From positions 2,666,001 through 2,730,000 of the forward strand of contig NZ_CP083582.1 in the NCBI RefSeq assembly GCF_020091585.1: a stretch of 64,000 nt of DNA, in the 5' to 3' direction. Both the position numbers and the translations under genes were made by a program. The notes below the pieces were generated by a model. The model did no database searches and was not told where the DNA came from. It saw nothing but the letters and a program-made list of their open reading frames with translations. This DNA is from Kovacikia minuta CCNUW1. GTDB lineage: Bacteria > Cyanobacteriota > Cyanobacteriia > Leptolyngbyales > Leptolyngbyaceae. Every line of letters starts with the position of its first letter. Positions within the stretch are counted from its first letter, which is position 1. This document shows positions 1 through 64,000 of the stretch, one piece after another.

Positions 1-753
1 CATCATGGACATGCCCCGCCGATCGCGCAAATCCCTGAGCAAATCCAGAATGGCTGCCTGTACAGTCACATCCAGGGCGGTTGTGGGTTCATCCGCAATC
101 AGCAACGCGGGGTCGCAGGCAATCGCCATCGCAATCATCACGCGCTGCATCTGCCCCCCGGATAGTTCGTGAGGGTAGCGGTTGAGGAACGCTATCTTCT
201 GGCGGGTGATCTGGCGGTCAATCTCGCGATCGCCAGGAAGAACTGCCTGGGGATTGGTATGGCGAAAATCATCCACAAAGCGCTGGCGCATTTCTCCATC
301 GCTGGGAAGTAGCCGCACTTCCTGAAGGCGGGCGATCGCCTCCCGCTCCGCTTCTTCCTTCGAAAACCGCTTGTGCAAAGAAATTGCTTCGACAAGCTGA
401 AAGCCGATCGTAAACACCGGATTCAGAGAAGTCATGGGTTCCTGGAAAATCATCGAGATCTCCCCGCCCCGATAATCCTCCATCTGACGGCTGGGCAACT
501 TCAGCAGTTCAACGGGTTGACCTCCCTCTGCTCCCCAAAACAACACATCACCCCTAGTCACTTTGCCAGGAGGTGGCACCAAACCCATCACTGCCAGGGC
601 AGTCACCGATTTTCCTGATCCCGATTCCCCCACAATTCCGATCGTTTCTCCCCGCCTGACTTCAAAGGAGATATCATCCACAGCTTGAACCGGGGTTTCT
701 CCGGCTTGAAATTGAACTTCCAAATTTTTGACTTGCAGAACTGTATCGCTCAT
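1..753 (-). CDS. Peptide-type ABC transporter ATP-binding protein (DppD/OppD-like), 3' end beyond window
   Basis: This is the ATPase subunit of an ABC importer of the dipeptide/oligopeptide class, which hydrolyses ATP at the inner face of the plasma membrane. The frame is open from the ATG at 753 down to base 1, giving 251 codons with no stop, so the C-terminus lies outside the window. Motifs in order are Walker A GESGSGKS (about residue 40), the Q-loop around [10 protein letters not shown], signature LSGGQ (about 194), and Walker B LLIADEP followed by the switch region (about 216). The [11 protein letters not shown]-loop and [13 protein letters not shown] after Walker B are typical of the Dpp/Opp/Nik subfamily. 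The missing C-terminal part would carry the oligopeptide-transporter C-terminal domain. No permease gene is in view, so the substrate cannot be given. Confidence 0.9.
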
Positions 754-769
754 TGGAATCGAGGAGTCA

Positions 770-1065
770 GGGGTTAGGGGTTAAGGGCTAGGGGCTAGGG
801 ATTGGCAGAGGTCAAGGGTGAGTCTTTTCCCTTTTCCCCCCGTCCTAATCCTTGTGGCTACTACTATAACAGCGTTGTCCTTGACCTATACAGCAAGCTG
901 ATAGCTATTAGCTTTCAGCCTCCCATGCTCTCCCCTCACCCTAAGCATAAAAAGTAAAGAGTCAGAAGCCAGGAGTTAGGAGGGGACAGCCATCCTGGAT
1001 TCTGACTTGTGGATTCTGGAATCTATTTTCTCTTCCTAACCCCTAGCCCCTAGCTCCTAGCCCCT
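770..1065. repeat. Inverted pair of heptamer arrays in a 421-bp intergenic space
   Basis: Between the ABC ATPase start (753) and ndk (1175) there is no gene. Bases 770-800 hold about four units of a 7-bp repeat (GGGGTTA, AGGGCTA, GGGGCTA). Bases 1035-1065 hold the reverse complement (CCTAACC, CCTAGCC, CCTAGCT). The two arrays can pair to close a loop of about 235 bases. The loop contains a C-rich pyrimidine stretch and no recognisable RNA. Confidence 0.75.
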
Positions 1066-1174
1066 CTTTTCTAGTCAGGGAGGCGTGAGCAGATAAAAAG
1101 AATGGGGAGCGATCGCAAACCAGGATAGGCTAATCTGGATGCTGTAACAATTGATGGAATTCTAGGAGTCAACC

Positions 1175-1624
1175 TTGGAACGGACATTTTTGGCTGTCAA
1201 GCCAGACGGTGTACAGCGGAAATTAATTGGCGAAATCATCCGTCGCTTTGAAACAAAAGGCTTTACCCTGGTTGGCTTAAAGCTGTTGAATGTGAGTCGT
1301 GAACTGGCGGAAACCCATTACGGGGTTCACCGAGAAAGGCCCTTTTTTGCCGGATTGGTCGAGTTTATTACCTCTGGTCCCGTTGTTGCTATGGTCTGGG
1401 AAGGCGACGGAGTGATTGCCTCTGCGCGCAAAATCATCGGCGCTACTAACCCTCTAACCGCAGAACCTGGAACGATTCGGGGAGATTACGGAGTCAACGT
1501 GGGACGTAACTTGATTCACGGCTCCGATGCTCCCGAAACGGCTCAACAGGAAATTAGCCTCTGGTTCAAAGAAGAAGAACTGGTGAACTGGCAACCTACC
1601 CTCATGACCTGGATTCACGAGTAG
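1175..1624 (+). CDS. ndk: Nucleoside diphosphate kinase
   Basis: Ndk transfers the gamma phosphate of ATP to nucleoside diphosphates through a phosphohistidine intermediate and balances (d)NTP pools in the cytoplasm. The 149-residue length is normal for the family. The N-terminus [14 protein letters not shown] and the active-site segment [13 protein letters not shown] (catalytic His near residue 115) are diagnostic. The start is TTG, chosen because AGGAG lies six bases upstream (1164-1168) and the protein begins exactly where the family begins. It converges with terC, and a heptamer-built hairpin lies between the two stops. Confidence 0.97.
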
Positions 1625-1645
1625 TGAAGAAAAGGCAAAGGAAGT

Positions 1646-1679
1646 AAGGATAAAGGATAAAAATGAATCCCTTATCCTT
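1646..1679. terminator. Heptamer-built hairpin between convergent ndk and terC
   Basis: AAGGATAA at 1653-1660 pairs with TTATCCTT at 1672-1679 across an 11-base loop, and a further GGATAA unit lies just upstream. The right arm overlaps the terC stop codon. The stem is short and AT-rich, so termination in both directions is plausible but not certain. Confidence 0.45.
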
Positions 1680-2484
1680 ATTTCTTTGTTTCTACAGGCT
1701 CCTCTTGTTTGAAGTCTTCTCGAATGCCTTCCGTTTTGGAAGCAATCCGTTCTTCCTGGGAAACTTCATCCCTCGCAGGAGCACTTTCATTGTTTTCGAC
1801 CTCATCCTTTTCCATTCGTTTGGAAAATCCCCAGGCAAAGATGATAGAAATTATCGCAACCATCAGCCATTCGGGAGGGACGAGGCTAGGATAGACAACT
1901 CTTGCCAGAAGTCGTAAGCCCACGATCGCTACCGTTAAATAACCGGCATCTTCTAAATGGGTAAAAATCTGTAGCCACTGGATAAATAGCCCTGCCATAA
2001 ATCGCAGCGTAATAATCCCAATTGTGGCACCGAGAAGAATCAGCCAGGTTTCTTGAGAGACTGCGATCGCTGTGGTCACGCTATCGAGAGAAAATGCTAA
2101 ATCGGTGATGGCAATCATTGGGATTGCCTGCCACAAGGATGAGAATTGGGGTCCGTGGTGTTGGTGGGTTCCGTCCCCATCCTCATTAGACGTAAAGTAC
2201 TGCCAAACCAACCACAGTAAATAAAGCGCTCCTGCCAGTTCAAACTGCCAAAATCGAATCACCCAGGTTGCGGTTAGAATCAGAGCCATCCGCAAAACAT
2301 AGGCAAGCACCAACCCAATATTGAGCGCGCGCTGTTGCAGTTTGGGGTCCTGGAGGCTTCGAGTCAGGGCAGCCAGGGCAATCGCATTGTCGGCAGACAA
2401 AACCGCCTCCAGCGCAATCAATACCGGCAAGAGTAACAGTGTCTCGTACCCAAAATTAGGGGAATCCAGAAGTTGATCTAGCAT
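1678..2484 (-). CDS. TerC family integral membrane protein
   Basis: This is a multi-pass membrane protein of the TerC/Alx family, whose members are linked to manganese or calcium export; in plants a TerC protein acts at thylakoids. The sequence has about seven hydrophobic segments and the two family motifs with membrane-embedded acidic residues, LSADNAIALAAL near residue 33 and FSLDSVTTAIA near residue 135. A His/Asp-rich loop (DGDGTHQHH) lies between segments. The cytoplasmic tail is highly charged. The longer frame to 2535 begins with unrelated residues, so the ATG at 2484 (MLDQLLDSP, 268 residues) is taken as the start. The substrate is not readable from sequence. Confidence 0.9.
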   Translation of the reverse strand: MLDQLLDSPNFGYETLLLLPVLIALEAVLSADNAIALAALTRSLQDPKLQQRALNIGLVLAYVLRMALILTATWVIRFWQFELAGALYLLWLVWQYFTSNEDGDGTHQHHGPQFSSLWQAIPMIAITDLAFSLDSVTTAIAVSQETWLILLGATIGIITLRFMAGLFIQWLQIFTHLEDAGYLTVAIVGLRLLARVVYPSLVPPEWLMVAIISIIFAWGFSKRMEKDEVENNESAPARDEVSQEERIASKTEGIREDFKQEEPVETKK

Positions 2485-2740
2485 TAAAAGCGGTTTGAAC
2501 TGAACGTTGCAGATTGAATATTGGCTTACTATCACGGTTGCTAACCGTTTGCTGGCAACTACATTGCCTAAAAAGCACGAATTAACTAGAGTAACCCATT
2601 ACTGACTTAGTGCTAACGCATGAGGTCGTAATCAGTATCTTACTAAGCCTAACGCTTAAGCGAAAACCTCCGCTAGGGAGTAAAAGTAGGGTGAACCGGA
2701 TCAGGGATGAAAGTTGAGGCCTGCTACCCACCCTTCCCTA

Positions 2741-2820
2741 GTGTTGCATGTTGTAACAAATTATTCCCCAAAGTGGCATTTTGACAGAGCATTGGGGAAC
2801 GATAGATTCCACTGAAAGGA
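2741..2820 (+). promoter_or_regulatory. psaM promoter with possible RpaB (HLR1-like) box
   Basis: TTGACA at 2781-2786 and TAGATT at 2803-2808 are separated by 16 bases, a good sigma-70 arrangement that would start transcription near 2815. The ribosome-binding site AAGGAG lies around 2816-2821. Upstream, bases 2742-2759 read on the minus strand begin GTTACAAC, then two bases, then GCAACACT. This is one good and one poor half of the HLR1 motif bound by RpaB. Its position 55-75 bases before the inferred start fits activator sites of photosystem I genes. The -35/-10 pair is the firmer part. Confidence 0.45.
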
Positions 2821-2831
2821 GTTTTGAAACA

Positions 2832-2930
2832 ATGACTTTAACGGATACGCAAGTCTTTGTTGCCTTATTCATTGCGCTCATTCCGGGCATTTTAGCTTTC
2901 CGTCTGGCAACTGAGCTTTACAAATCCTAA
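2832..2930 (+). CDS. psaM: Photosystem I reaction centre subunit XII
   Basis: PsaM is a single-helix subunit of photosystem I in the thylakoid membrane and helps stabilise the PSI trimer. The frame is 32 codons plus stop and translates to [16 protein letters not shown] followed by [12 protein letters not shown]. It shows the invariant N-terminus [12 protein letters not shown] and the C-terminal LAFRL.TELY pattern of the family. An AAGGAG ribosome-binding site precedes the ATG. The gene stands alone, with its own promoter, between divergent terC and the next plus-strand gene. Confidence 0.93.
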
Positions 2931-3369
2931 CTTTTCTGCCCGTTAGGGAATAGCCTGCTTTGCTGGCTTAGTTTTGCAGCACTGGAATGTTTTTCCGATT
3001 AAGGTGAACGATCAGTGGTGTAGGGCATAGCTCAACAAGGTAGGCTTCTTTTTTTGTGCTAATCTTTTTCCGCGTAGCTCTGGCTCCCCCTCTCTTTGTC
3101 ATTTCCGCTCACTCCCGAAGCATCTAGATGTGTTCCTCTGGTGGTACACTCCTCTGGAGATTCAAGCTCCTGTTTCCACAGGGAAGTAGGGCAGGTCGGA
3201 GAGAGTCTTCTAGAAATTGCTCCAGGGGGTTGCTATTTCACGATTCATTGACTTTAATGGTTAAAACTTTTTCAATAAAAGTAAGTTCTTTTTTGAATCC
3301 TCCTGTTTTGGAACGTTCAGAGATAGAGTCTTTTTATTTGTTGCTTGCTGCTAGAGCGGATCGAATTCT
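2931..3369. other. 439-bp non-coding stretch after psaM
   Basis: No convincing gene is seen here. A weak hairpin with AGCC/GGCT arms about 30 bases after psaM, followed by TAGTTTTG, may end the psaM message. A small frame at 3128-3403 has no recognisable content and is treated as spurious. The stretch presumably carries the promoter of the gene at 3370. Confidence 0.4.
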
Positions 3370-3768
3370 ATGTACGCACTTAAATCGCCCCAACCCGATC
3401 TAAAACCCACTAGACGTGCCCATCGGGCTTCCAGGGCGCATGTCCGCCATCGCAAGAATCCTTATCAGGAGATCGCGATCGAAACCTCGATTAAACTTAC
3501 CGTGAATCTCCTCCTCTCGGTGGTTGCGGTTATCGCTTTAACTAAGCTTCTGTCCTACAAGGTGACCCAGGAAGCCAAGTTGCAGGAATTGAATGTAGCA
3601 GTCAAAACCACCGAGGGCCGGGTTCAAGTCGTCCGCTCTAATTTCAAGCAATATTTTGACTCAAATCAGGCAAGCACCCTGATGCAGCAGCAGACCAACC
3701 GGATCGATCCCTCCCAGCGGCAAATTATCTGGAAACTACCTGGCAAGGGCGAACGACCCAATCAATAA
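3370..3768 (+). CDS. Conserved single-pass membrane protein, unknown function
   Basis: I do not recognise a named family beyond a conserved cyanobacterial protein. The 132 residues start with a basic, proline-containing tail (RRAHRASRAHVRHRK), followed by one hydrophobic helix at about 40-62 (TVNLLLSVVAVIAL) and then a polar segment with heptad-like spacing to about 100. The layout of basic cytoplasmic tail, one helix and a coiled-coil outside resembles the small bitopic division proteins FtsL/DivIC, but that is topology only and not evidence of homology. It converges on the RNase II gene. Confidence 0.7.
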   Translation: MYALKSPQPDLKPTRRAHRASRAHVRHRKNPYQEIAIETSIKLTVNLLLSVVAVIALTKLLSYKVTQEAKLQELNVAVKTTEGRVQVVRSNFKQYFDSNQASTLMQQQTNRIDPSQRQIIWKLPGKGERPNQ

Positions 3769-3889
3769 CAGAGTTCAAGAATGGCAAGAGGGTGGGAGAG
3801 TAGGGAATGCCCGCTGCCTCATCCTCTTGCTCCCACTATATTCTCTATCCTTTCTCAATAAAACTGCCGACAGCTTTTAAGGCAAAAGC

Positions 3890-5890
3890 CTAGCTTTCCT
3901 GGTAAACCATCTCCTGGAAATGGATGATTTCGTGGCGTGGATCAGCGTGGTTAACCTTAAGCTCCAGACGATCGCCCGGTAAAATTGGACGGGTAAACCG
4001 CATCGGCAACTCAATTCCCAGATCTTCTAGCAACACAAGACCAAGATTTTCATGCTCTCTCAGCCAACGCAACATCAGAGCGTGCCAAATTTCATCGGAA
4101 TTCCGGCGTAGAAACTCCAGCGCCCAATATTTGTTTGTTTGCCGTTCGACCAGCATTGCCTCGTAGGCAGCGGTGCTGATGCTCATTGTCAGCTCTTTCA
4201 TTTCCTCGACTGAAAATGGCAGGGATTCACCGCGCAAGTGTGCCTTAATCTGAAAGTGCGCCAGCAAATCACTGTAGCGCCGAATCGGAGAAGTTACCTG
4301 GGCATAGGTATCTAACCCCAGACTGGCATGGCGTGCTGGGGTGGTACTCATTTCGCTGCGGGGCATACAACGACGAATTGCACAGGACCGGACAGGACCG
4401 GCGGGGAGTTGCAACAGTTCTTCTTCAGGTGGCAATTCGGGTTGGGGCTGACTGCGGAAGGGAAGCGGAAGGTTCTGCGTCTGCCCATAGCGGGCAGCCA
4501 CCTCTCCCGTCAAAATCATCATTTCAGCAACCATTTGCCGTGCCAGGGAATCGTGAAGAACCTCAATCGTAATTTCGTCACCAGAGACCTTAATCGATGA
4601 CTCTGGCATGTGAATGCTGATGGCTCCCTGGGACTGCCGCCACGCCTGTCTGCGCTTTGCCCACTGGGCGATCGCTTCTAGCTCCGACTCTGCCTGCACC
4701 CCCAATTCCAGCATTTCATCCACGTCTTCATAGGTGAGGCGGTAGGTTGATTTGATCAAACTGGTGTGAATGCTGTAGTCCTGAATTGCGCCTGTGGAGG
4801 CTAAAACTACGCCAAAACTAAGGGCACAACAAACCTTTCCCTGCACCAGGCTCATGGGACCCGTTGCCAACTCAGAGGGAAACATGGGAATCATCCCTGT
4901 TGGCAAATATAAGGTCGTGGTACGACGACGGGCTTCCAGGTCTAATTCATCACCTGGAACTAACCAACGGCTCGGATCGGCAATGTGAATCCACAGCCGT
5001 TGTGACCCATCAGCCAAATATTCCAAACTTAAACCGTCGTCGATTTCGCGAGTACTCTCATCATCAATGGTGTAAACCTTAAGATGAGTCAGATCAAGCC
5101 GATCGACGTGCAGATCAGGGGGCGGGGAATTAAGACGTTGGTGTGCCAATTCCAATACCTTAGGAGGGAAGTGAACTGGAATCTGACTGCGCCGCAAAAA
5201 CAGGTTTTCGTGTGGACTCCACAGTCCCAGGTTCACCAGCAGTTGAAAAGCAGCCTCGGATGTCTCAGATCGTTTTAAGTGTAACAGGGTTTCTACTGCT
5301 GGTGCCCGATGGGTTGCATCCTCCCCAAGTAAAGCAAATCGTTCTAACGCATCCAGACGGAGACGATCACTACTTTGCCATTCAATAGTTTGCCCGCTCA
5401 ATGCCTGCTCTAACCGCGATAGAAACCCCTGCCACTCTTGCTGCCGTTGCACCTCCATCTCTTGCTGGTGCTTCAGTTCAGCCACCTGCGTTTTGGGGCG
5501 AGGTTCGTAGCGTTCTCCCTTTTGCTTAAAATAAAGCCGATCTTCCGAAAGCAGCCAATGGGCAACGTAACAAAAATTATCGGATTGGTCGGAAAACAAC
5601 AGCAATGCCATTTCCGCTGGGATAACTGTCTCCCCATCCTCAACCAACAATTCCCAGGCAACTTCTAAACTGGACGGGTCCAAATTTGCCTGGGCTTCTT
5701 TAAGAAATTGAGAAATATCGGACGATTTGTAGCTTCCCCCAACCTCATAGGTTACCTGACGGGGATGGAGGGTATGGGATTGCCCCCGTTCGTCTATAAC
5801 AATCCAGTGCTTTTTGCCTTCCGGACGGTCAACAACGGCAAGACGGCGATCGCCATTCAATCGAAATTCAACAAGGTTTCCCTTTTCCAT
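3890..5890 (-). CDS. RNase II/RNB-family exoribonuclease
   Basis: This is a 3'-to-5' exoribonuclease of the RNB superfamily that degrades RNA processively in the cytoplasm (often annotated rnb or vacB in cyanobacteria). The 666 residues contain an N-terminal small beta domain, then the RNB catalytic domain. The signature YTIDDESTREIDDGL near residue 273 carries the metal-binding aspartates. Later motifs are LYLPTGMIPMFP and RHASLGLDTYAQVTSPIRRYSD, with the conserved Arg pair near residue 533. A C-terminal OB-like part follows. It is the third gene after rpmG and rpsR on the same strand, an arrangement I associate with cyanobacteria, and this links it loosely to ribosome or RNA turnover. A 10-bp ACAGGACCGG direct repeat sits inside the coding region near 4381 without breaking the frame. 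Confidence 0.93.
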   Translation of the reverse strand: MEKGNLVEFRLNGDRRLAVVDRPEGKKHWIVIDERGQSHTLHPRQVTYEVGGSYKSSDISQFLKEAQANLDPSSLEVAWELLVEDGETVIPAEMALLLFSDQSDNFCYVAHWLLSEDRLYFKQKGERYEPRPKTQVAELKHQQEMEVQRQQEWQGFLSRLEQALSGQTIEWQSSDRLRLDALERFALLGEDATHRAPAVETLLHLKRSETSEAAFQLLVNLGLWSPHENLFLRRSQIPVHFPPKVLELAHQRLNSPPPDLHVDRLDLTHLKVYTIDDESTREIDDGLSLEYLADGSQRLWIHIADPSRWLVPGDELDLEARRRTTTLYLPTGMIPMFPSELATGPMSLVQGKVCCALSFGVVLASTGAIQDYSIHTSLIKSTYRLTYEDVDEMLELGVQAESELEAIAQWAKRRQAWRQSQGAISIHMPESSIKVSGDEITIEVLHDSLARQMVAEMMILTGEVAARYGQTQNLPLPFRSQPQPELPPEEELLQLPAGPVRSCAIRRCMPRSEMSTTPARHASLGLDTYAQVTSPIRRYSDLLAHFQIKAHLRGESLPFSVEEMKELTMSISTAAYEAMLVERQTNKYWALEFLRRNSDEIWHALMLRWLREHENLGLVLLEDLGIELPMRFTRPILPGDRLELKVNHADPRHEIIHFQEMVYQES

Positions 5891-6040
5891 TGGGGTTAGG
5901 GTACGAGGCTAGAAGCGAGGGGTTGGGAGATAGGGACCAGGGAAGCAGTGGAAGACTGAACAAAAAGGGCAGGAGGGCGATCTAAATCGGCAATCTACAA
6001 CCTTTAAATCCTAATCCCCATTCCCCAGCCCTTAAAGCTC

Positions 6041-6262
6041 CTAGCCTTCCTGGTTAATGAAAGGCAGCAAAGCAATAATTCGGGCACGCTTGATTGCCTG
6101 GGTCAGATCTCGCTGTTGTTTAGCAGTTAAGCCCGTAATTCGGCGGGGCAGAATTTTACCACGCTCCGTAATAAATTTACGCAGGAGATCGACATCTTTG
6201 TAGTCGATCGGATCATCAGGCTTGATCGGAGAAACTCGACGGCGGAAGTAGGTCATAGTCAA
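6041..6262 (-). CDS. rpsR: 30S ribosomal protein S18
   Basis: S18 is a small-subunit protein that binds next to S6 on the platform. The 73 residues include the highly conserved blocks [19 protein letters not shown] and [16 protein letters not shown] and the typical C-terminus ALLPFIN. It lies about 107 bp downstream of rpmG on the same strand, with a heptamer inverted repeat in between. The first two residues MT could be extra; a start at the second ATG (MTYFRRR) is equally possible and closer to the family length of 71. Confidence 0.97.
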
Positions 6263-6267
6263 TTGGT

Positions 6268-6371
6268 AGGTAATAGGTGGGAGATGGCAGGTGATAGGGG
6301 TCAGTAATACTGCTGGCAGTGGGTGGGGCGCAATTAATTCCTACCACCTACTACCTAACCCCTACCACCTA
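6268..6371. repeat. Inverted heptamer arrays between rpmG and rpsR
   Basis: Units like GGTAGGT, AATAGGT and GGTGATA occupy about 6268-6300. Their complement (CCTACCA, CCTACTA, CCTAACC) occupies about 6340-6371, so the two arrays can pair. The element sits inside a presumed two-gene operon and overlaps the end of rpmG. It could form a hairpin that lowers read-through from rpmG into rpsR, or a stability element. Confidence 0.7.
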
Positions 6372-6563
6372 TTTAATTTCTTTGTGCGCCGTATGCTTGT
6401 TGCAGTGCGGACAAAACTTATTCAGCTCTAACCGTGCTGTTGTGTTACGACGATTCTTCATCGTGGTGTAGCGGGAGACTCCCGGCGATCGCTTATCGGG
6501 ATTGGTGCGACACTCGGTACATTCCAGCGTAATAATAATGCGAACGCCTTTATTTTTAGCCAT
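6369..6563 (-). CDS. rpmG: 50S ribosomal protein L33
   Basis: L33 is a small large-subunit protein near the E site. The 64 residues match the family, with [18 protein letters not shown] at the N-terminus and [16 protein letters not shown] at the C-terminus. The two CxxC pairs (CTEC and CPHC) show the zinc-binding form. It is the first gene of the rpmG-rpsR-RNase cluster. Confidence 0.97.
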
Positions 6564-6658
6564 AACCCCGGAAACTCAAAAATTGAATAGCATAAACGCA
6601 AACATCCATTATTTCACACCATAGTTGGCTTAAGCAAATATTTTTTTCATTGTCATCC

Positions 6659-7519
6659 CTATTCTTCCCAGATGTCGTTTTCAGAGGTAGCAGATTCCTC
6701 CGCAGGGGAGTCTTGGGGGAATGGGGGAGCGGCTTCGCGATTGTCTTCAGTTACGGGAGAGGAAGATAGGGGCTGGTCGGGTTGCATGATTTCTGGGGCA
6801 GATTCAACCACTGGAGAGGAAGTCACAGTCTGTGTACCGTCCGGTATTGGGGATTCAGGTGCGGTTAAATCCGTTGCCGTTGCAATGGCAGCTACCGAAG
6901 GGGCAACGACGGGAACTGATTTATCCTCAAGAATTACAGGGGGCAAAATTTGATTGACCTGTAATCCAAAAAGAGAAAAGTTGTGCCGAATCTGCTCTAA
7001 AGGATAGGGGTTCGTTGTCAAAAATTCTGCTTCACTGTTTAGCATGACGCTGAGGACACTGGCAGGCACCTGAGCAAAAAGATTACTCCCCAGGAAAGCG
7101 ATCGCCGCGAGCAGTAACCCTGCTCCCCGCCATTCAACTGGGAAGGAAACAACTGAGATGGCGATCGCAGATGCCCCATGCAGCTTGACCAGAACCAACA
7201 GCAGGAGCACGGGGACGCAAGCCGCCAAAATTTGATTGCGCTGGGACTTAAACAGGGTCAACAGACGACGCTGGTCTTCGGTCAGTTGGGCTGGTTTCAG
7301 GGCAACCGCCACCAGACTGAAAATATAAAACGGGCGCTGCCACTGCATCCAGAGAATCGGCGCAATCCCAATTGCTGCCACTAGAAACAGTTCTAACCAG
7401 ACAGGCAGAAAGGGGTCACCCACCGAGAACCCAATCAGGCATAACTCCAGAAACAATGGGAGGGCTGCCAAACCAGCCAGATGAATCCACAGGTAGGGAT
7501 CAGACCAAAAAGAGCGCAT
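6659..7519 (-). CDS. Low-complexity-tail membrane protein
   Basis: This belongs to a cyanobacterial family known only by its layout. About 190 residues carry several hydrophobic helices (for example LAGLAALPLFLELCLIGF, LVAAIGIAPILWM, ILAACVPVLLLLVLV). A variable tail from about residue 200 follows, rich in Pro, Ser, Glu and Thr (ESPIPDG, SPVVESAPE, QPLSSSPVTED). The tail is probably disordered. The ATG at 7519 (MRSFWSDPYLW) is preferred over an upstream TTG at 7525. Function is unknown. The gene lies about 95 bp upstream of rpmG on the same strand but is probably a separate unit. Confidence 0.75.
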   Translation of the reverse strand: MRSFWSDPYLWIHLAGLAALPLFLELCLIGFSVGDPFLPVWLELFLVAAIGIAPILWMQWQRPFYIFSLVAVALKPAQLTEDQRRLLTLFKSQRNQILAACVPVLLLLVLVKLHGASAIAISVVSFPVEWRGAGLLLAAIAFLGSNLFAQVPASVLSVMLNSEAEFLTTNPYPLEQIRHNFSLFGLQVNQILPPVILEDKSVPVVAPSVAAIATATDLTAPESPIPDGTQTVTSSPVVESAPEIMQPDQPLSSSPVTEDNREAAPPFPQDSPAEESATSENDIWEE

Positions 7520-7859
7520 AACCAAAATTTGGATCTTAGACTATCGACTTCAGACTATAGACCAGAAGGCAACCTCACCCCTCAGGTTGATGATTAGAGG
7601 GCCTCAAAAGTGAGGTCTAAAGCCCGTAGCCCAAACTCCAGTAAACTGTAAAATCCGTGCCAAGTATAGAGCTGGACTCAAACAAAAATGGGACTGCAAC
7701 AGTCCCAAACCGATTGTGATTAAGGTTGCGGGTTGAGGTTCAAATTTCAACCCAATCTACGCAAGTCTTTTAATCCTTAACCCCGTGGAAAATCGCCAGT
7801 TTAGCAATTCCAATTCCGCTTTCTAAATGCGATCGCCCTTTTAAGATTCAATTTGAAGT

Positions 7860-8132
7860 CTAATCTTCTGAATAACAGGTCAGCATGTCTTCTCTGGAAG
7901 CCTGACGCTGCTGCTTGATTGCCCTTAACTGTTGAAGCAGCGATTCCGTTTCAGCTTGAAGGTGAAGGTATTTCATTTGCTGATCGAGGCGGTATTGAGA
8001 CCGCATTGCCTGAAGCAGGCGAGATTGGCGAGCGTCAACTGGGAAGTCTGTGACTGCTTCAACGCTAGAAAGGGTTGCGGAGTTGGAAGACACCCTAGCT
8101 GAAGAATTGGTCATTAATGATTGACTAGTCAT
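7860..8132 (-). CDS. Small conserved coiled-coil protein, unknown function
   Basis: The 90-residue protein has a low-complexity Ser/Ala/Val-rich first third and then a charged helical part (ARQSRLLQAMRSQYRLDQQ, AETESLLQQLRAIKQQRQAS) with strong coiled-coil character. I know similar short cyanobacterial proteins but no assigned function. An HLR1-like RpaB site lies 49 bp upstream of the ATG, which suggests light- or stress-dependent control. It has no close operon partner, and the gap to the next downstream gene holds only AT-rich sequence. Confidence 0.65.
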   Translation of the reverse strand: MTSQSLMTNSSARVSSNSATLSSVEAVTDFPVDARQSRLLQAMRSQYRLDQQMKYLHLQAETESLLQQLRAIKQQRQASREDMLTCYSED

Positions 8133-8180
8133 TTCTACTCACTTACACCACACTGGTATCTTAACCTAAAGTTTACAAAA

Positions 8181-8198
8181 AATGTAATGTCATGTAAC
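8181..8198 (-). promoter_or_regulatory. HLR1-like RpaB-binding site
   Basis: On the minus strand this reads GTTACATG, AC, ATTACATT. The published HLR1 consensus is two copies of (G/T)TTACA(T/A)(T/A) separated by two bases; here each half has one mismatch and the spacing is exact. It lies 49 bp upstream of the ATG of the gene at 7860-8132. The regulator RpaB is itself encoded at 25310-26047. This is a motif match, not a demonstrated site. Confidence 0.45.
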
Positions 8199-8725
8199 AA
8201 ATTATTCTACTGGAAATGGTCAATTTCACAACGGCTTTATCTTACATGAGATTACTCTGGCTGCTCTACCTATTTAGGGCTAGGGGGGATTAGGGAGGGG
8301 TGATAGGTCTGGGGAGGAGATTCCATGCTGAGGGCTTGAGGCGATCGCCCCAAGAATAGTTGATGAGACCAGTGTTCTGTCAAGAATTTTTTGAGGGATG
8401 AAATCCTCTCAAAAAATTACCTTACCCAACCAACCCTACCCCTCAACTTAACGTTGACAGAGACTAGTACAGAAAAGAGATTCTCATTGGCGTCATCCAG
8501 GGTTTCCGACCTAAATTTTCAATCTCAGCTGGTGTGGGAAGGAACATTGGGTTGATCCTGGAGATCGGGGTAGACTAGAGTTTACCCAAATTTCATCGTT
8601 GACGAGAGCAGGTTGAAGTCTGAATTCGACGCTTTGACCCCAAAGTTTTTGTCACTCCCCATTGACAATTAGAGACAATTAGAAATAAGGGTTTCCTTCA
8701 ACTTAATTAATCCCTACCAACTCCT
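8199..8725. other. Non-coding stretch upstream of thrC, with one AT-rich hairpin
   Basis: There is no gene here. Bases 8385-8418 form a near-perfect hairpin: left arm AATTTTTTGAGGGAT, loop GAA, right arm ATCCTCTCAAAAAATT, with one bulged base. Degenerate heptamers (GGGCTAG, GGATTAG) lie at about 8277-8320. No riboswitch that I recognise precedes thrC. Confidence 0.5.
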
Positions 8726-9856
8726 GTGACTGTATCTTTGTCTGCTAGTTCCCATCCTTCTCCAATCGAGTCCCCTGCTCAAGCCCCACCCTTCTCTCCC
8801 TGGGCTTGGAAGGGGCTGATTAACGCCTACCGGCACTACCTGCCCGTAACTGAACAAACCCCTGTGGTTACGCTGCATGAAGGCAATACGCCGCTGATCC
8901 AGGTTCCAGTGATTTCAGAGCAGATCGGCAGACAGGTACAGGTTTACGTCAAATATGACGGGTTGAATCCGACTGGCAGCTTCAAAGATCGGGGAATGAC
9001 GATGGCAATCTCGAAAGCCAAAGAAGCTGGAGCGGAAGCGGTCATTTGCGCCAGTACGGGCAACACTTCAGCGGCAGCAGCAGCCTATGCGGGTCGGGGA
9101 GGCATGCGGGCATTTGTGTTGATTCCGGATGGTTACGTGGCGTTGGGCAAACTGGCACAGGCATTGCTGTATGGGGCTGAAGTGTTAGCTATTCAAGGTA
9201 ATTTTGACCAGGCGCTGGAAATTGTGCGGGAAATGTCTGCAAGCTATCCGGTTACCCTGGTTAACTCAGTGAATCCCTACCGATTAGAAGGTCAAAAGAC
9301 GGCTGCTTTTGAAATTGTGGATGTTCTGGGAGATGCACCAGATTGGCTTTGTATTCCTGTTGGTAATGCGGGCAACATTACGGCTTACTGGATGGGATTT
9401 TGTCAGTATCACCAGGAACAACGTTGTTCCAAACTGCCGCGTATGATGGGTTTTCAGGCAGCCGGAGCAGCCCCCTTGATTAGTGGCAAAGCCGTTGCCC
9501 ATCCTGAAACCCTGGCAACCGCCATTCGGATTGGGAATCCAGCCAATTGGGAACGGGCGATCGCAGTTCAGGAAGCTAGCCAGGGCAAATTTGCTGCGGT
9601 CACCGATGCTGAAATTCTGGATGCCTATCGCCTCCTGGCGTCCCGCGAAGGTATCTTCTGTGAACCTGCCAGTGCTGCCTCCGTCGCTGGATTACTGAAA
9701 GTGAAGGATCAGGTACCTGCCAACTCAACCATTGTTTGTGTCCTAACGGGTAATGGGTTAAAAGATCCCGATTGTGCCATCAAACACAGTCATAGCCAGT
9801 TCAAACAAGGGATTCAGCCAGATCTAAAATCCGTTGCTGAAGCGATGGGGTTTTGA
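8726..9856 (+). CDS. thrC: Threonine synthase
   Basis: ThrC converts O-phosphohomoserine to threonine with PLP. The 376 residues match the short class of bacterial threonine synthases. Substrate motifs HEGNTPLI (about 51) and [10 protein letters not shown] (about 81, PLP lysine near 87) are present. So are the phosphate-binding [16 protein letters not shown] segment and [13 protein letters not shown] later on. The start used is a GTG; the first 25 residues are low-complexity Ser/Pro and poorly conserved, so the true start could be slightly downstream. It converges with fabI across a strong hairpin. Confidence 0.95.
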
Positions 9857-9860
9857 ATAT

Positions 9861-9929
9861 AAGGATAAAAGATGAAGGCTAAAGGCTAAAAGAACACTGT
9901 TTAGCCTTTAGCCTTCATCCTTTATCCTT
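9861..9929. terminator. Bidirectional hairpin between thrC and fabI, built of heptamers
   Basis: The arms at 9861-9890 and 9900-9929 are complementary over 30 bp with a single mismatch, around a 9-base loop. Each arm is made of 7-bp units (GGATAAA/GGATGAA/GGCTAAA types). It fills almost the whole space between the thrC stop (9856) and the fabI stop (9935). It should terminate or protect the 3' ends of both convergent messages. Confidence 0.7.
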
Positions 9930-9934
9930 TCCAC

Positions 9935-10714
9935 CTACGACATTCCCATAATTTCGTAACCGGCATCAACATAGAGAATTTGTCCAGTGATTCCGCTTGC
10001 CAGGTCGCTACAGAGGAAAGCGGCTGTGTTTCCCACTTCTGTTTGGGTTACGGTGCGGCGCAGGGGGGCGACGGTTTCGACATGGTGAATCATATCCAAA
10101 ATCCCGCCCACGGCTGAGGAGGCCAGAGTTCGAATGGGACCGGCTGAAATTGCATTGACCCGAATGTTTTGTGGGCCTAGTTCTGAGGCCAGGTAACGCA
10201 CGTTCATTTCCAATGCTGCTTTGGCGATTCCCATGACGTTATAGTTGGGGATCACTTTTACCCCCCCCAAATAGGTGAGGGTGACGACGCTCCCCCCTTC
10301 TGTCATCAAAGGTTTGGCTCCGGCACACAGCTTTAACAGGGAATAGGCGCTGATCTCAAGCGCAGTGGCAAACCCTTCTCGCGATGTATTCACAAAGCTG
10401 CCAGTCAAATCATCTTTGTTGGCGAATGCGAGGCAATGAATCAAAATATCAAGTTTGCCCCACTTACCTTTAACCGCTTCAAACGCCGCTTGAACCTGTG
10501 CTTCGTCCTGGACATTACAGGGAACGAACAAACTGGGTTGTAAGGGTTCTACCAGTTCGGCAACTTTTTTTTCTAGCCTCCCCTTATCGTCTGGTAGGTA
10601 AGTAACTCCTATATTTGCCCCGGCTTTGTGGAGTTGTTGGGCAATTCCCCAGGCGATCGAACGATTATTGGCAATACCTGTCACAAGGGCATTTTTCCCG
10701 GTCAAATTTAACAT
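9935..10714 (-). CDS. fabI: Enoyl-[acyl-carrier-protein] reductase (NADH)
   Basis: FabI reduces trans-2-enoyl-ACP in the last step of each fatty-acid elongation cycle. The 259-residue SDR protein has the FabI-type nucleotide motif GIANNRSIAWGIA near residue 13. The divergent catalytic motif is Tyr-x6-Lys in PNYNVMGIAKAALE, near residue 160. The motif ISAGPIRTLASSAVG follows. The C-terminus YVDAGYEIMGM is typical. It is transcribed divergently from ntcA. Confidence 0.97.
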   Translation of the reverse strand: MLNLTGKNALVTGIANNRSIAWGIAQQLHKAGANIGVTYLPDDKGRLEKKVAELVEPLQPSLFVPCNVQDEAQVQAAFEAVKGKWGKLDILIHCLAFANKDDLTGSFVNTSREGFATALEISAYSLLKLCAGAKPLMTEGGSVVTLTYLGGVKVIPNYNVMGIAKAALEMNVRYLASELGPQNIRVNAISAGPIRTLASSAVGGILDMIHHVETVAPLRRTVTQTEVGNTAAFLCSDLASGITGQILYVDAGYEIMGMS

Positions 10715-11097
10715 GATTCTCTATAATTCAAGGGCATTACAACATTGCTATACGAGAATACTCAAAGATGGGGTACAAGGGATAGCAAGTCCATTAATTC
10801 AGTAGATTGGTGTTGAATCAATACATTTGTTCAATGAATCAATTCACTCCAGTTAAAATAGTCTCAAGTCTGTTTCGAACATTTGATTAAGCCTGTTATC
10901 AAAGCTTGAAACTGGGTCAAACTAGCAGGCTGTAATGCCCTGAGAGCTAGATAAAGAGCCATTATGTAGCAATAAACACAAAAAACCGCCCTGGACTAAG
11001 TTTAAGTGTTCTAAGTTACAGATATTTTTATCGAGTTCCCTTGTTATTGGGTCACTTGTAGTTATCTGAGAATTTCGTTGGGCATCAGGTAGGGAAC
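10715..11097. promoter_or_regulatory. fabI-ntcA divergent intergenic region
   Basis: This 383-bp stretch has no gene and must hold promoters for both neighbours. I looked for the NtcA autoregulatory box GTA-N8-TAC and found no full match. The nearest is GTA-N8-CAC at about 10965-10978, followed by a TAAGTT hexamer 17 bases later. The assignment as the shared promoter region rests on gene orientation. Confidence 0.4.
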
Positions 11098-11769
11098 ATG
11101 GTAGTGACGCAAGATAGACCACTCGCAGCTGTATTCCGCCAAATTGGAGGAGGGGTATTTCCGCCTGTTGTCGAAACTTTTGAACGGGGTAAGACAATTT
11201 TCTTTCCAGGCGACCCAGCAGAACGCGTTTATTTTCTGCTTAAAGGAGCGGTTAAGCTTTCCAGGGTATACGAGGCGGGGGAGGAAATTACCGTCGCTTT
11301 GCTCCGCGAGAATAGTGTTTTTGGGGTTCTTTCCTTAATTACAGGGCAAAAATCCGATCGCTTCTATCATGCTGTTGCCTTTACTCCTGTAGAGTTACTG
11401 TCGGTTCCGATTGAGCAGATGGAAAAATCGCTGAAGGACAGCCCCGAATTATCAATGGTGCTGCTGCGGGGGTTATCTTCTCGAATTCTGCAAACTGAAA
11501 TGATGATTGAAACGCTGGCTCACCGGGATATGGGTTCCCGTCTGGTCAGTTTCCTGCTGATTCTATGCCGGGATTTTGGCGTCCCCAGCAGTGATGGCAT
11601 CACGATCGATTTGAAGCTCTCCCACCAGGCGATCGCTGAAGCGATTGGTTCTACCCGTGTAACGGTAACGCGTTTGCTAGGCGACCTGCGCCAGGATAAG
11701 ATGATTTCTATACACAAGAAAAAAATCACAGTCCACAATCCGGTCACGTTGAGTCAACAGTTTACGTAG
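11098..11769 (+). CDS. ntcA: Global nitrogen regulator NtcA (CRP family)
   Basis: NtcA activates nitrogen-assimilation genes when 2-oxoglutarate is high and binds GTA-N8-TAC boxes as a dimer. The 223-residue length is exactly that of the family. The N-terminal cyclic-nucleotide-type effector domain ([36 protein letters not shown] in two parts) is followed by the dimer helix. The C-terminal helix-turn-helix is [20 protein letters not shown] near residue 183. It works with PII signalling in cyanobacteria, but no PII gene is in the window. Confidence 0.98.
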
Positions 11770-12107
11770 GGGTAGGTAAAGGATGAAGGATAAAAGGGGT
11801 CAGGGGTTGGGGAAAAGATCAAGGATAAAAGGGATGAGTTGTTAGTATGCGTTGGCAGTTACCTGCTGTTCACTGTTTACTGTTTGTTCTCCACTGTTCA
11901 CTAGTTCTCCACTTAAAACTTAGAACTTAAAACTCAGAACTTTCCTCATCCCTCCTCATTTTCAACTCAAAACTCAAAACTCCCCTCACTCCTCACTTCT
12001 TTTAGTCGATACAACTTGGAGAAACATACGGTAGGCTGTAGTTGAGTTTGCCTCAACGATCGTGCTCATCGTATCGTCGAACTGGGGCACGGTGTTTTGG
12101 AGAGTGA
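11770..12107. repeat. Intergenic heptamer arrays between ntcA and the DUF3084 gene
   Basis: This stretch holds no gene. It contains several degenerate 7-bp families in succession: GGATAAA-type near 11780-11840, GTTCACT/TGTTTAC-type near 11865-11910, AAACTCA/GAACTTA-type near 11915-11990 and CTCACTC-type up to about 12000. The last 100 bases before 12108 are ordinary sequence and probably contain the promoter. Confidence 0.6.
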
Positions 12108-13418
12108 ATGTCCACCGGGTATATCCTGATTTTGGCAGTGCTTTTGCTGGGCGGGTTCATTGCCACCCTTGGCGATCGCGTTGGCACCCGCGTTGGCAAA
12201 GCTCGCCTCAGCTTATTCAATCTGCGTCCCCGCAAAACGGCAACCCTCGTCACCATTCTGACTGGAACCGTGATTGCTGCATCGACCTTAGGAATTTTGT
12301 TTGCTGCCAGTGAGTATCTGCGTACCGGCGTATTTGAGCTTGATAATATCCAGCGGCAGCTTAGAAGAAACCGGACACAACTTCAGGAAACGACGGTTCA
12401 AAAATAGCAAGTTGAGGATGAACTGGCAAAGGCGCAGTCCGATCGTAAATCGGTACAGCGACAATTGTCTGGAACTAAAAGACAACTGACGGAAACTGAC
12501 CGTTCCTTAAGGCTGGCGATCGAGGGGCAAGCCCGCGCCCAGGCAGCCAAAGCCCAAACTGCGGCAGAACTGAACCGAATTCAGAATCAAGTTCGTGCTC
12601 GTTTGAATGAACTGAACGCTGAGATCAGACAACTGCAAACTGAAAAAACTCAACTGAACGCCCAAAAAGACCAGGAGATTCGGGCGAAGGAGACCCAACT
12701 CAAGCAGTTGGAAGCCCAACAAGACTACCTGGCAAGGGAAGTTCAGAAATTAGAGTTAGAGGCTCAGGGGCTACGGCAGGGGAACGTTGCTATCTTAAGG
12801 GGACAGGCTCTAGCTACGGCAGTTGTCCGAATTACGAATTCTACCGAGGCGAAACAGGCCGTCGATCAACTGTTAAACGAAGCCAACCGAACTGCGATTC
12901 GGGCAGTTCGACCGGGTACGAATGACCAAATTATTCAAATTACCCGAGCCGAGGTTGAGCAACTGATTGATCGTATCAGTGATGGGCAGGACTATGTGGT
13001 TCGTATTTTTTCCGCTGCCAACTACCTGATTGGCGAAAAACGCATTCAGGTGTTTACAGATGCAGTCCGGAATCAGGTGGTGTTTCTGGCGGGAGATGTG
13101 GTAGCTGCCACCTCCCTAGATCCTTCCAAAATGTCTGATAATCAACTCCAGGAGCGGATTAATCTATTGATAGCAGCGGCTAACTTCCGTGCTCGTAATT
13201 TGGGCATCTTGAATGCTTCTGTCAGCATCGGTCGGGTTCAAGATCTGCTTGCTTTTATTGAGCAGCTTAAACAATATAACCAGATGGTTGAGTTAAAAGC
13301 AGTTGCAGCAGAGGTTACCTCCACTGCTGGCCCACTCAAGATAGAGTTAGTAGCAGCACAAAACGGAACGATTTTGTTTCGGACGAAGAATCCAGTACCC
13401 GATGCCATTCGTCAATAA
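12108..13418 (+). pseudogene. DUF3084 protein gene interrupted by one in-frame TAG
   Basis: Two open segments (12108-12407 and 12411-13418) lie in the same frame, separated only by TAG at 12405-12407. Reading through gives 436 codons, the size of cyanobacterial DUF3084 proteins. The first part has an N-terminal membrane helix (GYILILAVLLLGGFIATLGDR) and the family-specific RVGTRVGKARLSLFNLRP, then a second hydrophobic stretch. The second part continues as a long coiled coil to about residue 220 and a globular C-terminal domain. TAG followed by CAA GTT would be CAG in an intact gene, a single transition. The function of the family is unknown. The next gene is the YqgF-like protein, 38 bp downstream, a pairing I associate with cyanobacterial genomes. 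The stop may be real or a base error. Confidence 0.8.
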
Positions 13419-13456
13419 ATTAGTCAATAACTTGTATAGCCCTAACTTGCGATCGC

Positions 13457-13891
13457 ATGTACTCCAGTTCTTCTGCTGCATCTGACCAACCTGTCATCCT
13501 GGGGTTTGATCCCGGTCGTCGCAAATGCGGTCTGGCGGTCATGGGGGTTGATCGCACCCTCCGCTATCACCAGGTTGTGACAACAGAAGCGGCGATCCCC
13601 ACAATTCAAACCCTGCGCCAGCAGTACCCCATTTCCCTGCTTATCATGGGTGACCAGACCAGTGCCAAGGATTGGAAGCAAAAGCTGAATGCTGAAACCG
13701 ATCCGCTTCGCATTGTCATGGTGGATGAGCGCTACAGCACCCTGGAAGCCCGCGATCGCTACTGGCAAATGTTCCCCCCCAAAGGTTTATACGGTCTGGT
13801 TCCCCAATCCCTGCGTCGGATACCCCGCCCGATCGATGATATCGTTGCTATTTTATTGATTGAACGCTATTTAGAGCGGTTGGTTACCTGA
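13457..13891 (+). CDS. YqgF/RuvC-like RNase H-fold protein
   Basis: The 144-residue protein has the RNase H-fold start VILGFDPGRRKCGLAVMG, in which the Asp of FDPG is the first catalytic acid of RuvC/YqgF proteins. A second acidic motif follows (VDERYST, near 95) and a third (RPIDDIVAILLIER, near 125). YqgF proteins act as nucleases in pre-16S rRNA 5'-end processing, but this cyanobacterial branch is divergent and a separate canonical YqgF may exist elsewhere. It follows the DUF3084 gene by 38 bp on the same strand and is probably co-transcribed. Confidence 0.75.
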   Translation: MYSSSSAASDQPVILGFDPGRRKCGLAVMGVDRTLRYHQVVTTEAAIPTIQTLRQQYPISLLIMGDQTSAKDWKQKLNAETDPLRIVMVDERYSTLEARDRYWQMFPPKGLYGLVPQSLRRIPRPIDDIVAILLIERYLERLVT

Positions 13892-13950
13892 TACCTAACA
13901 CGTGGTAGGATCAGCAGATCCTTTCCCCCTTCGCCCTTCCCCCCTCCCAA

Positions 13951-14904
13951 TTACCCACACTCCTTCGTCGGACACCGCCACCCTAAACGAGTTGGCTGTT
14001 GGTAGACCTTTTTGAGCGTATTGATATCCCTGGGAGAAATCGGTGGCGGATTGCGAACCTGGGAGAAGTACATTACATCCGTTTCTAGAGGGCTATGCCC
14101 CCAGATGCCAAGAGCATGCCCCAGTTCGTGGCGGGCTGCTGCCTGAAGGTAGGAGGGAGCCTGGTCAGGACGGAGGTGGATGGTGAAGCGTTGGGAAAGG
14201 AGTGTTGCGGGATAGGGGATAGGGGAGGGGGGAGAAAGTTCTGAATTTTGAATTTTGAATTTTGAATTTTGAATTGAAGAATCCCCCGCGTCTCCGTGCC
14301 CCCGCGTCCCTGAGTCTTCCCCTCTGACTCCTGGTTCCTGGTTCCTGACGCCTAACTCCTGCTTGGCGTAAAACTCAAAGCGAGTTTCGGCAGAGCGGGC
14401 GCGACTTAAAGAGAGACCGGGACGCTGTTCTCGCAAGGTTCCCGCTGGTTCTAAAGCGGGGGATTCGAGACGCAGGGGTGGGGGCGATCGGCGCACCGTT
14501 ATATCTACGCCTGCCGCTTCACTAACAACCTTTAACGGAAGATAGGGAGTCCACTCCTGGACTGCCTGGGAAACCGCACTGATCCATTCTTTTGCCCGTT
14601 TTGCCAGGAAGGGATTGGCAGCTTCTTCAGGGGTGAGGGGCTGGATGGAAACGGTTATGGGAAACTGAGACCAGACAAGATAACCCACCGGAACCCGCTT
14701 CACCTGATCAAAATAATCCCCTGAATTTTGGGGATCAGTCCATTTGGTCAGGGAGGGAGGGAGGGGGTGCGGATGCGGCGGCGGTAAATTGGGAAGGACG
14801 GGCAATGCGGTAATGACGATCATGATTCCCACAAGTATTCCCAGGGCAAGCGATCGCCTGATGTGATACCACACCTTCCTTTTCTGGCATCTGACACCTG
14901 ACAC
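13951..14904 (-). CDS. Matrixin-like zinc metalloprotease with heptamer-derived insert
   Basis: The motif HELGHALGIWGH near residue 264 is the metzincin HExxHxxGxxH zinc site; the Met-turn candidate is VMYFSQ shortly after. An N-terminal signal or anchor helix (SLALGILVGIMIVITALPVL) suggests an extracytoplasmic enzyme. Between about residues 188 and 230 the protein is encoded by heptamer repeats (AATTTTG units near 14240-14275, CTGACTC/CTGGTTC units near 14325-14365), giving SKFKIQNSE-type low-complexity peptide. The annotated start is GTG within another heptamer array (GTGTCAG); a later start near 14874 (residue 11) is possible. It follows secG by 29 bp on the same strand. Confidence 0.75.
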   Translation of the reverse strand: MSGVRCQKRKVWYHIRRSLALGILVGIMIVITALPVLPNLPPPHPHPLPPSLTKWTDPQNSGDYFDQVKRVPVGYLVWSQFPITVSIQPLTPEEAANPFLAKRAKEWISAVSQAVQEWTPYLPLKVVSEAAGVDITVRRSPPPLRLESPALEPAGTLREQRPGLSLSRARSAETRFEFYAKQELGVRNQEPGVRGEDSGTRGHGDAGDSSIQNSKFKIQNSELSPPSPIPYPATLLSQRFTIHLRPDQAPSYLQAAARHELGHALGIWGHSPLETDVMYFSQVRNPPPISPRDINTLKKVYQQPTRLGWRCPTKECG

Positions 14905-14933
14905 CTGACACCTTCTGCCCTCTGCCTTAGACC

Positions 14934-15167
14934 TTACTTCGGCAACCAGTTTGCACTCAAAATCACCGTCAGTCCCATAAACAGAACCGTCAATACCCAG
15001 GTCGCCCGGTTTAAAGCCGTTTCAGCACTCTTGGTACTGGTAAACAGTTGAGCCTGTCCACCCAGCCCACCCAGTCCATCTCCCTTGGGACTGTGGAGCA
15101 GAACCAGAACAATCAAACCCAGTGCGGATAGCGCCCAGATGGCTTCAATTATAAAATTAATGGTCAT
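14934..15167 (-). CDS. secG: Preprotein translocase subunit SecG
   Basis: SecG is the small accessory subunit of the SecYEG channel. The 77 residues show two hydrophobic helices (about 7-25 and 55-75) flanking the conserved loop LLHSPKGDGLGGLGGQAQLF. It sits between gpmI and the protease gene on the same strand, about 150 bp from the gpmI stop with a heptamer array between. Confidence 0.95.
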   Translation of the reverse strand: MTINFIIEAIWALSALGLIVLVLLHSPKGDGLGGLGGQAQLFTSTKSAETALNRATWVLTVLFMGLTVILSANWLPK

Positions 15168-15180
15168 TGGATAATCTTTA

Positions 15181-15310
15181 GTGGGGTGTGGGGTGTGGGG
15201 TGTGGGGTGTGGATACTCTGACCTTATCCCCAGTTAATAGTCTAGTACAGGGACGATTGATTCTGTACTAATGCCTTTGACTTCATCCCTCATCCCTCAT
15301 CCTTCATCCT
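15181..15310. repeat. Two heptamer arrays between gpmI and secG
   Basis: Bases 15181-15212 hold about four and a half copies of GGGGTGT. Bases 15283-15310 hold CATCCCT/CATCCTT units that abut the gpmI stop region. The two families differ and do not pair with each other. Confidence 0.8.
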
Positions 15311-15320
15311 TACCGCTATA

Positions 15321-16919
15321 TCAGCGGGCAACCCGGATGGGGGTGCGGTTGGGTTTGAATTCGACATCGGCGGGGAGAATCATGGAACGCCCTGTCATTT
15401 CGGGGGGTTGGGGGAGTTTCAGGATTTCCAAAATCGTGGGGGCAATATCTGACAGGCGTCCGTCGGTTCGGAGGGGAACTTCGGTGGCATGACCGGGAAT
15501 CTTTAACCCTTCTCCTTCCACCAAAATGAAGGGAACGGGATTAGTCGTGTGGGCAGTCCAGGGATTGCCTTGCTCGTCCCACATCAGTTCAGCGTTGCCG
15601 TGGTCGGCAATGATGATGGCAGTGCCACCCGCCTGACTGATGCTCTCCAAAAGTTCCCCTAAACATCGATCGACCGTCTCCAGGGCTTGAATGGTTGGTT
15701 CGATTTTGCCCGTATGTCCAACCATATCTGGGTTGGCATAGTTCAACACAATTAAGGAATAGATCCGCTTTTGAATGGCTGAGATCGCCCCTTCGGTGAC
15801 TTTCTCCGCTGACATAGCGGGGGCACGATCGTAGGTAGCAACCATTGGGCTGGGAACCAGTTCCCGGTCTTCCCCTGCAAAAGGTTCTTCGATGCCACCG
15901 TTAAAGAAATAGGTGACATGGGCGTACTTTTCCGTTTCGGCAGTGCGAAGCTGGCGTAACCCGTGTTGGGCAATCACCTGACCCAGAATGTTGTTGAGAT
16001 TTTGCGGCTCAAAGGCGACCAGGACGGGTAGGCTGGCGTCATACTGGGTGAAGGTGGCAAAGGTGAGTGGCTGAATTAACTCCCGCTCAAAGCCCTGGAA
16101 GTTTGGATCAACAAATGCCTGGGTCAACTGTCTGGCGCGATCGGGGCGGAAATTGAAAAAGATTACCCCATCTCCCGGTTCTACGGCTCCTGTTGTAATC
16201 CGGGTTGGCAGGACAAACTCATCCATAATGTCGGCATCATAGGAAGCCTGTAGGACATCTAAAGCCGATCGCCCATCTCCCTCGCCATCCTGAACCATTA
16301 CGTCGTAGGCAAGCTTAACCCGATCCCAGCGACGATCGCGATCCATGCTGTAATAGCGACCGCTAATCGTGACAATTTTCCCGATCTGCGCTTTGGCAAT
16401 AAAGTCTTCCAATTGCTGAACAGATGCTTTGCCTGAACTGGGAGGGGTATCCCGGCCATCCGTAATGACATGGATGCACACTTCAGAAAGCTGTTGATCC
16501 TTCGCCATCTCTAACAACCCAAACAGATGGCTGAGATGGGAGTGAACGCCGCCATCAGAACAAAGCCCTACCAGATGTAACTTCTTACCGTTTCTTTTTA
16601 CTTCTTGAAAAGCTTTGACCAGTGCGGAATTACTGAGCAACGTACCATCTTCGATCGCGTCTGAAATTCTGACAAGTTCCTGGGGAACGACCCGTCCAGC
16701 TCCAATGTTGAGGTGCCCAACTTCAGAGTTCCCCATCTGCCCTTCAGGTAGCCCTACTGCCTTACCCGAAGTGTGAATTAACGTGTGGGGATAGGCTGCC
16801 CAAAGACTGTCCATTACAGGAGTATGGGCTGCCGCAACTGCGTTGCCGTCACTCTCTTCACGGTAGCCCCAACCATCCAAAATTACCAATACCACTGGAG
16901 AGACAGGCACCTGAGCCAT
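15321..16919 (-). CDS. gpmI: 2,3-bisphosphoglycerate-independent phosphoglycerate mutase
   Basis: GpmI interconverts 3- and 2-phosphoglycerate in glycolysis and gluconeogenesis using two metal ions. The 532 residues have the alkaline-phosphatase-fold start VVLVILDGWGYR (metal Asp). The catalytic serine lies in GNSEVGHLNIGAGR near residue 62. Substrate motifs are SDGGVHSH and HVITDGRDTPP, and the second metal cluster is IIADHGNAELM followed by HTTNPVP. The length matches cyanobacterial members. The C-terminal extension after TGRSMI is ordinary for the group. Confidence 0.97.
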   Translation of the reverse strand: MAQVPVSPVVLVILDGWGYREESDGNAVAAAHTPVMDSLWAAYPHTLIHTSGKAVGLPEGQMGNSEVGHLNIGAGRVVPQELVRISDAIEDGTLLSNSALVKAFQEVKRNGKKLHLVGLCSDGGVHSHLSHLFGLLEMAKDQQLSEVCIHVITDGRDTPPSSGKASVQQLEDFIAKAQIGKIVTISGRYYSMDRDRRWDRVKLAYDVMVQDGEGDGRSALDVLQASYDADIMDEFVLPTRITTGAVEPGDGVIFFNFRPDRARQLTQAFVDPNFQGFERELIQPLTFATFTQYDASLPVLVAFEPQNLNNILGQVIAQHGLRQLRTAETEKYAHVTYFFNGGIEEPFAGEDRELVPSPMVATYDRAPAMSAEKVTEGAISAIQKRIYSLIVLNYANPDMVGHTGKIEPTIQALETVDRCLGELLESISQAGGTAIIIADHGNAELMWDEQGNPWTAHTTNPVPFILVEGEGLKIPGHATEVPLRTDGRLSDIAPTILEILKLPQPPEMTGRSMILPADVEFKPNRTPIRVAR

Positions 16920-17018
16920 AAGAAAACGCGTCCTTCCACTGAATGAATTCTCCGCAAATCATAGCATTGCAGCCGATATGGTTAAATTGGCATCCAACCT
17001 GAATTTCAATATTTTTTT

Positions 17019-17056
17019 ATGCCCCGTACCCCTTGCCTTAAGGATGGGCATTTTTT
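17019..17056 (+). terminator. Plus-strand terminator-like hairpin without an assigned gene
   Basis: ATGCCC (17019-17024) pairs with GGGCAT (17046-17051). Inside it CCTT pairs with AAGG, and six T residues follow at 17051-17056. This is a classical intrinsic terminator for plus-strand transcription, yet no plus-strand gene precedes it. It would end either an antisense transcript of gpmI or a short RNA that starts after 16920. On the minus strand there is no U-run, so it is not the terminator of the ABC-F gene. Confidence 0.45.
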
Positions 17057-17305
17057 AGATAGGTTATGCAGACAAAGCAGAAGTTTGACAACCCCCCAAC
17101 GGGAGTTAAGGCAGATGACTTCTTTGTAACTAGCTAGACATATTCCATCTGCTAATCGCAACAACCTGAAAAACACAAAATGAAATCTTCATTTCGAGGC
17201 AAACTAAAATTTTGAAACCGAGCCGTCTCAACCATTGGATTGTCAACGTGACATAACAATTTCGCGGACGAGTAGCCTAATTTCTGCTCTTATGAAGAAC
17301 GTGCT

Positions 17306-17460
17306 TAGATCCCTGACTTTTTTCCAGGGAAGCCGAGGATTTAGCTTCACGCCTAATTGACAGCAGTTTTCAGATCAGTCAGCCCCCAGTCTTGTGAAGT
17401 CGGGCTTCGACGTGAGCTTTCGACCTGATCTCAAGCCGAAGGACGCTCAGCCGAACGGTG
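17306..17460. ncRNA. Candidate structured RNA between the ABC-F gene and gpmI
   Basis: The 612-bp gap 16920-17531 has no gene, but this part is dense in complementary segments. CCCTG 17311-17315 pairs with CAGGG 17325-17329. GAAGCC 17329-17334 pairs with GGCTTC 17403-17408. GCTTCAC 17344-17350 pairs with GTGAAGT 17394-17400. GAG+CTTTCG 17414-17422 pairs with CGAAGG 17437-17442 and CTC 17446-17448. The elongated bulged rods recall 6S-type or other housekeeping RNAs, but I cannot match it to a known family. The strand is undecided: on the minus strand it could also be a gpmI leader. Confidence 0.3.
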
Positions 17461-17531
17461 TGGAGTGTGGTTAATCCAAATGAAACCAGCTGTAAAAGGG
17501 CTATATGGACATGGTTCCTGCCTTTTATTGT

Positions 17532-19250
17532 TTAACTGCCAGGTTTTGACTTTCTGGTTTTTTCCTTTTCCTTTTGTTTGGCACGTTTCGCCGCAGTCTT
17601 GGCGGCTTTCTCGGCTTCGATCGCAGCTAACTGTGCCTTTTCTTTTTCCTCGGCGATTTTGTCGAGGTAGTAGTGGTAGTCGCCCCGGTAGAGGAGCAGT
17701 TCACCATCCCGAATTTCCACAATTTTGTTAGCGACCTGAGAAATAAAATAGCGATCGTGGGAGACGATGATGACGGTTCCATCGTAATTTTGGATGGCCT
17801 CCTCCAGCATTTCCTTCGCGGGAATATCCAGATGATTGGTGGGTTCATCCAGAATGAGAAGATTTGCAGGGCGAAGGAGCATCTTTGCCAGTGCCAGTCG
17901 GGCTTTTTCGCCCCCGCTCAGGGCTTCTACTTTTTTAAAGACCGTATCACCACTAAACAGGAAGCGTCCCAGCAAAGTACGAACCTCTTCATTCGTCCAC
18001 TTGGGCATTTCATCGTGAATGGTTTGCATTACCGTTTTGTCCAGGTCGAGTGCTTCTGCCTGGTTTTGCTCAAAGTAGCCAGGGATCACATTGTGATCTC
18101 CTAATTGAATCGTGCCTTCCGTGGGTTGCTCCATTCCCATCATCAGGTGCAAGAGGGTGGATTTGCCCGCTCCATTCGGACCCAGGAATGCAATTCGATC
18201 GCCCCGTTCAATTAACAGGTTTGTCCCCAGAAACAAAATTTTGTCGTCGTAGGCGTGGGTCAGGTCTTTGATGATGATGACTTCTCTCCCACTACGGGGA
18301 GCAGGCGGAAACCGGAAGTGCAACGTGCGCAAGCCGCTTTCAGGCGCTTCAATCCGTTCGACCTTTTCGAGTTGCTTTTCGCGGCTTTTTGCCTGGGTAC
18401 TGCGGGTAGCGCTGGCACGGAAGCGATCGACAAATGCCTGTTGTTTCTCCAATTCTTTCTGTTGGCGTTCGTAGGCACTCAGTTGGGCTTCCTGCTGTTC
18501 AGCTTTTTGTTGTAAGTAGGCAGAATAGTTACCCAGATAGGTGGTGGAAATGCCCCGTTCGGTTTCCACGATCTGTGTACAAAGGCGATCCAAAAATTCC
18601 CGATCGTGGGAAACAATAACCATTGGAGTCGTTAAACCTTTGAGATAGGTTTCCAGCCATTCAATTGTTTCCAGGTCTAGATGGTTCGTTGGTTCGTCCA
18701 GCAGTAGTAGATCAGGTTTTTGCAGTAGGATTTTGCCCAAACTCATCCGCATTTGCCAGCCGCCACTAAAGGCACTCACCAGACGATCGCCGTCCTCTGG
18801 TTCAAACCCCATCTCCGGCAAAATCTTTTCAATCCGAGCGTCTAATCCGTAACCATCCATTCCTTCAAACTGCCGCTGCAATCGATCCATCTGATGCAGT
18901 AATTTTTCCAGGGTTGTGGGATCGGCAGTTTCCATGTCTCGATGAACCTGTGTCAGCGCTTCATGAACCTCATTTGCTTCCTTAAATGCCCGCCAGAACT
19001 CTTCTCGTACCGTGCGTGTGGGATCAACTTCAAACTCCTGAGTCAGGTAAGCAATATGCAGACTGGCAGGACGGATTACTTCCCCTGTGGTGGGTTCAAT
19101 CTCTCCAGAAATGATTTTGAGTTGCGTGGATTTTCCAGCCCCATTAACGCCAACTAAGCCAATACGATCGCCCGGTTTGACTTCCCAGTTGATGTCCTTC
19201 AGGACTTCGCCAGTCGGATAGGTTTTGCTGACGTGTTCCAGCCGCAACAT
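17532..19250 (-). CDS. ABC-F family ATPase
   Basis: ABC-F proteins are soluble tandem ATPases that act on the ribosome (translation factors or ribosome protection). The 572 residues hold two ABC domains. The first has Walker A GVNGAGKST near residue 34, signature FSGGWQMR and Walker B LLLLDEPTNHLD. An inter-domain linker (about 240-310) rich in Glu, Gln and Lys follows. The second domain has GPNGAGKST, LSGGEKARLALA and LLILDEPTNHLD. A basic, Lys-rich coiled C-terminal tail (AKRAKQKEKEKTRK) ends the protein. No membrane segments are present, which excludes an exporter. The subfamily (Uup, EttA or YdiF-like) cannot be settled by eye. Confidence 0.93.
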   Translation of the reverse strand: MLRLEHVSKTYPTGEVLKDINWEVKPGDRIGLVGVNGAGKSTQLKIISGEIEPTTGEVIRPASLHIAYLTQEFEVDPTRTVREEFWRAFKEANEVHEALTQVHRDMETADPTTLEKLLHQMDRLQRQFEGMDGYGLDARIEKILPEMGFEPEDGDRLVSAFSGGWQMRMSLGKILLQKPDLLLLDEPTNHLDLETIEWLETYLKGLTTPMVIVSHDREFLDRLCTQIVETERGISTTYLGNYSAYLQQKAEQQEAQLSAYERQQKELEKQQAFVDRFRASATRSTQAKSREKQLEKVERIEAPESGLRTLHFRFPPAPRSGREVIIIKDLTHAYDDKILFLGTNLLIERGDRIAFLGPNGAGKSTLLHLMMGMEQPTEGTIQLGDHNVIPGYFEQNQAEALDLDKTVMQTIHDEMPKWTNEEVRTLLGRFLFSGDTVFKKVEALSGGEKARLALAKMLLRPANLLILDEPTNHLDIPAKEMLEEAIQNYDGTVIIVSHDRYFISQVANKIVEIRDGELLLYRGDYHYYLDKIAEEKEKAQLAAIEAEKAAKTAAKRAKQKEKEKTRKSKPGS

Positions 19251-19334
19251 GGATGATCCCCAAAGATAAAGTTGTGTAAAAACAGTCTTCTCCAGCCTAC
19301 AGCATTTAAGTGGAGGGAGTGGTGGGCAAAATAT

Positions 19335-19380
19335 AAGACTAGCGATGCGTTATGGCAAAACCTAACGCATCGCTAGTCTT
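19335..19380 (-). terminator. Perfect 18-bp inverted repeat after the WGxxGxxG gene
   Basis: The arms 19335-19352 (AAGACTAGCGATGCGTTA) and 19363-19380 are exactly complementary across a 10-base loop. On the minus strand the hairpin lies about 80 bases past the stop of the gene at 19462 and is followed by ATATTTTG. It is a good terminator for that gene, and may belong to a dispersed palindrome family because of its perfection. Confidence 0.6.
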
Positions 19381-19461
19381 AGAAGTAATCAGGATAATCT
19401 AAAGCTCTGGCTTTTTTCAGGTCAGGAGCAAGGAGCCTGACGGGCTGATCTTCGTGCAATT

Positions 19462-19968
19462 CTACCGATAATCACTCCGACCGGTTGTAACGTTAGGATC
19501 GCGATAGACTTCGCGTTGTTCTGGCTTACGGCGCAGTCCTGCTAAGCCAGCTAAACCCAACAAACCAAGCCAACCCCAATCAAAGTCGTTGCGATCGTCT
19601 CTTGTGTCGGTTGAACTGTAAGGAGTAGAAGTGGTGCTGCTGGTACCAGGAGCGGTCGTTGTTCCAGAGGTACCCGGAGAAGTGGTGGTGCCGCCCGTTG
19701 CATCGCCGGGAGCGGTCGTTGTTCCAGAAGTACCCGGAGAAGTGGTGGTGCCGCCCGTTGCATCGCCGGGAGCAGTTGTTGTCCCAGAGGTGCCAGGGGC
19801 AGTTGTTGTCCCTGGAGATGTGGTGGCACCGGGGGATGTGGTTGTGCTAGGGGAAGTACTGTCGCTTCCTCCAGTTTGGGCTGATGCTGATAGTGCTAAC
19901 GGCAAAGTTGCCAAGCTAATTGCAAAAGCACCCGCCCAAATTGTTTTAGAAACATTGAATGATTTCAT
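19462..19968 (-). CDS. Secreted repeat protein of the WGxxGxxG family
   Basis: The ATG at 19968 gives a 168-residue protein with a clear signal peptide (TIWAGAFAISLATLPLALSASAQ). A long Thr/Ser/Pro/Gly/Ala region follows, then the hydrophobic C-terminal segment WGWLGLLGLAGLAGLRRK, the sorting-like WGxxGxxG signature with basic residues after it. The middle contains a 20-residue tandem repeat (GTSGTTTAPGDATGG type). The composition resembles a linker or cell-surface stalk. Function is unknown. The longer frame to 20037 starts with unrelated residues and is rejected. Confidence 0.8.
   Translation of the reverse strand: MKSFNVSKTIWAGAFAISLATLPLALSASAQTGGSDSTSPSTTTSPGATTSPGTTTAPGTSGTTTAPGDATGGTTTSPGTSGTTTAPGDATGGTTTSPGTSGTTTAPGTSSTTSTPYSSTDTRDDRNDFDWGWLGLLGLAGLAGLRRKPEQREVYRDPNVTTGRSDYR
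19651..19770. repeat. 60-bp tandem repeat inside the WGxxGxxG gene
   Basis: 19651-19710 and 19711-19770 differ at one base. A third, diverged partial unit follows. The unit is 20 codons long, so copy changes keep the reading frame. Confidence 0.9.
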
Positions 19969-20735
19969 AGATCTTTTCTTCCAATGGTGTGCGTTTTTGA
20001 TGTTAATTGTGAGAAGAACACGGAGAGGGATTTTCAAACTTAAGTAGAGTGAGCTTTACGAAAATGAGTTTAATCTTCCGTTATTTGCCCACTCTACAAA
20101 CAGAGATGACTAACTTAAATCGAGCTCATTATGAGCATGAATAAAAAAACATTAACTAGGGCGACGAGTGTTTGTGTAAACGACTTCTACACGATCGTTC
20201 CTTTGCACAGGGAACGAATTGAAGGCAGAAAAAGCTGAACCCATAACCAAGTAGAATAGACGCTCTGTCATTAGGAATCCTCTCCCCTAAGCGTAGTCCC
20301 TCAAAAAAACGACCTGTAATGCTCTATACAAGCTTTTGTGATAAAGGACGGAAATGAATGAAGAGTTCTGTCGAAGAAAAGTAGCCATAAAGACTTTGAA
20401 GCCATCCAATAAATCAGTCGCAAGATAGGTTAAATCCATACTCAATTTAAGCCGAAAGATGGGCGGATAAAGTCTGTAGTTTTCATAACTGGAATGTTCA
20501 TGCTGTTGAGGGGCGCTGAGTATAGTAATTGCTACTTTCCCAGTCAAATTACTTCAATCAAAGTTAGTCAAGATAGGAGTAGAGCGATACGAGGATAAAG
20601 ACTATGCTGACGCGATCGCCATGAAGGCTGATTTGGCAGGAACCACGCTAAACCGTATGCTCTGATACAGCCTGTTCCGGGTTGAATCTATAAAAACACA
20701 ACATGCGCTGCTATTCACGGTAAACAGGGGGTCTC
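19969..20735. other. 767-bp stretch without a supported gene
   Basis: A frame of 86 codons at 20287-20547 on the minus strand has no recognisable content and no good ribosome-binding site, so it is not called. A CGTTCC/GGAACG hairpin lies near 20195-20216. The last 150 bases presumably hold the promoter of the amidohydrolase at 20736. Confidence 0.4.
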
Positions 20736-21977
20736 ATGACTGTCGTTCCAATGCTTGTAGTCAATGGCGATCGCCTCGACCGCAGTTTGTATCAACTTGC
20801 AGAAATTGGGAAGCTCCCGAACAAAGGAGTCAGCCGGGTTGCATTTAGCACCGAGGATTTGCTTGCCCGCCAATTGGTGCGATCGTGGATGGTGGAAGCA
20901 GGCATGAACGTTCGCATTGATGCAGCCGGAAATATTGTCGGTAGATATGCTGGATGGCGGGCAGGGGCAGCGCTGGCAACTGGCTCCCATATTGACACGG
21001 TGCCTGTTGCAGGACGTTACGACGGTTGCCTGGGCGTTTTGGCTGGAATTGAAATGGTGCGTGTGCTGAATGAAAACAACGTGCGTCTGAACCATCCGAT
21101 CGAGGTGATTGTCTTCACGGATGAAGAACGCTCTGTAATTGGTAGTAAAGCGATGGCGGGGGAAGTGAAGGAAGAACCAGAGTATTACGCTCGCCTGGAT
21201 GGGACTCCGATTCATCCTTGCCTCGAAAAAATCGGTGGAAATTGGGCAAAAATTGCAACTGCTAAACGCGATCGCTCCGACATTGCTGCATTTGTTGAGT
21301 TGCACGTCGAGCAGGGGGGAGTCTTAGAACACCTGGGTAAGCCCATTGGTCTGGTGGAAGGCATCGTGGGGCAATACCGATTTGCGGTAAGTATAATTGG
21401 GCGCATGAACCATGCCGGAACCACTCCGATGGATATGCGGAAGGATGCCCTGGTTGCCGCTGCCCAAATGGTTTTAGCGGTTAACAAAATTGCGGTCGAA
21501 ACGCCTGGTGAGCAGGTAGCGACGGTGGGTTATCTAAATGTTTCACCGAATGCTACCAATACCGTACCTGGCAAGGTAGATCTACGAATTGATCTGCGGG
21601 ATCTGTCTCAAGCGCATTTAGAAGAACTCATTTGGCGTATGAAGGAAGAATTTAGGGCGATCGCCGCTGCAACCGGAACCGAATTTACCCTGCGCGAAAC
21701 GCTCCACATCCTGCCGACGCTCTCCGCTCCTCCCATTAAAGATGTGATTCAACAAGTCTGCAAACGGCTGAATCTGGACTATGCCTGTCTGCCGAGCCGC
21801 GCTGGGCACGATGCCCAAGAGATTGGACGGATTACGGACACGGGCATGATCTTCGTCCCCAGTCAACATGGGATCAGCCATTCCGAAGACGAATATACCT
21901 CTCCAGACGAATGTACACAGGGAGCCAACGTTCTACTGCAAACCTTTTTAGAACTGGATAAGGTCTATCCGTTTTAG
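20736..21977 (+). CDS. M20-family Zn-dependent amidohydrolase (allantoate amidohydrolase / N-carbamoyl-L-amino acid hydrolase type)
   Basis: The 413-residue enzyme belongs to the AllC/HyuC branch of peptidase family M20, which hydrolyses N-carbamoyl or ureido bonds with two metal ions. Metal-site motifs are GSHIDTVP near residue 87 (His, catalytic Asp), GRYDGCLGVLAG (bridging Asp), TDEERS (Glu-Glu), ELHVEQG (His) and GISHSEDEYT near the C-terminus (His). The dimerisation domain lies at about 210-330 (FAVSIIGRMNHAGTTPMDMRKDA). An AGGGGG ribosome site precedes the ATG. No purine or hydantoin genes flank it, so the exact substrate (allantoate, ureidoglycolate or carbamoyl amino acid) is undecided. 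Confidence 0.88.
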   Translation: MTVVPMLVVNGDRLDRSLYQLAEIGKLPNKGVSRVAFSTEDLLARQLVRSWMVEAGMNVRIDAAGNIVGRYAGWRAGAALATGSHIDTVPVAGRYDGCLGVLAGIEMVRVLNENNVRLNHPIEVIVFTDEERSVIGSKAMAGEVKEEPEYYARLDGTPIHPCLEKIGGNWAKIATAKRDRSDIAAFVELHVEQGGVLEHLGKPIGLVEGIVGQYRFAVSIIGRMNHAGTTPMDMRKDALVAAAQMVLAVNKIAVETPGEQVATVGYLNVSPNATNTVPGKVDLRIDLRDLSQAHLEELIWRMKEEFRAIAAATGTEFTLRETLHILPTLSAPPIKDVIQQVCKRLNLDYACLPSRAGHDAQEIGRITDTGMIFVPSQHGISHSEDEYTSPDECTQGANVLLQTFLELDKVYPF

Positions 21978-22250
21978 CGGGCAGGTGCCCGGTTGCAAGA
22001 GATGATAGGGAGTCTCTATTTGTGCCAAGGCAGAAGGCAAAGGGCAGAAGGAAAGAGGACAGCACACATCATCACTGAAACCCCTGGTCAAGATGGTTTT
22101 CTGAAAGATCCATCAGCAATGACTTTTGCAATCTAAGAATATCGAACAGCTCGCAACGATTGCTACGGCTTTGGCGGCAACGACCGATCGCCAATCCAAG
22201 ATGCTGGAACAGATGATGCGGGAGCCGAGGCGGTAAGGGATTAGCGTATA
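21978..22250. other. Non-coding stretch with a possible short gene remnant
   Basis: A heptamer patch (GGCAGAA/GGCAAAG type) lies at 22028-22055. From about 22121 to the TAA at 22234-22236 the plus strand is open and encodes NIEQLATIATALAATTDRQ and a MLEQMMREPRR tail. This looks like the end of a helical protein but has no usable start. It may be a decayed gene beside the MITE. Confidence 0.25.
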
Positions 22251-22340
22251 AGAACCTATCCGAAAACCTCAACCTCCTTTGGCGAATTCCAGGTAGGGTG
22301 GGCATTGCCCACCCTACGAAAGGATTTGCGGATAGGCTTT
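22251..22340. mobile_element. MITE-like element, copy 1 (90 bp, TA flanks)
   Basis: The ends are inverted repeats, AGAACCTATCCGAAAACC on the left and the complement of AAAGCCTATCCGCAAATCC on the right, flanked on both sides by TA (22249-22250 and 22341-22342). Inside is a palindrome with 12-bp arms GTAGGGTGGGCA around one base (22293-22317). A nearly identical copy in the opposite orientation lies at 54434-54522. TA targets and this size fit a non-autonomous relative of IS630/Tc1-type elements. No transposase is in the window. Confidence 0.75.
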
Positions 22341-22966
22341 TAGATCTGACAAATCGCTTTGAGCACCTGAAGCAGTTGAATGGCACGATCACGGTCAATC
22401 AAATTCACTTCTGGTAGCAGTTGATAGATAGAGGGATTTGCCGATTGCAAATAGGCAAATCGGTAGCTCACCCCATTGGTTGTTAAAGCCCAAACCGATT
22501 CTTGCTGTTTTAGCCCTTCAAACGCATAGGTCAGAAGTTGGGGGAGTCCTGCCAGAGAATCTATCTGGCTGTTTTTTGCTTCAATCACCAGCACCCAAAA
22601 ATAGGGAGCTTTGTGCCTGTTAATTGCCAGCAGATCGAGCCGTCCACTGATGGTAGTATCTTCGTCAGCGATCGTAATCTCAGCTATATCCTGTTCCAGT
22701 AGGATTTGAATCGGAGGACGGTAAAACCCTGCTAACCGCAACAATGGAGCCAACACCAACAATTTCACCTGTCCTTCAGCCACTTTTCCTGCATTCAGGT
22801 AGTAACGGAAGTCATTCTGAATCTGGCTAATCTCCTGCTGCTCGAATTCTGTTAATGGCTCCAGCGCTAGCAATTCCGTAAACGAAAGGTCATCAGAATC
22901 TTCCTCTAGCTTCAACAACTGGTGAACCTGCTCCAGGGTCAAATTTTTTGCATTTAGAGTAACCAT
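22340..22966 (-). CDS. PD-(D/E)XK nuclease-like protein (restriction-enzyme R-subunit-like)
   Basis: The 208 residues have a helical N-terminal third (LTLEQVHQLLKLEEDSDDLSF split over two helices). A core then shows GRLDLLAI, 15-20 residues, and VLVIEAKNS, the Asp ... Glu-x-Lys pattern of PD-(D/E)XK nucleases near residues 123-146. Cyanobacterial proteins of this kind are often labelled restriction endonuclease subunit R N-terminal domain because the fold resembles HsdR. The TAA stop is made of the last base of the MITE plus its TA flank, so the C-terminus may have been cut by insertion. It is divergent from the gene at 23081. The DNA target and activity are unknown. Confidence 0.65.
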   Translation of the reverse strand: MVTLNAKNLTLEQVHQLLKLEEDSDDLSFTELLALEPLTEFEQQEISQIQNDFRYYLNAGKVAEGQVKLLVLAPLLRLAGFYRPPIQILLEQDIAEITIADEDTTISGRLDLLAINRHKAPYFWVLVIEAKNSQIDSLAGLPQLLTYAFEGLKQQESVWALTTNGVSYRFAYLQSANPSIYQLLPEVNLIDRDRAIQLLQVLKAICQI

Positions 22967-23080
22967 CTTTTATGGGTGAAGGGTGAGGAGTGAGCCATTG
23001 ATCATCGCCTATTGCCCAAAGTTGGGAAAACTAGAGGTAAATTGATTCCAATCCAGCCTCTACCAACTTCATTTTCACTC

Positions 23081-23491
23081 ATGTCAACCCGTGGCGAAGT
23101 GTTGATCGCCATTCTAAATAACCAGGAAGACCTGACCATTGCCCGTGAGCAGCACTGGTATCGGATTCCCGTAGAACAGGTTGAAAAGCTAAAAAAGCGA
23201 GGCTACTGGTCTCCCAGGTGGGTGGCGTTTTACCAGACTAAAGTGTTTGGAGCCGAATCGCACACGATTAGCTACTACGCTCAAGTAAAAGGAATTCGTG
23301 AGGTTTACCGTTGGGAACTGTTCCCCGAACAGCCCAGAAATGCCACAAGTGACAAGCGCTACTACAGGCTGGAACTGTCGCCACTGGAGAAACTTTCACC
23401 ACCGATCGTGAGTAAACGAATTCGTCGTATCACTTTTATTGCAAGCACCTGGGAAAATTTTCGAAATGCCGGAGAAATTAATGATTTGTAG
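23081..23491 (+). CDS. Unrecognised protein in the 22-24 kb accessory patch
   Basis: I do not recognise a named family. The ATG at 23081 gives 136 residues beginning MSTRGEVLIAILNN; the longer frame to 23012 is less likely. The sequence is rich in Trp, Tyr and Arg (QHWYRIPVEQVEKLKKRGYW, WVAFYQTKVFG, SYYAQVKGIREVYRWELFP), which suggests a compact beta-rich fold with an exposed aromatic surface, as in small nucleic-acid-reader domains. That is an inference from composition only. It is divergent from the nuclease-like gene (115 bp between starts) and nearly touches the next gene tail to tail. Confidence 0.6.
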   Translation: MSTRGEVLIAILNNQEDLTIAREQHWYRIPVEQVEKLKKRGYWSPRWVAFYQTKVFGAESHTISYYAQVKGIREVYRWELFPEQPRNATSDKRYYRLELSPLEKLSPPIVSKRIRRITFIASTWENFRNAGEINDL

Positions 23492-23493
23492 GA

Positions 23494-23970
23494 TTAAGAG
23501 TTGTATAGCTTCTCAGCTATGTAATTTTGAAATCCTTCTAATCCTCCACTACTGTCCCATTTCTCACGAAATCTCTTCAGATTGATTATTTCGTGTGGAT
23601 CTCCATCCTGAAGTGCTGGATCAAATCCAAGGAAATCAGATTGAGGAAGGATTTCTTCCCAATTTTTAAGGTCAGGTTTCCACCAAATTACTTTAACGAG
23701 CCGATGGAACCAATCACCACCAGAATAGTAGTCATTGTCAAGAATTTGAACGATATGAGTCAGCTTACCATTCTGGATTAATGCCATCTCATCTTCTGCT
23801 TCGATGTTCTTAGCTGGTTCCCTTCTAAAGCCCAACGGGAAGATAGTAACTCCATTTTGATCTAGAACATAATGGCTCATCTTTGATAAGTGAGCAGGCG
23901 TATACGCCCACTTATCAAGATCTCGAATAACTTTGATCCATCTCAGCTTAGATAGGTTGATTTTTTTCAT
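23494..23970 (-). CDS. Unrecognised protein, AT-richer than its neighbours
   Basis: The 158-residue protein begins MKKINLSKLRWIKVIRDL and has no family I can name. It contains many Trp and Tyr residues (DNDYYSGGDWFHRLVKVIWW) and ends with a helical tail (FREKWDSSGGLEGFQNYIAE). The coding sequence is visibly richer in A and T than flanking genes, a sign of recent acquisition. Its stop lies 3 bp from that of the gene at 23081, so the two converge. It could be a partner or an immunity-type protein of the adjacent genes, but nothing in the sequence proves that. Confidence 0.6.
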   Translation of the reverse strand: MKKINLSKLRWIKVIRDLDKWAYTPAHLSKMSHYVLDQNGVTIFPLGFRREPAKNIEAEDEMALIQNGKLTHIVQILDNDYYSGGDWFHRLVKVIWWKPDLKNWEEILPQSDFLGFDPALQDGDPHEIINLKRFREKWDSSGGLEGFQNYIAEKLYNS

Positions 23971-23998
23971 CTATCTAGTTCAAGTTATAAAGAATGAC

Positions 23999-25165
23999 TC
24001 ACACCTTAGACAAAGCGGGTTTTAGAGCTAATCTTTCCAGGACTTGCTTCAGCACCATTGCCGTCCAATCGATGTCTTCTTCGGTCGTGTCCCGTCCCAG
24101 GGTGAGGCGAATGCCTGACTTGGCAACCCGATCGCTAAATCCCATTGCCTGCAAAATGGGGCTGGGCGTGACCTTGCCGCTGTGACAGGCGGAACCAGCG
24201 CTGATACCAATACCTGCCAGGTTCATTTGACGCACCAGGGCTTTGCCGTTCAGCACTTCGTCATCGGCATACTGGACACAAAAACTGACGTGATGGGGTA
24301 ACCGGTGGATACGATCGCCGGTCGGCACCAGCCCTGGAGTTTCCGATAGGAGGGCAAACAGGCGATCGCGGAGCCGAATTAACCGGGGAGTCTCGAACAT
24401 CATTTCCTGGGCAGCTAGTTCTGCGGCAACCCCAAAACCCGCAAGGATGGGCACTGCTTGCGTCCCGGAGCGCAGCTTCGATTCTTGCCCACCTCCTCCC
24501 AAAAGCGGTGCAATTTTTACCCCTGGACGGATGTACAGTGCCCCTGCCCCTTGAGGACCGTAGAGTTTGTGACTGGAGAGGGAAAGCAAATCTACAGGCA
24601 ACTGCTGCATATCCAGCAGTAGCCGTCCCGCCACCTGAACGGCATCTGTATGAAAAAGGGCACCGTGGTTGCGAGCGATCGTCCCCAGGGTTTGAATCGG
24701 TTGAAGCGTACCCACTTCGCTTTGACCGTAAATGATAGATACCAGTACCGTATTGGGTTGTAACGCTGCCTGAAGATCCAGAGGATTCACCCGTCCCTGC
24801 CGATTGACGGGCAACCGGGTAACCTGCCAGCCCAACTGCTCCAGCCAATGTACGGGTTCTGCAATTGCCGAATGCTCCACACTGGAAACAATGATGTGTT
24901 GGGGGTGGTTATACTGGCGAACCACACCTGAAATTGCCAAATTGTCGGCTTCAGTCCCACCCGATGTGAAGACGATCGATTCGGGTGGCGCATTAATTAA
25001 ACGGGCAACCTGCACCCTGGCACGTTCAACAATGGTTGCCGCCCGTTGTCCCCAGACGTGCAGACTGGAAGGGTTGCCCCATTGGGCAGTCATCACCTCC
25101 TGCATGGCTGCGATCGCCTCTGGGCGAGTGGGCGTAGTCGCGCTGTAATCCAGATAAATTTGCAT
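23999..25165 (-). CDS. Cysteine desulfurase (NifS/IscS type)
   Basis: This PLP enzyme takes sulfur from cysteine for Fe-S clusters and thio-modified tRNA. The 388 residues show the N-terminus YLDYSATTPTRPEA, the PLP-contact SVEHSAIAEPV and the PLP lysine in SLSSHKLYGPQGAGALY near residue 203. The mobile-loop catalytic cysteine lies in ISAGSACHSGKV near residue 329. The loop length fits class I (IscS/NifS) rather than SufS. It stands alone between the accessory patch and rpaB, so there is no local clue to its acceptor. Confidence 0.95.
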   Translation of the reverse strand: MQIYLDYSATTPTRPEAIAAMQEVMTAQWGNPSSLHVWGQRAATIVERARVQVARLINAPPESIVFTSGGTEADNLAISGVVRQYNHPQHIIVSSVEHSAIAEPVHWLEQLGWQVTRLPVNRQGRVNPLDLQAALQPNTVLVSIIYGQSEVGTLQPIQTLGTIARNHGALFHTDAVQVAGRLLLDMQQLPVDLLSLSSHKLYGPQGAGALYIRPGVKIAPLLGGGGQESKLRSGTQAVPILAGFGVAAELAAQEMMFETPRLIRLRDRLFALLSETPGLVPTGDRIHRLPHHVSFCVQYADDEVLNGKALVRQMNLAGIGISAGSACHSGKVTPSPILQAMGFSDRVAKSGIRLTLGRDTTEEDIDWTAMVLKQVLERLALKPALSKV

Positions 25166-25309
25166 GATAGCGGGCGTCCAGCAACCTCTATTCCAGCATA
25201 GTACCCTCTGACATCAACAAATCGAACCGTCAAGAAAGCATCTGGAAGAAGGACAAGGAATGAAGGGTCAAGCATCCAAATCAATGCATTTCCCTAATCA
25301 GCTCTTGAG

Positions 25310-26047
25310 TTAAATTTTTTCGTTTTCGCCTGGTTCGATGATGCGCTGGAACAGATAGCCCGTACCCCGTGCAGTCAGGATCAGTTCTGGATTGCTGGGG
25401 TCATCTTCCAACTTGGCGCGTAGCCGAGAAATGTGAACATCCACCACACGGGTATCCACATGGCGCTCTGGGGTATAGCCCCAGACTTCCTGGAGAATTT
25501 CAGAGCGGGAGAAGGCTTCCCCAGACCGACTAACCAGTAGTTCCAACAGGCTAAACTCCATGCCAGTCAGACGGATACGCTCGTCCCCTTTATAGACCTG
25601 GCGCTTATTGGTGTCAATCCGGATACTATTGATATGAATAACGCCGGAACTGGGAATTCCAGTTGTGCCTGTCTTTTCTACCCGCCGCAAAACAGAGCGG
25701 ATGCGTGCTTCCAGTTCTTTGGGAGAGAAGGGCTTCACAACATAATCATCCGCTCCTAACTCCAGTCCGGTGATGCGATCGGCAACATCGCCCAAAGCAG
25801 TCAGCATGATAATTGGAACATCCGATTCCTTCCGAAGCTCCTGGCAAACCCCATACCCATCGAGTTTTGGCATCATCACATCCAAAACAACCAGATCGGG
25901 GTCAGCGTTGCGAAAAGTATCCAGGGCTTCTTCCCCATCCGCCGCAGTTACCACATCGTAACCAATCATTGAAAGGCGCGTTTCAAGAATCCGACGGATA
26001 CTTGCTTCATCATCAACGACGAGTATCTTTTCCTTGTGATTTTCCAA
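25310..26047 (-). CDS. rpaB: OmpR-family response regulator RpaB
   Basis: RpaB is the essential cyanobacterial regulator (ycf27 in plastids) that binds HLR1 boxes at photosystem I and high-light genes, with histidine kinase Hik33/NblS upstream. The 245 residues have a receiver domain with acidic pocket VVDDEAS and phospho-Asp in VVLDVMMPKLDG near residue 56. The switch Thr lies in MLTALGD and the Lys in VKPFSPKELEAR. After a short linker comes the winged helix (LTGMEFSLLELLVSRSGE, then HVDTRVVDVHISRLRAKLE). Length and sequence separate it from the similar RpaA. It is divergent from radA. Confidence 0.95.
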   Translation of the reverse strand: MENHKEKILVVDDEASIRRILETRLSMIGYDVVTAADGEEALDTFRNADPDLVVLDVMMPKLDGYGVCQELRKESDVPIIMLTALGDVADRITGLELGADDYVVKPFSPKELEARIRSVLRRVEKTGTTGIPSSGVIHINSIRIDTNKRQVYKGDERIRLTGMEFSLLELLVSRSGEAFSRSEILQEVWGYTPERHVDTRVVDVHISRLRAKLEDDPSNPELILTARGTGYLFQRIIEPGENEKI

Positions 26048-26295
26048 TTTGTTTGGACTCCCTCAGCTAAATTTCTAATGATTAATTTCTGTACCTTATC
26101 ATTAAAGATAATACTTCATTTATTTAGATTCAAAGAGCTAAAATTCCTATCCCGGTTACGTTTCAAACTTTCTTAAGATTTGACAAGATAGAGTTTGTTC
26201 GCTCTTGCTTAAGATTTTGCCCGATTAAGTTTTTTGCCTGCGTAATAGTAACACCTGTCTATTCAGTTATCCCAAACAGTTCCGATAAATCACGA

Positions 26296-27925
26296 ATGCC
26301 AAAGCTGCGATCGCACTACGTTTGTACCCAATGTGGCGCAGAGTCCTCTCAGTATTTTGGGAAGTGCCCTGCCTGCAATGCCTGGAATGCCCTGGAAGAA
26401 CAGGTAATTCAGCCGCCGCCTTCAGTTGCGGTGCGTTCGGGCGGGGCAGCCGCCACCCGATTAAATTCAAAAGGACGCTCCAAGCTCCAGACCCCAGCCC
26501 AACCCCTGGCATCCCTTACCCTTGCCCAGGTTACTGACCATCCCCAAGCCCGCTTTTCTTCCGGCTATACAGAACTCGATCGGGTCTTAGGAGGGGGCAT
26601 TGTCCCCGGTTCCCTGGTTCTGATTGGCGGCGATCCTGGCATCGGCAAATCAACCCTGCTGCTGCAAATGACCAATCGCCTATCCCAACAGTATCGAGTT
26701 CTTTATGTCTGTGCGGAAGAATCTGCCCAGCAGGTGAAGTTGAGGGCACAGCGGTTGGGAGTGGGGGAGGGGGCAGAGGGCAGAGGGCAGAGGGCAGAGG
26801 AGGAAGACACGGGGTCAGGGGGACACGGAGATGCGGAGATGCAGAGGGCAGAGGGCAGAGGGCAGAGGGCAGAAGGGGGAGATAGGGGAGATGGGGGAGA
26901 TGGGGGGAATTTACTTCAAAACTCAAAACTCTCTGACTCTTCACTCCTCACTCCTCATTCCTCACTTTCTAACCTTTATCTTCTGCCCGAAACCGACCTG
27001 GATACGGTTCTGGCGGAACTGGAGTCGCTAAAGCCCCATGCAGCGGTGATTGATAGTATTCAGGCACTTTACTTTAGTGCGTTAACTTCGGCTCCTGGTT
27101 CGGTAGCACAGGTGCGGGAGTGTAGGCTCTGTGTTGATGCAGATGGCGAAGCGGCAAAATATTACGCTGTTTATTGTGGGACATGTGACCAAGGAAGGGG
27201 CGATCGCAGGTCCCAAGGTACTGGAACATCTGGTCGATACGGTGCTGTATTTTGAGGGCGATCGGTTTGCCAGCCATCGATTGCTGCGATCGGTCAAGAA
27301 CCGCTTTGGGGCAACCCATGAGATTGGTGTGTTTGAAATGGTCGATCGGGGTTTGGAGGAAGTCCTCAATCCCTCTGAGCTATTCCTGGGCAACCGGGAT
27401 GAGTTTTCGTCGGGGAGTGCCACGATTGTTGCCTGCGAGGGCACACGCCCGATCGTTGTGGAATTGCAAGCCCTGGTTAGCCCCACCAGCTATAGCTCGC
27501 CCCGTCGCTCTACCACTGGAATTGAATACAACCGCCTGCTACAAATTCTGGCGGTGCTGGAAAAACGGGTCGGGATTCCCCTTTCTAAACTAGATGCCTA
27601 CGTTGCTTCATCGGGGGGGTTAAGTGTGGGGGAACCTGCGGCTGACCTGGGCGTCGCTATTGCTGTGGTTGCTAGTTTCCGCGATCGAGTGGTCAATCCG
27701 CGCCTGGTGCTGATTGGTGAAGTGGGGTTGGGTGGGCAGGTGCGACCCGTTTCCCAAATGGAACTGCGATTGAAGGAAGCCGCCAAACTGGGCTTTAAGC
27801 AGGCAATTATTCCGAAGGGGCAGACGGTTCCTGACCTGGGCATGGAGATTATGCCTGTTTCCAGGGTGGTGGATGCGATCGCGATCGCCCTTTCCCCGCG
27901 TCAGCAACCTGAGTCATCATCCTGA
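26296..27925 (+). pseudogene. radA: DNA repair protein RadA gene with one extra base and a heptamer insert
   Basis: RadA is a RecA-like/Lon-like ATPase that promotes branch migration in recombination. The first segment (26296-27255) has the zinc finger CTQCGAESSQYFGKCPAC, Walker A GGDPGIGKSTLL and CAEESAQQVKLRAQRLG. The second (27131-27925) continues with LMQMAKRQNITLFIVGHVTK, KNRFGATHEIGVF and the Lon-like C-terminal domain. The frames join after VREC at about 27123-27127: deleting one G of AGGC gives VREC-SSVLMQMAK, and the whole gene becomes 542 codons. Residues 155-224 are encoded by AGGGCAG-type heptamers and have no counterpart in other RadA proteins. Either the gene is broken or the base is an error. 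Confidence 0.88.
26757..26970. repeat. Heptamer arrays inside the radA reading frame
   Basis: GGGGGAG/AGGGCAG units run from about 26762 to 26880, then GGGGGAGAT-type units to 26912, then CAAAACT/CTCACTC units to about 26966. In this frame the AGGGCAG array reads as a 7-residue repeat RAEGRGQ. No frame of the array contains a stop. Confidence 0.9.
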
Positions 27926-28088
27926 TCCCAATTCACCCGGTGAGATATTTTGAAGGCTTATCCTCTGAGGCTTCTACAATCTACACTCCCAAATTTACAA
28001 TCCTAAATGGTATGAGGAGCTGGAAAACTAAATGTTAATCAATGGAAAAGGTGGGCGAGTTCTGCTAGAGCATCGGTACAGTATTTTG

Positions 28089-28155
28089 AGAAACCGGGTT
28101 TCTGGTGAGGATATGCAACGAAACTTGAGCATCTCACAGAAGAAACCCGGTTTCT
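28089..28155 (+). repeat. Large inverted repeat with the DUF2141 start codon in its loop
   Basis: AGAAACCGGGTTTCT (28089-28103) and AGAAACCCGGTTTCT (28141-28155) are reverse complements, each itself almost a palindrome. GTGAG (28105-28109) and CTCAC (28133-28137) extend the pairing inward. The loop 28110-28132 contains the ATG at 28113, and the right arm lies inside the coding sequence. It could control translation or be an inserted palindromic element. Confidence 0.75.
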
Positions 28156-28601
28156 GTACCGGCGTTCTAGTAACTCTGGCAGGCTTAACCTTTGCGTGCA
28201 GCGCCAAAGCAGACTTCAAGGGAAACCTAAACGTTGAAGTGGATGGGTTACAAAACCAGAAAGGACTACTCTGCGTCAAATTATTCTCTGGCAGCCAGGG
28301 TTTCCCCGATAGCAACGAGAAAGCCATCAAACGGCAGTGCGTCAAAATCAGCGACATGCCCATGACCTTTTCCTTCAAAAATTTGACATCCGGCAGCTAT
28401 GCGGTAGCGGTTTACCATGACCTAAACGGTGATGGCAAACTCAACCGCAACTCCCTTGGCATGCCCACCGAAGGCTATGGTTTTTCCAATAATCCCGCCC
28501 CCTCCCGCTCCGGGCCTCCTAAATTTGGCAACTGCGTTTTTCTTCTGGCTGGCCCAAATACCAGGGTCAACATCCAGATGAAGTACTCGGTTGGGAGTTA
28601 A
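28113..28601 (+). CDS. DUF2141 secreted protein
   Basis: The 162-residue protein has a signal peptide (TGVLVTLAGLTFACSAKA) and a single DUF2141 beta-sandwich domain. The domain is marked by LNVEVDGLQNQKGLLCVKLF, the SYAVAVYHDLNGDGKL motif near residue 93 and GMPTEGYGFSNN. Four cysteines in the mature part could form disulfides. The family is exported and of unknown function. The ATG at 28113 follows GGTGAGG and lies in the loop of an inverted repeat. The first residues MQRNLSISQKKPGF are partly encoded by the right arm of that repeat. Confidence 0.85.
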   Translation: MQRNLSISQKKPGFCTGVLVTLAGLTFACSAKADFKGNLNVEVDGLQNQKGLLCVKLFSGSQGFPDSNEKAIKRQCVKISDMPMTFSFKNLTSGSYAVAVYHDLNGDGKLNRNSLGMPTEGYGFSNNPAPSRSGPPKFGNCVFLLAGPNTRVNIQMKYSVGS

Positions 28602-28715
28602 TTTTTAACTTCTCGTAAGGGCTTCGCATTCGGCAGGTGTGCTTGCGGTTATGGCAAAGGTTTTCACCCAGATGCTAGTTCCTACAAATTATCGGTCTTA
28701 TTTTGTTCTCGTCCC

Positions 28716-29462
28716 TTAACGATGGGTCACAAACTCCAGATAGGTACTGCTCAGTTCCTTTACCGCTGCTTCATAAAACTGTTTACCGTGTTCTGGAGTT
28801 GCTAATGCTGGATTGGAACCCATGCGTCCATCCGGGTAGCGCCGCCGAAAGTCGATCGCCCCATAAATCCGGTGGTCTTGGGAAACTTCTGGGTTCAGGG
28901 GTGCCTGCTTAATGGCTTCTGGATAAACATATTGGGTCAACGCGACCTCACTGGGGGTGGCGTGGGAGCCTTCCTGGTCTCCGTAGAGTTCCTTTGCCAG
29001 CTTGTAGACTGAGCTACCCATGTACCAATTACTGACCTGGCACTGCACCTGATCTGCCTGGGGGAAATTCAAATCAGCCAGAGTTGCGTAGACTTCGGCA
29101 AAGGCAGCTCTGAGGGTTGCGACATTGCCCCCGTGCCCATTAATAAAGAAAAATCGGGTGAATCCGACCTTTGCCAGACTAGTCACGTAGTCCCGGATCA
29201 CTAGAATTAATGTACTGGGGCGCAGGCTGACACTGCCTGGAAAGGCGGTATGGTGTAGTGCCATGCCAACATTTATGGTGGGACCAACTAGCGCATGGGT
29301 GGCTTCTCCCACCCCACGGGCGATCGCTTCGGCACAGATCGCATCCGTTCCAATCAAGCCAGTGGGTCCGTGTTGTTCTGTCGAGCCGATCGGGAAAATA
29401 ATCCCTTTCGATTCCTTTAAATAGGCTTCGACCTCAATCCAGGTACTTAAATGCAGTTGCAT
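28716..29462 (-). CDS. Creatininase-family amidohydrolase
   Basis: Creatininase-fold enzymes are metal-dependent amidohydrolases acting on creatinine, riboflavin-precursor formamides or mycofactocin peptides. The 248-residue protein (ATG at 29462) shows the metal-binding IFPIGSTEQHGP near residue 26 and TDAICAEAIARGVGE. The catalytic centre is FFFINGHGGNVATL near residue 112, and EGSHATPSEVALTQ carries the Glu/His pair near residue 170. All expected ligands are present. The substrate cannot be told from the context; the neighbours are unrelated. Confidence 0.88.
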   Translation of the reverse strand: MQLHLSTWIEVEAYLKESKGIIFPIGSTEQHGPTGLIGTDAICAEAIARGVGEATHALVGPTINVGMALHHTAFPGSVSLRPSTLILVIRDYVTSLAKVGFTRFFFINGHGGNVATLRAAFAEVYATLADLNFPQADQVQCQVSNWYMGSSVYKLAKELYGDQEGSHATPSEVALTQYVYPEAIKQAPLNPEVSQDHRIYGAIDFRRRYPDGRMGSNPALATPEHGKQFYEAAVKELSSTYLEFVTHR

Positions 29463-30129
29463 TCTCCAACTTCCTGACAAAATCTTTGCTTCTACAGGCT
29501 ATACCCTATCGCTTCTCTCAGTCGGAATTCCAGCAATTCCCAACCCGAACCAAACCTCAAGATTTGCATTATCTTGATAAGAGTTCTCCTCACTCCGCTT
29601 AACAATCGCTAGAATAGTTGGTACAATCCGATACTTAAGAACGTTAATTGAGTCCAGCCCGTTGCATTTTGGTAGTAAATGGAGCATTCGAGGCACGATG
29701 GCTGATTTATCAGAAGTTCATAGGCAATTGTTTTTAACCCAACCCTGGCTAACTTTGGTATTTCCTCAAATCTTAGATAGTGATCGTTGTAGGATTTTCT
29801 CAAGTCATTTGAGTCAAGTTTCTTAAACCTTGTTAGCTTTGCCTAAATAATGACTTTAATTGATGTCCGTCTTTGTCTAAGGCAGCCAAGAATGGCGATT
29901 AAACGTTCAGTCGAGGTTAAAGCTTTTGATCAGCCCGATCAATGGAAAATTCTTCCTGAATCTGTTGTGATGGTCAGACGAAGGGAGCTGTATGGGCCTA
30001 TCTAAATTTTTCTGCTCCTTGGCAGATTCACCCATTCCTCAACACCCCATTAGTAAGTCAAAAGGCGATAGAAATCGCTGGGGTCTCACACGAAGTATTT
30101 GAACAACTCATTGCTCAGGAGAAGCAACC
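29463..30129. other. 667-bp stretch with small decayed-looking frames
   Basis: On the plus strand, 29698-29829 encodes a 43-residue frame (MADLSEVHRQLFLTQPWLTL...). 29892-30005 encodes a 37-residue frame (MAIKRSVEVKAFDQPDQW...). A third open segment in a different frame (AYLNFSAPWQIHPFLNTPL...) runs from about 29985 to 30120. The last two could be one gene with a frame break. None has a family I can name, so the stretch is left unassigned. Confidence 0.3.
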
Positions 30130-30444
30130 ATGCTACACCGCAAGATCTATCAACTGTGCTGCGACGGTCGCGAAGTCTGGATCTTTCTGCGGGACCAGCA
30201 GCGCTGGATAGAGCGGGCAAGAATCCTAGATATTGAAGGTGACCTGGTTACCCTACGTTACGAAACCGAAGAAGAAGAGGAAAACTGCTCCTGGGAGGAA
30301 ATGGTTCGTCTGGAAAGTATTGGCGCAGTAACTCAGAAACTTGCTTCCGTTCCAAAGGGAAATATCGAACCGATGGTATCTGAGGAATGCCCCGAAGCTG
30401 AGCAGATTCCTAACAATCGCTTTCCTGACCCTAATTTAGATTAA
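30130..30444 (+). CDS. DUF6679 family protein
   Basis: The 104-residue protein is a conserved cyanobacterial family of unknown function. The first 75 residues (MLHRKIYQLCCDGREVWIFL, ITLRYETEEEEE-type strand and WEEMVRLESIGAVTQKLASV) form a small beta-rich, RNA-chaperone-like layout, but that is only a resemblance. The C-terminal 30 residues are acidic and Pro-rich, probably disordered. GGAG in CAGGAGAAGCAACC precedes the ATG. A perfect palindrome lies just after the stop. Confidence 0.8.
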   Translation: MLHRKIYQLCCDGREVWIFLRDQQRWIERARILDIEGDLVTLRYETEEEEENCSWEEMVRLESIGAVTQKLASVPKGNIEPMVSEECPEAEQIPNNRFPDPNLD

Positions 30445-30448
30445 TCAA

Positions 30449-30477
30449 GTAGAGACGTTCCGGCGGAACGTCTCTAC
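30449..30477. repeat. 29-bp palindrome, GTAGAGACGTTCC family
   Basis: The 13-bp arms GTAGAGACGTTCC and GGAACGTCTCTAC flank GGC. The element starts six bases after the DUF6679 stop codon and could end its message. A half copy lies at 46076-46088 and a mutated full copy at 51754-51782, so this is a dispersed repeat. Confidence 0.85.
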
Positions 30478-30526
30478 AGATATCACCCGCAAATCTGAAA
30501 CACGACGTAGCGAGACCTAACTCCCC

Positions 30527-30907
30527 TTACAACTCTTGGGTGGTTTCGGTGTAGACGGTTTCATCTTCCTTGCGCCAAGCAGGGTCAACCATACAAATAA
30601 AAACGAGGGGTTCTGCACCGTTGTTGTAAATAGACTGTCTGGCATTGGGGGGAATATAAATCGCATCACCCGGTTCTACGGATTCGGTTTCGCTATTGAT
30701 CGACATCTCTCCCCTACCCCTGAGGATGTAATAGACTTCAGAAGTTTTGAGGGAATGGGGGATGGAGGTTTGACCGACGGGCAAGATCGCCTGCGCCAGG
30801 CTGTAGCGTAATTCGATCGGCTGCTTATCTGGGTGCAACAACTCTCGCAACAACGTTCCATCCCCTGCAACAAATTCTTCACAGGCATTCAGTTTCCGAA
30901 TCAGCAT
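30527..30907 (-). CDS. Cupin-domain protein
   Basis: The 126 residues form one cupin beta-barrel. Motif 1 is SIPHSLKTSEVYYILRGRGEM (one His at the expected place, Glu present, the usual second His replaced by Ser/Leu). Motif 2 is EPGDAIYIPPNARQSIYN, in which the His expected after PP is absent and Asn-Ala-Arg stands there. Metal binding may therefore be altered. The protein is probably a mannose-6-phosphate-isomerase-like or binding cupin of unknown ligand. It lies 8 bp before the next minus-strand gene's stop, so the two are likely co-transcribed. Confidence 0.85.
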   Translation of the reverse strand: MLIRKLNACEEFVAGDGTLLRELLHPDKQPIELRYSLAQAILPVGQTSIPHSLKTSEVYYILRGRGEMSINSETESVEPGDAIYIPPNARQSIYNNGAEPLVFICMVDPAWRKEDETVYTETTQEL

Positions 30908-30915
30908 TTTCGTTC

Positions 30916-31224
30916 CTAGTGGTGAACACTTTCACCGTGGTTACGGTAGAGGTTTCCTGGCGATTTAAAGTCCGGGCAATCAATCGCATCCTCCGTCAAA
31001 GCGATCGAAGGATGGACGGTGCATTTTAGATGATAATCCCTGGTAAAGAATTGACAATTTGCACAGGGAATTTGGTGCATCTGCCGAGCACGGGCGACTG
31101 TATCGCGCATAGCCGCCCAAATACTCCAGACCATAAGAATCACAATTACCCAGGCAAACACAAAACAAAGCGGCACCAGCAACGGTTGAATTGCCCGAAT
31201 CAAGAATTGTAAGAGTTGAACCAC
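30916..31224 (-). CDS. Conserved membrane protein with Cys-containing C-terminal domain
   Basis: A GTG at 31224 gives 102 residues (VVQLLQFLIRAIQPLLVPL...). The protein has a strongly hydrophobic N-terminal half (about 10-38) and then a soluble part CANCQFFTRDYHLKCTVHPS ... DAIDCPDFKS. That part has four cysteines (CxxC, C, C) that could bind zinc or a cluster. Similar cyanobacterial proteins exist, without a known role. The frame is open to 31437, but that part overlaps a heptamer array (GTAGGTGATAGG) and has no conserved look, so the shorter form is preferred. It precedes the cupin gene on the same strand. Confidence 0.65.
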   Translation of the reverse strand: MVQLLQFLIRAIQPLLVPLCFVFAWVIVILMVWSIWAAMRDTVARARQMHQIPCANCQFFTRDYHLKCTVHPSIALTEDAIDCPDFKSPGNLYRNHGESVHH

Positions 31225-31648
31225 AGTAATTAGGGTTGACAGGTGGTCGGGTCGTAGGTGATAGGGGGTAGGTGATAGGAGTAGGGGAGTCCTATTACAT
31301 CCGTTCACTACCAAGCTACCTAAAACCCCCTTTTTCGCAAGTGCTCGTTTACTTTTATTAACCCGACCCACCTTCAAGCGGAGAACGTGCCATTCCTGCT
31401 CAGTCTTCAGCACTTTTAAAGCCCACCTTAGTCCCATCCGATTTGCCCCAATGTAAATCTCTGTAACTTTAAGACAGAATAGCGAAATAAATTAGGCACC
31501 TTAAAGGTTGGCACGCGATCGATTGAGACTTCGGGTAGATGATCTTAGACTGAAAACAAGAATGTGGCTCAGTTTCAAACCGATCGTAGCCAAGTGCCCC
31601 AAACCTAAATACCCCAAATCATCGATAACCAGAGAGGCCATTATCTCT

Positions 31649-33019
31649 ATGAAAGTGACCATGTCCACCACTCCCGCCCAATCTCGCCAGGTCAGGCAAC
31701 AATTGGCGAACCCACAAGAATCGCTGTCCTACGAGTTGGGTAAAGCGGTTCAAGAATTGCCCCCGCTTTATACCCGGCTTCTAGCAGGTGGGATTAGCGT
31801 TCTGGTCTTTGGCGCGATCGGCTGGGCATATTTCAGCAAAGTCGATGAAGTGGCTCCTGCGAATGGTCAACTGGTTGCCTATACCGAAGTTCGCCCCTTT
31901 CGTGCCCCTGCGATTGGCACGGTGCAGCAAATTAATGTAAAAGAAGGAGATACGGTTAAGAAAGGGCAGGTCTTGATCGAAATGGACCCTGGTCTTTCCC
32001 AGACGGAAGTCGATCGACTGACCAAGTCTGCCGAACTCATTCGACAGGATATTGCCCGTCTAGAAGCAGAGAGGGTGGGGGAGCGGAGCACAAACACCCC
32101 CCTGCAAGATCAACTTCTGGAATCCCGCTTGAGAGAGTTTGACACCAAGCAGACAACAGCGAATGCTGAAGCTCAACGCCAACTCGCCACTCGCCAGGAA
32201 GATACTACCCGATTAGCCAGATTACGGGAAAACCTGATCTATGCCAGGGATAGCTTAAGGAACGCCCAAACACGGGAGCGGGCATTAAGTACGCTCAAGG
32301 GAACAGGGGCTGTGCCTCAACTAGACTACATCCGGGCACAGGATGAAGTGACTAACGCCAGGGATAAAGTCGCGACCCTGGAGAAGGAAATAGACGCTCA
32401 ACAAGAAAAAATCAATCAGTCCCAGGAGGCTTACCAGGGTGCAAGAAGTACGGCAGAAGGGCTGGGTTCTCAACGTCAAAGCGAAATTTTGACCCAACTG
32501 AATAAGCGCAAGGAAGAACTGACAGACATCTTGGGTAAGTTAGATTCTGCCAAACAACAGCGCAATCGTGAAACGATCGAAGCCCCCTTTGATGGGACAG
32601 TTTACAATGTCAAAGCAACCCGGGGGCCAGTGCAATCGGGGGAAGAACTGCTTTCTATTCTTCCTAAGGGTGAGGAAATTGTTCTGGAAGCCAAAGTTTT
32701 AAACCGGGATATTGGCTTTATTAGCAAGGGTATGAAAGCCAAAGTTAAATTGGCAACCTTCCCCTACCAGGAATTTGGGATTGTGGATGGAGTAGTGGAG
32801 AAGGTCAGCCCCAATGCGATCGTCGAGAAAGATGTGGGATTAGTCTTCCCCACAAAAATTCGGTTGAACAGGCATGCGCTCGCAGTCCGCGGCAAAGAGG
32901 TAGAACTGACACCGGGGATGGCTGCAACCGCAGAAATTGTCACCCGTCAAAAGTCAATTCTTACCTTCCTGATTGAACCTGTAACCCGCCGCTTTAGTGA
33001 AGCGTTCTCGGTTCGATAG
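31649..33019 (+). CDS. HlyD-family periplasmic adaptor subunit
   Basis: HlyD-type membrane-fusion proteins link an inner-membrane exporter to an outer-membrane channel. The ATG at 31649, after AGAGAGG, gives 456 residues. A cytoplasmic tail (1-45) is followed by one membrane helix (LLAGGISVLVFGAIGWAYF). Half of the lipoyl domain follows (APAIGTVQQINVKEGDTVKKGQVLIEMD), then a long coiled-coil hairpin (about 125-315). The second lipoyl half is TIEAPFDGTVYNVKATRGP (first residue approximate), and a beta-barrel domain comes last. No ABC or RND exporter lies next to it. The serpin gene follows on the same strand, but a heptamer inverted repeat (33030-33112) separates them. Confidence 0.88.
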   Translation: MKVTMSTTPAQSRQVRQQLANPQESLSYELGKAVQELPPLYTRLLAGGISVLVFGAIGWAYFSKVDEVAPANGQLVAYTEVRPFRAPAIGTVQQINVKEGDTVKKGQVLIEMDPGLSQTEVDRLTKSAELIRQDIARLEAERVGERSTNTPLQDQLLESRLREFDTKQTTANAEAQRQLATRQEDTTRLARLRENLIYARDSLRNAQTRERALSTLKGTGAVPQLDYIRAQDEVTNARDKVATLEKEIDAQQEKINQSQEAYQGARSTAEGLGSQRQSEILTQLNKRKEELTDILGKLDSAKQQRNRETIEAPFDGTVYNVKATRGPVQSGEELLSILPKGEEIVLEAKVLNRDIGFISKGMKAKVKLATFPYQEFGIVDGVVEKVSPNAIVEKDVGLVFPTKIRLNRHALAVRGKEVELTPGMAATAEIVTRQKSILTFLIEPVTRRFSEAFSVR

Positions 33020-33029
33020 CGAATCTAAG

Positions 33030-33112
33030 TCAGAGGGCAGGGGGCAGAAGGCAGAAGGAAACAGCCATCCTCTTTCCTTCCTTATGCCCTCTATTTTCTG
33101 CCTTCTGCCAGT
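33030..33112. repeat. Inverted heptamer arrays between the HlyD-like gene and the serpin gene
   Basis: AGGGCAG/AAGGCAG units at about 33031-33060 face their complement (CCTTCTGCC/TTCTGCC) at about 33075-33110. They can fold into a hairpin after the HlyD-like gene and probably act as its terminator. Confidence 0.65.
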
Positions 33113-33204
33113 TACTAAAATCGCAACGATCCCCCCTCTCCCTTCCTACCCATGACATTCTTAAAGGGTAGATGGGTTTTTGGTACGATCGCAGGAGGGT
33201 TGAG

Positions 33205-34488
33205 ATGGGTCAGCTTGAGCTTAGAAGGGTGAGCCGAATTGCCGCAGTCAGTCTGTTGTTGCTTGGTTTGATTGGCTGCTTTCAACCCATCGGGCGAGAA
33301 CATGCCATTGCCAGTCCCCAGCCCAGCCCTCACCAGGAACGTCGTGTAATGAACCCCAGCCAGGAAGTCAGCCCCAGTCTGCTTGCTGCCAACACCCAGT
33401 TTGGCTTTAATCTGTTTTCAACCATTCTCAAGCAGGGGCAGGGCAAGAATGTCTTTGTGTCGCCGACGAGCGTGGCGATCGCCCTCAGCATGGTTTACAA
33501 CGGGGCCAGTGGCACCACCCAAACGGCGATCGCGAAGGCGCTGGCATTGCAGGGGGTTAGCCTGGATGATCTGAACCGTGCCAACCTTGACCTGAAAGCG
33601 GCTCTGCAAAACCCTGATCCCAAGGTGAAATTGGCGATCGCGAATTCTCTCTGGGCAAGGGAGGGAATTCCCTTTCAACCGGACTTTTTGGAACGCAACC
33701 AGCAGTTCTACGGAGCAGAGATAACGAACCTGAACTTTAGTGACCCCACCGCTGTCTCAACCATTAACAATTGGGTCAAGCAAAATACCCAGGGCAAGAT
33801 TGATCAAATTGTGGATACCCTTGACCCTAATGATGTTTTGTTTTTAATTAATGCCATTTATTTCAAAGGTGACTGGACTCGCCCTTTTGACCCCAAAAAA
33901 ACCGCAGAAAAACCTTTTCATCGGTTAAATGGAACCGCCAAAAATCATCCAATCATGTCCCAAAGCGGTGAATACCGCTACTACGAAACGGATCAGTTTC
34001 AGGCGGTCAGTCTGCCCTACGGTCAAAATCGGCGGATGAACATGCTCATCTTCCTGCCAAAAAAATCCGTTAGCCTGGCGCAGTTTTATCAAACCCTGAC
34101 TCCAGAAACCTGGCAGCAGTGGGTTCGCCAGTTGCGGAATCGGCAGGGGTCTGTGCAAATTCCCCGTTTCAAGCTGGAATACGACATTGAACTCAAACAA
34201 GCCCTGTCTGCATTGGGGATGGCAAACGCTTTTGATGCCCAACAGGCAGACTTTTCCGGCATTAGCCGTATCCCTACCAAAATTGATCAGGTTAAACATA
34301 AAACGTTTGTAGAAGTGAATGAAGCCGGTACGGAAGCCGCCGCAGTTACTTCCATCGGAATTCGGGCAACGTCTGCCATGCCCTCCAGTGAACCATTTAA
34401 CCTGGTTGTCGATCGCCCCTTTTTCTGTGCGATTCGGGACAATCAAACCGGAACTCTATTGTTTATGGGTTCGATCGTAGACCCCTAA
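33205..34488 (+). CDS. Serpin-family protease inhibitor, predicted lipoprotein
   Basis: Serpins trap serine or cysteine proteases by a suicide conformational change. With the ATG at 33205 (AGGAGGG upstream) the protein has 427 residues. A lipobox LLGLIGC puts the lipid-modified Cys at residue 25. The serpin core starts near residue 60 (FGFNLFSTILKQGQGKNVFVSP in two parts). The breach/shutter motifs NAIYFKGDWTRPF and PRFKLEYD are present. The reactive-loop hinge NEAGTEAAAVTS, near residue 372, has the small residues required for inhibition. Counting 17 positions from the hinge Glu puts P1-P1' near ATSAMPS, which suggests an elastase- or subtilisin-like target. The end is NLVVDRPFFCAIRDNQTGTL (strand 5B). 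Confidence 0.93.
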   Translation: MGQLELRRVSRIAAVSLLLLGLIGCFQPIGREHAIASPQPSPHQERRVMNPSQEVSPSLLAANTQFGFNLFSTILKQGQGKNVFVSPTSVAIALSMVYNGASGTTQTAIAKALALQGVSLDDLNRANLDLKAALQNPDPKVKLAIANSLWAREGIPFQPDFLERNQQFYGAEITNLNFSDPTAVSTINNWVKQNTQGKIDQIVDTLDPNDVLFLINAIYFKGDWTRPFDPKKTAEKPFHRLNGTAKNHPIMSQSGEYRYYETDQFQAVSLPYGQNRRMNMLIFLPKKSVSLAQFYQTLTPETWQQWVRQLRNRQGSVQIPRFKLEYDIELKQALSALGMANAFDAQQADFSGISRIPTKIDQVKHKTFVEVNEAGTEAAAVTSIGIRATSAMPSSEPFNLVVDRPFFCAIRDNQTGTLLFMGSIVDP

Positions 34489-34573
34489 AGTTAGCACCAA
34501 TGAAGCGTGTGGAATAATGCAGGAAGGCAATCGTCCGATTCTGCCCCACGCGCTTGATTAAGGATGCAAATTT

Positions 34574-35992
34574 GTGGATTTTACGATTCAAAATACGTTG
34601 ATTCCGGTTCATCACGGTTATGAAACAGTCGATGTGCAGATTCGCGATCGGCGTATTGCTGCAATTTCTCCTGGGTTAGAAGCAGCAGGAACAATTGTTG
34701 ATGGTCGCAACAAACTGCTGCTGCCCGGTTTTGTCAATGCCCACACCCACTCCTCGGAAATGTGGCAACGGGGGATCATTCCTCCCGTTCCATTAGAACT
34801 CTGGCTTGCCGAACTTTATGATTTTGTGCCGCTCGATCCAGAACAGATTTATCTAAGTGCCCTGGGAACTGGGGTTGAAACCCTGTTGTCCGGTGGAACG
34901 AGCGTCGTCGATCATTTAGTGTTAATTCCCGGTCAGGAAATGGAGACGATCGCTGCCACCGTTCGAGCCTATCGGGAAATCGGAATTCGTGCTTTCGTTG
35001 GCCCCCTGATTCAAGATGAATCTTTGTCCGCAGGCATTCCCTCCGGTGCCAACCAACACAACCACGAACCCTATGTACGCTCTACCCAAGAAACCCTGGC
35101 ATTGCTGCAAGACGCCGTTCGCACGTTTCATTGTCCAGAGGAGGGAATTCATCTCTTACCTGCACCAACGGGCATCCAGCTTTGCTCTGACGCTTTGTTT
35201 GCCGGGTGTATTGAACTGAGCGATCGCCACAATCTTTGCCGCCACACCCACTTACTAGAAACCAGAGCGCAGCAAATGCTCGCCCAGGAGAAATATGGCT
35301 GTTCTGGGGTTGAACACCTGAAGCGGATTGGGTTTCTGGGATCTCGTACCTCCCTGGCCCACTGCGTCTGGTTAAATGACGCCGACATCGGCTTTCTGGC
35401 AGAAACCCGTTCTACCGTCGTTCACAACCCCCTCAGCAATTTGCGCCTGGGTAGCGGAATTGCGCCCATTTTGAAGTATCGGCAGGCAGGGGTTAATCTT
35501 GCCTTTGGCTGTGATGGAGCCGCTAGCAATGATTCCCAGGATCTGCTAGAAGCAATCAAAATGGGCACGATTTTGCACAACGTCACCGATTCTGACTATC
35601 ATCACTGGATTACGCCCCGCCAGGCCGTCGAAATTGCGGCGTTGGGAGGTGCCACAGGGCTGGGAATGGCTGATCAGCTTGGCTCCTTGACCGTTGGCAA
35701 GCAAGCGGATCTGGTGTTGTATGACCTGACCAATCTGTCCCTGTTGCCCCGCACCGATCCGATCGGACTGCTGATTTTGGGGCGTCCAATTCAAGCAGTG
35801 GATAGCATCTGGGTCAGGGGTGAACGCATTGCTAGCGATGGCAAAGTAACCACCATTGATCTGGATCAGTTACGCCGCAACCTATTCGATCGCAGCCAGT
35901 GGACTGCTAACCGTCAATCCGCTACTGTTAATCATTTGGAAGCCCGCTATCGTTCAGTTATGAACCTGCCAACCCAGAAAATTTCCTTTTAG
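34574..35992 (+). CDS. Amidohydrolase (ATZ/TRZ, MTA/SAH-deaminase-like)
   Basis: This is a metal-dependent deaminase or hydrolase of the TrzA/MtaD branch of the amidohydrolase superfamily. The 472 residues begin with the usual small beta domain. Metal ligands appear in LPGFVNAHTHSSEM near residue 52 (HxH), RHTHLLETRAQQ near residue 227 (the third metal His and substrate Glu) and TSLAHCVWL near residue 258. The Asp is in NLAFGCDGAASNDSQ near residue 308. The closing beta domain is TVGKQADLVLYDL. The start is GTG. Likely substrates are S-adenosylhomocysteine, methylthioadenosine or guanine-like compounds; family membership alone does not decide. Confidence 0.88.
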   Translation: MDFTIQNTLIPVHHGYETVDVQIRDRRIAAISPGLEAAGTIVDGRNKLLLPGFVNAHTHSSEMWQRGIIPPVPLELWLAELYDFVPLDPEQIYLSALGTGVETLLSGGTSVVDHLVLIPGQEMETIAATVRAYREIGIRAFVGPLIQDESLSAGIPSGANQHNHEPYVRSTQETLALLQDAVRTFHCPEEGIHLLPAPTGIQLCSDALFAGCIELSDRHNLCRHTHLLETRAQQMLAQEKYGCSGVEHLKRIGFLGSRTSLAHCVWLNDADIGFLAETRSTVVHNPLSNLRLGSGIAPILKYRQAGVNLAFGCDGAASNDSQDLLEAIKMGTILHNVTDSDYHHWITPRQAVEIAALGGATGLGMADQLGSLTVGKQADLVLYDLTNLSLLPRTDPIGLLILGRPIQAVDSIWVRGERIASDGKVTTIDLDQLRRNLFDRSQWTANRQSATVNHLEARYRSVMNLPTQKISF

Positions 35993-36020
35993 TGCGGGAT
36001 TTAACCTGATACTAAAAGTT

Positions 36021-36563
36021 ATGGAAATCAAAAGATTTGTTTTACTCACTGCCCTGCGCTTCAGCATGATTTGGGATTTAGTCACAACTTTCCTCGGAAC
36101 GTTGTTGATTCTGGGCAATTTCAGCTTCGTTCCGATCGGGATTAGCCTCGTAGGAACTTTAATTGTTGGTGCATTCAACTTTTCAACCAAATCGATCTGG
36201 GAAAGAAGGGACTTTCAACGGAACGATCTGTTTATCCAAATTCTCCTGCTCCGGATTGTTTGGGTTCTGGCAATTTGCTTTGATTTTTTGACTTCGCTAA
36301 CCTGCAACGCTACCTATGTTGCCTACAGGAGACTTGATTTTGGGGGAACATCCGTCGAGTTTGGCAATGTGTTTCGCAACCTAAACGGTAGTCAAGCCAT
36401 GATTGTACTATTCGTTACGACCCTAACCGTTGTTAGCCCCATGATGGTTGGCTATATCAGAGACCAGGATATGGAGCTTTGGGGTAGGGGAATGGGGTGT
36501 GGGGTGTGGGGTGTAGGGTGTGGGGGAAGAGGGGGAAGAAATGTTACCTCCTCTGACTTCTGA
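36021..36563 (+). CDS. Hypothetical membrane protein with heptamer-derived C-terminus
   Basis: The 180-residue protein follows the amidohydrolase by 28 bp and is probably co-transcribed. It has four hydrophobic helices (about 14-32, 34-56, 70-92, 125-145), a charged loop (ERRDFQRNDLF) and no family I can name. From about residue 152 the sequence (GCGVWGVGC) is read from GGGGTGT heptamers at 36488-36535 and is probably not functional protein; the original stop was likely earlier. Only the membrane part is likely conserved. Confidence 0.65.
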   Translation: MEIKRFVLLTALRFSMIWDLVTTFLGTLLILGNFSFVPIGISLVGTLIVGAFNFSTKSIWERRDFQRNDLFIQILLLRIVWVLAICFDFLTSLTCNATYVAYRRLDFGGTSVEFGNVFRNLNGSQAMIVLFVTTLTVVSPMMVGYIRDQDMELWGRGMGCGVWGVGCGGRGGRNVTSSDF

Positions 36564-36615
36564 CTCCTGAGTCCTGACTTCTGCTCAAAGAACTTTGGGG
36601 GCAAATCTACTGCAC

Positions 36616-36647
36616 AAAAATGCCCTGCCAGTTTTGATTGGCAGGGC
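36616..36647 (-). terminator. Intrinsic terminator of the initiator tRNA gene
   Basis: GCCCTGCCA (36622-36630) and TGGCAGGGC (36639-36647) form a 9-bp GC-rich stem with an 8-base loop. On the minus strand it is followed by five T (36616-36620). It starts 11 bases after the tRNA CCA end. Confidence 0.85.
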
Positions 36648-36657
36648 AACCTTGATT

Positions 36658-36734
<77 letters not shown>

Positions 36735-37117
36735 ATGTGCCTGACTAGTATAACTACAAAATGACCAAAGCTGCAATTTAAATCCTGAAAGTAACCAACT
36801 TTCTTTGAAGAATAACTGAAAGCCAGGGAAGCAGGGGAAGTTATAGATTTTGAGTTATGAATTTTGAGTGATGAGCTATGGGTTGAAGCTGGGTGCTGAA
36901 CTTTCTCTACTCAATCCTTATTCTTAATTTCTAACCCTCAGTTCCTTCCTGACTTCTATTTAATTATCTGGAGAATTTACACTTTAAACACAGAAGTCTG
37001 CCCTTTTCTCCGTAATCTTCACGGTTTAGGGGGAACAGCGACGATAACCTGAAATTCTGCATCTACCCAGTGTTGGCTTCAGGACTATTTCTATTCTCTT
37101 CATACAGGAAAAGTGAT
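36735..37117. other. Non-coding stretch upstream of the TPS exoprotein
   Basis: There is no gene here. Degenerate heptamers (GAGTTAT/GAATTTT type) lie at about 36842-36880, and TTCTCTA/CTCAATC types follow. AGGAAAAG ten bases before the ATG at 37118 is a weak ribosome-binding site. The tRNA promoter should lie within the first 60 bases on the minus strand. Confidence 0.45.
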
Positions 37118-40100
37118 ATGGCTTCCGTCTGGGGTAGGTCTTGCTGCGGATTGGGACTTGCTGGAACGTTAACCATTGCTGGGGTCATGGCGATGGGCGA
37201 TCGCGCCCTGACCCAAACCGTTGTACCAGATACCACCCTGGGAACTGAAAACTCAACGGTGGTTCAGGATGTCACGATTCAGGGAATCTTGAGCGATCGC
37301 ATTGATGGCGGAGCAGTCCGGGGAATTAACCTGTTCCATAGTTTTTTGCAGTTCGGTGTGGACGCCAACCGGGGGGTTTATTTTACAAACCCGATCGGGG
37401 TTGAAAACATCCTGACCCGCGTAACAGGAGGCAATCCTTCGGCAATTCTGGGCAGACTCGGGGTTTTAGGCAATGCCAATCTATACCTGCTCAATCCCAA
37501 CGGAATCATCTTTGGCCCCAATGCCAGCCTGGATGTACAGGGTTCCTTTATTGCCTCTACAGCTACAGGGATTGCGTTGGGAGAAGGGGAATTTAACGTC
37601 ACTGAACCAGAAACCAGCACCCTGATTTCTGTTCAACCGGGAACTTTGTTTCTAACGGCACTGGCAACTCAGCAGTCAAGCATTACGAATCAGGCAAATT
37701 TAACGGCTGGACAGGGCATTCGCCTGGTGGCAGGCAGTGTTACCAGTACCGGGCAACTGACTGCACCGGATATCGCTGTCCGTACAGTTGGAAATATATT
37801 AGGAAATGCCGAAGTTCAATCTGTTACAGCACAAACCGCAAACCTGACAGCGTCCACCAATTTGGAGGTAGGGACAGTCTCTGCAAACACAGCAAACCTT
37901 TCTGCGGGTGGAAACTTGACCGCACAAACGGTTGCTGCCCAAACATCATCACTGCTTGCGGGAAACTCATTAGATGTGCAGAATGTCAGCGGCACGATCG
38001 CGAATCTCTACGCCATCAATACCCTGACTGTACAAGATATCAACGTTCAAACCGCAACGATCTCTACACAACAAGGGGATCTGTTCGCAGGCAACATTAA
38101 TGCCCAGAACGCAACGGTATCCGCTGGAGGTGTGCTGACCGTACCCATTGCCACTGTTACAACTGAGGCTACCTTTACCGCTGGAACCGATCTGGTCGCA
38201 GGAACCATAAATGCCCAAACCGCGACCCTTAACGCTACCCGCGATTTATCTATACAGAGTGTCACAGCAACAGATGCAGATTTATCTGCGGGAAATGATT
38301 TGTCGGCGCAGACGGTAACTGCCCAAACTGCAACCCTTGACGCTGCCCGCGATTTATCTATACAGAGTGTCACAGCAACAGATGCAGATTTATCTGCGGG
38401 AAATGATTTGTCGGCGCAGACGGTAACTGCCCAAACTGCAATCCTTAACGCTGGAAACAATTTGCAGCTAACAGGAAGTCAGTTCAACGTTACGGGGAAT
38501 TTGGGCTTACGGGCAGACAACCAGGTCGTTATCAGCGATGACGCGGCCAATCCATTTATTGCCCAGGTAGGAGGAAATCTTTTTATTGAGGGAACTCTAG
38601 GTATTAATATTCAGCTTTCGAGTAATCCGGGTAGCCAGATTCAAGTCGGGGGTGATTTGAGTCTGGTAAGTAGTAACGGTACGGTAACTGCCAATGCACC
38701 CTTCTCAGTTGGAGGGAATTTTAGCATCAGTTCAGGTGGAAACATTGAGCTGGGAGACTACACAGGAACGGGGTTAAATTTTTCTGCTCAAGGAAATATT
38801 AGCCTCGGTAATATTGACACTTCTTCAGCAACAGGAGATGGCGGGGCAGTTGCACTGACCACAACAAACGGCAATATTTCAGTTGGGTCGATTCGTTCTT
38901 TCTCCTTGGCTCCCACTGCCGGAAATGGGGGATCAGTGAGCCTGACTGCAACCAGTGGCAGTATTTCCGTGGCAGGCGAGATAGATGCTTCGGCGATCTC
39001 AGGCAATGCGGGCGCTGTCACTGTACATGCTCCCAATAGAACCCTGACTGTTCAGGCAATCACCGCTTTCTCTGGAGCAGGCAATGGGGGTAATGTCGTT
39101 CTTTCTGCTAACGGCAGCTTTAACACAGCAGATATCAACACCTCTTCTACGAATGGGAGTGGGGGAAGCATTAACCTGAGCAGCACAAGTGGGGCGATCG
39201 ATACCACCTCAGGCAGTTTGGATTCCCACTCGATCGCGGGCAATGCGGGTTGGGTTTCCCTGGCTGCGAATAGTGGGATTGCCACCGCAGCAATCGATGC
39301 CTCATCTGAAACGGGCAATGGGGGCGCGATTAGCCTCACTACCATCAACGGAGGCATTAACACCACCGCTGGCGAACTGGCTTCCAACTCATCCACGGGG
39401 AATGGGGGCAATGTTTCCCTCTATTCCAGCGGTAGTATTGCCACAGGAACGGTTAATGCCTCGTCGGAAGACGGCAATGGGGGCAGCATTAACCTCACCA
39501 GCAACAGCGGTGCTATCAACACTACGGGGGGGACGGTCGATTCTTCCTCAATAACCGGAAATGGAGGAAATGTTTCTCTGGGGGCAAACCGCGATATCGC
39601 AACCGCAGAGATCAGTACCGCATCGGACAATGCCAGTGGCGGCAGCATCAGCTTAACCAGCACCAATGGGGCGATCGATACAACAGCAGGTGATTTGCTT
39701 TCCTATGTCACAACGGTTGATGGGGGAAGTGGGGGCGCAGTATCGCTGCAAGCGGCAAATAACGTGCGGATCGGCACAATCCAAGCTGATGGGGGAGATC
39801 GCGGGTCGGGTGGCAACATCCGAGTGAACAGCGATCGAGGTGGAATTACGGTTGTCCCCAACCAGGAAATTAACAGCAGCACTTTTGGAACCGGGTCAGC
39901 TGGCAGCATTGTAATGACAGGTGAAACCCTGACGCTGAATGGGGCGAATGTGGACGCCAGCACCAACGGGGGGGGGAACGGTGGAAATGTGGTTCTGGCG
40001 GCAAGAAATAACGGTCCCGTGACGATCGTCAATAGCCAAATCAGCACTGCCGTCAAAGGCGGGGCAACAGGCATGGGAGGCAATATTGCAATTACTGGTA

Positions 40101-42850
40101 GTTCAGTGGCTTTGAATACTACCAAGCTGGATGCCAGCACCAATGCGGCGGGCAGTGGTGGTGGTGTTACCATCAGCACACTGAATGGTGGCGCGATCGA
40201 ACTCAGTAACAGCACCATTAATGGCGACACGACTGCCACTGGCCAGGGCGGCAATATCGAACTGACTGCACCCACTATTTTCCTGAACAACAATTCCCGG
40301 ATTAGTGCTCGTACCCTTGGTTCGGGACAGGGGGGGAGTGTGCTGGTCAATGCCGCAGGGGGAACCGTTGCACTGGCGGATAGCAGCCGCATCAGCACGG
40401 CAGTAGACATACTGGCAACAGGGACCGGGGGCGACATCAATGTGATTGCCCGGTCTGTTTTTCTAACTGGGGGTGCCCGTTTAGAAGCGCTGACTCGCGG
40501 TCCAGGAAATGCGGGGAATATCCAGATCACCGCATCCGACTTCATCCAGATCGCTGGCGCAAATCCCTATGGGCTATACAGCGGTCTGTTGACTTCTTCA
40601 GAAACGAGTACCAGCGGACGGGGTGGCAACATTACCATCAATTCGTCTACGAACCCCCAGGGAACCCTGCGAGTTGCAGATAGTGCGTTTTTAAGTGCCC
40701 GCACCCTCAGCAGTTCAGCCGGTGGAAACATTGAAGTCAACGTAAACCGCCTGGAACTGATTGGGGGCGGACAATTGATTACCTCTGCCGCAAACAGTGG
40801 TGCAGCAGGAAATATTAGCGTGAATGCCACCCAGGGCATTCTTGTCTCTGGCAGCAATCCCAATTTCAGCGGCAATCCGATCGGTGCTGCGCCTGATCCG
40901 AATGGAAATGGCTTCATTAATGAAACAGAATCCAATAACACGATCCGTCAGGCTCAAAGATTGCCTACCAGCTCCTTTTCGCTGCGGACAAATCCAGACG
41001 TTGAGATCTCAACCCAGATTCCCTATGTCACAGTCAGCGCTGGTGGAGATGACAGCTTTGATTACTACGCCTTCACGGTAGAAACCCCTGACAGTCGGGG
41101 GATATTTGACATCGATACAGGCGCTAATAACCTGGATACCCAGGTCTTTCTGTTTGATTCAATGGGTAAATTGCTCGACAGCAACGATGATGCCCCAATT
41201 ACCGCAGGAGCCGCTGGCAGCCTGGATAGCTTTAACTCCTACCTCAACTACAGTTTTACTGCGCCTGGAACCTACATTATCGGAGTTGGGTTATATCCCT
41301 CTAATGGCAACAACGGCGGGGAAACGCCCCTCTCTGGCACAACCCTACCCCCAAACTCTACCAATACCACCAGTGACTACCGACTCCAGGTTTCGATCGA
41401 AACCAACCGTAACTTCAACCCCAATGAAGGGGCAGCGAGTGGACTATTTGCCCAGTCCAGGGGAACTGGCCCGGCAGGGACACTAACCCTTACGACCCCT
41501 CAATTGACAATGCAAAATGGTGCCCAGGCAACCGTCAGCAGCACCGGATCGGGGAATGCGGGCAACCTGGATGTCAACGCCCGAATAATCACCCTTGATA
41601 GCGGAAGCAAACTAGCAGCCGAAACGGTTTCGGGGGGTGGTGGGAATATTCAACTGCGCCAGTTGGAAACGTTGCAAGTAACCGATAATAGCCAAATTTC
41701 GGCTTCGACCGTCGATGGGCAGGGTGGCACGTTGAGCATCGGCGCTAGCCGATCGATCGAACTCAGTAACGGGAGCGGCTTGTTTGCCCGTGCCCTGGGA
41801 GATGGAACAGCGGGAAACTTAACCCTTTCTACCCGACAATTGACGATTCAAAATCAGTCGGAGGTTTCCACTTCCACCGCCGGGCGGGGTAGTGCGGGAG
41901 AAATTAGTGCCCAGGCAGACTCGCTGTTTCTGACCAATGGCGGCAGAATCACCAGCCGTAGCACCGGATCAGGCAATGCCGGGTCGATCGCCCTCAACTT
42001 GCGCGATCGACTGCGCTCTAATGCGGGTGAAATTTCTGCCTCCTCAGAACAGGGGGGCGGTGGTAACATCACCATTACGGCAAGAGATATCCTGTTGAGG
42101 AACAGCAGTCTGATCAGCACTCGCGTCAGTAGTGGTAGTGGTGGCGGCGGCAATATCTCCATTACGGCAAAAGATATCTTCATTGCTCTGGAAGATAGCG
42201 ACATTTTGGCAAACGCCGAGGATGGCGTGGGAGGCAAAATTAATATTCAATCCCCCGTCTTCATTGCCGACATTTTTGCCAATGTCGGACAAAACCCCGG
42301 CAAGGACTTCTCCCGCTTCCGGGGCAACGGACAGGTCGATATTTCCGCATCCTCCCGGTTTGGTATTAGCGGCATTGTCAGCATTCCCGATTTCACTTTT
42401 TTGCAAAATTCCCTCGATCGCCTCTCCGAAAACTTCATTACACCGGAACAAATTGTGGCTGGCAGTTGTCTCGCCCAACGCAACGTCGAGCAAGGGAGTT
42501 TCATTGCCGTTGGGACGGGTGGCTTACCCGCTGATCCCTATGGTGTGTTGCGGAGCCGATATAGTGTGGTGGGAGTTCAGGGGTTGGGGAACCAGAATTT
42601 AGGGGTGAGGGGTCAGGGGTCAGGGGTCAGGGGTCAGGAAAATTTTCAATCGAAGATCGAAAATCTTCGCTCAAAAATCCCTTCCGCAACCTGGAAACCC
42701 GGTGATCCGATTCAGGAGGCTCAGGGCTTCATGCAGACGATCGATGGGCGAATTGTTTTGGGTACCGATGCTCAATTAGCAGAAATCGCTAAGGCACAGG
42801 AACTCATCTGCGGCGAAAACCCGGAGCAAGTTGTAGGGAAACACCTATAA
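37118..42850 (+). CDS. Two-partner-secretion exoprotein (filamentous haemagglutinin N-terminal domain) with PPC domain
   Basis: This is a secreted TpsA-type beta-helix protein; the TPS domain guides export through a TpsB outer-membrane pore. From the ATG at 37118 it has 1910 residues. A signal region (LAGTLTIAGVMAMGDRALTQ) is followed by a TPS domain at about 30-250 with the motif NLYLLNPNGIIFGPNASLDV. The middle is a long run of Gly/Asn/Thr beta-helix repeats (about 250-1250 and 1430-1750). A pre-peptidase C-terminal (PPC-like) domain interrupts it at about 1260-1425, with NETESNNTIRQAQRL, DDSFDYYAFTV and a YIIGVGLY strand. The C-terminus has Cys pairs around AGSCLAQRN and LICGENP, typical of cyanobacterial TpsA proteins, with a GGGGTCA heptamer patch at about 1828-1845. 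No TpsB is in the window. The cyclase and DUF928 genes follow. Confidence 0.9.
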   Translation: MASVWGRSCCGLGLAGTLTIAGVMAMGDRALTQTVVPDTTLGTENSTVVQDVTIQGILSDRIDGGAVRGINLFHSFLQFGVDANRGVYFTNPIGVENILTRVTGGNPSAILGRLGVLGNANLYLLNPNGIIFGPNASLDVQGSFIASTATGIALGEGEFNVTEPETSTLISVQPGTLFLTALATQQSSITNQANLTAGQGIRLVAGSVTSTGQLTAPDIAVRTVGNILGNAEVQSVTAQTANLTASTNLEVGTVSANTANLSAGGNLTAQTVAAQTSSLLAGNSLDVQNVSGTIANLYAINTLTVQDINVQTATISTQQGDLFAGNINAQNATVSAGGVLTVPIATVTTEATFTAGTDLVAGTINAQTATLNATRDLSIQSVTATDADLSAGNDLSAQTVTAQTATLDAARDLSIQSVTATDADLSAGNDLSAQTVTAQTAILNAGNNLQLTGSQFNVTGNLGLRADNQVVISDDAANPFIAQVGGNLFIEGTLGINIQLSSNPGSQIQVGGDLSLVSSNGTVTANAPFSVGGNFSISSGGNIELGDYTGTGLNFSAQGNISLGNIDTSSATGDGGAVALTTTNGNISVGSIRSFSLAPTAGNGGSVSLTATSGSISVAGEIDASAISGNAGAVTVHAPNRTLTVQAITAFSGAGNGGNVVLSANGSFNTADINTSSTNGSGGSINLSSTSGAIDTTSGSLDSHSIAGNAGWVSLAANSGIATAAIDASSETGNGGAISLTTINGGINTTAGELASNSSTGNGGNVSLYSSGSIATGTVNASSEDGNGGSINLTSNSGAINTTGGTVDSSSITGNGGNVSLGANRDIATAEISTASDNASGGSISLTSTNGAIDTTAGDLLSYVTTVDGGSGGAVSLQAANNVRIGTIQADGGDRGSGGNIRVNSDRGGITVVPNQEINSSTFGTGSAGSIVMTGETLTLNGANVDASTNGGGNGGNVVLAARNNGPVTIVNSQISTAVKGGATGMGGNIAITGSSVALNTTKLDASTNAAGSGGGVTISTLNGGAIELSNSTINGDTTATGQGGNIELTAPTIFLNNNSRISARTLGSGQGGSVLVNAAGGTVALADSSRISTAVDILATGTGGDINVIARSVFLTGGARLEALTRGPGNAGNIQITASDFIQIAGANPYGLYSGLLTSSETSTSGRGGNITINSSTNPQGTLRVADSAFLSARTLSSSAGGNIEVNVNRLELIGGGQLITSAANSGAAGNISVNATQGILVSGSNPNFSGNPIGAAPDPNGNGFINETESNNTIRQAQRLPTSSFSLRTNPDVEISTQIPYVTVSAGGDDSFDYYAFTVETPDSRGIFDIDTGANNLDTQVFLFDSMGKLLDSNDDAPITAGAAGSLDSFNSYLNYSFTAPGTYIIGVGLYPSNGNNGGETPLSGTTLPPNSTNTTSDYRLQVSIETNRNFNPNEGAASGLFAQSRGTGPAGTLTLTTPQLTMQNGAQATVSSTGSGNAGNLDVNARIITLDSGSKLAAETVSGGGGNIQLRQLETLQVTDNSQISASTVDGQGGTLSIGASRSIELSNGSGLFARALGDGTAGNLTLSTRQLTIQNQSEVSTSTAGRGSAGEISAQADSLFLTNGGRITSRSTGSGNAGSIALNLRDRLRSNAGEISASSEQGGGGNITITARDILLRNSSLISTRVSSGSGGGGNISITAKDIFIALEDSDILANAEDGVGGKINIQSPVFIADIFANVGQNPGKDFSRFRGNGQVDISASSRFGISGIVSIPDFTFLQNSLDRLSENFITPEQIVAGSCLAQRNVEQGSFIAVGTGGLPADPYGVLRSRYSVVGVQGLGNQNLGVRGQGSGVRGQENFQSKIENLRSKIPSATWKPGDPIQEAQGFMQTIDGRIVLGTDAQLAEIAKAQELICGENPEQVVGKHL
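38240..38455. repeat. 108-bp tandem duplication inside the exoprotein gene
   Basis: CGCGATTTATC begins at 38240 and again at 38348, and about 90 of the 108 bases are identical between copies. The unit of 36 codons corresponds to two beta-helix turns (LSIQSVTATDADLSAGND). The near identity shows a recent in-frame expansion. Confidence 0.9.
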
Positions 42851-43074
42851 CATCTTCTTCCCATCCTCCACACTGATGCGGTTTCCCTCTAATACTTTAA
42901 TGAGTTCTTTTAGTTCTTGAGCTTCCATTCATCATCTCCAAGAGATTTATACTATCAACTGTAGTAATCTCCTCTTCGCTTAATCTATTGGAATTTGCGC
43001 TGCAAAATCCTGGTCTAGCCCTTGAAGTAGGAAGTTATTTAAACGTTCAGCCCAAAAGTTGGATTTAATCAACA

Positions 43075-45040
43075 TTGGACTACGACCCCTTGACTTCTCC
43101 TGATCCGATGTGGGCAACTTTAAGAAAGCGAATTTGGGAATGGCGATCGGTTTGGATTACAGCTCCCAGTGTGGCAGGAGTGATTATTTTGTTGCGGTTG
43201 GCGGGGTTGTTGCAATATTGGGAATGGCTTGCCCTGGATCAGTTCTTTATCCTCCGCCCCCTGGAACCCGTCGATTCCCGTGTGGTAATCGTTGGCATTA
43301 GTGATCAGGATATTAAAAACTTGGGGCGCTGGCCCGTTGAAGATACCCGCCTTGCTGAATTACTGGAACGCATTAAACAGCAAAAGCCACGGGCGATCGG
43401 CTTAGACCTATATCGAGATTTTCCAGTAGAACCGGGCTATCAAAAGCTCGTCAAGGTATTTGAAACCACTCCAAACCTGATTGGAATTGAGCGAAAAGGC
43501 GGAGGAGCGGGAGACATTCCGATCGCGCCGCCCCCCGTTCTGGCAAAACGAGGACAGGTCAGCTCAAACGATATTTTGCCCGATGGAGATGGCAAAATTC
43601 GACGGGGGTTTCTGTTTTGGACCAATCAGGAAGACAATACCGCGATCGCTGGCTTGGGGTTGAGTTTGGCACTCATTTACCTGCAAGCGGAGGGAATTCA
43701 ACCTAAACCAGCGGCTAATAACCCGGACTATTTGCAGCTTGGTCGGGCAGTGTTTCCAATTTTTGAATCAAATGATGGCAGTTATATCCGGGCTGATGCA
43801 GCGGGTTACCAGATCCTGTTAAATTTTCGGGGACCGTCAGGCAGCTTACCCACCGTCTCAATGACGGATGTGATGACAGGCAAAATTCCTTCAGACTTTC
43901 TGCGCGATCGCATCGTACTCGTTGGGCCTGTTGCCGAAAGCCTGAAAGACCTCTTTCTCACCCCCTACAGTAGCGCCTCCCTCACTTCCCCCGACAAAAC
44001 AGCGGGTGTCGAAATCCAGGCAACGATCGCCAGCCAGATTGTTAGCGCAGCGCTGGATGGGCGGCATGCCATTCAAGTTTGGGCTGACCCCCTGGAGTAC
44101 GGCTGGATTATTCTCTGGTCTTTGATTGGAGCCATACTGGGTTGGTGGGTGCGATCGCTCCGCTGGGCAATTACAGGTATGGTAGCGCTGGAAGGAAGTC
44201 TGCTGGTTGGCTGCTACCTGGCATTTCTGGGCGGTTGGTGGATTCCCGTTGTGCCCCCAGCGCTGGCGCTGGCAATTTCGGCGATCGTTCTCACGGGCTA
44301 CATCGCAAATCAGGAACGGGAAGACCGTCAAATCATCATGAATCTGTTTGGGCGGCATGTGAACCCGGAGATTGCCGAAGCAATTTGGCGCGATCGCCAT
44401 CAACTTCTAACCGCAGGACGCCTGGTAGGACGCAAAATGATCGCCACCGTCCTGTTTACCGACCTAAAAGACTTTAGTGGAATTACAGAACGAACCGATC
44501 CTGAAATCCTGATGTCCTGGTTGAACGAATATATGGAAGCCATGAGCCAGATTGTCCTGGCTGATGGCGGAATTGTTGACAAATTCATTGGCGATTCGAT
44601 CATGGCGGTGTTTGGCGTTCCCATTGCCCGCGCGTCCCCAGAAGAGTTTGCCGAAGACGCCCTCAAAGCTGTTCGTTGCGCGGTCAAAATGGCTGAGACC
44701 CTAGATGCCCTCAATCATAAATGGCAAAACCAGGGGCGTCCGACTACAAGCATGCGCGTTGGTATTTCAACGGGAATGGTTGTTACAGGAAGTTTGGGCG
44801 GGCAACAACGGTTCGGATTACACCACCATTGGAGACAGCGTTAACGTTGCCTCCCGTCTGGAAAGTTACGACAAGTCCCTGGAAGGCGGCATCTGCCGCA
44901 TCTTAATCAGTGAAGATACCTATACCCACATCCAAACCCACTTCTCAACGGAATTTATCGGCATAGTTCAACTGCGGGGACTGGAACACCCTACGAAAAT
45001 TTACCAAGTCTTGACAAAACTCTCACCTCAGGATGATTAG
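43075..45040 (+). pseudogene. CHASE2-domain adenylate/guanylate cyclase with one extra base
   Basis: The protein makes cyclic nucleotide in response to an extracytoplasmic signal. An N-terminal membrane helix is followed by a CHASE2 sensor (about 60-320, with VVIVGISDQDIKNLGRWP and RDRIVLVGPVAESLKD). Two or three membrane helices follow (about 340-415), then a class III cyclase domain from about 460 (TVLFTDLKDFSGITE metal Asp, DKFIGDSIMAVFG second Asp). The first frame ends at 44844 in LHHHWRQR. Skipping one G of GGCGGGC at about 44797-44802 gives SLGGNNGSDYTTIGDSVNVA and a 654-codon gene ending at 45040. The start is TTG at 43075 or ATG at 43108. It follows the exoprotein and precedes DUF928 on the same strand. 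Confidence 0.85.
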
Positions 45041-45181
45041 AATCAGAAGTGGATTCTAATTGAGTCAGGTCAGCTATCAGGGTTTTGTCGTTAGCAACGA
45101 ATTTGCGGGTGCAGATTGAAAAACAGTTTTCTAAGTTACCGTCTTATTACCTAACATCCGTATAAATCCAGAGGCCCCCTT

Positions 45182-45946
45182 ATGGTTAGCCCTAGTTCTT
45201 TGATAACCGTTGCAGCATCCACCTCAGTTCTCCTGTTGCAACCGCTTAGTTTTTCCGTTTCCCAGAGCCAGAATGCGGTTCATTCCAGCAGTTTTGGGTT
45301 TACCGCTCCCGCTTTGGCAGCAGAAAGTGTTCTGTATAAGCCACCCATCCGTCAGCGTCCTGTTGGGCGCACCAGTGGCACTGGTTCCCGTGGGTGTGAC
45401 AGTAAAACGCCATCTGTTCCCATCACTCCTCTGGTTCCCAAAGGACATGTGGGACAAACCATTTCGGGTCGTCCTACTTTCTTCTGGTACTCAGCCGATA
45501 CCAAACCGGTGAGATTTGCACTGGTAGAACCCGGTATTCCCAAGCCAATTCTTGAAAAAACGGTACAGGTTACCAAGCCAGGAATTATGCAGCTTGAGTT
45601 GCCCAAAGAAGTGGCAGAACTTAATACAGGTAAGGAATATCGCTGGTCAGTTTCCATTATTTGCAATCCCAACCGTCCCTCAAACGATACCTTTACCCAG
45701 GCTTTCATCGAACGGGTCGCCCTTGACCCCGAATTGACAAAGCAACTCGCAGCAACGCAATCTCCCCAGGATCGCGCTCGTATCCTGGCGCAAACGGGGC
45801 TTTGGTATGACGCCCTGGCAACCCTTGCACAGGCTAGCGCGGTGAAACCCTCCGCCCAAAATGACCTGTTATTATTGCTTGACCAGGCTGGTTTGACCGA
45901 GATTACTGCCCGTGAGCGCAAGGACGATCAGGCCGCAAAGCCATAG
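45182..45946 (+). CDS. DUF928 secreted protein
   Basis: The 254 residues carry an N-terminal export signal ending in APALAAES and a DUF928 domain. Domain motifs are RGCDSKTPSVPITPLVPKG, QTISGRPTFFWYS and KEYRWSVSIICNPNRPS, with two conserved Cys that probably pair outside the cytoplasm. A C-terminal helical part follows (LDPELTKQLAATQSPQDRA, AQTGLWYDALATLA), resembling one TPR-like hairpin. The family is largely cyanobacterial and of unknown function, and to my knowledge it is often found near CHASE2 or CHAT proteins and TPS exoproteins, as here. AGAGG precedes the ATG. Confidence 0.88.
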   Translation: MVSPSSLITVAASTSVLLLQPLSFSVSQSQNAVHSSSFGFTAPALAAESVLYKPPIRQRPVGRTSGTGSRGCDSKTPSVPITPLVPKGHVGQTISGRPTFFWYSADTKPVRFALVEPGIPKPILEKTVQVTKPGIMQLELPKEVAELNTGKEYRWSVSIICNPNRPSNDTFTQAFIERVALDPELTKQLAATQSPQDRARILAQTGLWYDALATLAQASAVKPSAQNDLLLLLDQAGLTEITARERKDDQAAKP

Positions 45947-46140
45947 GGGTCAGGTATCAGGTGTCAGGTGTCAGGTGCTAGAGGGTAACGATTCTGGCTT
46001 CTGGCTCCTGACTTCTAGACTCTATTTTCTAATGCCAATTCAAAGAACGATCGCGCCAGATCATCACAGATCCTCGTAGAGACGTTCCGGTTCAAGTTAT
46101 CCTTAACTTGACCAAGCCATAACGGGATGTGGAAAAGATC

Positions 46141-47802
46141 ATGCAAACCGTGGAAGAAAAGGTGAACCCCCTTGCTGGAAAGCCTGCCCCCCCTGAAATT
46201 TTAATTGATGTCGAAAAGTTGCTGGATCAGTACTATACGATTCATCCTGATCCTGAAAATCCGTTGCAACAAGTTAGCTTCGGCACTTCTGGGCATCGGG
46301 GTTCCTCTGCCAATGGTACCTTCAACGAAGACCATATCCTGGCAGTATCCCAGGCAGTGGTTGAGTACCGCACCAGCCAGGGGATTGATGGTCCTTTATA
46401 TTTGGGAATTGATACCCACGCACTTTCCACCCCTGCCCAGAAGACCGCGCTGGAAGTGCTGGCAGCCCACGGCGTAGAAGTTTATATTGCAGCAGGCGAA
46501 GGTTACGCCCAATATACTCCTACTCCGGTGGTTTCCCACGCTATCCTTGCCTACAACCGGGGGCGAAGCAGCGGTCTGGCGGACGGTATTATCATTACTC
46601 CCTCCCACAATCCTCCTGCGGATGGGGGCTTTAAGTACAATCCACCCTCTGGTGGTCCGGCGGAACCGGAAATCACCAAATGGGTTCAGAACCGTGCCAA
46701 TGAGTTGCTGGCAAACAAGAATCAAGATGTGAAACGGATTGCTTACGATGCCGCGTTGAATGCCCCGACAACCCATCGATTTGACTTCATCACTCCCTAT
46801 GTGAAGGATCTGGAAAATATTATTGATATTGAGGCCATTCGATCGTCGGGTATTCGAATCGGAGCTGATCCGTTGGGAGGGTCGAACATTGCCTATTGGG
46901 AACCGATCGCCCAACACTACGGCTTAAACATTACCCTCGTTAACAACACGGTAGACCCCACATTCCGCTTTATGACGGTGGATTGGGACGGAAAAATTCG
47001 GATGGATTGTTCTTCTCCGTCTGCTATGGCAAGTCTGGTCAGAATCAAAGACGACTATGACATCGCCTTTGGAAATGATACGGATTCCGATCGCCACGGC
47101 ATTGTGACTAAAAGTGTCGGGTTGATGAACCCCAATCATTTCCTTTCGGTGGCAATCTGGTATTTGTTTACCCAAAGAACAGGTTGGTCGGCAACCAGCG
47201 CGATCGGTAAAACGCTCGTCAGCAGTAGCATGATCGATCGGGTGGCGAAAGAGATTGGGCGGCAGGTTTGCGAAGTTCCAGTCGGCTTCAAATGGTTCGT
47301 GGATGGGTTGCTGGATGGCTCCTTTGGCTTTGGCGGCGAAGAGAGCGCCGGGGCTTCCTTCCTGCGAAAAGATGGGACTGTGTGGACTACAGATAAAGAC
47401 GGCATCATTATGGATCTGCTGGCAGCGGAGATTACCGCCAAGACCGGTAAAGATCCGGGGCAGCATTATCAGGCACTCACCGATCGGTTGGGCAACCCCT
47501 TCTACAAACGGATTGATGCCCCTGCCAGCCCTGAACAGAAAGCCCGCCTGAGTAAGCTATCTCCAGAGGATGTGAAAGCTTCCACCCTGGCAGGGGATGC
47601 AATTACTGCCCGATTAACCAACGCTCCCGGAAACGGTGCCGCGATCGGCGGGCTGAAGGTGGTGACAGAGAATGGCTGGTTTGCTGCCCGTCCCTCTGGC
47701 ACCGAAAATGTTTATAAGATCTATGCCGAAAGCTTCAAGAGTGAAGCACACCTGGAACAAATCTTGCAGGAAGCGCAGCAGATTGTAACGGAGGCGCTTT
47801 AG
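46141..47802 (+). CDS. pgm: Phosphoglucomutase (alpha-D-glucose specific)
   Basis: Pgm interconverts glucose-1-P and glucose-6-P and feeds glycogen and sugar-nucleotide synthesis. The ATG at 46141 gives 553 residues of the alpha-D-phosphohexomutase superfamily. [12 protein letters not shown] is near residue 40. The phospho-serine lies in [16 protein letters not shown] near residue 154. The metal loop is [12 protein letters not shown] near residue 312, the sugar loop [11 protein letters not shown], and the phosphate-binding loop [12 protein letters not shown] at the end. A half copy of the GTAGAGACGTTCC palindrome lies 50 bp upstream. A GTG 12 bases upstream is the alternative start. Confidence 0.96.
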
Positions 47803-47809
47803 GGGAAAG

Positions 47810-47860
47810 GTGGTAGGTGGTAGGTGGTAGGTGTCAGGGAAAGGATAAGGGATAAAAACT
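47810..47860. repeat. Heptamer array after pgm
   Basis: Three to four copies of GGTGGTA, then GTGTCAG and GGATAAG/GGATAAA units, lie between convergent pgm and the M23 peptidase gene. Facing CTCACTT/CTCACCT units lie at about 47870-47895. Confidence 0.7.
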
Positions 47861-47895
47861 TCTTTCTCACCCCCTCACTTCCTCACCTCCTCTTC

Positions 47896-48924
47896 CTACC
47901 TCGCCTGTGCGACCTGAAGCGCTTTGACTAATTGCGCCATTGCGTATTCCAATTGCTGTCCGGCATCCATTGCAACCCAGCCTTCAGGAGTAAGTTGGCG
48001 AAATTCGAAGTGCAGGTGGGGTCCGGTGGAAAAGCCAGTGGTGCCCACCCGTCCAATCACATCACCCTGTTTAATCCGTTCTCCTGGTTTCACGAAGATT
48101 TCTGAGAGGTGACCATAGAGGGTTTGTTGAGTGTTTTTGTTATGGTCTAGCACAATTGCCAATCCGTAACCGCCAAGGAAATCGGCGATCGCCACCTGGC
48201 CCGCATAAGCTGCCAGTACAGGTGTCCCCAGGGGAGCTGCCAGGTCAGTACCAGAGTGGAAGCGCTGCTCCCCAGTAATGGGGTGAGTGCGCCAACCGAA
48301 CAGGGAGGAAATGGGGGCTGGAATCGAGAGGGGGAAAATTAATCGAATATTGCCATTACCCAGCCGTCCCGTTGGTCGCAGGGTTCGCTTATAGTAGTCC
48401 CACACTGCGGGGGCAATTCCCACCCCAGGTTTCGTCACACCCAGCCCCAGGGAACTGACCCTGACAGCTGAAGGATTGCTGCTAACGGTGGGTTCAGCCG
48501 GTGGGCAAATCCCATTTGGGACAGGGCGACCCTGCCATAGAACTGCCTGGCACCCCGTCGATCGCTCGGAAAACACCAGCGAGGTCGGTCCATCGTAATC
48601 GCTGCTACCGGAGCGAGCACTGGGGAGATTGACCGTTGGGGCATCGGCACTTTCTGGAAGGGGTTGGGGAGGCTGAAGAGCTTCGGGAACGAAGGGTTCT
48701 GGGGTGACAGAAGGCGCTGCGGGAACTGCCGGAGTTGGGAGGGCAGGAGAGGATTGAACCGATTGGGCAGCCGGGGGTTGAATCACCAGTTCGTTGGCAG
48801 CTCCTTGAGCCAGCGCTATACCACTGCTGAAAATACTGATACTTCCAACCCAGCCGAGCCCTTTAAGCACAGTAGAAAACTGGAAATGAGGTCTGAAATC
48901 TTTAGCAGTGGTTTTTTGAATCAT
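47896..48924 (-). CDS. M23-family (LytM-like) metallopeptidase
   Basis: LytM-type enzymes cut peptidoglycan cross-links and separate cells or remodel the wall. The 342-residue protein has a signal peptide (VGSISIFSSGIALAQ) and a Pro/Ala-rich linker (about 45-110). The M23 domain at about 210-325 has zinc ligands in RFHSGTDLAAP (His, Asp) near residue 223 and TGPHLHFEFRQ (HxH) near residue 304. The catalytic His is in YGHLSEIFVKPG. All four key residues are present, so it is predicted active rather than a degenerate activator. Confidence 0.92.
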   Translation of the reverse strand: MIQKTTAKDFRPHFQFSTVLKGLGWVGSISIFSSGIALAQGAANELVIQPPAAQSVQSSPALPTPAVPAAPSVTPEPFVPEALQPPQPLPESADAPTVNLPSARSGSSDYDGPTSLVFSERSTGCQAVLWQGRPVPNGICPPAEPTVSSNPSAVRVSSLGLGVTKPGVGIAPAVWDYYKRTLRPTGRLGNGNIRLIFPLSIPAPISSLFGWRTHPITGEQRFHSGTDLAAPLGTPVLAAYAGQVAIADFLGGYGLAIVLDHNKNTQQTLYGHLSEIFVKPGERIKQGDVIGRVGTTGFSTGPHLHFEFRQLTPEGWVAMDAGQQLEYAMAQLVKALQVAQAR

Positions 48925-49197
48925 TTAATCATTCCTGAATGCTCACAACCCAGACTAGATTTTACATGTTTTATCCTTTATCCATCACCCTTTATCCTTT
49001 CCCTGACTCCTACTCCCTGTGGTAAACCGTGACCAGATAAACCATTGTCACGGTAGCATAGACTCGTTCGTTACCCATTTGTTTCCTGCGGCTGATCCAC
49101 AATTCTCTATTGAAGGCGAATATTCTAGAGCGAGATCGTTCGCCCTTAAAGCAATCCATCCCTTCTGACGACCACCTTCTATTACCTGACCCCTAAT

Positions 49198-50007
49198 ATG
49201 CATACCTGGCAATGGCGCACCTGGAATAATCTACCTTACCTGACCTGTAGCCTATTAGAATCCTGGTCCCACGGTTTTTTTACGCAGCAGTTTTGGTCCC
49301 GTCCCCCAGTGGAGTTGACAGATATTTTGCAGCCTGATGCCCAGGTGTATCGGGTCAAGCAGGTTCATGGTAATACGGTCTTGGCTCCGTCTGAGATGGA
49401 AACCGCAGTGATGGCTGAACTTCGTGGCGACCCATCAGGCGATGAGCCACCCGCTGCCGATGGTTTAATTACCGAAGCACCCAATCAAGCGGTCTGGGTT
49501 TGCAGCGCAGATTGCACTCCCGTTCTGATTGGGGATGGAGCAACCGGACAGGTGGCAGCGGTGCATGCGGGATGGCGGGGAACAGCGCTGAAGATTGTGC
49601 CCCAGGCGATCGCCCGCTTGCAATCGCAGGGTAGCCGACTGCCAGATCTGCGGATAGCAATGGGTCCAGCGATCGCAGGAGAACGGTATCAGGTATCGGA
49701 ACAGGTGGCGGCTCAGGTAGGGGCAACCCTGATTGCAGTTGAGCCTGAAAAAGTTGGGGAAGCGCTAGAAGCACTGCACAGGTTACCCAACTCTCCTCTA
49801 TTAGAAGACCCAGAACCGGGAAGGGTTCGTCTGGATGTTAGACGCGTTAATGCGTTGCAGTTGGAACAATTAGGGATTAGCCCAGAGCAAGTGGCGATCG
49901 CACCGCACTGCACCTATCAAGATGCAGACAACTTTTTCTCCTACCGCCGCAGTCGGCAAAAAAAAGCGCAGTGGTCTGGGATTACCAGCACCAGTAAAAG
50001 AGACTAA
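49198..50007 (+). CDS. pgeF: Peptidoglycan editing factor / multicopper-oxidase-like YfiH family protein
   Basis: PgeF (YfiH, formerly polyphenol oxidase or laccase domain) is an amidase that corrects misincorporated residues in peptidoglycan precursors; eukaryotic relatives act on nucleosides. The 269 residues have VKQVHGNTVL near residue 57 (His), VCSADCTPVLIGDGAT near residue 100 (Cys ligand), AAVHAGWRGTALKIV near residue 122 (His) and IAPHCTYQDADNFFSYRR. All core residues of the family are seen. The heptamer-free leader between 48925 and 49197 holds the promoters for this gene and the divergent M23 gene. Confidence 0.92.
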   Translation: MHTWQWRTWNNLPYLTCSLLESWSHGFFTQQFWSRPPVELTDILQPDAQVYRVKQVHGNTVLAPSEMETAVMAELRGDPSGDEPPAADGLITEAPNQAVWVCSADCTPVLIGDGATGQVAAVHAGWRGTALKIVPQAIARLQSQGSRLPDLRIAMGPAIAGERYQVSEQVAAQVGATLIAVEPEKVGEALEALHRLPNSPLLEDPEPGRVRLDVRRVNALQLEQLGISPEQVAIAPHCTYQDADNFFSYRRSRQKKAQWSGITSTSKRD

Positions 50008-50011
50008 AAAA

Positions 50012-50044
50012 GCTGACAAAAGTTTAAGAATAACCTTTGTCAGC
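50012..50044 (+). terminator. Hairpin after pgeF
   Basis: GCTGACAAA (50012-50020) and TTTGTCAGC (50036-50044) form a 9-bp stem five bases after the pgeF stop. The T-rich tail is weak. Confidence 0.6.
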
Positions 50045-50177
50045 GTTAAAGCTAACTAACAAGAATTTTGGAAAAAACAGACCGCTACAGACAGTTGATG
50101 GGTCTAAATTAAGAACCTATATTGACCTCAATTTGGCTTCTATAGCAGTCCTAAATCAGTTGTGAGATTGAAAGGCT

Positions 50178-50214
50178 TTGTAAGAAAGAATTCCAATGGA
50201 ATCCTTTCTTACAA
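50178..50214. repeat. 37-bp near-perfect palindrome downstream of the 49-residue gene
   Basis: TTGTAAGAAAG pairs with CTTTCTTACAA, and ATTCC pairs with GGAAT inside it; two single-base mismatches flank the inner pair. It lies 30 bases past the stop of the minus-strand gene at 50245 and could end its message. Confidence 0.6.
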
Positions 50215-50244
50215 TCTATATGGGATCGCTATATCTGTTGCGAA

Positions 50245-50394
50245 CTAATCTGAGGAACGAGGTTTTCTGTTCGGTTCACCATCAAAAGGTTGCACACCCG
50301 TATTGGGATATTGATCATCATCTGGTCCAAAGATGCGTGAAATTGCTCCAGAGAAGAACTGAATTACATCGTCAACTATCCTTGCCATGCTCAT
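50245..50394 (-). CDS. Conserved 49-residue protein, unknown function
   Basis: The ATG at 50394, with GAGG eight to eleven bases upstream, opens a 49-codon frame beginning MSMARIVDDVIQFFSGAISR. The first half is an amphipathic helix with hydrophobic residues on one face. It is followed by an acidic turn (GPDDDQYPNTGVQPFDGEP) and a basic end. The GVQPF(D/E)G block looks like one seen in short cyanobacterial proteins, so I regard it as a real small gene. The function is unknown. It converges with pgeF and has its own downstream hairpin. Confidence 0.6.
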   Translation of the reverse strand: MSMARIVDDVIQFFSGAISRIFGPDDDQYPNTGVQPFDGEPNRKPRSSD

Positions 50395-50792
50395 AGTGCT
50401 TACCTCAAAATGATGGTTTGGTTTGAACCCAATAGATTGAACTCAATAGGTGAAGTGATGAGATGTAGTGGGTCGAGTTCTAATACTTTGGTCTCCTACC
50501 CTTCAATTATTGCCAACCCCGATCGAGATCGCTGACTTTTGAATTAATTATTTAAGGTTAGATTCGCATTATTTGATGATTCTTTACCCTGCTTTACCTG
50601 CCAACAACAGAGTCAAATGAAGTAAAAGCTTATCAAAACCTCGCCAGCTCAACTCGACACAACCCGCTTTTTTAGATTTGCTGACCAACTCCCCATCCCC
50701 CATCCCTTACTTATCGGAGGCTTCATCGTTCTCAATTTTTGCCCTTCAACCTAAAATGGAATAGCTTTATACGGCGAGAATTTATATTTCCA
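50395..50792. promoter_or_regulatory. Divergent upstream region of the 49-residue gene and the acetolactate decarboxylase gene
   Basis: There is no gene in these 398 bases. An AT-rich stretch (GAATTAATTATTTAAGG, about 50542-50558) is a likely promoter zone, but no clear -35/-10 pair stands out. I saw no operator or riboswitch. Confidence 0.35.
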
Positions 50793-51653
50793 ATGCCCAA
50801 ATTACAATGTCCCATTTCTCAATCTCTCTGGGATGCCCTCAACTTACATTCCAGGAGAACGGGTGAAAGTATCGCGCATACTGTTCAGCGGGCATTGAGC
50901 GACGCTTTACAGGTTGAACAACACACCCTGTTTCAAGTTTCTACTTCGGGGGCACTGGTGGAAGGGCTATACCAGGGGAGTGTGGCAGTAGAAACGCTTC
51001 GGCAACATGGAGATTTTGGTCTGGGAACCTTTGAAGAGTTAGACGGTGAATTGATTGTTTTGGATGGACATTTCTATCAGGCTCGCTGCAATGGTCAGGT
51101 CCTTGAGGCACCCAGTTCAGCGAAAGTTCCTTTTTCAGTTGTTACCCATTTCTCGCCTGAACGCACCGTGATTCTGGAAAAAACCCAAAGTTTTGAGGAT
51201 TTAGTCGATCAAATCACCCCCTATCGATCGACCAATAATCTTTTTTTCGCAATTCGGTGTCAGGGGCATTTTGACTGGATCAAAGTTCGGACTGCCTGTA
51301 AGACGCCGTCGGGAATTCCTCTGGTACAGGCAGTTTCTACCCAGGCTGAGTTTGAGTTTCAAGATATCGTCGGGACGTTAGTTGGCTTCTGGACTCCCAC
51401 CTATGCCAGTACCATCAACGTGCCGGGCTATCACCTGCACTTTATTAGCCAGGATCGTAAATACGGGGGACATTTGCTTAATTTACGGGGGCAGCAATTA
51501 GAATTACAACTGCAATTAGAGTCAGACCTGCGAGTGGCAATCCCTGAAACCCTTGAATTCTTACAGGCAGACCTGACTAAAGATCCCACCCAGCCTCTGG
51601 CTTTCGCCGAAACCGATCGGGGAGTCTCATCCCCAGGGCACCAGGTTCAATAG
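50793..51653 (+). CDS. Acetolactate decarboxylase with N-terminal ribbon-helix-helix-like extension
   Basis: Acetolactate decarboxylase converts alpha-acetolactate to acetoin in the acetoin/2,3-butanediol route. The 286 residues (ATG at 50793) start with about 40 residues, MPKLQCPISQSLWDALNLHS, then TGESIAHTVQRALSDAL. This reads like a CopG/Arc ribbon-helix-helix unit: one strand and two helices. The enzyme begins near residue 45 (LFQVSTSGALVEGLYQG) and keeps the zinc ligands in VPGYHLHFI (HxH) and KYGGHLL (His). The catalytic Arg/Glu region is ELDGELIVLDGHFYQ. The frame is open further up to 50739. No acetolactate synthase or butanediol dehydrogenase lies nearby. Confidence 0.88.
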   Translation: MPKLQCPISQSLWDALNLHSRRTGESIAHTVQRALSDALQVEQHTLFQVSTSGALVEGLYQGSVAVETLRQHGDFGLGTFEELDGELIVLDGHFYQARCNGQVLEAPSSAKVPFSVVTHFSPERTVILEKTQSFEDLVDQITPYRSTNNLFFAIRCQGHFDWIKVRTACKTPSGIPLVQAVSTQAEFEFQDIVGTLVGFWTPTYASTINVPGYHLHFISQDRKYGGHLLNLRGQQLELQLQLESDLRVAIPETLEFLQADLTKDPTQPLAFAETDRGVSSPGHQVQ

Positions 51654-51753
51654 AACAGACGCAGCCAGTATTTGAGAATCCTGGCTGCTCGTCAAATGTC
51701 AGTAGGATAGAATTCATACCCATTTCAACCATTCTTTTGCCCCCTCCATAGAT

Positions 51754-51782
51754 GTAGAGCTGTTCCAATGGGACATCTCTAC
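51754..51782. repeat. Diverged copy of the GTAGAGACGTTCC palindrome
   Basis: The same 13+3+13 layout as at 30449 is kept: GTAGAGCTGTTCC, AAT, GGGACATCTCTAC, with some arm changes. It lies about 100 bp after the acetolactate decarboxylase gene. Confidence 0.75.
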
Positions 51783-51922
51783 GAAGATTTGTGGCGATCG
51801 CTCCTTAAACTGGTATTAACTGTCACAGAAGTCAGGGTTCTTTTCGTAAGCCCTGTTCAAATCCAATTTTCAGTATTCGTCGCACGTCACAGCCCCACTT
51901 ACCCGCGCTCACCTTTCTCAGC

Positions 51923-54301
51923 ATGAATGACCAAACCGGGCACAGTATTTTAGACGAACTTCCCCTGATCCTGGCGGGACCGGTGCTTCAACACACAGAA
52001 CCCACGTCTGTTACTGTTTGGATCGCTCTGAAACAGGCGTGTCAGGTAGAACTGAAGATTTATAACACCCTGAGTGATGGTGCTGTGCTTGGCCACGCTG
52101 TTATGGACGGACAGCGCTCTACTGTGGCATTGGGGAAATTTCTCCATATTGTTGCAGTGACAGCCCGGTCTGCCATCGGTCAACCCCTGAGTAGCGATCG
52201 CGTTTATGCTTACGATCTCCAGTTTATTAACCAGGTCAACCAAACCCGGCAACCTTTGCAGCAGGCGCTATGCTCAAGTCGGTTTGCAACCGTTAACATT
52301 AGCTATTTTGCACACCAAAAGCCAACCTTTGTGCTGCCTCCCGCTCAGTTGCAGGATCTGCGGATTATTCAGGGGTCCTGTCGCAAGCCCCACGGAGATG
52401 GGTTTGATGCACTGCCAATTGTGGATTGTTTGATCGAAGCAGCTGCAAATCAGCCCCATGACCGTCCCCACCAACTGTTTCTCACGGGAGACCAAATCTA
52501 TGGAGACGATGTTGCCGATCCCTTACTGTGGGTTGCCAGCCAGCTTGGAGATGCGTTGTTGGGTTGGGAAGAACAACTACCGATCGGTCAGCGGGAACCA
52601 GGAGGCTTTCGCACTCCCAAGGATTTGCCCCAGGGGCAACGAGCTGAGGTGGCTACACACAAGGCTGGCTTTACGGCAGGGCTACGCAACAAACGCGCTA
52701 AAGTGAACAGCCACCTGATGAGTCTGGGGGAATATTACGCCTCGTATTTGCTGGCATGGTCGCCGATCGGTTGGCTAACCCCTTTTCCCAAGGGACGGAC
52801 GATGACCCGCGATCGCAAAGCCCGACGACATTGGGATCGGGAAGTGCGGGATATGCAGCAATTTATCCACACGCTGTGGAAGGTGCGCCGTGCCCTTGCC
52901 AACATTCCCACCTACACTATCTTTGATGACCACGATGTCAGCGATGACTGGAATCTGAATCAGGCGTGGTGCTTACGGGTATTGGGGCGGCCCCTGGGAC
53001 GGCGGGTCGTGCAAAATGCCCTGCTTGCCTACGCGGTGTTTCAAGCTTGGGGGAATACACCCTGGCAGTTTGAAGCTGGGCAACCTGGTGAAAAGCTGTT
53101 AGCTGCGGCTCAGTCCTGGTCTGCTTCAAGGGGAACGGATACTGCCGTCGAGGAGGCGATCGCCCGCTATGTGGGGCTGCCCCCCAGCGACCACCTCACG
53201 GGTTTACCAACCTTTAGTCAACAGGGTTCAGTCCTGGTCCTCGATCGCGCTCCAGAGGCACTCACCTGGCACTACACGGTCAAAAGCCACTGCCATGAAG
53301 TGATTGTTTTAGATACCCGCACCTGGCGTGGGTACCCGCTCGACCAAAAATTGATTGCCCCGCCCATGCTGCTCTGCCCATCCGCCTTTGAGCAGCAACT
53401 TTCCCAACCCCTTAAGCAAACAGCTCAAGCTACTAAGGCAGGAGAATCTCAGATTCAGGCAACTTTTATTGTTGCCCCTACTAACTTGTTTGGGCTGAAG
53501 GTGATTGATTGGATTCACCACTGGCAACTGCGCCACAACAAAGTCTTTTCAACCGACGTGGGAGATGCCTGGAACATTCACACGGAAGCACTGGCAAGAT
53601 TTCTCAGCACCCTGTTTGAACAACGTCAGCACATTGTTGTGCTGTCTGGAGATATTCACTACGGTTCTACGGTGCGGCTATCCCACGCTTACACTACAAC
53701 GCCCCATCAATCACGCTCTGTGCTGGTGCAATTAACCGCCAGTGCGTTAAAGAATGAGGAGGCACTCACCCACATCATTCACACCCGCCTAAAGGATTGG
53801 TTACTCCCAGAGAAACCTCGATACTGGTTGGGATGGAGCAATCCGCCCGACATGGTTGAACTTTCTGGAAAACAGCGAGATTCTACGATCGCAAAACAGC
53901 TTGCCCAGGAAAACCACTCCCACCCCCCAATTCCTGACTGGAAATGTGCGTTGGAGTGGATTCCTCGACAAAGCGTTCAAAAATCTTTGATTGGGCAGGA
54001 ACTCGCCTGGCTCCTAACGGCACAACAACAAGCAAAGAATCATCAATGGCGATGGTTAAAACCCTTACTAGGGTGGAAATCTCGCTGGTTTCAGGATGGG
54101 CGAGAAGTTGTTGGGTTGAATAACGTGGCGATCGTTCAGTTCAAGTGGGGCGACACAACTGATGCCCACACAATCATTCAAGATCTTCACTGGTTTTCTT
54201 CTTGGCATCCCATCCAAATTGTTTATAGCCGCTATGAAGCTAAACTGGAATCCAATCAAGCTTTATTGGAAAGCATTCCGACAAAAGGGGATAGGGGATA
54301 G
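51923..54301 (+). CDS. PhoD-like metallophosphatase
   Basis: PhoD-type enzymes are metal-dependent phosphodiesterases/phosphomonoesterases used in phosphate scavenging. The 792 residues start with a fibronectin-like N-terminal domain (about 10-110). The catalytic core follows: QGSCRKPHGDGFDAL near residue 152, FLTGDQIYGDDVAD near residue 188, YTIFDDHDVSDDW near residue 333 and VVLSGDIHYGSTVRL near residue 575. The metal-binding Asp, Asn/Asp and His residues are all present. No signal peptide is seen, so export is uncertain; this cytoplasmic-looking long form is found in several cyanobacteria. The last codons (KGDRG) are read from a heptamer array (GGGGATA) that continues past the stop. Confidence 0.85.
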   Translation: MNDQTGHSILDELPLILAGPVLQHTEPTSVTVWIALKQACQVELKIYNTLSDGAVLGHAVMDGQRSTVALGKFLHIVAVTARSAIGQPLSSDRVYAYDLQFINQVNQTRQPLQQALCSSRFATVNISYFAHQKPTFVLPPAQLQDLRIIQGSCRKPHGDGFDALPIVDCLIEAAANQPHDRPHQLFLTGDQIYGDDVADPLLWVASQLGDALLGWEEQLPIGQREPGGFRTPKDLPQGQRAEVATHKAGFTAGLRNKRAKVNSHLMSLGEYYASYLLAWSPIGWLTPFPKGRTMTRDRKARRHWDREVRDMQQFIHTLWKVRRALANIPTYTIFDDHDVSDDWNLNQAWCLRVLGRPLGRRVVQNALLAYAVFQAWGNTPWQFEAGQPGEKLLAAAQSWSASRGTDTAVEEAIARYVGLPPSDHLTGLPTFSQQGSVLVLDRAPEALTWHYTVKSHCHEVIVLDTRTWRGYPLDQKLIAPPMLLCPSAFEQQLSQPLKQTAQATKAGESQIQATFIVAPTNLFGLKVIDWIHHWQLRHNKVFSTDVGDAWNIHTEALARFLSTLFEQRQHIVVLSGDIHYGSTVRLSHAYTTTPHQSRSVLVQLTASALKNEEALTHIIHTRLKDWLLPEKPRYWLGWSNPPDMVELSGKQRDSTIAKQLAQENHSHPPIPDWKCALEWIPRQSVQKSLIGQELAWLLTAQQQAKNHQWRWLKPLLGWKSRWFQDGREVVGLNNVAIVQFKWGDTTDAHTIIQDLHWFSSWHPIQIVYSRYEAKLESNQALLESIPTKGDRG

Positions 54302-54433
54302 GTGGTAGGTGGTAGGTGGCAGGGAAGAGTATAGAGGATGGGTATCCATTTGATCGCTTAGGGGCTTGCGGAGAAATAACATCCCCATCCCCTCATCCAC
54401 CCGTCTACCCTCTTCAAGCTGAGATTTGACTTA
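54302..54433. repeat. Heptamer array after the PhoD-like gene
   Basis: Three GGTGGTA units at about 54300-54325 follow the GGGGATA units at the stop codon. The rest of the stretch to the MITE copy is ordinary sequence. Confidence 0.65.
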
Positions 54434-54522
54434 AAGTCTATCCGAAAACCCTTTCGTAGGGTGGGCATTGCCCACCCTACCTGGAATTCGCCAAAAGAGG
54501 TTGAGGTTTTCGGATAGGTTCT
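54434..54522. mobile_element. MITE-like element, copy 2 (89 bp, TA flanks)
   Basis: This is the reverse complement of the element at 22251-22340, with only a few differences. Its ends AAGTCTATCCGAAAACCC and GGTTTTCGGATAGGTTCT are inverted repeats flanked by TA at 54432-54433 and 54523-54524. The inner 12-bp-arm palindrome GTAGGGTGGGCA is intact. It lies in an intergenic space between the PhoD-like gene and the pyrophosphorylase gene. Confidence 0.75.
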
Positions 54523-54557
54523 TAGGAATGAGAATTAAATAACTTCGGCATTCTCCT

Positions 54558-54585
54558 GTAGGGGCGCACAGCTGTGCGCCCCTAC
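54558..54585. repeat. Perfect 28-bp palindrome
   Basis: The arms GTAGGGGCGCACAG and CTGTGCGCCCCTAC are exact complements with no loop. It is 35 bp after the MITE and about 100 bp past the stop of the minus-strand pyrophosphorylase gene. It is probably a dispersed palindromic repeat. Confidence 0.85.
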
Positions 54586-54684
54586 CAAGACTAAATTTTC
54601 GATTTTATTAAATCCACGATCCTCAACAAAAAAAGCGGTATAAACCAACGATCAGTAAAGTGGGCATACCGTCATGATATTAAA

Positions 54685-55864
54685 CTAAACGCCGAGGATT
54701 CTGTTGTCGGCATTCAGGAGTTCTGCGATCGCCTGCCGTTCCAATGGAGGTTGAGAGGGTAACACCTGACGAGCATCGGTAATTAGCCAGTCGAGAGAAG
54801 CTGCCTGGACATCGATCGTAGCCCCCGTCTTATCGACGCAGTAACGTCCAAACACCAACTTGTCCACTAAGCGCACTCCTGGTCCAAGGCGGGAATATTC
54901 AAAGATCACGCTATTATCGACGGTGTGCGCCGCTACAAACCCAACAGTTGGGACCGATCATGGTTGGGCCAATAATGGTTGCACCATCTTCAATCCGGGT
55001 CATACCCCCAATATAAACGGGACCCTGAATGTTGACCTTATCCCAGTTCACTGCCACATTTAGTCCGGTGTAAATGCCAGGAGCAACCTGATGGCCGGGA
55101 ATTTGTACATTTTTTATTTCGCCGGAGAGAACCCCACGAATTGCATGCCAATAATCCGGGACTTTACCAATATCGACCCACTCAAAATCCATTGGAATGC
55201 CGTAGAAGGGTGCGCCCACTTCTACTAATTTGGGGAATAATTGGCTACCAATGTCGTATTCCACCCCAGAGGGGATGTAATCAAAAATTTCTGGCTCAAA
55301 GATATAGATCCCAGTGTTAATACTGGTACTGAGGGCTTCTTCAACCGAGGGTTTTTCCTGGAAGGCTTTGATTCTGCCTTCTTCATCGGTGACAACAACC
55401 CCATAACTGGACACTTCTTCCTCAGGAACAGTCTTCATGATGACCGTGGCGATCGCCCCCTTTTCGCGGTGCCACTTCACCGCGGCTGTCAGATCCAGAT
55501 CGATGAGGGCGTCCCCACAAAGCACGATAAAGGTGTCATCAAAAAAAGGAGAAAAGTCCTGAATCCGCCTCATTCCTCCGGCTGAGCCAAGTGCTTCCCC
55601 CACCAGATCGCCATCTACAATGCGCCCTTCAAAGGAGTAGGCAATTTCTACCCCAAATCGTTGACCATCCCGGAAGTAGCTCTCAATTTCATGGGCGAGG
55701 TGGCTAACATTGACCATAATTTCAGTGAACCCATGCTGTCGCAGCAACTCCAATAAAAACTCCATTACGGGTTTTTGCAGGATTTGAATCATTGGTTTGG
55801 GTGTGATGTACGTAATTGGACGCACACGAGTTCCCTTACCAGCTGCCAGAATCATGGCTTTCAT
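54685..55864 (-). pseudogene. Nucleotide-sugar pyrophosphorylase (mannose-1-P guanylyltransferase-like) with one extra base
   Basis: This enzyme makes NDP-sugars (GDP-mannose, UDP- or dTDP-glucose class) from NTP and sugar-1-phosphate. The first frame (55864-54914) has the Rossmann-type signature MKAMILAAGKGTRVRPIT, the pyrophosphorylase motifs QKPVMEFLLELL and FVVLCGDALIDLDLT-like (IVLCGDALIDLDL). The sugar site is FQEKPSVEEALSTSINTGIY, and left-handed beta-helix repeats begin near residue 260. It ends early in SGAHRR. Removing one base in GCACAC at about 54925-54930 gives SGATVDNSVIFEYS and joins the second frame to 54685, for 392 residues, the family length. The gene is either broken or carries a sequencing error. 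Confidence 0.85.
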
Positions 55865-56124
55865 AGATATTTTCTCCCCAAACCTTAGCCACTAAATTTT
55901 AGTCAATTACACAAAAACAATGGTACGCACTCGTTTCAGGTAGATTCTAACTAGATGTTAGGAGATCCCCTAGATCCAAAAACGTAAATCATTTACTCTT
56001 CGTTAACCCCTGCTTCAATTCGAAAACGCTTCATCCGATCTACATCTAAACATTTCTTTATAATCCTATCCTTATCTTTCCTTCCTGAATCTGGCAATCC
56101 TTCTAAAGGAGCAGCAACGAAAAC
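55865..56124. other. Intergenic region between scpA and the pyrophosphorylase gene
   Basis: There is no gene here. It is AT-rich and should contain the promoter of the pyrophosphorylase gene on the minus strand. No terminator for scpA is obvious. Confidence 0.35.
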
Positions 56125-57021
56125 TTAATCGGGCGAGGCAAAAGCAGACGAGTTAGCCAGTTCACTGATAGATTGCTCCGAAAGCAGACGAATTTTGAGA
56201 TCTTGATAAAACTCTTCCTGCGCTAATTCCACTTTTGACTGGGCAGACAGTAACAACAATGCCCAGAAAACGCCTACCCGATCGTGATTCGGTGAGGGAT
56301 GGGGGGTGAGGGATGAGGGATCGGGTTCAGATTTTTTAGACCCTTTTTCGGTTGAAGGAGGAGTAACCCCACCAGTACTTGCTTTGATTTGGAGCCAAAA
56401 TTCTAGCAGCAGGTCAAAATCTAGCCATTCCTGGCCCAGGGTGATCTTTGACCAGTGGTCTGCGAAAAATTGTTCCAGGGCAACCGCCATTTCAGAAAGG
56501 TTCTCCTGGTGGGCAAGTTGGGCGATCGTTCGGATTGCCTGACTGCGAGAGTGGGGTCGGGGACGATGCAGGCGTACTCGTGGCGTTTTGTCTTCCAGCG
56601 CAGCCGCGATCGTTTGGAGTTGATCGATTAATTCTTTCAGGGTTACCTGGCGGCGTTTAGGCGGTTGTGCCACTGCACGCCGCCGCAATTGTTTTTCTAA
56701 AAAGGGAGGGAGTGCAGATTCCCCCAGTCCTTGTGGGTCAAAAAACTCTACCTCGTCCTGAGCATCTGTGTCTGATTCAGTGGATTCTGTCTGGGTCAGA
56801 CTTTCAGCTTTAAGTAATACGAGCATCGATGCATATAAAAACGCCTGTCCTGACTGGGACAGGGTGGTTTCGTAGGGGTTTCCCTTAGCACTGGCAGGAG
56901 CCAACTCGTTCAGGAAACGGTCAATCACATTAATCACATTGACATCCCAGGGATCAATTTCGCCCCGTTCTGCCAGGTCGATGAGGAAAGCGATCGCATC
57001 CTGTGCCAGCGAGAGGGTCAT
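56125..57021 (-). CDS. scpA: Segregation and condensation protein A (kleisin)
   Basis: ScpA is the kleisin that bridges SMC heads and, with ScpB, helps condense and segregate the chromosome. The 298 residues show the N-terminal kleisin motif LSLAQDAIAFLIDLAERGEIDPWDVNVINVIDRFL (in parts), YASMLVLLKAESL near residue 68 and QVTLKELIDQLQTIAAAL. The C-terminal winged helix ends in FWALLLLSAQSKVELAQEE near residue 250. A variable stretch at about 217-245 (SSLTPHPSPNHDR) is read from GGATGAG/GGTGAGG heptamers. A 38-codon membrane ORF precedes it by 10 bp, suggesting coupled translation. Confidence 0.93.
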   Translation of the reverse strand: MTLSLAQDAIAFLIDLAERGEIDPWDVNVINVIDRFLNELAPASAKGNPYETTLSQSGQAFLYASMLVLLKAESLTQTESTESDTDAQDEVEFFDPQGLGESALPPFLEKQLRRRAVAQPPKRRQVTLKELIDQLQTIAAALEDKTPRVRLHRPRPHSRSQAIRTIAQLAHQENLSEMAVALEQFFADHWSKITLGQEWLDFDLLLEFWLQIKASTGGVTPPSTEKGSKKSEPDPSSLTPHPSPNHDRVGVFWALLLLSAQSKVELAQEEFYQDLKIRLLSEQSISELANSSAFASPD

Positions 57022-57031
57022 GAATCAGGAC

Positions 57032-57148
57032 CTACCGGATAGGAAGTCGGGCGAAATAGACGGCTGCTAGAAGAATTAGCCCCAGCAAAACAATTGGAAC
57101 CCAAAGGCTCCAAAGATTGAGGGGTGTAATCAGATCGGTGGCAGACAT
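57032..57148 (-). CDS. 38-residue single-helix membrane protein upstream of scpA
   Basis: The frame runs from the ATG at 57148 to the TAG at 57034-57032 and encodes MSATDLITPLNLWSL, a strong membrane helix (VPIVLLGLILLAAVYFA) and a basic end RLPIR. The charge pattern predicts an N-out/C-in single-pass protein. The stop is 10 bp before the scpA ATG, a distance that favours translational coupling. I do not recognise a family. It could be a small membrane factor or a leader peptide for scpA. Confidence 0.5.
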   Translation of the reverse strand: MSATDLITPLNLWSLWVPIVLLGLILLAAVYFARLPIR

Positions 57149-57169
57149 GCTTGTATGCTAACGCACTAG

Positions 57170-57235
57170 AGGAAAGGATAAAGGATAAAAGATGAGGGAC
57201 AGGAGTTTTAGCCTTTACCCTTTAGCCTCATCTTT
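57170..57235. repeat. Heptamer hairpin between lapA and the small membrane ORF
   Basis: GGATAAA units at 57173-57190 and AAAAGATGAGG face CCTCATCTTTT at about 57225-57235, with further GCCTTTA/CCCTTTA units. They fold into a stem just after the lapA stop. Confidence 0.65.
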
Positions 57236-57589
57236 TTATTGAACAGTGACGACCTCTGCATCCTCTGCTTTAGCCGCAGGAAGCAACCGTTGCTGTTCCT
57301 GAATTTCAGCCTTATAGCGCTCAATATCTTCCTCTAATTCATGGATGCGCTCTTCTTTAACCCGCACTTCCTTGCCCGTGTCTAGCACCCTTTGTAAACT
57401 TGTCCAAACGCTGAAGACCCATGCCAACACGGCTCCAATGCCCATTGCCAAGATCAGCTCGATCGAAAGGGGAGCCTGAACCTGAACCCCCTTGACGATG
57501 TGAATAATCGCTGGCTCTGTGTTCTCGATTCCAAACAGAACAAGGGCCAGACAGATAACGAAGATGATTACAAAATTGACTTGTCGCAT
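57236..57589 (-). CDS. LapA-domain (DUF1049) membrane protein
   Basis: LapA-domain proteins (LapA/YciS type) in E. coli form part of lipopolysaccharide-assembly control; their role in cyanobacteria is unproven. The 117 residues have two helices (about 5-24 and 42-64) separated by the strand NTEPAIIHIVKGVQV. An acidic coiled-coil tail follows (KEERIHELEEDIERYKAEI) with a low-complexity end. It precedes the small membrane ORF and scpA on the same strand, with a heptamer hairpin in between. Confidence 0.85.
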   Translation of the reverse strand: MRQVNFVIIFVICLALVLFGIENTEPAIIHIVKGVQVQAPLSIELILAMGIGAVLAWVFSVWTSLQRVLDTGKEVRVKEERIHELEEDIERYKAEIQEQQRLLPAAKAEDAEVVTVQ

Positions 57590-57611
57590 ATTAAATTTCC
57601 ACAGCCAGGGA

Positions 57612-57651
57612 TAATTTACTGTAGGTAATTTACTGTAGGTAATTTACTACC
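57612..57651. repeat. 14-bp tandem repeat upstream of lapA
   Basis: TAATTTACTGTAGG is repeated almost three times, a unit of twice seven bases. It lies 22-62 bp upstream of the lapA ATG and could be part of its promoter region. Confidence 0.8.
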
Positions 57652-57748
57652 CTATTGGGGAGATTGTCGATTGGGAGTAGGGGGTGGGTAGTAGGGGTAG
57701 GGGGTAGGGCGTAGATGGGGAAAGGGCTAGAGCTTCAACCTTTATCTT

Positions 57749-58862
57749 TTATCCTTCATCCCCTATCCCTCCTCCCTCTTCTCTCCCTCCTTCCTCCCTT
57801 CTTCCCTTTTTGCTCACCAGTGGAGGTTGGTTATTTCCCCGAAGTGCGTCTAGGGTATCTTTTATGGTGCCTGCGATCGGAACTGCAACAATGACACCCA
57901 AAAATCCGGCAATCTGAAGCCCCATCAGGAGAGCGATAAAGATCCAGATCGGGTTGAGTCCAGTGAAGCCACCCATCATTCGAGGTGCCAGGACGTTATC
58001 GCGGATCTGCTGCAAAATGGTGGCGGCAATCAATACCTGTAGGGCTAAGCCAAGATTTTGCCAACATCACCAGTGCGGTGACCAGCCCGATTCCGAGAGC
58101 GGCACCAATGAACGGGATCAGTTCAGCGATGCCAATGAGCAGGGCGAATAGAAGGGCAAAGGGAACCCGCATCCAGATAAAAACGGGCACCAGGGCGATC
58201 GCCATAATGACTGCCAGTAGGAGCTGGCTTATGAAAAAATTTTGAAAGTTGAGTCTGAGGGACTGGCTGAGGGGACCCCCTAACTGGGGAGGAAGGAGAT
58301 TTACCAACCCCTGCCAGAGGCGACCGCCATAAAGCAGCATATAAAACGCCAGCACGAGCACCAGGATGCTATCGACCAACCCGCTTAACGTGCCTAAGGC
58401 AAATCCAAGGGCTTGCGTTGCCAGGGTTTGAATTTGACTTTCAATCTGGGCGTTAATTCGATCGCTGAAGCCGCTGATATCCAACGGCAAATTACGAGCT
58501 TTTGCCCATTCATCAAGGGCTTGTACATTTTGAAGACTGGCTTCTAACCAGGTTGGGATTCTCTCAAGCAATTGGGTTGTTTGTTGAATCACGATCGGAA
58601 CTAGCGTTCCACCCAAAAGCACCAACAGGGCACAGGTAATAAACAAAACAACGATTACTGCCTGGGTGCGGGTAATCTGAGCGCGTTCAAAGAACTGCAC
58701 CAGATAGTTCAACAAAAACGCCAAAATTGCCGCTGTAACTAGCAGTGAAATTAAATGTTCAAAATATCGAAAAACCTGAGTCAGCAGCCAAACATTTAGA
58801 GCCACGATCGGACCGCTCAGACCCAGGACGAGCAGGCGTTGAAGATGGGGTGAACGGTGCAT
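57749..58862 (-). pseudogene. AI-2E family permease with one extra base
   Basis: The AI-2E family (PerM/TqsA) contains multi-helix membrane proteins that export autoinducer or ions. The first frame (58862-57996) has helices VLGLSGPIVALNVWLLTQVF, LLVTAAILAFLLNYLV and AVIVVLFITCALLVLLGG, then the family signature region (LLIGIAELIPFIGAALGIG). It breaks at SWLSPTGIDCRHH. Removing one base at about 58040-58043 gives SWLALQVLIAATILQQIRDNVLAP and joins the second frame to 57749, for 370 residues in all, a normal size. The C-terminal tail (GRREEGGREEGG) is read from CCTCCCT-type heptamers. It follows the DUF3153 gene by 36 bp. Confidence 0.83.
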
Positions 58863-58898
58863 TGTTAACTTATGGCGTTGTGACTGGTTCTAAAAGGG

Positions 58899-59717
58899 TT
58901 ACTGGGGTGCTGACAGATTCGCTCCCGTGAAGACTTGAGGATATTTCAGAAAGGTACCAGCCAGCACCAAAAGTACAATCACCAGGGTACCAATTCCCAG
59001 GGGACTGGGTAGCCAAAACACCGCTTCGATCTGATTCAACTCCCCAGGAACCAGGTGCCAAACTAAATCTCCCGTTTCCCGAATGGCGGGGGGAAGGGGG
59101 GTGGAGGTGAGACTGCGGGCACCCCAAGGAGTTTTGAGGCGAAACTCCAGGTTAATCAGGGCACTGGGGCTAATCAACAAATTACCTTCAGAGGAAAAGA
59201 TGCCAAGCGATCGCAAATCTAGTTCATAGTGCAATCTGTTGCGCTCGACCAGTAATAAATTGTTCCGCTTTAACGTCAGGTTAGATTTAATTTCTGGCAA
59301 ATGGTTCATCTTCGTGGCAAGGGATGGGTTCGTCTTCTGAGACGAACCAAAGAACTGGTTAAATTTTGTTTCTAAATCTGCGTTGTTGCTAAAGGGAATC
59401 GTGACGACCACAGTTTGATTAGCTTGCCGTTCTACCTGCCCCCCCAGGTTTCGAGTTCGTTGTGCGATCGTCTCTAACCATTCTTGAGCGCTGGCACCAC
59501 TGACGGTTATCAGGCGCTCTTCAATGTGAATGCGCTGGACAATTCTGCCCTGGTTGGGATTGTCAAACTGAAGCCCCAGATCAGACTGAATGCAACCGGA
59601 GAGCAGGAAAGATGCCAGGAGCATGATCCAGACGGTGTGCGATCGCCGCAATAGAGACGCGATCGTTTGGCTAATCCACTGGGGAAACTGGAAGTCGGGA
59701 ATCGAGAGTCGGGGCAT
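58899..59717 (-). CDS. DUF3153 predicted lipoprotein
   Basis: The ATG at 59717 (MPRLSIPDFQFP) gives 272 residues. A helix and lipobox (IMLLASFLLSGC) put the lipidated Cys near residue 42. The DUF3153 domain follows (LGLQFDNPNQGRIVQRIHI, QEWLETIAQRTRNLGG, LDLRSLGIFSSEGNLL). A C-terminal membrane helix (LGIGTLVIVLLVLAGTFL) ends it. The family is cyanobacterial and plastid and of unknown function. It is probably cotranscribed with the AI-2E gene. The longer frame to 59789 lacks conservation. Confidence 0.85.
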   Translation of the reverse strand: MPRLSIPDFQFPQWISQTIASLLRRSHTVWIMLLASFLLSGCIQSDLGLQFDNPNQGRIVQRIHIEERLITVSGASAQEWLETIAQRTRNLGGQVERQANQTVVVTIPFSNNADLETKFNQFFGSSQKTNPSLATKMNHLPEIKSNLTLKRNNLLLVERNRLHYELDLRSLGIFSSEGNLLISPSALINLEFRLKTPWGARSLTSTPLPPAIRETGDLVWHLVPGELNQIEAVFWLPSPLGIGTLVIVLLVLAGTFLKYPQVFTGANLSAPQ

Positions 59718-59823
59718 GGATGAACCCAGGTTAGATTTGATTGGCGTGTCGCTGACAATTACATAGCATCTAATGCAACCCTTAGCCATGATTTATAATG
59801 GTTTTCCCCTTACTGCTCACGTC

Positions 59824-60495
59824 ATGAAGCTGCAACGAACGCCCCTAATCCTACTGCTGATTGCATTACTCTTTGGGAGTGTTGTCCTGATTTATGAGAC
59901 TCAGGGGAAACCCCGTCAGGAGATGGCTGAGACAAAGAAAGGGCAGATTTTTGGGTTTAAAGAGGAAGAGGTGAAGGCATTAAATTTGACCACCCAAACG
60001 CAAAAGCTATCGTTTGTGAAAACCCCTGCGGGAAAGGTGGAAGCGAATCAGAAACAGAATCAGAAACAGGACTCTAAACCGTCGAACCAAACGGAGAAAA
60101 ATCTTTCCGATGTTCCGGTTTGGATGATGACGACTCCGCAGAAGGGACTGGCAGAGGAGGCGTCGATCGCCTACCTGCTCAATTTATTTGCCACTGGACA
60201 GCACCAACAAACCCTCACAATTCCAGCCGCAAAGCGAGCAGAGTTTGGGTTGGATAAGCCCCTGGCGATCGCAGAAGTCAAACTCAGCAATCAGCAAACC
60301 CATCGCCTGGTGTTGGGCAAGCCCAACTTCGATCGCAGTGCAATTTATGCTCAAGCCGATCCGCCTGCCAATCCAACCGGAGATCTCACCGTGATCCTCG
60401 TTTCAATGGACTTTGAGAACGCTGTTACCAGACCCCTTTCGGAGTGGCAGGCTAAGGAGAAGCAGGCAGGTAGAAAGGATAACAAATCGGACTGA
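59824..60495 (+). CDS. DUF4340-type protein
   Basis: The ATG at 59824 gives 223 residues. One N-terminal helix (LILLLIALLFGSVVLIYE) anchors it, and a soluble part faces the periplasm or lumen. The soluble part has the DUF4340 pattern of two similar half-domains (EEVKALNLTTQTQKLSFVKT, PLAIAEVKLSNQQTHRLVLG). An inserted Gln/Lys-rich linker lies at about 78-100 (KQNQKQDSKPSNQTEK). DUF4340 proteins are often found with gliding/ABC-type loci; none is present here. It is divergent from the DUF3153 gene. An upstream ATG at 59791 (MIYNGF) is the alternative start. Confidence 0.75.
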   Translation: MKLQRTPLILLLIALLFGSVVLIYETQGKPRQEMAETKKGQIFGFKEEEVKALNLTTQTQKLSFVKTPAGKVEANQKQNQKQDSKPSNQTEKNLSDVPVWMMTTPQKGLAEEASIAYLLNLFATGQHQQTLTIPAAKRAEFGLDKPLAIAEVKLSNQQTHRLVLGKPNFDRSAIYAQADPPANPTGDLTVILVSMDFENAVTRPLSEWQAKEKQAGRKDNKSD

Positions 60496-60589
60496 TGGGA
60501 ACCCTGGCGGGACCAACGGAGTGGATTAAACCTTCAGGGTCTGGTCAAAATGGGTCAGTCCTAAAAGGTAAACGGCTGGGATAGGGATA

Positions 60590-60750
60590 AAAATGAAGCG
60601 TAGGAAAAGAATGATCGATGAAGGATAAAGTGTGGAAAAAGAATAAAGGATGAGGGGTGGGAAAAGAATGAAGGATGAAGGATAAAAGATAGAAGCAGAT
60701 TGAACGAGTGACGAGCCAGCTTTCTCCAGCCTTCATCCTTTATCCTTTCC
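60590..60750. repeat. Heptamer arrays before purU
   Basis: GGATAAA/GGATGAA units cover about 60590-60695. Facing CATCCTT/TATCCTT units lie at about 60733-60750 and reach to five bases before the purU ATG, so no standard ribosome-binding site is left. Confidence 0.75.
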
Positions 60751-60755
60751 TCTCT

Positions 60756-61610
60756 ATGTCGTCTCCTACAGCAACACTCCTGGTTTCCTGCCCCGATCAG
60801 AAAGGGCTGGTGGCAAAACTTGCTAACTTTATTTATGCCAATGGCGGTGATATCATCCATGCCGATCACCATACAGACTCTACGGCAGGATTGTTTCTGA
60901 GTCGAATTGAGTGGTTATTGGATGGGTTTTACCTTCCCCGTGAAATTATTGGTCCAGCGTTTAATGCCATTGCTCAACCGCTTCAAGCCAATTGGCAACT
61001 TCATTTTTCCGACGCCGCTCCCCGCATTGCAATTTGGGTCAGCCGTCAGGATCACTGTTTGTTCGATTTAATCTGGCGGCAGCGAGCAGGGGAATTCAAG
61101 GCAGAAATTCCATTGATTATCAGCAATCACGAGGATTTGGGGGCGATCGCTCACCAATTCAACATCGATTACCAGCACATTTCCATTACCAAAGAAAACA
61201 AACTGGAACAGGAAGCCAAACAGCTCGAATTGTTGCAACGCTACAAGATTGATTTAGTCATCCTGGCGAAATACATGCAAATTCTGAGTCCGGATTTTGT
61301 TGCCCGCTTTCCCAAAGTAATTAATATCCATCATTCATTTTTGCCTGCCTTTGCAGGTGCCAACCCTTACCAACGCGCCTACGAGCGGGGCGTCAAAATT
61401 ATCGGGGCAACCGCCCACTACGTCACCGCTGACCTGGATGAAGGACCCATCATCGAGCAGGATGTGGTGCGGGTCAGCCACCGGGATGATGTGGCTGACC
61501 TGATTCGGAAGGGCAAAGACCTGGAACGGGTTGTTTTGGCAAGGGCAACCCGGTTGCACCTACAAAATCGGGTTCTGGTCTATGGCAACCGGACGGTGGT
61601 GTTTGGGTAG
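60756..61610 (+). CDS. purU: Formyltetrahydrofolate deformylase
   Basis: PurU hydrolyses 10-formyl-THF to THF and formate, balancing one-carbon pools and supplying formate to PurT. The 284 residues (ATG at 60756) have an N-terminal ACT domain (TLLVSCPDQKGLVAKLANFI, with HADHHTDSTAGLFLSRIEW) and a formyltransferase-like catalytic domain from about residue 90. Catalytic residues appear in KVINIHHSFLPAFAGANPY near residue 200 (the His) and YVTADLDEGPIIEQD near residue 230 (the Asp). Its 5' side is filled by heptamer repeats, so translation may be leaderless or weak. Confidence 0.95.
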   Translation: MSSPTATLLVSCPDQKGLVAKLANFIYANGGDIIHADHHTDSTAGLFLSRIEWLLDGFYLPREIIGPAFNAIAQPLQANWQLHFSDAAPRIAIWVSRQDHCLFDLIWRQRAGEFKAEIPLIISNHEDLGAIAHQFNIDYQHISITKENKLEQEAKQLELLQRYKIDLVILAKYMQILSPDFVARFPKVINIHHSFLPAFAGANPYQRAYERGVKIIGATAHYVTADLDEGPIIEQDVVRVSHRDDVADLIRKGKDLERVVLARATRLHLQNRVLVYGNRTVVFG

Positions 61611-61946
61611 TTATTTTCTCCGAAACAGCCAGCCAAATCTTCTGACACTTTTGGTTGGGCGGTTTTTGCCAAGAACGCCATAGCGCTGGAAGTGGGGTTT
61701 TCTAGGCGGCGGCTCTGGCAATTTGGGTTCCTTGGGTTTGTTGGGTTCAACAACTTTGACTGGCTCATCGTCGTCCTCTTTGGGATTCCACCAGGCAGAC
61801 ACGATTCCGGCTGCGATCGCCCCCACAATCCCAAAAAAGATGCTTAAAACCCAGTCATACCCCAGAATGAACAACCCAATCATGAAGAACAACCAGTACT
61901 TCAGCCCTGTGGAGAATCCAACGCGAAAATCTGGTTTGAGTGCCAT
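61611..61946 (-). CDS. Conserved small membrane protein with basic tail
   Basis: The ATG at 61946 starts MALKPDFRVGFSTGLKYWL. The 111-residue protein has a hydrophobic hairpin (WLFFMIGLFILGYDWVLSIFF, IVGAIAAGIVSAWW) and a Pro/Lys/Glu-rich soluble tail (PVKVVEPNKPKEPKLPEPPP) that ends with a basic cluster (RRFGWLFRRK). It resembles small cyanobacterial membrane proteins of unknown role. The reading frame extends to 62168, but that part is only heptamer repeat (HPLPYTP) and is rejected. Confidence 0.7.
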   Translation of the reverse strand: MALKPDFRVGFSTGLKYWLFFMIGLFILGYDWVLSIFFGIVGAIAAGIVSAWWNPKEDDDEPVKVVEPNKPKEPKLPEPPPRKPHFQRYGVLGKNRPTKSVRRFGWLFRRK

Positions 61947-61949
61947 TGG

Positions 61950-62225
61950 GAGAGGAGTGGGGTGTGGGGTGTAGGGAAGAGGGTGTGGGGTGTAGGGAAG
62001 AGGGTGTGGGGTGTAGGGTGTGGGGTGTGGGGTGTAGGGAAGAGGGTGTGGGGTGTGGGGTGTAGGGAAGAGGGTGTAGGGAAGAGGGAGGGGGTGGGGG
62101 GATGAGAAGGGAGGGGGTGGGGGGATGAGAAGGTAAGAGGAGGGGAATTGAGATTTAGCCCCTACCACCTACCACCTACCACCTACCACCTACCACCTAC
62201 CACCTACCACCTACCACCTATTCCC
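61950..62225. repeat. Longest heptamer field in the window
   Basis: 61955-62085 is built of GGGGTGT, GGGGTGTA and GGAAGAG units. 62085-62135 holds GGGGGTG and GGGATGAGAAGG-type units. 62160-62220 holds about eight copies of CCACCTA. The last family is the complement of the GGTGGTA arrays seen after pgm and after the PhoD-like gene. Confidence 0.92.
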
Positions 62226-62270
62226 TCTCTCCTCTTTTTATCCTTTATCCTTCATCTTTCATCTCCTCCT

Positions 62271-63773
62271 TCATTGCGTGGTATCTAAAGTAACGACGTA
62301 GGGTTGTTCGGTTTCGCTGAAAGTGTCCACCTGTTGTTGGGGAAGGAGGTCGGCGGTGGCGTCGGAAACATCGCCTGTGCGATCGCGCAACCGCTGCTGC
62401 AAAACCTCCAGCGGGGCGGTGCAGTGGAGGATTTTGAGGGGGAGTTGGTGGGCTTCGGCTTGAGCAATCACGGCTTGGCGAAGGGGCTGGCGATCGTATT
62501 TGGCATCCAGAATGACGGAGTAGCCCTGTTTTGCCAGGGTAACTCCCAATTCCAGGAGGCGATCGTAGGTTTTCTGACTCATCTCTGGGGTGTAGAGATG
62601 TTCTCCGCCCCGTTCCTCCAGGGAAATGCCTGCCAGGTGTTTGCGAACCGCATCGGAGCGGATGTGGATTGCGCCGGTCTGCTGTGCCAGTTGGCGAGCG
62701 ACGGTACTTTTGCCAGAGCCGGAAAGTCCCACCATCAGCGTCAGGCTACCCTGTTGGGGTTGGGTGTACTCCCAGGCGAGGCGGTAGTAGCGGGCGGCGG
62801 TTTCCCTGGAAGACTGTTTGACGGCTGCGGGGATGCTGGGATCGTTGAGCAAGAAGGAGGTTACTTTTGCCCGCACATAGGATTGACGACTGAGGTAGAG
62901 GGGCAACACCTGAAGCCCTTCCCAGTCGCCCATCTGCTCGACGTAAGCATTCAGAAACAGATTACTTAAATCGCGCCGATCGCGGGCATCCAGATCCATC
63001 ACGATGTAGGCAACATCGAACATGACATCGACAAAGCGGAAGGGTTCGTTGAACTCGATGCAGTCAAACAGCAGAATCTCGTCATTCCAGAGGGCAATGT
63101 TTCTGAGGTGCACATCCCCGTGGCATTCTCGAATCCAGTTGTTTTCAATGCGGCTGTTAAACAGGGCTTCCTGTTCAGCAAAGAGGCGATCGGTGTACTG
63201 CCGGGTTTCATCAAACTGCTGCTGGGTCTGGGGACCACCGATGTAACTCTCGGTTTGGTCGTAGTTCTCATCAATGGCAAGTCGAACCTGGGAAACCTTG
63301 CCAAAACTGCGGATGTAGTCGTTGATTTCACCCTTGGCATGAAATTGGGCAAGCACCTTTGCTAAGCGCTGTAGAAGTTCTCCTGTCAGTTTTCCTTGCT
63401 CAAACAGATCGCTGAACAGGGTTCCCGCCGGAAACTGGCGCATTTTAACCGCGTACTCGACGGGTTCTCCGGTTCCATTTAAGGCGTACTTTTCACCGGA
63501 TTGGGTCAGGGGTAGAACCTCCAGGTAGAGTTCTGCCGCTCCCCGTTGATTCAGCCGCAACTCTTCCTGGCAGAAATGATGGCGTTTTTCCAGGGTGGAG
63601 AAGTCCAGGAATCCAAAATTGACCGATTTTTTGACTTTGTAGGCAAAGTCCCCAGTCAACAGTACGTAGGAAACATGGGTTTGGATCAGTTGGATGGGTT
63701 CGGCTACCGGATGGGGGTAGAATTCCGGCTGCATCATCTGCTGAATCAGCTCAGGGAGAAGGGTTTCTGTCAT
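62271..63773 (-). CDS. Bifunctional aminoglycoside-phosphotransferase-like / P-loop kinase protein
   Basis: The 500 residues join two domains. The first (about 25-330) resembles aminoglycoside phosphotransferases and small-molecule kinases: TGDFAYKVKKSVNFGFLDFS holds the ATP-binding Lys, and WIRECHGDVHLRNIALWN near residue 220 has the catalytic Asp (HGDxHxxN). The metal Asp is in LLFDCIEFNEPFR. The second is a P-loop kinase of the gluconate-kinase/AAA_33 type, with GLSGSGKSTVARQLAQ near residue 352, HIRSDAVRKHLAG and a lid near VLQQRLRDRTGDVSD. The substrate of either domain is unknown. No drug-resistance context is seen. Confidence 0.88.
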   Translation of the reverse strand: MTETLLPELIQQMMQPEFYPHPVAEPIQLIQTHVSYVLLTGDFAYKVKKSVNFGFLDFSTLEKRHHFCQEELRLNQRGAAELYLEVLPLTQSGEKYALNGTGEPVEYAVKMRQFPAGTLFSDLFEQGKLTGELLQRLAKVLAQFHAKGEINDYIRSFGKVSQVRLAIDENYDQTESYIGGPQTQQQFDETRQYTDRLFAEQEALFNSRIENNWIRECHGDVHLRNIALWNDEILLFDCIEFNEPFRFVDVMFDVAYIVMDLDARDRRDLSNLFLNAYVEQMGDWEGLQVLPLYLSRQSYVRAKVTSFLLNDPSIPAAVKQSSRETAARYYRLAWEYTQPQQGSLTLMVGLSGSGKSTVARQLAQQTGAIHIRSDAVRKHLAGISLEERGGEHLYTPEMSQKTYDRLLELGVTLAKQGYSVILDAKYDRQPLRQAVIAQAEAHQLPLKILHCTAPLEVLQQRLRDRTGDVSDATADLLPQQQVDTFSETEQPYVVTLDTTQ

Positions 63774-64000
63774 TCTGGGTTACTCGATCGCGCTTGCACG
63801 CAGGTTGGCATTCTCCACAATACCTTAGCCCTTTTCCACTGCCTCGTTTTGTCAGAATGATTCATAAGAATAAAGATAAAGGCTGAGGGATAAAGGATAA
63901 AAGCGGGAGTTACAGGTTTTCGCGTCCCTGGATGTATTAACCTGGCAATATTTGATCTAGCATGAGCTGTAGGGTGCTGTTAGGCATCGCCGTAACGCAC
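63774..64000. other. Window-end intergenic region with heptamers and a truncated dispersed repeat
   Basis: GGATAAA units lie at 63875-63902. From about 63965 to the end the sequence reads GCTGTAGGGTGCTGTTAGGC and onward to CGTAACGCAC. This resembles one half of a dispersed cyanobacterial palindromic repeat and is cut by the window end. No gene start is seen. Confidence 0.5.

Follow-up and report, generated by a model that had tools for sequence, protein, structure and literature searches.

The window, the whole 64,000-nucleotide stretch of Kovacikia minuta CCNUW1 analyzed here (contig NZ_CP083582.1), carries three small genes, called A, B, and C, between a MITE-like element and a gene for cysteine desulfurase (Table 1). 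The sequence bears out what an earlier note had read from the letters alone about the lengths and orientations of all three reading frames, the desulfurase gene bounding them on the right, and the AT-rich dip over C, where GC reaches a minimum of 0.386 compared to about 0.50 to 0.57 around it. Since each frame has relatives elsewhere, all three are more than chance open frames. B opens with the ATG at 23081, the same Met that its relatives use, and the stop codons of the convergent genes B and C lie 2 bp apart. The inverted-repeat element on the left is present as claimed, but with only one other near-complete copy in the genome (94%, window positions ~54430-54524), two in total, the label "MITE" is plausible only for a low-copy element.

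Table 1. Genes and sequence features in and around the three-gene block
Feature	Position	Strand	Remarks
MITE-like element, ~95 bp	22249-22342		left of A; imperfect 18-nt terminal inverted repeats, perfect 12-nt central palindrome
A, putative HsdR-like PD-(D/E)XK protein, 208 aa	22340-22966	-	PADLOC match, family in cyanobacteria
B, stand-alone PUA-superfamily (EVE/YTH-like) predicted modified-base reader domain, 136 aa	23081-23491	+	structural model and fused relatives
Truncation point of B, TTG TAG	23486-23491	+	fusions have Leu-Trp (TGG), then nuclease linker INDL-W-D/N-D/E-SPLED
C, AT-rich protein, 158 aa	23494-23970	-	no Pfam family; between B and desulfurase, at the expected place of the nuclease half
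Cysteine desulfurase	23999-25165	-	conserved right neighbor of B
rpaB-type regulator	25310-26047		after desulfurase
radA	from 26296		after rpaB-type regulator

The description of A as a PD-(D/E)XK-like protein is borne out in part. The D...ExK...Q motif typical of HsdR-like nucleases can be read by eye in its translation (GRLD...VIEAK...QLLTYA), and A matches PADLOC PD_DExK at 3.1e-6, while its match to Pfam HSDR_N, at 12.4 bits, falls under the cut-off of 25.1. Relatives occur in 71 of 292 sampled cyanobacterial genomes and at ten places in the window's own genome. By its sequence, A appears to be an ordinary member of a multi-copy cyanobacterial HsdR-like family.

The family of C is found in 13 of 292 genomes by sequence and in 28 of 386 by profile. 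Structure prediction from the single sequence gave a pLDDT of 42.6, too low for a confident fold, and profile-profile comparison found no similarity between B and C. Elsewhere, the C-family domain is fused behind a TIR domain (L038:59-2010), with an adjoining TIR-GUN4 protein that could possibly form a TIR sensor pair with it; it follows an HTH in another protein (L036:6892-7680), and in two distant cyanobacteria a MerR-like/vWA gene pair adjoins it (L037:1903-5096 and L046:2157-5033). These contexts hint at a sensory module. A search of phage, plasmid, and viral collections returned one relative of C, on a Picosynechococcus plasmid, and none of B, viral contigs included. A 989-residue frame containing the C domain in another genome was rejected as an artefact of masked sequence.

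Single-sequence searches, Pfam, PADLOC, and PDB among them, assigned B to no family, and PDB sequence searches with B and C, single and by profile, gave no convincing match. Structure prediction and fold search, proposed earlier as a check, were run for B. An AlphaFold2 model from a 62-row alignment reached a pLDDT of 91.9 and a pTM of 0.84, and its nearest solved folds were MJECL36 (Z 9.2), ASCH (8.6), and YTH domains (8.0-8.4), followed by the reader of the EVE-HNH restriction enzyme VcaM4I (8.0) and an archaeal McrB reader (6n0s; 7.8). The model has the five-stranded mixed beta core and PUA-type topology of the PUA superfamily, an assignment that holds at superfamily level only: the matches to MJECL36, ASCH, YTH, VcaM4I, and PH1033 (Z 8.0-9.2 over about 104-120 residues) combine Z of 8-9 with 9-14% identity, which fixes the superfamily and not EVE versus YTH, and a Z below 8 may reflect a shared arrangement only. 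Scores for EVE, YTH, and ASCH are nearly tied. No Pfam PUA-type family (EVE, YTH, or ASCH) matched any of the 62 B-family members; one member matched PADLOC HEC-01B weakly (0.0014), and a search of a viral structure library gave weak matches only, to ASCH/EVE-type and unnamed phage proteins.

Judged from the model, B is predicted to have the PUA-superfamily (EVE/YTH/ASCH) fold of modified-base readers, so the earlier suggestion that the partners could be DNA-reader domains survives for B, at the level of fold. Several of the proteins matched by the model read modified bases. For MJECL36, the top match, m6A binding was not detectable (PMC6112328), and fold alone therefore does not show what B does. 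Conservation adds detail: W26, Y27, P30, F50, Y51, F56, and F119 are found in 62 of 62 rows, D17 in 61, and N13 in 57. In the fold, N13 closes the first strand, D17 belongs to the first helix, and W26 opens the second strand.

The relatives of B provide the link to nucleases. A GTDB genome scan yielded 66 loci in Cyanobacteriota, Chloroflexota, Pseudomonadota, and other phyla, whose proteins fall into two size groups of about 270 and about 140 aa. In 43 of them (Chloroflexota, Gammaproteobacteria, and some cyanobacteria), the reader is part of a full fusion to a DUF559/MTES_1575 PD-(D/E)XK nuclease. The second half of one 268-aa cyanobacterial relative matches REase_MTES_1575 (2e-10) and DUF559 (8e-9), exceeding the Pfam cut-off in each case; across the loci, DUF559 exceeds its cut-off in L033, L051, and L062 and MTES_1575 in L033 and L051. 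The nuclease motifs D173 (of LDFA), E186, and G189 are present in 43 of 43 full fusions, and D188 is present in 39. These 43 relatives, as read from their sequences, have the layout of a modification-dependent restriction endonuclease, with reader and nuclease in one protein and with binding and cleavage as predicted activities. The window's B lacks this layout, and no nuclease was found downstream of it. The combination of reader fold and nuclease-fused relatives supports a modification-sensing origin for B, the part of the earlier proposal that stood, and the fused family is a source of untried candidate modification-dependent nucleases.

Fusions in Competibacteraceae (L083, L089, L090, and L092) share a recurrent context near genes for peptidase-like (M16-type by eye) and sulfate-adenylyltransferase-like proteins, which is stable rather than island-like.

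The point at which B ends is precise. Its reading frame closes with ...EINDL-TAG, where the fusions continue with ...EINDL-TGG, so that the stop stands at the position of the first linker residue, a Trp. True short forms are restricted to Leptolyngbya-type cyanobacteria; besides the window, 17 other cyanobacterial loci have a short form with an open frame, and tblastn found no nuclease downstream of the true short forms. Short copies of Chloroflexota type (L061, L081, and L082) and cyanobacterial L059 were rejected as stand-alone forms because they are frameshifted fusions. The full fusion at L051, which has 71% identity to the window in the reader domain, is the sister of the short form at L054 and shares its locus. 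Alignment of the two DNAs runs as far as the junction and resumes just past the nuclease, which argues that the nuclease was cleanly deleted in L054 at the same locus. Trees in which the short forms arise only once were rejected (p-AU 0.0003), and one origin was likewise rejected for the 12 short rows within the window's larger clade (p-AU 0.022). The nuclease was lost at least two independent times in Leptolyngbya-type cyanobacteria, a count that draws partly on MAG contigs. Methylation of HIP1 (background in PMC4390886) as the force behind nuclease loss was considered and rejected, as HIP1 and CGATCG are enriched near fused and stand-alone copies alike.

Pairwise dN/dS is 0.07-0.12 between short forms and 0.15-0.16 between fused forms, and pairs with the window's B give 0.08 (L051) and 0.16 (L054), values that describe pairs and not the window's own branch. 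Nuclease-less forms of B are under strong purifying selection, with dN/dS of about 0.1 between relatives. As the reading half is conserved despite the losses of the nuclease, B probably still binds something.

B also occupies a site with a history of its own. The order B-desulfurase-rpaB-radA recurs, whole or in part, in the window and at L051, L054, L057, L059, L097, and L110, and the neighbors corresponding to A and C vary among genomes, which contradicts the picture of the block as an acquired island. On the other side of B, ftsH is found in eleven loci; its orthologue in the window's genome lies 1.6 Mb away, so the link is frequent yet not required. About 30 bp separate the end of the nuclease from the desulfurase gene at L059. 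At L051, a remnant of the desulfurase tail (2973-3045) directly follows the nuclease, on the far side of an open reading frame at 3061-3792, which suggests that this frame entered the desulfurase gene by insertion close to its end. In the window, the interval of 508 bp between B and the desulfurase gene is filled by C, and C appears to have replaced the nuclease half of B.

We consider it likely that B is what is left of a two-domain modification-dependent restriction endonuclease, a reader kept as a binding-only protein after loss of the nuclease, with A and C as unrelated neighbors. The ancestor would have joined the reader to a DUF559/MTES_1575 PD-(D/E)XK nuclease in one protein; the nuclease half would then have been removed at the domain boundary in several Leptolyngbya-type lineages, the window's included, while the reader was retained and C came to sit at the former place of the nuclease. 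From this history and the fold, we infer base binding, a ligand, and a present role for B: most likely, it still binds a modified base without cutting, with the conserved N13, D17, and W26 lining the putative pocket that takes up the base, and it may serve as a sensor, competitor, or regulator that acts on nucleic acid of the host or of foreign origin. A bolder extension, which we regard as tentative and rather doubtful, is that the reader was freed from its nuclease several times within one cyanobacterial group and recruited to read or compete with host marks, such as the methylated GATC/CGATCG of HIP1.

One alternative is that B is a decaying, functionless remnant of a restriction enzyme after nuclease loss. 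A stop at a Trp codon truncates it, nucleases have been lost repeatedly, L059 holds a frameshifted copy, and recent loss followed by decay would be compatible with pairwise dN/dS that does not isolate the window's branch. Against this stand the number of short forms that remain open, the low dN/dS between nuclease-less relatives, and the retention of invariant pocket-type residues, and we regard decay as unlikely. Still less probable, in our judgment, is that B works in trans by recruiting a nuclease encoded elsewhere, possibly a protein of the A family. There is precedent for PUA readers and nucleases cooperating as separate subunits (PMC7897488), and A-family proteins are at hand in the same genome; however, that genome yielded no homologue of the lost nuclease half, A never adjoins B elsewhere, and A is common in genomes without B.

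The distribution of the three genes agrees with A and C being unrelated neighbors of B. The earlier note had proposed a modification-sensing defence module and had listed a lack of co-occurrence elsewhere among the results that would refute it. Nowhere beyond the window do two of the three genes share a locus, among 75 loci with B, 27 with C, and 20 with A (counts that include overlapping fetches), and no other locus or sampled genome holds all three. Neither B nor C lies beside the closest relatives of A, and among 292 cyanobacteria B and C share no genome but the window's, a count that leaves out a fourth B match (G286), a fragment interrupted by a stop. With A and B divergent and B and C convergent, the three do not form an operon. 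A module in which A cuts while B and C read modified DNA would account for a nuclease-like protein, a reader fold, and a family fused to TIR or HTH elsewhere lying side by side, but it is very improbable given this lack of co-occurrence and of an operon and a site for B that is older than A and C, where relatives show ftsH on the side of A and the nuclease or other genes on the side of C. The absence of co-occurrence and the history of the site identify A, B, and C as unrelated neighbors and not a module.

To our knowledge, very few dedicated modified-base readers are known in bacteria. Readers without a cutting partner are candidates for bacterial epigenetic regulation, and if B does read host marks, it would be a bacterial epigenetic reader. 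Because close relatives carry fused and nuclease-less forms, which in the pair L051/L054 even occupy one shared chromosomal site, nuclease loss under selection on the reader is directly testable.

Among known systems, VcaM4I offers a close parallel in layout. Like this EVE-HNH enzyme, the fused relatives of B begin with a PUA-superfamily reader of about 140 residues, behind which comes a nuclease; the model of B matches the VcaM4I reader over 113 residues, and N13/N14, D17, and W26 of B lie in the same parts of the fold as VcaM4I Q10/T11, E15, and W22 (PMC7897488). Unlike VcaM4I, the relatives carry DUF559/MTES_1575 PD-(D/E)XK instead of HNH, and the window's B has no nuclease. The resemblance to YTH domains extends from the fold scores to the order NN..D........WY, which by our own reading recalls N363/N364, N367, and W377 of YTHDC1 (PMC6112328); both this pairing and that with VcaM4I follow position in the fold rather than residue-level superposition. 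A second cage tryptophan was not located in B, there is no significant Pfam YTH match, and the window's B stands alone. The fusion itself follows a known type of architecture, YTH-like domains joined to PD-(D/E)XK nucleases having been described by Bell et al. in 2020 (PMC7641849). As far as the searched literature shows, what is new is the family of B, together with the recurrent loss of its nuclease exactly at the junction. The cooption of a reader has a precedent in PcdA of Staphylococcus, an EVE reader protein derived from an McrB restriction system (PMC10602043). Compared by description rather than directly, both proteins keep a modified-base reader fold after losing a nuclease partner, but PcdA still has an AAA+ domain, in degenerate form, and functions in cell division, whereas B is a bare reader.
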